35,764 nucleotides of DNA, taken from contig JBFLYA010000010.1 of the NCBI GenBank assembly GCA_040757115.1, forward strand, positions 1 to 35,764, read 5' to 3'. The translations under genes were made by a program, and so were the position numbers. This stretch comes from a bacterium (GTDB lineage Bacteria > UBA9089 > CG2-30-40-21 > SBAY01). Position 1 is the first letter of the stretch, and every line of letters begins with the position of its first letter. Below, in pieces: positions 1-35,764 of the stretch. The notes under the pieces are model-generated. The model ran no database searches, was not told where the DNA came from, and worked only from the letters and a program-made list of their open reading frames with translations.

Positions 1-122
1 TTCCACAATCAATTTCTACCTATTTCTATAAATTTCAATCTATTTCTATTATCTTATCTCCATATCACTCTTATCTCCTTATCCCCTTTCTTACACTTTT
101 GATATATAGCCTGAACGGTTAC
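1..122 (-). mobile_element. IS66-like foldback MITE, copy 1 (cut by window edge)
   Basis: Read on the minus strand this matches, base for base as far as visible, the first 122 bases of the 237-bp elements at 15028-15264 and 33425-33661. It begins GTAACCGTTCAGG (minus strand, at 122-110). The other end lies outside the window. It has no coding capacity. Confidence 0.88.
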
Positions 123-289
123 AAATAATTTAAAAACAGATAGATTGGAATAAGTAATGGCAATATCTGCTGATAATAGACAATCACCAGTGTGTAATAT
201 GTCATAATCATCAAAACCTACATGCAGTAACAAAGTGAAGTCTCTCGGATAAAATTAGAAAAGTAATCAATCAGGAATTTTAGATTTTT

Positions 290-480
290 GGTAACTATTC
301 ACCATAGAGACACTCAAGACACAGAGGAATAGAGAGAAGAATAATTTTTTCTTTTGTGTTTTTCGCGTTTTTTTGGTATTTAAAAAGGCTTATAACAGAT
401 TGACAAAATCACTGCTCGAAAGCAAGTATTAAAAGCTCAATAAACAACGAAAGATACGAAAGGTGCGAAAGAGAGAATGT
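290..480. repeat. Degenerate arm and core of a CGCAGAG-type element
   Basis: It starts with a mutated terminus (GTAACTATTCACC at 291). Its interior (cgtgtttttcgcg-like tract, aaaaaggctta, aataaacaacgaaag) is clearly related to the interior of the element at 10814-11059. No matching right end is seen, so this is an old, broken copy. Confidence 0.6.
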
Positions 481-481
481 G

Positions 482-522
482 GTAACCGTTCACCGCAGAG
501 ACACAGAGACGCAGAGAAAAAA
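482..522 (+). repeat. Solo CGCAGAG-type terminal repeat
   Basis: It begins GTAACCGTTCACCGCAGAG and continues with more AGACGCAGAG words. This is the same arm that ends the elements at 2236-2477 and 10814-11059, here without an opposite-facing partner nearby. Confidence 0.65.
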
Positions 523-582
523 TTCGACCTGTGCGGTTAGGTTTAAATAAAATGCAAGAAGCAGATATTCAATGCTACAAAC

Positions 583-700
583 AGGTCGCTCCTACGGAGC
601 TAATTTGATGTTGAGACGATAAATCTATAAACATCTCGCCCTTACAGGGCTGAATATACTTTATAAACTCCGTTAGGAGTGATATATTTGTAGACTGCAC
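583..700. repeat. Cluster of three hairpin modules
   Basis: Three short palindromes of the same design follow each other: GCTCCTACGGAGC near 591, GCCCTTACAGGGC near 639 and ACTCCGTTAGGAGT near 668. Each is accompanied by a conserved ATAAACATCT/ATATATTTGTAG-like context. The stems differ in sequence but keep pairing. Confidence 0.6.
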
Positions 701-803
701 AGGTGGAAATTTTGGGGGTAAAGAGAAAGTTCAGAGTGTATGAAGACCAATAAAATCAACGCTCAATTTTATCCGAGAGCGTTCAAGGTATAGAAGGAGC
801 ATC

Positions 804-1808
804 ATGTTCTATAAGATTCAAAATCATCTGAAGCTAATTCTAAATTATAAACTCCAAAAGAAAGTTGTTTCTCATATGCCAAGGACTATATGGATTGAAC
901 CCACCAATTATTGCAATCTTAAATGCATCATGTGTCCTCAAATGATAAATGAGGTTGGAGAACGGGGTTTCATGGAGTTTGATCTCTTTAAGAAAATTAT
1001 TGATCAATGTTCTCAATTTCAACCAGTTATACAACTTTTTATGGGAGGAGAACCGCTACTTCACAAAGATATTGTAAAAATGATACACTATATTAAAAAG
1101 AATGGATTGAAGGTATTACTTGCTACAAACGCAACTCTTCTTAATCAATCTTTATCCTTGAACTTAATAAATTCAGGTATCGATTGTCTGGTATTTTCTT
1201 TTGATGGTTATGATAAAACAAGCTATGAGAAGATAAGGGTAGGTGCAGATTTTGATAAAACGCTCGGAAACATTATGAGTTTCCTTGAGATGAGAAAGAA
1301 ATCAGGAAAGAATAAACCAAAAATAACACTATATAGCCTATGTTTGGATACAGAAAAGACATCTGAAGAAGAAATGGCAGAGTATAAAAAGTTACATAAG
1401 GAATTAGAAAAAATGCATGTTGATAGGTTTATTGTTGGAGAAGCTGGACCTTGGGCAGGCAAGTTTGATTATACAAGTAAATTTAAAATTAGAAAACATG
1501 GTTCCCGCTTCATTCCCTGTCCGAGGATATGGGATGACATGGCAATTCGATGGGACGGAAAAGTTGTTCCATGTTGCGCAGATCTTAGAGGAGATGTTAT
1601 TTTGGGAGAGGTAGATAAATTGAAACTTAAAGAGATATGGAATGGAGAACGACTCGTAGCGTTGAGAGAGATGATGATAAAAAAAAAGTATCAAGAAATT
1701 GCCTTATGCAGAAATTGTGATGAGCCTTTTCCTCTATCAAACATGATAACATGGGGACTGCCAAATAGTTATATCCCTGTATCCATACTAAGAATAATCC
1801 ATTCCTAA
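804..1808 (+). CDS. Radical SAM/SPASM domain protein
   Basis: A 334-aa radical SAM enzyme. The 4Fe-4S binding CxxxCxxC motif is at C37, C41 and C44, after a short basic N-terminal extension. An 'MGGEPLL' segment follows in the usual position of the SAM-binding GGE motif. The C-terminal cysteines C239, C257, C258, C302 and C305 fit a SPASM/twitch auxiliary cluster domain. The start is supported by an AGGAG site 6 bases upstream of the ATG. SPASM proteins modify peptides, sugars or cofactors; the substrate cannot be read from the sequence. The gene stands alone between repeat tracts, about 1.4 kb from the exopolysaccharide genes and on the opposite strand. A role in surface-polymer or peptide modification would be a guess. 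Confidence 0.85.
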   Translation: MFYKIQNHLKLILNYKLQKKVVSHMPRTIWIEPTNYCNLKCIMCPQMINEVGERGFMEFDLFKKIIDQCSQFQPVIQLFMGGEPLLHKDIVKMIHYIKKNGLKVLLATNATLLNQSLSLNLINSGIDCLVFSFDGYDKTSYEKIRVGADFDKTLGNIMSFLEMRKKSGKNKPKITLYSLCLDTEKTSEEEMAEYKKLHKELEKMHVDRFIVGEAGPWAGKFDYTSKFKIRKHGSRFIPCPRIWDDMAIRWDGKVVPCCADLRGDVILGEVDKLKLKEIWNGERLVALREMMIKKKYQEIALCRNCDEPFPLSNMITWGLPNSYIPVSILRIIHS

Positions 1809-1887
1809 TATCTTTATTTCGAGCAACCACAAGTGTTTACTTCCTATTAACCCAACTTCGCCTCTTAAAAAAATAAGTCTTGTATTA

Positions 1888-2235
1888 TCAACAGGTTACA
1901 GAACAGAGAGGTTGAGTTTTGGCACTACAGTATGAATCCCCATAAAATGATTTGACTGTTTTCCCTGGTTGATAAGGTAACTCCAGGGCATTATAAATCT
2001 CTTGATGAGATAATTCAGCCTTTGAGGATTTTCTTATCTGAATCAATTGACCATCCTTCCTTTTCAGGGTTGTGGTTATCCGGACTTGCGTCGACAATAT
2101 CTGGCGAATCCTTGACCAATTATCTTGTATCCCTTTTCGTCGTCCCTTGAAACGAATGGTCTGTCCGATAGGATAAGCAATCACCGTAATATTGTAATCT
2201 TTAACAATCTTTCTGTCTAATTTGTTAAAAATTTC
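1888..2235 (-). pseudogene. Transposase-like 3' fragment, 5' end cut by a repeat element
   Basis: An open frame of about 115 codons whose first residues are lost: the frame runs straight into the element at 2236, which supplies an artificial N-terminus. The remaining sequence has the look of the C-terminal part of a DDE transposase (TTTLKRKDGQLIQIRKSS, then a QEIYNALELPYQPGK segment), but I cannot assign an IS family from memory. No start codon or ribosome site belongs to it, and no terminal inverted repeats of an intact IS were found. It could also be a fragment of an unrelated gene. Confidence 0.4.
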
Positions 2236-2477
2236 GTAACCGTTCACCGCAGAGACGCAGAGGAACAGAGAAGACATGGAAATAAATCAGATAACAGAAA
2301 AGATTATTGATGCAATCATTGTCCTACATAGGACATCAAAACCAAATTTGTTAATCAATCATGATATGTCGGTCCTCAAAAGCTTGCACTGATGAAAATC
2401 CGTGATGGAATTCTGCGTCTGGTAAATAGTTTTTAATTTTTTCTCTGCGTCTCTGTGTCTCTGCGGTGAACGGTTAC
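2236..2477. mobile_element. Non-autonomous element carrying a deleted GxxExxxE gene
   Basis: A 242-bp element with inverted ends: GTAACCGTTCACCGCAGAG at the left and its complement, interrupted by one extra repeat word, ending GGTGAACGGTTAC at 2477. The interior holds remnants of a GxxExxxE-family gene (see 2276-2436). The flanking 8-mers do not match, so no target duplication is visible here; a deletion or old age could explain that. Confidence 0.72.
2276..2436 (+). pseudogene. Internally deleted GxxExxxE (PDDEXK-like) gene remnant
   Basis: An ATG-started frame encodes 38 residues: an N-terminus like the family's helix (ITEKIIDAIIVLHR) fused directly to a piece of the C-terminal part (KPNLLINHDMSVLK). 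After a stop at 2390-2392 the family's typical ending appears in another frame, DGILRLVNSF, stopping at 2434-2436. The central part with the nuclease-like residues is missing. The recognition rests on remembered family patterns (K-I-I-A-hydrophobic-HR; LINF-VLK-DGI-RLVN). Confidence 0.6.
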
Positions 2478-3250
2478 GACTATAGATTCTATTTATGCAG
2501 GAAATTAGTGACATTTGGGAAACCATCCTCAAAACTCTACTCCCTGAATTTTTCCTAATCCTTACCTATGTCAGTGACAGTGACAGTGTCAGTGAAGAAA
2601 CTCCTTCAACTCATCCAACACTTCCAACTCTTTCTACTCTTTCAACTCTTCCAGCAGAAGTATAGGCAGGTCTCCCAAGCCTTCATTCTTCTGCAATTTC
2701 TGCCCGTTTTAGTCTGAGGTCTGATGTCTATAGTCTACTGTCTGAATCACACTTCAACCTATTTCACAGGTCGAAAAATTTTATGCTTCCCATAAGATTT
2801 TGCCACTACAAATGGATTTTTTAAATATTTAATTTTCTAACTCATTGATATTATTGATATTTCATTTTTAAAAATGGCAAAAATTAGACCAAAATGGTCG
2901 TTTTAGTATGAAGTTGGGTCAAGATAATCGCAAAGTTATAACCGACTTCCTTATTTTTCAATGGGTTTGGAAACTTATCCCTCTTAAAATTGTCAAAGTC
3001 AGGAAAAAATTTAAAAAAATCCTTGACTTCTATATGGTAGTCTAACCTGTTACGGAAATCAGTTCTGAAGAGTAAATTTTTAGGATTCTTCTTTTTAAGA
3101 TACGCTTTGGGTACAAGATGATATGTTAACTTAAAAATGCGAAACTTGGGTTATGATAAAATATCCTGCCCATCGGCAAAGAAAATGGTAACACCCAAAT
3201 GCCGAAGATATGATATTTAGGCAAAGTGGTAAAAGTTTGTAAATCTTACA
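2478..3250. other. Gene-poor tract with small decayed frames
   Basis: About 770 bases without a convincing gene. A 56-codon frame (2495-2665, +) begins MQEISDIWETILKTLLPEFF and then degenerates into Thr/Pro/Ser words made by short tandem repeats. It may be the 5' end of a dead transposase. A CAGGTCGAA-containing motif at 2757-2775 recurs near 13058-13072 and, inverted, near 527-540. Around 3145-3222 there are loose inverted repeats (TTGGGTTA/TAACACCCAA). Confidence 0.5.
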
Positions 3251-3919
3251 TCAAGAAGATTTCTCAAATGTGACACATACATTGCCCATCAATTTTTTGA
3301 TATTCATAGTGGAAATAATTTTGTCGTAGAATCTGCCCAATATGTCCAGAAGGACGAATCTATGGAGATAGAGTTCGACAAATGAGTAGTATTTTATATT
3401 AATTAAACGGAGCCCCGCTGACTCAAATATCTTAACTAATTTTCTAATACTGCTGTATGTATAATAAGTTTTCCATGATTCTTCACCTCTTACCATTTTA
3501 TGAAACCATAAAGGTGTTAATTTCGACAGGATAAATTCTGGTGCAGTAGGATTTGGAATAGATGCGACAAAAATACCGGATGGTTTTAAAACTCGATAAA
3601 TTTCACGAGAAGTTTTGTTTAAGTCTATAATATGTTCTAATACATAACTAGCAAATACTGCCAGATATTTGTTTGATTCTACTGGGAACATCGATTCAAT
3701 CGAGCACTGCCAACATTTATCTACACATGGATGAACTAATGCACAATCATTTATATCAACACGGTCACAAATATAATTGCATCCAGCATGAATTAGATGG
3801 TTTTCAATAAAAAGATTTTTGCCGGCACCAATATTCAAGATTCGAGGAGTATCTTCTTTCTCCTTCTGTAAAACTCTAATGAGTTGTTTTATAAGACAGT
3901 GTTGAGCAGGTGTTTCCAT
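3251..3919 (-). CDS. Class I SAM-dependent methyltransferase, 5' end disrupted
   Basis: A 222-aa methyltransferase of the Methyltransf_11 type. Motif I is ILNIGAGKN (27-35), the acidic SAM-ribose loop is DRVDIND (52-58), the post-motif region is SYVLEHI (91-97), and motif III is VLKPSGIFVASIPN (110-123). It is the last gene of the polysaccharide cluster, so a sugar or lipid carrier is a reasonable substrate, but this is inferred. The ATG at 3917-3919 has no good ribosome site. The same frame continues upstream through a single TAA (3923-3925) to an ATG at 3995-3997, encoding MIDPIGAYNVALQSGVEKI and more. The gene may therefore be a pseudogene with one nonsense change, or may start late. Confidence 0.7.
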   Translation of the reverse strand: METPAQHCLIKQLIRVLQKEKEDTPRILNIGAGKNLFIENHLIHAGCNYICDRVDINDCALVHPCVDKCWQCSIESMFPVESNKYLAVFASYVLEHIIDLNKTSREIYRVLKPSGIFVASIPNPTAPEFILSKLTPLWFHKMVRGEESWKTYYTYSSIRKLVKIFESAGLRLINIKYYSFVELYLHRFVLLDILGRFYDKIISTMNIKKLMGNVCVTFEKSS

Positions 3920-4187
3920 AAATTATTCGAACTGTGCGGTTATCTTTTCAACTCCAGATTGGAGGGCGACATTATACGCTCCGATAGGGTCTATCATCCT
4001 TACTACTATGAATTCCTCCGATTTCCTGCAGCCCCCGGTGCTCTCCTGATTAGAGATGATATTTCGTAGTCAGAATTGCTGCCTTCCGCCCGTTGCACAG
4101 CCCCGACTTTCCTCCTTCCTTTCGCCATGGCTTATCCTAATTCTTCTGCAATTCTATGAAGATATTTTTTGATATAGTTGTTTTCGC
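3920..4187 (-). pseudogene. Decayed coding tract upstream of the methyltransferase
   Basis: The minus strand holds protein-like pieces in two frames. One, in frame with the methyltransferase, runs from about 4047 to the TAA at 3923. The other is a 40-codon frame starting ATG at 4127-4129 (MAKGRRKVGAVQRAEGSN) and ending near 4008. I do not recognise the product. The sequence GGAGGAAAGTCGGGGCT superficially recalls RNase P RNA but nothing else of that RNA is present. Confidence 0.4.
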
Positions 4188-5645
4188 CTAATTTCTTTTT
4201 AGTGTGCGTAGCAGGCGCATAAGTGCCATTTCCGGCATCCAATTATAAAATCTTTTTTTACACCGCCAGGTGGCTATCAAAGTATATAATTGAACTACTA
4301 TTTTAAGTAGTCCTGTTACTTTGTCTTCCACATCTAAAAATCCTGAGAGTTCAGATACCCGTTCCAGGAATTTGCGGTGTTCATCTGACAAATATGTCAG
4401 GTTAACATGGTTATAATCATAATTTGACCAGTCCTCGAGGCGCTGTGGAAATTTATTTCCCATTTCCTTGCATCGTTCAAACAAATCAGTACCAGGCATA
4501 GGAACAAATAGGGACAACTTGTATAGTTTTGCCTGTGGATTTTCTTCTCGCAGTCGAACCATGAGTTTGAGGGTTTGTTCCACCTCTTGCCGTGTTTCAT
4601 CTGGCAATCCTGCCATGAAACTGTATACCGGGATAATCCCGGCATCACGCAAGTTTCTATTGATTTCCAACACCTGTTCTACCTTGATGTCTTTATATAT
4701 GCTGTTGAGTACCCGGTCAGAGCCAGATTCAACCCCTACGAAGATTTGTTCTACACCAGCCCGACGCATCAGTTGAAGGAATTCTGATGAACTTCTGTGC
4801 AGAAAGTCAACTCGACAGTTAGCATTGTAAATGTGAACTCCCAAACCACTTTCAATAAGCATTTTAAAAATTTGTTCTACTCGATGACGGCTGCCAAAGA
4901 AGTTATCATCCAGAAGGAAAATACCGCCGGCATTATAATTTTTCACCAAATTGGTAATTTGTTCTATCACTTTCTCAGGGGACATACCACGCCAGGAAGA
5001 TTGGTAGAATTTTGTATTATAACAATATGCACAACGAAACTTGCAACCGCGGCTGGTAATAATTGGCAAACTGGCTCTCTTGATTCGTAACGGCTGTGTT
5101 TGATAACTGCTCAAGTCTAACAGGTCATAAGGTAAAGGAGGCAATTGCTCAAGGTCATACAGAGGAGGAGGATTAGTGGAAACTATTTTCCCATTTTTGC
5201 TGTAGCAAATTCCTGGCACATTAGACCATTCTTTTCTTTCCTCCAAAGCCTTGATTAATTCAGAAAAAGATATTTCTCCTTCTCCAACACAGACAATATC
5301 TACCATCTCGGATTGGACTATCTGTTCTGGTAGCAAACTGGGATGAACTCCACCCCAGACGATAGGGAGCTCTGGTGCCATTTTTCTGACGGCTTGAGCT
5401 ATCTCCATAGCGTGCCCAATTTGTGGGCCGGTCATAGTAGTAATACCAACCGCCAAAGTCTGAGGTTTGTTCACGGCGCGACGCAATACATCACGCCACC
5501 CCGGTTCTTTTCGTTGGTCAATGATGGTTACAGAATGCCCCTTTTGAACAAGTGGTGCGGCTACATAGAGTAAGCCCAATGGCAAAATTTGCTCACTGGA
5601 TTTAGTGTAACCTGTATGAGGGAAAAGTAAAACTATGTGTCCCAA
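4188..5645 (-). CDS. B12-binding domain radical SAM protein
   Basis: Counted from the upstream ATG at 5747, the protein has a cobalamin-binding Rossmann domain (about 36-165, with LPLGLLYVAAPL and VWGGVHPSLLP segments), a linker, and a radical SAM core with CKFRCAYC (C235, C239, C242). 'LLDDNFF' and 'GVESGSDRVL' follow. This is the class B (cobalamin-dependent) radical SAM layout, whose members methylate or rearrange carbon centres, often in cell-surface lipids or sugars. I prefer the TTG at 5645 (485 aa): it has AGGAG seven bases upstream and lies just before the domain. The ATG at 5747 directly abuts an AGGAGG, and the 34 residues it adds come from tandem AGAGTAGAAAGT words. It follows the O-ligase gene across a repeat tract. 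Confidence 0.85.
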   Translation of the reverse strand: MGHIVLLFPHTGYTKSSEQILPLGLLYVAAPLVQKGHSVTIIDQRKEPGWRDVLRRAVNKPQTLAVGITTMTGPQIGHAMEIAQAVRKMAPELPIVWGGVHPSLLPEQIVQSEMVDIVCVGEGEISFSELIKALEERKEWSNVPGICYSKNGKIVSTNPPPLYDLEQLPPLPYDLLDLSSYQTQPLRIKRASLPIITSRGCKFRCAYCYNTKFYQSSWRGMSPEKVIEQITNLVKNYNAGGIFLLDDNFFGSRHRVEQIFKMLIESGLGVHIYNANCRVDFLHRSSSEFLQLMRRAGVEQIFVGVESGSDRVLNSIYKDIKVEQVLEINRNLRDAGIIPVYSFMAGLPDETRQEVEQTLKLMVRLREENPQAKLYKLSLFVPMPGTDLFERCKEMGNKFPQRLEDWSNYDYNHVNLTYLSDEHRKFLERVSELSGFLDVEDKVTGLLKIVVQLYTLIATWRCKKRFYNWMPEMALMRLLRTLKRN

Positions 5646-5745
5646 TCCTTTTCTCCTGGAAATAGGAAGTAGAGAGTAGAAAGTAGAGAGTAGAAAGTAA
5701 GGAAAGACAAGCCTTTTCTTTCTCTTTCTACCCTCTAGTATTTTC

Positions 5746-6005
5746 ATCCTCCTATGTGCCGACTTGTCGGCATGTCCGTTCTCCTGAAAATGTAAAATGG
5801 GACGCAGATTTTCGCAGATGAACAGGATTAAAATTAATTTTTTATTATTGTATTTCTATAGTTATTTCCTTATTGTTTCTTGATGTTTTTAGTGCTTTAG
5901 TGGTTTTTCTTTAAAATCCTGTTAATCCTGTAAATCTGCGTCCTATTAATTTTCATCCCCCTTTGTGCCCACTCCCTGTAGGCATGAGCGTTTCTCCTGA
6001 AAATA
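5746..6005. repeat. Two hairpin/micro-ORF modules around a 150-bp foldback
   Basis: The gap between the O-ligase and radical SAM genes is entirely repeats. Two modules (5746-5793 and 5947-6005) read on the minus strand ATTTTCAGGAG, a short spacer, ATG, a hairpin, then GGATGAAAAT. Their stems are TGCCGA/TCGGCA (5757-5762 with 5767-5772) and TGCC/GGCA (5966-5969 with 5981-5984). Between them, 5797-5946 is a foldback with ends GGGACGCAGATTT and AAATCTGCGTCC. A third module is at 10583-10640. Confidence 0.65.
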
Positions 6006-6011
6006 CTTTTT

Positions 6012-7523
6012 TCACCGCACAGACGCAGAGGAAACCACAGAGATATTTTTAAAATTATTTCTTCTCTGTATCTCTGGTTTATCACTTTCTTGCTTTTGAT
6101 TCCAAAAATGAATGGCAAATATCATTGCCGCAAGTGTCCAAAAAACACGGACAGTAGTATTTATTCGCAAGTTCCAGTCCCCCACTCCCTGAACTAATAT
6201 TGCAATGAAGCCCGCAAGAGAACCCAAATTAATTGCATTCAACAGATTATCTTTACCTTTAAGGTTTGAAATTCCTACCCTGATGACCATAAAACAGATG
6301 GATAAGAATAAGAGTATTCCAAAGATACCCTGTTCGGCGAAAATCAATAGGTAAATATTATGAACCGGCGGGTCCATTTTCCCCCACTGTATACCGGAAT
6401 AGTCATAATCCGACATTACAAAGGTAAAAGAATTTAAACCTGTGCCCCACCAAAAATTCGATTGTATCATCCGCCAGGCAATGTACATACATTCAACCCG
6501 GGAACTAATTGATGCTGGATCGCTAAGAATAAACTTTTGGATTATAGTCCCTGAAAATAAAAGTCCAATGACCAATGCAGAGCCCAAGATAAATATCAGT
6601 GTAATAATTCTCTGGCGACCCACTGCTGGACGTAAGAACAATATTACCATAACGGAGGTTGCGAAACTAATCCAACCACCACGAGAAAGCGTTAATATGA
6701 GTGCCATTTCTCCAAATACCAGAATGGCTATACATAGTGCCTTGTACCAAATCGAGATTCGGACAAATATCAAGATAAATGCCAGAGGTAGTAACATTAC
6801 AAGATACCCAGCAAATATATTTGGATGACCTAACATCGCCCCGACCCTGCTGGCGGTTCTCATTCCCAGTTCTTCAGTAACCATTTCGGGAGATTGACCC
6901 AGTCGCTGGAGTGGAAGGTTCAATCCACAAAAATGTTGCATCAATCCATATATTATCTGCAAGAATACCCCTATCATCAATGCCGCGACAACCAATTTTA
7001 TCTGATTACGAGTTTTTCCATAATTGACAAGATATATAAAAAGTAACAACATTTTTGTCATAGAGATAATTTCATAAGCGGCCATAGTGCGATAGGGGGA
7101 AAAAATTATGCTCCCAAGTCCCAAAATGATGAGCAATAACCAAAATATCGCTACCGCAGGTATTTGAATTGATAACCGTCTGGTGATAAAGTCTTTAATC
7201 AAATATGCATACAATATGACGAGAAACAAATCTGTTACCTCGATACGCAATGCCCATTCTCCACCAAAGTGAGGGTAATATTTCAAGAATTTAGACAAAC
7301 TCAATGGGAGAACCATGAGCAGTCCAATGAGAAAAAAAACTCGTGGGTTTCCCGAAAGTATGGCGATTACAGAAATGAATAAACTTAACAAAACAGAATA
7401 ACCGATAATTGGAGTGTTTTCAAAAGCAACAATCAATACTATGCACCCTATAATAGAAAAAAGAAAGATTAGAATTATATTGCCTGGAATTTTATGAGAA
7501 TATCGTACCTGGAGATGATTCAT
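6012..7523 (-). CDS. O-antigen ligase/polymerase family membrane protein
   Basis: A 503-aa polytopic membrane protein with about a dozen hydrophobic segments and one large periplasmic loop late in the chain (roughly 340-400) containing GTGLNSF and the conserved 'H-N-x-Y-L' signature (PPVHNIYLLIFAEQG). This is the Wzy_C/O-antigen ligase (PF04932) layout. Such proteins polymerise or ligate lipid-linked sugar chains at the periplasmic face. It follows the Wzz-like gene by 14 bases. The last ~25 residues (PEIQRRNNFKNISVVSS...) are encoded by a CGCAGAG-type repeat that has run into the reading frame, so the native C-terminus probably ended near the last membrane segment. Polymerase and ligase cannot be told apart here. 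Confidence 0.85.
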   Translation of the reverse strand: MNHLQVRYSHKIPGNIILIFLFSIIGCIVLIVAFENTPIIGYSVLLSLFISVIAILSGNPRVFFLIGLLMVLPLSLSKFLKYYPHFGGEWALRIEVTDLFLVILYAYLIKDFITRRLSIQIPAVAIFWLLLIILGLGSIIFSPYRTMAAYEIISMTKMLLLFIYLVNYGKTRNQIKLVVAALMIGVFLQIIYGLMQHFCGLNLPLQRLGQSPEMVTEELGMRTASRVGAMLGHPNIFAGYLVMLLPLAFILIFVRISIWYKALCIAILVFGEMALILTLSRGGWISFATSVMVILFLRPAVGRQRIITLIFILGSALVIGLLFSGTIIQKFILSDPASISSRVECMYIAWRMIQSNFWWGTGLNSFTFVMSDYDYSGIQWGKMDPPVHNIYLLIFAEQGIFGILLFLSICFMVIRVGISNLKGKDNLLNAINLGSLAGFIAILVQGVGDWNLRINTTVRVFWTLAAMIFAIHFWNQKQESDKPEIQRRNNFKNISVVSSASVR

Positions 7524-7537
7524 AAGATCTATTTCCC

Positions 7538-9766
7538 TTATTTTGAAACAATTATCAACCCCATTTTACGGAGATTGCATTTATTCAGTATGTTTCTATA
7601 AGATTTGATTTCTGACCAGTGGCTTACATTCGACATCACCAGGAGCATTGTGCAATCCACAATTGATGGGAAGGCAAATGCTGATGGGTCTTCCATCACA
7701 GAATCCGAACTCAGCAGAACAACATCAAATTGTTCCTGCAATTGGGTTAGTTTTTCCTTCAGTTGATTTGATGTCATCAGATGGGTCATTCCATAATTGC
7801 TCTTGCCGGCAGGTAAGAAAAATACTTTGGGATAGTCAGTTAGGTGAATGAGTGAATCAGTTAATGGCTGGGTCCCATCAAGCATATTCAAGAAGCCCGG
7901 CGAGGAAGAAACTTTAAATTCTTTACTCAATAGATTGTCTTTAAAGAATGCATCTATAATCAGCACCTTGCGATTTTGATCTATAGCAAGAAACTCAGCC
8001 AGTTCTAATACAAACTGACTTGTTACTTCGGGCAAGTAAGGACATGAAAGCATCAGGCAATACCCTAGTTCAGAGCCACCAAGTTCGAAGTGCAACTGCA
8101 TGGCTAATTTGTGATATGATTTGTTGTATTGGTTATTTTTCTTATACTGTCTCTCAGACCACCCTGATAGCCAACCCTTTTTCTGTTCAGGGATGAATTT
8201 GGAAGGTGTTTTATTCCTATGTATGCCCAAATGAATATTTCCATATACTGGAATATCCAGGATATGTCCAACATCATCTTCACTGTAAATAGTTTCATTA
8301 AAATAGTTAGCAATGAAGCCGGCAATGATGCCTAATAGTATTCCTATCAGCACGGCTATAAACAAATACAGTTTTACCTTTGGCCGTATAGGTTTCTCCG
8401 GTATCTGGGCTGTTTCGATAAGTTTCAAACTTGCAGTTTTCTCTGATTCAGTCACTGCGGAGATAAAAGCTTGTCGCTGTTTACTCAGTAAAGTCCGATA
8501 TTCCGTATCTGCCAGAACAAGTTCCCTCGTGAGTCTCTGCAAAACACGCTGTTTGAAAGGCAAGTCTTTCAGACTATTTTTATATTGATTTACAATCTCC
8601 TGGATTTCGGTTTCCCCTGCTCGAAGTTGAGCCAATTGAACCAGGAGGTTAGTGCGCTCAGCACGTAAACTGGACCAGATTGGATTGGATTTTTCTACTT
8701 TACCGCTAATGACCATTTCTTCCGACTCTTTAAGCATATCCTTCAACTTGCTAATATTACTTTTTAATTCCTCGACTTCCTGAGAATCCTCTGTATATCT
8801 ATTCTGCATTTGAATCAACATCATTTCATAGCTTAGCAGATTTGCCTTCATCTTGCTGTGAATTTCGTTGAGACTCAGAGACCGAGAATCAATCTCCATT
8901 TGTCCTTCATTTTGAAGTAAACGCTCTATCTCCGCCAGGCGTGCTTCTAATCCCTCGATGGATGCCCTGGTGGTTAATAATTCTGCCTCCTGGTCAGTTA
9001 ATATCTTGACATCACTATGCTCTTTTTCGAACTCAAATTTGATATTGTTCTTAACAACATAATCCTCTAATTCTTTTTCTATCTTTCCCAAATTTTCGTG
9101 GGCTCTTTTCACCTGTGTATTCAGGATATTAGCGGCAGATATCGCTTCCTCTCCGTGTTGTTGTCTCCTATATTGGAGATATACCTCAGTGAGTTCATTA
9201 GCGATTTCCGCCACTCTCTTGTTAGGACCAAGAAGACTAATCTCGGCGACATTAGAGTTGCCAATGGCACGAACATTGATGCCCTTCTGGAAATCAAAGA
9301 TAGTTCTTGCTAATTCTATTTCTTCCGGTGTAAGATTAAATGGACTTTTCTCAGGTGGAAAGAAAAAATTCTTAACGCGTTTGTACTTCCGTCCAATCCA
9401 TGAACGACTCCACATATCGGTGATGTGGCGTATCAGTGGGTGATAGACATCGTCATACTTAAGATTAAGGTTCTCTACAACTTTTTTCACCAGCGGCCCA
9501 AGTTTGACCATTTCTGCCTCGGTTTTAGCCTCTTCTGCCTTGCGAAAAACATTCCACTGCCCATAGAATTGATCTTTAAGTTCATCTTTTTCCTTCTCGA
9601 CCAAAATCTTAACCGAAGCTTTGTAGACCGGCGGAAATAGTTGAATGTAAAGCAGAGTTAGAGCCACCGTAAATAGACATGTGCCCAGCACAATCCATTT
9701 GTACCGAATGGTAATATTCCAAATTGTGTTTATTGACCGGCGGACATCAAAGGAATCAATTTCCAT
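7538..9766 (-). CDS. Wzz/GumC-type chain-length protein with degenerate BY-kinase domain
   Basis: A 742-aa inner-membrane protein. It has a first membrane helix at about 22-42, a Wzz periplasmic domain, a long coiled coil (about 200-420), a GNVR-like region (PFKQRVLQRLTREL), and a second helix at about 463-490 preceded by the proline-rich 'PEKPIRPK'. The cytoplasmic part (about 550-742) aligns with bacterial tyrosine kinases in fold order, but its ATPase motifs are gone. The Walker A position reads CPYLPEVTSQF with no GK[ST], Walker A' is VLIIDAFF, and Walker B is VVLLSSDS. No C-terminal tyrosine cluster is present. It should set chain length together with the Wza channel encoded 3 bases upstream, without its own kinase activity. 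Confidence 0.88.
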   Translation of the reverse strand: MEIDSFDVRRSINTIWNITIRYKWIVLGTCLFTVALTLLYIQLFPPVYKASVKILVEKEKDELKDQFYGQWNVFRKAEEAKTEAEMVKLGPLVKKVVENLNLKYDDVYHPLIRHITDMWSRSWIGRKYKRVKNFFFPPEKSPFNLTPEEIELARTIFDFQKGINVRAIGNSNVAEISLLGPNKRVAEIANELTEVYLQYRRQQHGEEAISAANILNTQVKRAHENLGKIEKELEDYVVKNNIKFEFEKEHSDVKILTDQEAELLTTRASIEGLEARLAEIERLLQNEGQMEIDSRSLSLNEIHSKMKANLLSYEMMLIQMQNRYTEDSQEVEELKSNISKLKDMLKESEEMVISGKVEKSNPIWSSLRAERTNLLVQLAQLRAGETEIQEIVNQYKNSLKDLPFKQRVLQRLTRELVLADTEYRTLLSKQRQAFISAVTESEKTASLKLIETAQIPEKPIRPKVKLYLFIAVLIGILLGIIAGFIANYFNETIYSEDDVGHILDIPVYGNIHLGIHRNKTPSKFIPEQKKGWLSGWSERQYKKNNQYNKSYHKLAMQLHFELGGSELGYCLMLSCPYLPEVTSQFVLELAEFLAIDQNRKVLIIDAFFKDNLLSKEFKVSSSPGFLNMLDGTQPLTDSLIHLTDYPKVFFLPAGKSNYGMTHLMTSNQLKEKLTQLQEQFDVVLLSSDSVMEDPSAFAFPSIVDCTMLLVMSNVSHWSEIKSYRNILNKCNLRKMGLIIVSK

Positions 9767-9769
9767 AAT

Positions 9770-10540
9770 TTACTCCTCTTCTCCTAAAATTTCTATTAAC
9801 CGTAATGTGGTCAGGATATCAATAGCTCCTGTAAGGATTTTGTTTATATGCTGGTCGATAAATATATCTACACGGGCAATGAAGGTCTTTGGAACGAAGA
9901 TTATATCATCCGCCTGCAAGGGGACATTGTGCAAAGTTATGTATGAAGCACTCTGACCTTTCAACTGCAAATTAACGCGGGTGGCGGTAAGGTAATTATC
10001 TTCGGTAACTCGAATGATTATGACGCTGTTTCGTTTCGCCTCATTGGTGAAGCCACCGGCACGAGTTACTGCCTGAAGAGCCGTGGCGGCATCGTGGAGA
10101 GATACGATTGACGGAGTAGTAACTTCGCCGATAACATATATCACCGGCGGCTGAAATTTTGTTACAATTACTGTTACTTCCGGCTCTTTCAAGCGGTGTG
10201 AAAACATCTCGGTTAACTTTTTATCCAATTCCCCGGGCGTTAAACCGGCTGCCTTAACATCGTCAAGGATAGGTAGAGATATGTAACCGTCAGGTCTGAT
10301 GGTGCATACACGGGTTATCTCAGGATGCTTAAGTAAAACTACTTCAACAATGTCCTCCGGGACAAGAACATATTCTTTATGAAACCGTGTCGTAGCCACC
10401 GCGATTTCAGGCAAGACCGACATACGAATTTCATCACCTTTACTAATCTTCGCTGACCGATTAGTGGTTACACATCCCTGTGTCAGTAGCATAATTGTAA
10501 AAATTACTATAACTTTAAATAATCTTTCCGTCTTTTTCAT
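9770..10540 (-). CDS. Wza-type polysaccharide export lipoprotein
   Basis: A 256-aa protein starting MKKTERLF at 10540, with a lipoprotein signal ending LLTQGC. Residues about 50-130 form the Poly_export domain (VLVPEDIVEVVLLKHPEI, then RPDGYISLPIL), followed by SLBB-like beta-grasp segments (IYVIGEVTTPSIVSL and AVTRAGGFTNEAKR). Such proteins form the outer-membrane exit channel for capsule or exopolysaccharide. The frame stays open upstream to a GTG at 10726, but that stretch is pure repeat sequence, so I start at the signal peptide. The stop is 3 bases before the next start, a tight pairing typical of wza-wzc. Confidence 0.92.
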   Translation of the reverse strand: MKKTERLFKVIVIFTIMLLTQGCVTTNRSAKISKGDEIRMSVLPEIAVATTRFHKEYVLVPEDIVEVVLLKHPEITRVCTIRPDGYISLPILDDVKAAGLTPGELDKKLTEMFSHRLKEPEVTVIVTKFQPPVIYVIGEVTTPSIVSLHDAATALQAVTRAGGFTNEAKRNSVIIIRVTEDNYLTATRVNLQLKGQSASYITLHNVPLQADDIIFVPKTFIARVDIFIDQHINKILTGAIDILTTLRLIEILGEEE

Positions 10541-10582
10541 AATCTTAATTCGTAGGTATTTAGTCTGTAATAAAAGGGAAGA

Positions 10583-10718
10583 ACTGGAGAAACGCTCATG
10601 TCCACAGGGATGGACACAAAGGAAGATGAAAATTGAGTTGAAACGCAGGATAGAGCCTGCGGCTACCAACCTTCCCGAGTCCCGAACCCCGAGTTCCGAG
10701 TCCCCATTTTCAGGAGAA
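10583..10718 (+). repeat. Hairpin/micro-ORF module followed by GC-rich interspersed repeat
   Basis: 10583-10640 is the third copy of the module seen at 5746-6005, here on the plus strand, with stem TGTCC (10599-10603) and GGACA (10612-10616). It is followed by an inverted copy of the GC-rich repeat at 35532-35764 (AGCCTGCGGCTACC, CGAGTCCCGAACCCCGAG, ending ATTTTCAGGAGA). Confidence 0.7.
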
Positions 10719-10805
10719 ATAGCCACTTTCCCTTTCTCCCTTTTCCCTCATTTACACTATCTACTACCTGCTTTTCTTTTATTTATCAATGTCATTTTTA
10801 GCAAC

Positions 10806-11067
10806 CGTTACTTGTAACCGTTCAGGTAATCCTTTACCGCAGAGACGCAGAGAAACAGAGAGGAAAATATCTTTTTTTTTCGTGTTTTTCGCGTTTTTCG
10901 GTGTTTAAAAAGGCTTAAAAACAGTTAGTCGAAAGTCCGTATTAAAAGATTAATAAACAACGAAAGACCCGAAATGTACAAAAAAAGGAAATCTCTGTCT
11001 CTGGTGAATAGATTTTAATTTTTTCTCTGCGTCTCTGTGTCTCTGCGGTGAACAGTTACCGTTACTT
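10806..11067. mobile_element. GxxExxxE-derived non-autonomous element with 8-bp target duplication
   Basis: The element proper is 10814-11059 (246 bp). The left end is GTAACCGTTCAGG then TTACCGCAGAGACGCAGAG. The right end is the complementary arm ending GGTGAACAGTTAC. It is bounded by perfect direct repeats CGTTACTT at 10806-10813 and 11060-11067. Just inside the right arm, CTGGTGAATAGATTTTAA encodes LVNRF-stop, the usual end of a GxxExxxE protein; the rest of that gene is gone. The left terminus combines the 237-bp MITE end with the CGCAGAG arm, linking the two subfamilies. It inserted into the 3' end of the glycosyltransferase gene. Confidence 0.82.
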
Positions 11068-12196
11068 TTTCCAATGTTTTTTCTAATTCCTGGCAAAATC
11101 TTTCCCATGAGTAATTTTTCTGCATCATTTCTTGAGCACGATATCCACGGCGTTGTGCTTCTTCTGGATTAGAAATGACATCCAACATTGCCTCTTCTAA
11201 TGCCTTTGCATCCTCTGGCGGCACAAGGTATCCTGTCTCTCCATCCTGAAGTATTTCTGGTATGTTTCCAACCCGTGTTGCTATAATCGGCTTACCAACA
11301 GAACAAACCAGCGACAACACTGCACTCTGGTATAAATAGGTATAAGGTAACACAACTACATCACTGGCAATTAAAAAGTCTCTTGCTACCTCTTCTGACA
11401 CAAGTTCTGGACGAAATAATACCCGCTGACCAATCCCAAGTCTTTTCACCTGCTCAAAATACGGCTTCAAACTCACCTTCCATGGCCGACCGATGACCAA
11501 TAGTCGAGCCTTTGGCTCTTGAACTAATACCCCAGCAAAGGCATCTAACAAATATTTCAAACCCTTATTTTTCTTAATCTGTCCAAAACAAAGTATAATT
11601 GGTTCATCTATCTGTAACCCCAATTTTTCTCGCGATATAATTTGGTCTTTGCGACAAAAAGTTTTCTCACCTTCACTCATTCCAAAAAATAGTACCTGAA
11701 TTTTGGACAAAGGAATTCCAAAATTAGAAATAAGTTGATTTTTGCCGTATTCGCTGAATGCCAAAATGGCCGTAGCGTTATTATATATCTTGCGATAAGA
11801 ATGACGATATTCTTTATTAGAAGACAACGGCAATATATCATGGGCTCCAAGTATAGCAGGAATACCATGATTCCGCAAATTTCGGATAAATAGATTATCC
11901 AGAGTAATTTGCAAGATATAGTAATAAATTACCACATTCGGCTGAAAGCGACAAATTTGCCTCCAAACTCTTATTAAAGAACGGACATAGTTGATTCCTT
12001 TCACTACAAAATTATAATTCCCAACTATGCCCTTAAAAGGGGTAATTTGCTCAAATTCAGACTCCACATTTAGAAACGGATATTTCTCGTTTGTAGCCAA
12101 AATAACCTTGTGTCCCTTTTGGGCTAAATAACGACAAATCTCCTTGTCGTGCAAACCAAGAATATGTCCAATAGGATCTGCAAAAAATATTTTCAT
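11015..12196 (-). CDS. Glycosyltransferase family 4 protein, 3' end altered by insertion
   Basis: A 393-aa GT-B enzyme of the GT4 group. It has an N-terminal acceptor domain (about 1-185) and a C-terminal nucleotide-sugar domain with the KNKGLKYLLDAF and LVIGRPW segments. The donor-site region is YQSAVLSLVCSVGKPIIATRVGNIPEIL, a QSGV-type variant without the classical EX7E pair, which occurs in part of the family. It should add a sugar to the lipid-linked repeat unit at the cytoplasmic membrane. The last 12 residues (VHRRDTETQRKN) come from the mobile element at 10814. Without the element the frame would end EKVTVAKNDIDK-stop. It lies downstream of the initiating sugar transferase in the same operon. 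Confidence 0.9.
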   Translation of the reverse strand: MKIFFADPIGHILGLHDKEICRYLAQKGHKVILATNEKYPFLNVESEFEQITPFKGIVGNYNFVVKGINYVRSLIRVWRQICRFQPNVVIYYYILQITLDNLFIRNLRNHGIPAILGAHDILPLSSNKEYRHSYRKIYNNATAILAFSEYGKNQLISNFGIPLSKIQVLFFGMSEGEKTFCRKDQIISREKLGLQIDEPIILCFGQIKKNKGLKYLLDAFAGVLVQEPKARLLVIGRPWKVSLKPYFEQVKRLGIGQRVLFRPELVSEEVARDFLIASDVVVLPYTYLYQSAVLSLVCSVGKPIIATRVGNIPEILQDGETGYLVPPEDAKALEEAMLDVISNPEEAQRRGYRAQEMMQKNYSWERFCQELEKTLEKVTVTVHRRDTETQRKN

Positions 12197-12328
12197 TTTA
12201 CATATTTTTTAATTTGAGGATGTTATGTTTCAATCGGTGCATAAATCAAATTATATCTCAATGTTTGGACACGCTAAACACATACTTCAATTTACTCTTA
12301 AATCAAAGATTAGAATACAAAAGTAGTG

Positions 12329-12973
12329 CTATACACCTTGACCCGCCATAACTGCCCATATAGTCCGAATTAGTATTTTAAAATCCAGCCACAAAGAATA
12401 GTTGTCAATATATTCCAAATCCATACGCATCCATTCTTTAAAGCTAATCTTATTTCTACCGCTTACCTGCCATATACAGGTTAGCCCAGGTTTCATGCTC
12501 AATCTACGATATTGATATGATTCGTATTTCTCCACCTCTTCAGGTAGAGGAGGACGGGGACCAACTATACTCATTTCTCCCTTGAGAACATTGAAAAATT
12601 GTGGTAATTCATCAAGACTGTATTTTCTTAAGAAACGGCCGAATTTAGTAATCCGAGGGTCATCGCGGATTTTAAATACAGGCCCATCCATTTCATTCAG
12701 ATGTTCCAGAGAATTCCTCTTTTTCTCTGCATCGATAACCATAGTGCGAAATTTGTAGAAGCAGAATTGGCGACCATTAAGTCCAACGCGGGTTTGTCGG
12801 AAAAGAACGGATTCCCCCTGGCGAGAGGTCAATTTGATAATAAGAATTATCGGTAGCATCAGAACCGGACCCAGTACCAATAGTCCCAACAATGCACCTA
12901 CCCGGTCAAAGACGCTTTTCACAAAAAGTGCCATATTTTTCTCTTCAGAAATAGAGGGAAAAGCAAATTCCAT
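12329..12973 (-). CDS. Bacterial sugar transferase (initiating phosphoglycosyl transferase)
   Basis: A 214-aa monotopic phosphoglycosyl transferase (PF02397). It has a basic N-terminus, one hydrophobic re-entrant helix (about 30-50), the YKFRTM motif, GPVFKIRDDPRITKFGRFLR, and the SLDELPQFFNVLKGEMS/VGPRPP signature. These enzymes move a sugar-1-phosphate from a UDP-sugar to undecaprenyl phosphate, the first step of polysaccharide assembly. The catalytic Asp-Glu pair is in the DEL of SLDELPQ. It is the short form without the extra N-terminal membrane bundle of WbaP. It is the first gene after the promoter at 13087-13115. The ATG at 12973 lies about 12 bases after GGGAGG; an internal ATG (MALFVKS) is also possible. 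Confidence 0.92.
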   Translation of the reverse strand: MEFAFPSISEEKNMALFVKSVFDRVGALLGLLVLGPVLMLPIILIIKLTSRQGESVLFRQTRVGLNGRQFCFYKFRTMVIDAEKKRNSLEHLNEMDGPVFKIRDDPRITKFGRFLRKYSLDELPQFFNVLKGEMSIVGPRPPLPEEVEKYESYQYRRLSMKPGLTCIWQVSGRNKISFKEWMRMDLEYIDNYSLWLDFKILIRTIWAVMAGQGV

Positions 12974-13086
12974 TTTTAAAATTAACCTCCCGCATTTCTT
13001 CCTGATATCTCTCTAATTCCCCTCCCTCTAACATAACTGGGATATTTGTAACCCTATTTCACAGGTCGAATTTTTTTACTAACTTA

Positions 13087-13115
13087 AGTATAACACAGAT
13101 GCTATGTTATGTCAA
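13087..13115 (-). promoter_or_regulatory. Sigma70-type promoter of the exopolysaccharide operon
   Basis: On the minus strand: TTGACA (13115-13110), a 17-base spacer, TATACT (13092-13087). The predicted start is near 13080, giving a leader of about 107 bases before the sugar transferase. The leader contains the AATTCGACCTGTG motif that recurs at 527-540 and 2757-2775. Confidence 0.8.
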
Positions 13116-13125
13116 GAAAAAACTT

Positions 13126-13168
13126 TAGGCTGAAGTTTTGAATGTTGTTTCCTTCAGCCTTCAGCCTA
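13126..13168. repeat. Inverted repeat between two divergent promoters
   Basis: TAGGCTGAAG (13126-13135) pairs with CTTCAGCCTA (13159-13168). The right half is a doubled CTTCAGCC word. It lies in the 141-base gap between the -35 boxes of the two divergent promoters. Operator and interspersed repeat are both possible. Confidence 0.5.
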
Positions 13169-13256
13169 TAACCTAATTTTCATCGCTCTGTCCTCCACAG
13201 GTTAATGTTCGTTCCCCCAAATAACTAACCCATTACTTAATCCTAAAAAAATCTTC

Positions 13257-13285
13257 TTGACTTTTATTTTATTTTGTGATATATT
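13257..13285 (+). promoter_or_regulatory. Sigma70-type promoter of the small SAP-domain gene
   Basis: TTGACT (13257-13262), a 17-base spacer, TATATT (13280-13285). The start codon of the small gene is 22 bases further on, with AGGAGGTGA at 13295-13303. Confidence 0.78.
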
Positions 13286-13307
13286 ATATTTTACAGGAGG
13301 TGAGAAA

Positions 13308-13499
13308 ATGAATATCAATGATATTAAGACAAAGGCTAAAGAAGTTGGGGTCAAAGCAGGTAAAATGAATAAAAGTGACCTGATTCGAGCCATCCAATCT
13401 GCCGAAGGAAATTTTCCATGTTTTGAGACAGCGACAGATTATTGTGACCAGAGTAATTGTGCCTGGATGGAAGATTGCCTATCCAATAAGAACAATTAG
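13308..13499 (+). CDS. Small SAP/Rho-N-like domain protein with cysteine tail
   Basis: A 63-aa protein. Residues 1-36 (MNINDIKTKAKEVGVKAGKM followed by NKSDLIRAIQSAEG) form a SAP/Rho-N-like helix-extended loop-helix, a fold that binds nucleic acid. The tail carries four cysteines in the pattern C-x8-C-x4-C-x6-C (CFETATDYC, then NCAWMEDC), which could bind a metal. Similar small SAP proteins occur in many environmental bacteria without a known role. Start choice is firm: AGGAGGTGA is 4-5 bases before the ATG, behind a good promoter. It is monocistronic and transcribed away from the polysaccharide operon. Confidence 0.85.
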   Translation: MNINDIKTKAKEVGVKAGKMNKSDLIRAIQSAEGNFPCFETATDYCDQSNCAWMEDCLSNKNN

Positions 13500-14069
13500 G
13501 AAATATTCAGCCATCAGGTAAAAGAAGGTTAAGGCAATGGTTAAGGTTAAGTAGAAGGAATTAAATGTTCCACAGTAACTAATCCTTTTTGTTCAACCTC
13601 CTTCAACTGATGGCTGAAAATTAGGTGGTGTCTGAAAATAACTCTAATAGTGAAATCTATGCAGATTTGGTGTCCAAAAGGGATTTCCTCCAAAGAGCAA
13701 AATGCAAAACTCGTTTATAGTTTATGGTTTATAGTTTATAGTCTATAGTCCTTCAACTATCAACTATCAACTATAAACTATAAACTATCTTTGCCAAAGT
13801 TCAGTAAAATTATCTCTTTCCTTTCAGCGTTAAAATACTTGAAGCAAAGATATTACCAAATTCCTCCAACTCTTTGAGAAACCCTGCTACTTCCTCTTTG
13901 AAATTTGATTTGTAATTTTGCATTTTGATATTTATATTTGATATTTAATATTTGATATTTGATATTTATTTGTTGTCTCCCTCAAATCCTATTTTGCAGA
14001 ACCCTATACACTATTTTAACCTTCATGCTAGATTAAGACACCACCGAAAATTAACGCCTGAACGCTTAC
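13500..14069. repeat. Repeat-only tract: inverted repeat, word foldback, element end
   Basis: No gene is seen. 13508-13519 (TTCAGCCATCAG) and 13608-13619 (CTGATGGCTGAA) are inverted copies about 90 bases apart, with imperfect pairing continuing inward. 13715-13788 is a foldback of GTTTATAGT words against ACTATAAAC words. 13923-13970 is a run of TTGATATTTA words. 14057-14069 (CCTGAACGCTTAC) is a lone right terminus of the 237-bp MITE family. Confidence 0.7.
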
Positions 14070-14089
14070 AAAATACGAGGAGATATGTG

Positions 14090-15031
14090 ATGTCTTTTAC
14101 TATTCTTCGCACTGGTGTTGGTTCATCACCATCAATATCCACCATTAAAACACTTCAAAAATTAGGTGTAAGAGTTATAGGTGTGGATAGTCATCCGTTA
14201 TCTATTGGTTTTTATTTTGCCAATGTTGGATATTGCATCCCAAAGGCAGATGCACCTGATTATATTTCTACCTTAATAAAAATTTGTAACAAAGAAAAAG
14301 TGAATGCTATCTTACCCGCTGTAGATGAAGAATTAGTAGTTTTATCGAGGCATAAAAAAGAATTTGAAAAAAAGGGTATTTTGCTTGCGGTGGCAGAAAA
14401 GAAAGTAATTGAAATCTGCTTTGATAAACTAAAAACTTACAACTTTTTTCTTCAGAATAACATTTCGACCCCTTCTACTTTTGATGCCTTAAAGGTTAAC
14501 TTAAAAGAAATAATCTATCCCAGTATTATCAAACCCCGCTTTGGTCGCGGACAGCGCGATGTCTATAAGATTAATAATCAAAGGGAGTTTAAATTTTTTA
14601 GACAGTATGTTAAAAAGCCTTTAGTTCAGGATTATATTGAAGGACAGGAATATACGATTGATATTCTGGCTGATTTTAATAGTAAAGTTTTATGTCTTGT
14701 GCCGCGAAAAAGACTTCAAGTTGAATCAGGTATCTCAATTAAAGGAATAACAACTTATAAAAAAGAAATAATTGATAGTTGCCTTGATATTGTCCAAAAA
14801 TTAGGCATAATTGGACCGGCTAATATTCAATGTTTTATTGATAAAAACAATACCTTACTTTTTACTGAGATTAATCCAAGACTGGGGGGAGGAGTGGCAC
14901 TTTCAGTCGCCGCTGGTTCAAATATTCTGCCAAATTTAGTCAGATTACTTCAAGGTAAATCAGTAAAACCGTGCCTTGACTTCCAGGAAGATTTATTAAT
15001 GTTACGATATTGGGAAGAAAAATTTATGTAA
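14090..15031 (+). CDS. ATP-grasp enzyme, CarB/PylC-like
   Basis: A 313-aa protein with an N-terminal pre-ATP-grasp Rossmann part (ILRTGVGSSPSISTIKTLQK), a central ATP-grasp domain (IIYPSIIKPRFGRGQRDVY, then LVQDYIEGQEYTIDIL) and the metal-binding end ALLFTEINPRLGGGVAL-like segment (TEINPRLGGG). The family joins a carboxyl-phosphate intermediate to an amine or thiol; the substrate is unknown. I start at the ATG at 14090, which has GAGGAG 7 bases upstream; the frame is open further up but there runs through repeats. The stop codon is formed by a MITE: the G of the final ATG and the whole TAA belong to the element at 15028. The native C-terminus may be shortened. Confidence 0.85.
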   Translation: MSFTILRTGVGSSPSISTIKTLQKLGVRVIGVDSHPLSIGFYFANVGYCIPKADAPDYISTLIKICNKEKVNAILPAVDEELVVLSRHKKEFEKKGILLAVAEKKVIEICFDKLKTYNFFLQNNISTPSTFDALKVNLKEIIYPSIIKPRFGRGQRDVYKINNQREFKFFRQYVKKPLVQDYIEGQEYTIDILADFNSKVLCLVPRKRLQVESGISIKGITTYKKEIIDSCLDIVQKLGIIGPANIQCFIDKNNTLLFTEINPRLGGGVALSVAAGSNILPNLVRLLQGKSVKPCLDFQEDLLMLRYWEEKFM

Positions 15032-15264
15032 CCGTTCAGGCTATATATCAAAAGTGTAAGAAAGGGGATAAGGAGATAAGAGTGATATGGAGATAAGATA
15101 ATAGAAATAGATTGAAATTTATAGAAATAGGTAGAAATTGATTGTGGAAAACAACAAATTTCCATAAATTTCTATTAGTTTCTATTAATTTCAATTTTTT
15201 TAATAATATCTCCCTATCTCCTTAATCTCCACATCTCCTTTTGTTACACCACCTGAACGCTTAC
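15028..15264 (+). mobile_element. IS66-like foldback MITE, copy 2
   Basis: A 237-bp element with termini GTAACCGTTCAGG (15028-15040) and CCTGAACGCTTAC (15252-15264), identical throughout to the copy at 33425-33661. The interior is a long imperfect foldback built from GGAGATAAG and TAGAAATAG words. The flanking 8-mers (AAATTTAT and GGAATTTG) do not match; the right flank has been overwritten by GGAATTT words. Confidence 0.9.
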
Positions 15265-15335
15265 GGAATTTGGAATTTGTGATTTGGAATTTCATAGCCA
15301 TATCTGGGTCAAATTTCGATTAATAAGTGCTATAA

Positions 15336-16640
15336 TTACTCGTGCCTTACTTTATCCATTTCCACCTTTTCTCGTTTCCCACTTTCAGTAACAGTAGATG
15401 ATTCTTTGGATATTTCACATTTATCTTGAAGGGTTAAAGTTGGCTGAAGGGTAAAGGTATTTGGAACAGAGTAGGATAATGGTAAATTAATAAGTAAAGG
15501 AGAGGATTCCAGAAATTGTTTGGGTAAAATCTGGTGTGGGACAAATCTGATGTTATCCTCTGTCAATAAGGCATTTTTGGTATATTTACATCCTGGATTC
15601 CAGAGTAGCCATTCATCTACTCCGTGAGCATAGAGCGCATTGATTTGGTCTCTGACTTCTTTTGCCCCATAGGTGTATTCAAGTGAAAAATCCTGGAGCC
15701 AGGGTCGAATTTTACAGTTTGTCTCTTTAATCTGTTGATTTGCATCTTTTATACTTAAGAAAATAGTTTTATAAGGTTGCGAATCAGGGTTAGATATGCC
15801 ATAAGAGCCTTTGGCATAGTGAGAAGGATAGACCATTGGTGAGATAAAATCTACATATTCAGCTATCTGCTTAAATTTTTGACCTATACCAATCCCATTT
15901 TTGCAAAGCGTAGTTAAACCAAAAACATCTATGGATAAAAATGCAGCTGCGCCGAGTGTTTGTTTAGCAAATTTGATAAATTCAATAATGGTATCTGCCT
16001 GTTTTTGCGTAGAATGTTCCTCGCCATACCAACAATTACTTATCAAGCCATCTGACGGGAATCTGACATAATCGAACTGAATTTCATCAAAACCTCTCTT
16101 AATCGCATCCATAGCAATATCAACATTATATTTCCAGACCTCTTTTAGATAAGGATTGACCCAACTTTGACCTTTGTCGTCGCGCCAAACCTTACCTGAT
16201 TTATCCATAACCGCTAAATATGGTTTTTTGGTTGCCAGCCAATTATCTTTAAATACAGTAATTCTGGCAATTTTGTAGAGGCCGTATTCATCACATAAAG
16301 CGATAATTTCATCAATATTTTTAATTCGTCTCTTAACAGCCTTAATTTCTTTTGCCAATGGCACATCTACATCGTAGGCAATAATTCCATCTACTTCTTT
16401 AATGTCAATTACTACGGTATTAAGTTCAGTTTCATTGATTAAATTGAGGGTTTTTTGAAAGAGGTTTTTACTCCCTGCAACCCAACTGGTAATATGGATT
16501 CCTTTGACTTTAAATGGTGACGAGATTGCAGTAGGTGAGCCTGGCGAGGTAAATTGTGCCTCACTGTTTATAGGGCAGATAGGATATATAAGACAGATAA
16601 GGAATATTAAAATCAGTTTATTCTTCCTGTTTAAATTCAT
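15336..16640 (-). CDS. Putative glycoside hydrolase, DUF4015 type, exported
   Basis: A 434-aa protein with a signal peptide (MNLNRKNKLILIFLICLIYP and cut near SEAQ). The mature part is a TIM-barrel-like DUF4015 domain (PF13200): KVKGIHITSWVAGS, TVVIDIKEVDG, FDEIQFDYVRFPSDG and YVDFISPMVYPSHY. The family is listed as glycoside-hydrolase-like; no substrate is established. It should act in the periplasm or outside. I start at 16640, before the signal peptide. This overlaps the end of pilT by 23 bases, so the two are probably translated from the same message. The C-terminal ~60 residues are low in complexity and less conserved in appearance. Confidence 0.85.
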   Translation of the reverse strand: MNLNRKNKLILIFLICLIYPICPINSEAQFTSPGSPTAISSPFKVKGIHITSWVAGSKNLFQKTLNLINETELNTVVIDIKEVDGIIAYDVDVPLAKEIKAVKRRIKNIDEIIALCDEYGLYKIARITVFKDNWLATKKPYLAVMDKSGKVWRDDKGQSWVNPYLKEVWKYNVDIAMDAIKRGFDEIQFDYVRFPSDGLISNCWYGEEHSTQKQADTIIEFIKFAKQTLGAAAFLSIDVFGLTTLCKNGIGIGQKFKQIAEYVDFISPMVYPSHYAKGSYGISNPDSQPYKTIFLSIKDANQQIKETNCKIRPWLQDFSLEYTYGAKEVRDQINALYAHGVDEWLLWNPGCKYTKNALLTEDNIRFVPHQILPKQFLESSPLLINLPLSYSVPNTFTLQPTLTLQDKCEISKESSTVTESGKREKVEMDKVRHE

Positions 16641-17739
16641 AGACTTCAGTTCCGCCGGCGTAAATTCCACGAACATTCAATCTAAACTCTTCAGGATTAC
16701 TGGAGGCATCGAGTGCATCTTCAAAGGTAACTAAACCATTTTGATAAAGGTAGACCAATGATTGATTAAATGATTGCATCCCATAAAATTTTCCGCCAGT
16801 AATAGCTGAGGAAATTTGAGGTGTTTTTCCTTCTTCGATTAACTTTCGGACTAACGGTGTTACGGTCAAAATTTCCACAGCCGGCACCCGACCATGACCA
16901 TCCGCTCTTGGTAATAATCGTAGAGAAACTATGCCTTTCAAGACAAGTGAGAGCTGCATCCGCACCTGGTTATGTTGATAAGGTGGGAAGAAATTAATTA
17001 TTCGTTCTACTGTTTGAGGGGCATCAATTGTGTGCATTGTTGTTAATACTAAATGTCCGGTTTCTGCGGCAGACAAGCACGCTGAGAGACTTTCTATATC
17101 ACGCATTTCACCTATCAGTATCACATCTGGATTTTGACGAACAATGTGTTTTAGTGCCTCAGCAAAGGAAAGGGTATCCATTTCTACTTCTCGTTGTTCA
17201 ATAACCGATTCCCGATCTCGATGTAGAAATTCAATTGGGTCTTCCACCGTAACGACATGAGCCCGACGAGTAGAATTTATGTGGTCAAGCATTGCGGCTA
17301 AAGTTGTAGATTTACCTGAACCCGTCGCCCCGGTAACGACAATTAATCCCCTTGGGATACTGGCTAAATCCCGAATTACCTCAGGCAAATATAACTCTTC
17401 AAAACCCGGTATCTCAAAAGGAATCATTCTAAAAACAAGTGCTGTGGTATTTCTTTGACAAAACATATTACATCTAAATCTACCAATCCCGGAGGCACTA
17501 TAGGCTAAATCCAATTCATAGCTTTCTTCAAATTTCCGTTTTTGGTCATCATTCATAATCGAATAGGCTAATTCCGAGGTTTCCGCTGGTGAAAGTCTGG
17601 GAAATACATCCACTCTATTATCTTGCATCATATAGGTTAATTTACCATCTATCCGCAAGACCGGTGGACTACCTACTTTAAGATACATATCTGAGGCTTT
17701 TTCATTTACCATTTTTCGTAAATATTCATTAACATGCAT
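16618..17739 (-). CDS. pilT: Type IV pilus retraction ATPase PilT
   Basis: A 373-aa hexameric secretion-superfamily ATPase. It has an N-terminal PAS-like part (KASDMYLKVGSPPVLRIDGK), Walker A GATGSGKST (137-145), Asp box VTVEDPIEF (164-171), Walker B DVILIGEMRD (205-214), and His box TGHLVLTTMHT. The AIRNQNPD-like element is HIVRQNPD. Length and motifs fit PilT, the motor that depolymerises type IV pili at the inner membrane. No other pilus genes are in the window. It follows ftsZ by 144 bases filled with a word foldback, and overlaps the DUF4015 gene downstream. Confidence 0.93.
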   Translation of the reverse strand: MHVNEYLRKMVNEKASDMYLKVGSPPVLRIDGKLTYMMQDNRVDVFPRLSPAETSELAYSIMNDDQKRKFEESYELDLAYSASGIGRFRCNMFCQRNTTALVFRMIPFEIPGFEELYLPEVIRDLASIPRGLIVVTGATGSGKSTTLAAMLDHINSTRRAHVVTVEDPIEFLHRDRESVIEQREVEMDTLSFAEALKHIVRQNPDVILIGEMRDIESLSACLSAAETGHLVLTTMHTIDAPQTVERIINFFPPYQHNQVRMQLSLVLKGIVSLRLLPRADGHGRVPAVEILTVTPLVRKLIEEGKTPQISSAITGGKFYGMQSFNQSLVYLYQNGLVTFEDALDASSNPEEFRLNVRGIYAGGTEVYEFKQEE

Positions 17740-17749
17740 CTTCTTCTGA

Positions 17750-17815
17750 AAATAGTAGTCACTAGTTAGTAGTCAGTAGTCAGTAATTACTGTCCACTGG
17801 TTACTAATCACTATT
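17750..17815. repeat. Word foldback upstream of pilT
   Basis: Tandem AGTAGTCAGT words (left half) face complementary ACTGGTTACTAATCACT words (right half), giving an imperfect stem between ftsZ and pilT. A second short run of the same word is at 17830-17850. Confidence 0.6.
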
Positions 17816-17883
17816 TTTATCTCCTTTCGAAAATAGTAGTTAGTAGTCAGATTAAGGAATATTCTGTCTACTATCTACTTAAT

Positions 17884-19035
17884 TCAATCTGCCTGTCTTC
17901 TTAAGAAAGTAGGGATTTCGAAGAGGTCGCTATTATAAACATTAATTCTTTCCTGGATTGCTTCCTGTTGTTTTTCATATTCGGCTTTTTTAAATATTTT
18001 TTCTCCTTTGAAACTTTCCATATCTATTGTTTTCGCTTGTGATTGTGGCACTCGTTCTATTTTTGGAACTGTTTTCCCAAATCCCGTGGCAATAACTGTA
18101 ATTTTTATTTCACCCTGAATCGCTTCAGAAGTAACCGCACCGAAGATAATATTTGCATTTCTATCTGCCTTTTCTGTAATAAAAGTAGCGGCTTCATCTA
18201 TTTCGGATAAAAGCATATCTGTTCCACCAGTAATATTTATCAATATTCCTTGAGCACCCTCAATAGATGCTTCTTCTAACAAGGGGGATGAAACGGCATG
18301 TTGAGCGGCATGTAGGGCTCGATTTTCACCGGTGCCGACTCCAATGCCCATCAGTGCATTTCCTTTAGAAGACATAATCGTCCGCACATCGGCAAAATCA
18401 AGATTAATTATTCCCGGGATAGTAATTAAATCTGATATTCCTTGAATAGCCTGTCTTAAGACATTATCTGCGACTTTAAAGGCATCCAGGATAGTTGTAT
18501 TTTTTTCAACAACACCTAATAATTTTTGATTGGGAATGGTAATAAGTGTATCAACCTTATCAACGAGTTCTGCTAAACCTAATTCACCCTGCTGGATGCG
18601 TTTTTGTCCCTCAAATAAAAATGGTTTAGTCACAACGGCAACAGTAAGAGCACCTGATTCCCGTGCAATTTCCGCAATAATTGGTGCGGCTCCTGTACCT
18701 GTTCCACCACCCATACCCGCGGTGATAAATATCATATCTGATCCGACTAATGCTTCCTGGAGTGTTTCTCTATCTTCTTGTGCGGCTCGCTGTCCTATTT
18801 CTGGATTAGACCCAGCACCTAACCCTTTGGTCAATTTATCACCAATCTGTATTTTGTATGGGACAATTGATGTTTTTAGCGCCTGGGCATCCGTATTAGT
18901 TACTATAAATTCAATACAGCTATTGCTCATTCGATTAGCAAACATACCATTGACCGCATTACTTCCCCCTCCGCCAACACCAATTACTTTAATCTTCGTT
19001 GGTGATGTTACATCATTTTCAAATTCAAAACCCAT
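17884..19035 (-). CDS. ftsZ: Cell division protein FtsZ
   Basis: A 383-aa tubulin homologue that assembles the cytokinetic ring. It has [13 protein letters not shown] (19-31), the tubulin signature [10 protein letters not shown] (109-118), and the T7 loop region [12 protein letters not shown] short linker leads to the C-terminal peptide EIPTFLRR, which binds FtsA. AGGGGG lies 8 bases before the ATG. It is directly downstream of ftsA, as usual, but the 151-base gap contains a strong hairpin (19057-19100). Confidence 0.97.
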
Positions 19036-19056
19036 GAATTTTTACCCCCTTGTGTT

Positions 19057-19100
19057 TGGTAACTGGTAACTGGTAATTAGTTACCAATTACCAGTTACCA
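19057..19100. repeat. 20-bp-stem word hairpin just upstream of ftsZ ribosome site
   Basis: TGGTAACTGGTAACTGGTAA (19057-19076), loop TTAG, then TTACCAATTACCAGTTACCA (19081-19100): 19 of 20 positions pair. In the ftsA-ftsZ transcript it ends about 10 bases before the ribosome site of ftsZ. Confidence 0.75.
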
Positions 19101-19101
19101 C

Positions 19102-19141
19102 TTAACCGATTAGTTAGTTTATAATTTCGTGAAGCCCTATT
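19102..19141 (-). repeat. Short conserved 3' module, copy after ftsA
   Basis: About 40 bases, read on the minus strand as AATAGGGCTTCACGAAATTA then a GGTTAA box. It matches 21201-21239, which directly follows the giant gene, at roughly 85%. In both places it leads into a GGTAACT sequence. Confidence 0.6.
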
Positions 19142-19186
19142 AATTTTGGATTTTAGATTGGGAAAAGATTTCCATCAATCCAACAT

Positions 19187-20416
19187 CTAAAAGAATTCTC
19201 CAACCCATTCTTTCATTCGATTCAGAACTCTTTGAAAGGCATTTCTTCCACCCAATTTAGTTTTCTTGCCTTCTAATTTATGCATCATACCATAAGTTAC
19301 CAGTCCGACACCCGTTGAGTATAGTGGTGAATTAACCACATCGACTAAACCACTTACTCCCCGTGGGAAACCAATTCTAACGGGTAAATCAAATACCCGT
19401 TCGGCTAATGCGGCTGTGCCTTCTAACATCGAAGCGCCGCCCGTTAAAACAACTCCTGAAGTAACTAAATTTTCATAGCCCGTCATTCTTATTTCTTGAT
19501 TTATCAAGCTGAAGATTTCTTCCATTCGTGGTTCAATAATCTCAGCTAATACCTGTCGCGGCAAAGTTCTTTCTTTGTATTCTCCTACTGATGGAATACC
19601 AATCGTTTCGCCATTTTTAATTAAAGAACCCATACAACAGCCATAATTTATTTTAATCTTCTCTGCCTCAACAATTGGTGTTCGTAATCCAACAGATATA
19701 TCTTTCGTCACATTATCTCCACCAATAGATAAAACGCCTGTGTGCCAGATACTTCCATCAATGAAGATAACAATATCGGTTGTTCCACCACCAATATCTA
19801 CCAGAACAATACCTAAATCTTTTTCATCTTCAGTTAAAACTGCATAGGCATCAGCTAAAGGTTCAAGGACAATATCATCCACCTCAAAGCCGGCTCGATT
19901 AACACATTTGATAATATTTTGAGCCGAGGTCACGGCGCCGGTAACAATATGAATTTCTACTTCTAATCGAACTCCAGACATTCCAACGGGTTCTTTTATT
20001 CCATCCTGACCGTCGATAATAAATTGTTGTGGTAAAACATGAATTACTTCGCGGTCAAGTGGGATAGATACGGCTTTGGCGGCATCTATGACGCGTTCGA
20101 CATCTGCCTGAGTTACCTCGCGACCCCTTGAAATAGCAATGACACCATGACTATTCATCCCTTTTATATGCCCACCGGCAATACCAGCAAATACCGATGA
20201 TACCTCTACACCGGCCATAAGTTCTGCTTCACTGACTGCATTCTCAATAGATTTAACCGTAGAATCAATATTTACAACTACCCCTTTTCGTAATCCATGA
20301 GAGGGGCTGGTGCCCACACCGATTATTTCTACCCTATCTTCGTCAATCTCTCCTATAACGGCACAAACCTTTGTTGTCCCTATATCCAATCCAACGATTA
20401 TATCTTCTTTTGCCAT
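19187..20416 (-). CDS. ftsA: Cell division protein FtsA
   Basis: A 409-aa actin-like ATPase that tethers FtsZ to the membrane. It has phosphate-1 GLDIGTTKVCAVIGE (9-23), the inserted 1C/SHS2 region (about 80-165), phosphate-2 VLVDIGGGTTDIVIF (around 205-219) and the adenosine motif VLTGGASMLEG. The tail ends in a short amphipathic stretch (RVLNRMKEWVGEFF) that fits the membrane-targeting helix. GGAG is 7-8 bases before the ATG. In a standard dcw cluster ftsQ would be immediately upstream; here 12 kb separates them. Confidence 0.96.
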   Translation of the reverse strand: MAKEDIIVGLDIGTTKVCAVIGEIDEDRVEIIGVGTSPSHGLRKGVVVNIDSTVKSIENAVSEAELMAGVEVSSVFAGIAGGHIKGMNSHGVIAISRGREVTQADVERVIDAAKAVSIPLDREVIHVLPQQFIIDGQDGIKEPVGMSGVRLEVEIHIVTGAVTSAQNIIKCVNRAGFEVDDIVLEPLADAYAVLTEDEKDLGIVLVDIGGGTTDIVIFIDGSIWHTGVLSIGGDNVTKDISVGLRTPIVEAEKIKINYGCCMGSLIKNGETIGIPSVGEYKERTLPRQVLAEIIEPRMEEIFSLINQEIRMTGYENLVTSGVVLTGGASMLEGTAALAERVFDLPVRIGFPRGVSGLVDVVNSPLYSTGVGLVTYGMMHKLEGKKTKLGGRNAFQRVLNRMKEWVGEFF

Positions 20417-20456
20417 TTAATATCTCCTTATTTTTGGTAATTGGTAATTAGGGAAC

Positions 20457-21191
20457 GGTAACTAGTGCTCTGTCGCTACTCAATTGATGTCCCCCCTGGC
20501 CTAATCATTACCCACATCTTTTAGTGGACAGATTAGATAGAAATTCCAAATTCCAAGCACCAAATTCCAAATAAATTCCAAATTCCAAACACTAAATTCC
20601 AAAGTTTATATTACAACGATAAAAATTCATTTAGACTTTTCAATAATTGAAGAAAAAATTTTCTTCAATTCTATTGCCTCCTTGAAAAGCCTTTCTCCTT
20701 CTTGTTTAAATTTTTCATCGTTAGTTCCAATTATTAATCTTAACCAATAAGCAGATTCTTTTGATTCTTTACGACAAATCTTTATTCTCATCTTAAAATC
20801 TTTCGAGCCTAAAGACTCATTTGCCTCAATATAGTTTGCTCCAACTGAACCCGAAGCCCTAATTATTTGCTTTACATATTCGATATTAGTAATAGTTTTA
20901 GGTAGTTTCTTACAGAATAAAGCAACCTCTTGAGCAAATTGATAAGTTCTTTCTTCTAAATCATATTGTTTGGAATTTTGAATTTTGGTCATTGGAATTT
21001 ATTTGTATTTTGGAATTTGTGATTTGGAATTTTGCCACTCACTCCGCTCTCCTGCAATCTCTAATCTCCCCTTTATAGTTTATCCTTGCTTACCTCATCT
21101 TGTTACCCAACTTGTGGGTAACGATAAGACTCCCGCCAGCGGGGGACAACGGCCAATCAATCACTTGAATGGCGACAGAGCACTAGTTACC
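20457..21191. mobile_element. Cassette with long inverted ends carrying a four-helix-bundle gene
   Basis: The outer 20 bases are a perfect inverted repeat, GGTAACTAGTGCTCTGTCGC at 20457-20476 and its complement at 21172-21191. Imperfect pairing continues for about 75 bases (shared TCAA, GAT, GTCCCCC, CTGGC and TTACCCACA boxes with gaps). Inside, AAATTCCAAATT words flank a single gene on both sides. No transposase is present. No target duplication is visible with these boundaries. Confidence 0.78.
20627..20992 (-). CDS. Four-helix-bundle protein, S23/IVS family
   Basis: A 121-aa all-helical protein of the TIGR02436 'four helix bundle' type, first known from 23S rRNA intervening sequences. It shows LEERTYQFAQEVALFCKKLP, an IIRASGSVGANYIEANES signature and a final ESKESAYWLRLI helix. 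The biochemical role is unknown. The first residues (MTKIQNSKQYD) are encoded by the same AAATTCCAAA words that flank the gene. It is the only gene inside the inverted-repeat cassette at 20457-21191 and is not part of the dcw operon logic. Confidence 0.88.
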   Translation of the reverse strand: MTKIQNSKQYDLEERTYQFAQEVALFCKKLPKTITNIEYVKQIIRASGSVGANYIEANESLGSKDFKMRIKICRKESKESAYWLRLIIGTNDEKFKQEGERLFKEAIELKKIFSSIIEKSK

Positions 21192-21200
21192 TCTTATCAG

Positions 21201-21239
21201 TTAACCAATTACTTACTTTTAATTTCGTGAAACCCTATT
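21201..21239 (-). repeat. Short conserved 3' module, copy after the giant gene
   Basis: Begins at the stop codon of the giant gene (minus strand AATAGGGTTTCACGAAATTA, then GGTTAA) and matches the copy at 19102-19141. It separates the giant gene from the four-helix-bundle cassette. Confidence 0.6.
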
Positions 21240-24200
21240 TATTCTAACAGTCCAAATACCTTTACTTGCTGATTATTTCTATCTACTACATAGATATTGC
21301 CCTTATTGTCACAGGCAATACCTGCTGGTTTATTCAAACCATACCATTGTAGCACAAAACTACCCATTTTGTCAAATTTTTTTATTCGGTTATTGTTCGT
21401 ATCTGAGATATAAATATATCCCTGACCATTTACTACTATGCCTTCAGGCTTGTTAAACTTGCCGTCTTCCTTAATTTGCATCTGCAAAATTCCTTCTTTA
21501 TCAAACTTTAATACCCGGTCATTATTTCTATCTGCAACATAAATATTACCTTGCTCATCTACGAATATTCCTGCTGGTTTGTTTAGTAGTTGATTACCTA
21601 TTTCTATGAGTAATTCTCCTGCTTGATTAAATTTTAATATTCGATTGTTATTGGAATCTGTAACATAGATATTACCTTTTTCATCTAATGTTACCCCAGT
21701 TGGCTTGTTAAAGCCTTTACCTATCTCCATAATTAATCTTCCATCTTTATCAAACTTTACTATCCGATTGTTATTAGTATCTGCGACATAAAGATTATCT
21801 TCACTGTCTATGGCAATTCCTTCTGGATGATTTAATCCTTCATCCTGTCCAATTATCTCTATTAACCCTCCTTTTGAGTCAAATTTTAGTATCTCTCCAG
21901 TGTTGGAATGGTTAGTAACATAGATATTTTCTTCCCTGTCTAAAGCCACATAGCTGGGGTGAAATTTCCCCTTTTCATAACTAATAGTGGTTAAAAGTTC
22001 TGGTTTACCAATAAATATTACCACACTATCTTCTATTAAATTAGTTACCTTATCTTCTGTTGTTACTTTTAAGGTATAGTATGAGTCTTGAGTTAATTTT
22101 GATGTCTCCCATTTGAATTCTATCAATGAGACAGTTCCTTTAGTTAATTCTGTCCATGTAGGAGTATCTGTCCCTTGTGCATAACTTATCTTGTAATCTT
22201 CTAAATGAATATCCTCTATTGTCCCGAAAATAGTTATTGTCCCTTGAAATATCTGACAGACACCAACATTTTCCTTTGAGGGTGAAATTAGCTCTACCTT
22301 CGGTGAAGTCGTATCCAAAATCACAGTGATATTCTTTGTTGTTTCTGTATTCCCAGCCTTATCTACCCCACGGTAATAAATCGTATGTGTCCCATCTTCA
22401 TACCCGGCTAAAGTAAATATCCCGGCTCTAATCCAGGATTGATTATCAACATTGTATTCCGTATATCCTATTCCTGAGAAATTGTCAACTGAAGTTAGTG
22501 TAAACGGTGTAACTCCACTGACAATAGTCTCCTGGTAGTTTGGAATGCCAATAGAAATAGTTGTTACGGGTGGAATGATGTCAATTACCCTGACATAACT
22601 ACTGGCAATAGATATTGTCTTTCCTTCTGCTTCTGCCTGTAACGCAAGCAGATATGACTTAGCCTCCAACCCGGCTGTCTCTACTACCAGACTACTGCCA
22701 TAATTTGCACCCATAGGCAAATTAATTACTTCGGTGAATGTCTTAACTACTGCTTTTGTCTCCGGGTCAATTATAAGTTTATTAACAGTTAAACTACCCA
22801 GGTCAATATTACCTATGTTGGTTAAGGAATAATTCAAGGTAAAGGCGGCAGGACCTTCAACTACCTTCGGTTCTGCTCCAATCTGTCCCTTAATGCCCGT
22901 CCCACTTTCTAAACTGGAGAGTATCTTAAAAGAAGCAGTGGCTTGATGTATGGGTTCATTCTGGTAATAGACTATTTGAGTGACAGAATAGGTGCCCGCT
23001 GAATTTGTGAGTGTATTCCAATACGATTTTAGGTCCTTTCTTGCCTCTGGTAAAAGAATGGGAATAGGCTTTTGGTCAGTAAAAATAGGTTTTCCAACAT
23101 CATTAGTAATTGCTATTTCAACTACCAGATTCTCAAAGGTAAAATTAGGGCTCTGACTCTTTATATTACTCAGGATAGTTACATCTGTGTTAGCAGAATA
23201 AGAAATTTTGTCAGTAGCCACTGATGCATCTATCTCTAATACTGGCAAAATAGCAAAATTATCCGTGGTTTGAACTCTGGGTATTCCTACCTCACTCAAT
23301 ACTGCCTTTACCTGATAATCTGCAGATATAACATCTCTGGTGTTCCAGATAAGGGAATAGTTTCTTTGTTCTGCTGGAGTAATCCCGGCTATCGACACTG
23401 TCCCTACTTTATCTACCAAATTACCTTTTATATCAACAATTTCTATCTCAGCCATCAGGTCTTTTACCAGATTACTCAGATTAGTTACCTCTATTTGAAT
23501 ATCTACCTTTTCAAAGGCAGTATAAGTAGCTTTGTTAGTTGATGCCCTCAAACTAAATTGGGCGGGGTTAATCAGAATGGTCTTTTGATATGAATTATTG
23601 GTCTCGTCTAACTCTTCAATCTGTGAATCCGGGTCAGCCGTAACGATAATCTCACGCTCACCTGCGTTGCCCAGGGTATTCCAGATTAAGGAAACATCCT
23701 TTGTTCCTGCCAGCGGAATTGAGGATACTACTACATCACCCATATCTGAAAATCGAACCTTAACTCCGCAGACCTCTTGACCATAATTATGCACTACCGC
23801 CGTAATTACTACCTCATCGCCTTCCGTTGGGGTTGGGTTGGAGAAAGAGATACTATCTATACTCAAGTCTGGCTTATCTGGAATGGCTATATCTATGGCT
23901 TTATGAGTGATATTATTAACTTCATTAGACTCATCAATCAGGTTGTCTGGATCTACTATAACATAGATATAATTTTGCCCACTCTGGCTTAATGTATCCC
24001 AGGTTATCTGAGCAGTTGCCACCCCTCCAGCAAGAATTTGGGAAATATTGCTTACTCCTATCTCGTTGCTTCCTGGTATATCTGGATTGCCATCAAAGAA
24101 CTGAACAACCACATTATTTGCTGAAATCCCACCCTGGTTATGAACTACCGAGGTGATAACAACTGGCTTGCCTTCGGTTGGCTGGGAAGGTGAAAAGGTA

Positions 24201-35764: not shown

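Follow-up and report, generated by a model that had tools for sequence, protein, structure and literature searches.

A GxxExxY nuclease gene between inverted heptamer arrays, and hairpins of the same arms, point to a mobile repeat system that bears IS66-type ends in one phylum

Genes of the GxxExxY family were found between inverted arrays of short repeat units in many phyla, the arms being inherited together with the protein, and gene-free hairpins built from these arms, some of which still contained codons of the gene, were enriched in genomes that carry it. Gene-bearing units had inserted in operons and hairpins in coding genes, and the nuclease was under selection. These observations point to an undescribed mobile repeat system behind very common genomic repeats. 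We regard it as fairly probable that this system is RAYT/REPIN-like, with a PD-(D/E)XK nuclease at its core, and would have been captured by IS66 ends in the phylum of the window (the whole stretch of 35,764 nucleotides analysed here). The initial annotation of the window, in which the arms were the ends of an IS66 transposon with GxxExxY genes as cargo, was partly supported.

According to the proposed mechanism, the unit would comprise a minimal PD-(D/E)XK nuclease gene and 7-base units in inverted arrays (CRCNRAG/T, period 8–10). The nuclease may recognise its own arms, either in the form of heptamer arrays or folded into a hairpin of single-stranded DNA, and its cleavage would set off a process by which new sites acquire copies of the hairpins and, on rare occasions, of the gene; gene and hairpins would function together as RAYT genes and REPINs do. 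In the window's phylum, IS66-type tips, in which GTAACCG is joined to the arm start TTCACC, would enclose the unit and the derivatives formed from it by deletion, and an IS66 transposase would move them conventionally with 8-bp duplications. Since we infer the role of the nuclease in moving the repeats, we put forward only tentatively, at somewhat under even chances, the wider claim of a new class of mobile element, in which a lone Cas4/RecB-type PD-(D/E)XK nuclease would spread hairpins of its own heptamer arms without a DDE, HUH or site-specific recombinase and be the source of the CACAGAG/CACGAAG/CGCAAAG-type repeats of environmental genomes. If true, this would provide a family and a candidate enzyme for common unexplained intergenic repeats, as well as a function for the large uncharacterised family PF13366, and because each gene is accompanied by its predicted binding site, the question is testable in a simple assay. 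Open-access literature, sequence and family-name searches returned nothing linking PF13366 to repeats, and an earlier description may exist elsewhere.

Inverted arrays flank the gene across phyla

A total of 84,980 species genomes were scanned, most of them metagenome assemblies, and loci were obtained from many phyla, Methanothrix included; the tree-wide alignment being too diverse, a narrowed one was used, so that the first 80 loci are the best matches to one clade and are biased. Outside the window's phylum, two-sided arms were present at 127 of 146 intact GxxExxY genes versus 2 of 357 control ORFs (Fisher p=2e-95), the controls being size-matched ORFs of the same loci, non-genes included. 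Arms were located relative to the boundaries of the protein domain, as right arms can lie inside the ORF end. The 127 loci harbored inverted arrays of CRCNRAG/T units, most of them without IS66-like tips, and independently drawn genes of one other phylum had arms in 26 of 27 cases. Although many of the genomes are metagenome assemblies, chance or an assembly artefact is refuted by the size of this effect and has a negligible probability; moreover, arms were consistent in independently assembled genomes, and the arm-bearing loci included those of the isolates Stieleria tagensis (L114, arms ACCACGAAGGACACGAAGAGCACGAAG) and Bacteroides finegoldii (L293).

Inner arms in the window's phylum comprised CCGCAGAG, CCACGGAG, CGCAAAG, CACGAAT, CGCAGAT, ACAGGAT, CATGAAG, GGAGAAA and GGGATAAGG, nearly always inverted around the gene. 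CGCAGAG, the arm initially described, turned out to be one type among many, the arm sequence tracking the protein. Indeed, arm type followed the protein tree and was inherited together with the protein: 16 arm-class changes were counted on a tree of 94 proteins whose arms had been classed, versus 40.3 after shuffling (minimum 34, 300 shuffles), and between loci of different phyla, the more identical the proteins were, the more similar were their arms (Mantel r 0.31, p=0.002, from only 24 named loci). Both parts of a RAYT/REPIN architecture were found, namely a gene with the repeat on its flanks and scattered hairpins that each consist of two inverted repeats. No excess of target duplications was detected in other phyla at arm ends without GTAA tips, and Rfam contained no family for the repeats or hairpins. 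Spread by phages or plasmids was considered and rejected, with no GxxExxY match in phage records and 7 matches in 72,556 plasmid records (L061 query); viral contigs gave one match.

GxxExxY is a predicted Cas4/RecB-type nuclease

The L001 protein matched PF13366 (E 2e-46) and that of L061 matched TIGR04256 (E 2e-44), both above the curated cut-off (GxxExxY / PDDEXK_3). An AlphaFold prediction reached a pLDDT of 96, and the best solved folds retrieved with Foldseek were Cas4 and lambda-type exonucleases, a modest similarity with an E of only 4e-3; sequence search returned no convincing solved structure. Residues D, ExK, Q and Y were conserved in 178–186 of 186 proteins, the D, E and K of the active site in 184–186 of them, and therefore the D-ExK core, the QxxxY motif and the matching fold of RecB/Cas4 PD-(D/E)XK nucleases were all present. 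Between orthologous insertions, dN/dS was 0.08–0.16 with dS near saturation, and the arms were still recognisable. Judged by its modelled fold and conserved residues, GxxExxY is a predicted Cas4/RecB-type PD-(D/E)XK nuclease with an intact active site under purifying selection.

Copies of GxxExxY within one genome were mostly less than 70% identical, and the gene itself would therefore rarely move. It persists instead of multiplying, as do RAYTs, which are low-copy, mostly vertically kept genes with inverted repeats at their flanks (PMC3116915, PMC8049555).

Gene-free hairpins accompany the gene and retain parts of it

Among 301 genomes of one phylum, 34 had CCACRGAGNCACRGAG and 58 had the gene, 22 having the two together (odds ratio 11.8, p=4.5e-10); of the 14 genomes with at least 6 copies of the repeat, 12 carried the gene. 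Copies were often arranged as inverted pairs of the form TTCACC-units-loop-units-GGTGAA, mostly of 57–73 bp there and of 79 bp in the planctomycete G038. Genomes held up to about 130 such pairs, 57–79 bp long and uniform palindromes, and from 0 to 258 repeat matches. Four example hairpins folded far better than shuffled sequences (z -5.5 to -8.5). CACRGAG repeats were abundant where the resident gene has that arm type (24 genomes, p=5e-4), and a like trend for the CACGAAG pattern came from two genomes only.

A 79-bp hairpin of G038 (L356) retained LKEGIKRFV, the GxxExxY C-terminus, and gene remnants were found inside hairpins of two phyla. Since hairpins keep gene codons, at least some of them are internal-deletion derivatives of the gene form, as in the window. 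This argues against homing, in which the nuclease would cut gene-free hairpin sites and repair by arm homology would copy the gene form in, hairpins being targets and not progeny; an empty insertion site without a hairpin, between purM and purH (see below), counts against it as well. We consider homing unlikely, even though the arm ends without target duplications, the exact tips TTCACC/GGTGAA common to gene and hairpins, and one intergenic spot with different repeat types in two species would fit it.

Against the RAYT/REPIN-like system itself stand the lack of target duplication at arms without GTAA tips, the rare movement of the gene, and CACRGAG repeats in two genomes with no detectable GxxExxY gene (about 103 matches in G160 and 16 in G131), which are either orphan repeats or the trace of a lost gene. 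Nesting within other palindromes was also weakly indicated (7 of 24 versus 0.7 expected, and 4 of 72 versus 0.14), partly by related copies.

Units insert in operons and hairpins in coding genes

In four Verrucomicrobia genomes, the element lay between purM and purH, and its right arm supplied the C-terminal residues together with the stop codon; in G354, purM was followed by AAACC and the start of purH, i.e., an empty site. A 1189-aa methylase-like protein of G103 contained two in-frame hairpin insertions, and in-frame insertion was also seen in a homologue in G136; such insertions explain recurrent peptides such as HHRDTEAQ..LRASVV in annotated proteins. In several Chloroflexota (L327:1790-3457 and others, open frames of 528–571 aa), GxxExxY was fused to the N-terminus of PurM with the active-site motif kept. 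Where the neighbours were co-directional, the gene had their direction in 72 of 81 cases and the opposite one in 9, which suggests dependence on read-through transcription.

This common orientation with both neighbours, the low copy number and vertical persistence in operons, the conserved catalytic residues and the PurM fusion could also be taken for a host function, namely a domesticated repair or defence nuclease with hairpins that serve as functional sites, in the manner of Chi or processing signals, and movement as a thing of the past. The patchy distribution of the gene, its varying load of hairpins from genome to genome and the hairpins inside coding genes oppose it, and we hold this reading to be quite improbable.

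Deletion derivatives in the window

The features of the window are compiled in Table 1. As had been noted at the outset, elements 1 and 2 have similar inverted arms and each a piece of a GxxExxY gene: the arms were complementary (84% over 49 nt at 2234-2282/2431-2479 for element 1; 78% over 45 nt at 10825-10869/11016-11060 for element 2), and the right ends of both elements were 92% identical over 66 nt.

Table 1. Repeat elements and related features in the window
Feature	Position	Strand	Basis
Internally deleted GxxExxY element (element 1)	2236..2477	+	inverted arms; end-to-end alignment with L005
Element 1, left arm	2236-2282		
Element 1, N-terminal gene scrap	from 2276		
Element 1, right arm	2431-2477		
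Deletion-derivative element (element 2)	10814..11059	+	inverted arms; right end like element 1; 8-bp duplication; copy beside L003
Target-site duplication, left copy CGTTACTT	10806..10813	.	sequence
Target-site duplication, right copy CGTTACTT	11060..11067	.	sequence
Lone left arm GTAACCGTTCACCGCAGAGACACAGAGACGCAGAG, partnerless (truncated copy)	482..524	+	98% complementary to right arms of elements 1 and 2
Degenerate element-2-like remnant (arm CACCATAGAGACACTCAAGACACAGAGG plus interior)	291..477	+	74-79% direct repeats with interior of 10843-10990
Gene-free hairpin, GACGCAGAT/ACAGGAT arm class	5801..5946	.	inverted arms 5813-5840/5913-5940
Degenerate gene-free CGCAGAG/CACAGAG hairpin	6011..6085	.	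sequence; weak fold, z -1.3
MITE, IS66-like tips GTAACCGTTCAGG/CCTGAACGCTTAC	15028..15264	+	direct repeat; 237 bp
Second copy of the 15028 MITE	33425..33661	+	98% identical to 15022-15271
Third, truncated copy of the 15028 MITE at window edge	1..122	-	inverted repeats, 98-100%
Four-helix-bundle IVP gene (PF05635/TIGR02436)	20630-20992	-	within 20457-21191

Element 1 starts with GTAACCGTTCACCGCAGAGACGCAGAG and ends with CTCTGCGTCTCTGTGTCTCTGCGGTGAACGGTTAC, and both of its gene ends are of GxxExxY origin, with MEINQITEKII at the N-terminus and a C-terminal scrap that closes with RLVNSF-stop (the LVNSF-stop of the initial annotation) before the right arm. It matched tip to tip a gene-bearing element of this genome, L005 (472 bp, with one stop, TAG, in the gene), from which it differs by the absence of about 230 bp from mid-gene. 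Its flanks, AAAATTTC and GACTATAG as read from the sequence, formed no target duplication. Element 2 begins with GTAACCGTTCAGGTAATCCTTTACCGCAGAG, where, as initially described, the MITE terminus GTAACCGTTCAGG is joined to the CGCAGAG arm, and ends with LVNRF-stop plus the arm CTCTGCGGTGAACAGTTAC. LVNRF-stop, the sole gene part left, would be weak evidence of a gene remnant on its own, but is common to element 1 and to another copy beside L003. An exact 8-bp duplication, CGTTACTT, lies on both sides of element 2.

Other window copies had arms of classes which also frame intact GxxExxY genes: the GACGCAGAT/ACAGGAT class of the hairpin at 5801 recurs around L006, L042 and L043, and the 15028 MITE has inner arms of the GGGATAAGGAGATAAG class, matching L008, a class which frames the genes L008-L010. 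Its second copy is bounded by a target duplication, CTATTTTT, at 33417-33424/33662-33669 (read from the sequence). Thus, element 2 and the 33425-33661 copy both have the marks of a MITE, i.e., a short non-coding derivative with ends common to a gene-bearing element and a target duplication. Apart from these, a 106-bp tandem repeat (2.2 copies) occupies 35532-35764, with an inverted partner, TCTCCTGAAAATCGGGACTCG, 25 kb away at 10646-10720.

IS66-type ends in the window's phylum

The genome of the window gave 68 TIGR04256 matches, 45 of them over the cut-off and about 19 near full length, in agreement with the initial view that many copies are internally deleted. The check proposed in the initial annotation, for intact genes between such arms, had a positive outcome in this genome: in L001, L002 and L005, an element of about 460 bp has GTAAC..TTCA-CGCAGAG arms immediately on either side of the gene, which is intact in the first two and has one stop in the third. 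The predicted 8-bp duplications were exact at copies with GTAA..TTCAGG tips and differing inner arms (L012, TTATACAC; L015, GATAGGTG; L017, AATTTTTT), whereas none was exact at the CGCAGAG-armed L001, L002 and L005. In the sister species G005, the L015 site is uninterrupted with a single GATAGGTG, and the L002 site is occupied by a shortened version in which only part of the gene is present. The L006 site was rejected as a further empty site, the sister species having a different repeat there; in this one intergenic spot (L006 site/L140), one species has a GxxExxY unit and the other a GGTAATTGGTAACTGG palindrome. In L008, L009, L010 and L020 of the window's genome, GxxExxY units lie inside a second set of outer ends, CGACCTGTGAAATAGG, L010 with the 8-bp duplication AATTTTTT.

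GTAANCGTTCAGG occurred 526 times in the genome versus once for the reversed pattern. IS66-type transposases with GTAACCGTTCA ends are present in the phylum, and GTAAC..TTCA tips are common to them and to GxxExxY units; a decayed IS66 transposase gene of this genome (L031) is bounded by GTAACCGTTCAGGTA/TACCTGAACGGTTAC, with similar tips in related genomes (L336, L337). IS66 ends begin with GTAAGCG and generate 8-bp duplications (PMC11946415); a GTAA start with such a duplication was found at element 2, the 33425 MITE, L012, L015, L017 and L059, and was lacking at most loci in other phyla. No IS66 transposase (PF03050) was found inside GxxExxY units, separate IS66 copies being present in the phylum. 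On account of the matching tips, the 8-bp duplications and the empty L015 site, there is good support in this phylum for an IS66-like transposase as the mover of the units, and to that extent the initial proposal was correct; it did not extend to other phyla, where the gene-plus-arm unit occurs mostly without GTAAC tips, nor did the view of the arms as transposon ends with a cargo gene hold.

The same tips, duplications and empty site, the IS66 transposases with matching tips, the units nested in other palindromes and the four-helix-bundle genes described below would also suit GxxExxY as a passenger with no role in movement, units and hairpins being moved by other transposases (IS66 type here) or by host replication or repair, which comes close to the initial annotation. 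We rate this as distinctly unlikely, as the sequence of the arms goes with the protein even between phyla, IS tips and duplications are absent from most loci elsewhere, and the active site is under strong purifying selection.

Comparison with known systems

The closest parallel to the favoured system is RAYT/REPIN, with its low-copy, mostly vertical gene flanked by inverted repeats and its scattered, non-autonomous hairpins of two repeats (PMC3116915, PMC8049555). However, RAYT is an HUH tyrosine nuclease and GxxExxY has a predicted PD-(D/E)XK Cas4/RecB fold; no HUH tyrosine (Y1) transposase was found in the unit, the PD-(D/E)XK domain being its only gene. The GxxExxY repeats are, furthermore, arrays of at least three 7-base units, and the unit spans many phyla. 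The units of the window's phylum resemble IS66 and its MITEs in their GTAAC/GTAAGCG..TTCA tips and 8-bp duplications (PMC11946415), but have no transposase, and outside the phylum most lack tips or duplications. Mobile insertion cassettes and passenger-gene MITEs likewise hold a single non-transposase gene between inverted ends, whereas GxxExxY arms are gene-specific and track the protein tree. Rickettsia palindromic elements, likened here by their mode of insertion, are palindromes in frame within protein-coding genes (PMC10969869); unlike them, GxxExxY hairpins have a known gene-bearing parent element. Cas4, lambda exonuclease and RecB share the fold and the D-ExK-QxxxY motif, but GxxExxY is a single 117-residue domain with repeat arms.

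Intervening sequences of 23S rRNA contain a small ORF for a four-helix-bundle protein (IVP) between complementary arms. This protein is unrelated to GxxExxY, whose units lie outside rRNA genes. The IVP gene of the window has inverted AAATTCCAA arrays around it and GGTAACTAGTGCTCTGTCGC arms outside, and 6 of 8 plasmid IVP genes, mostly cyanobacterial, lay between inverted arrays of short repeats of about 7 bases (e.g., CCAGTGA, AATTCAA); a scan of viral contigs for the four-helix-bundle gene gave no match. Because these genes have the same heptamer-array design and no nuclease, the arms may not depend on the nuclease. In two plasmids, of Anabaena and Nostoc (L363, L364), a four-helix-bundle gene was inserted between cas2 and cas1.
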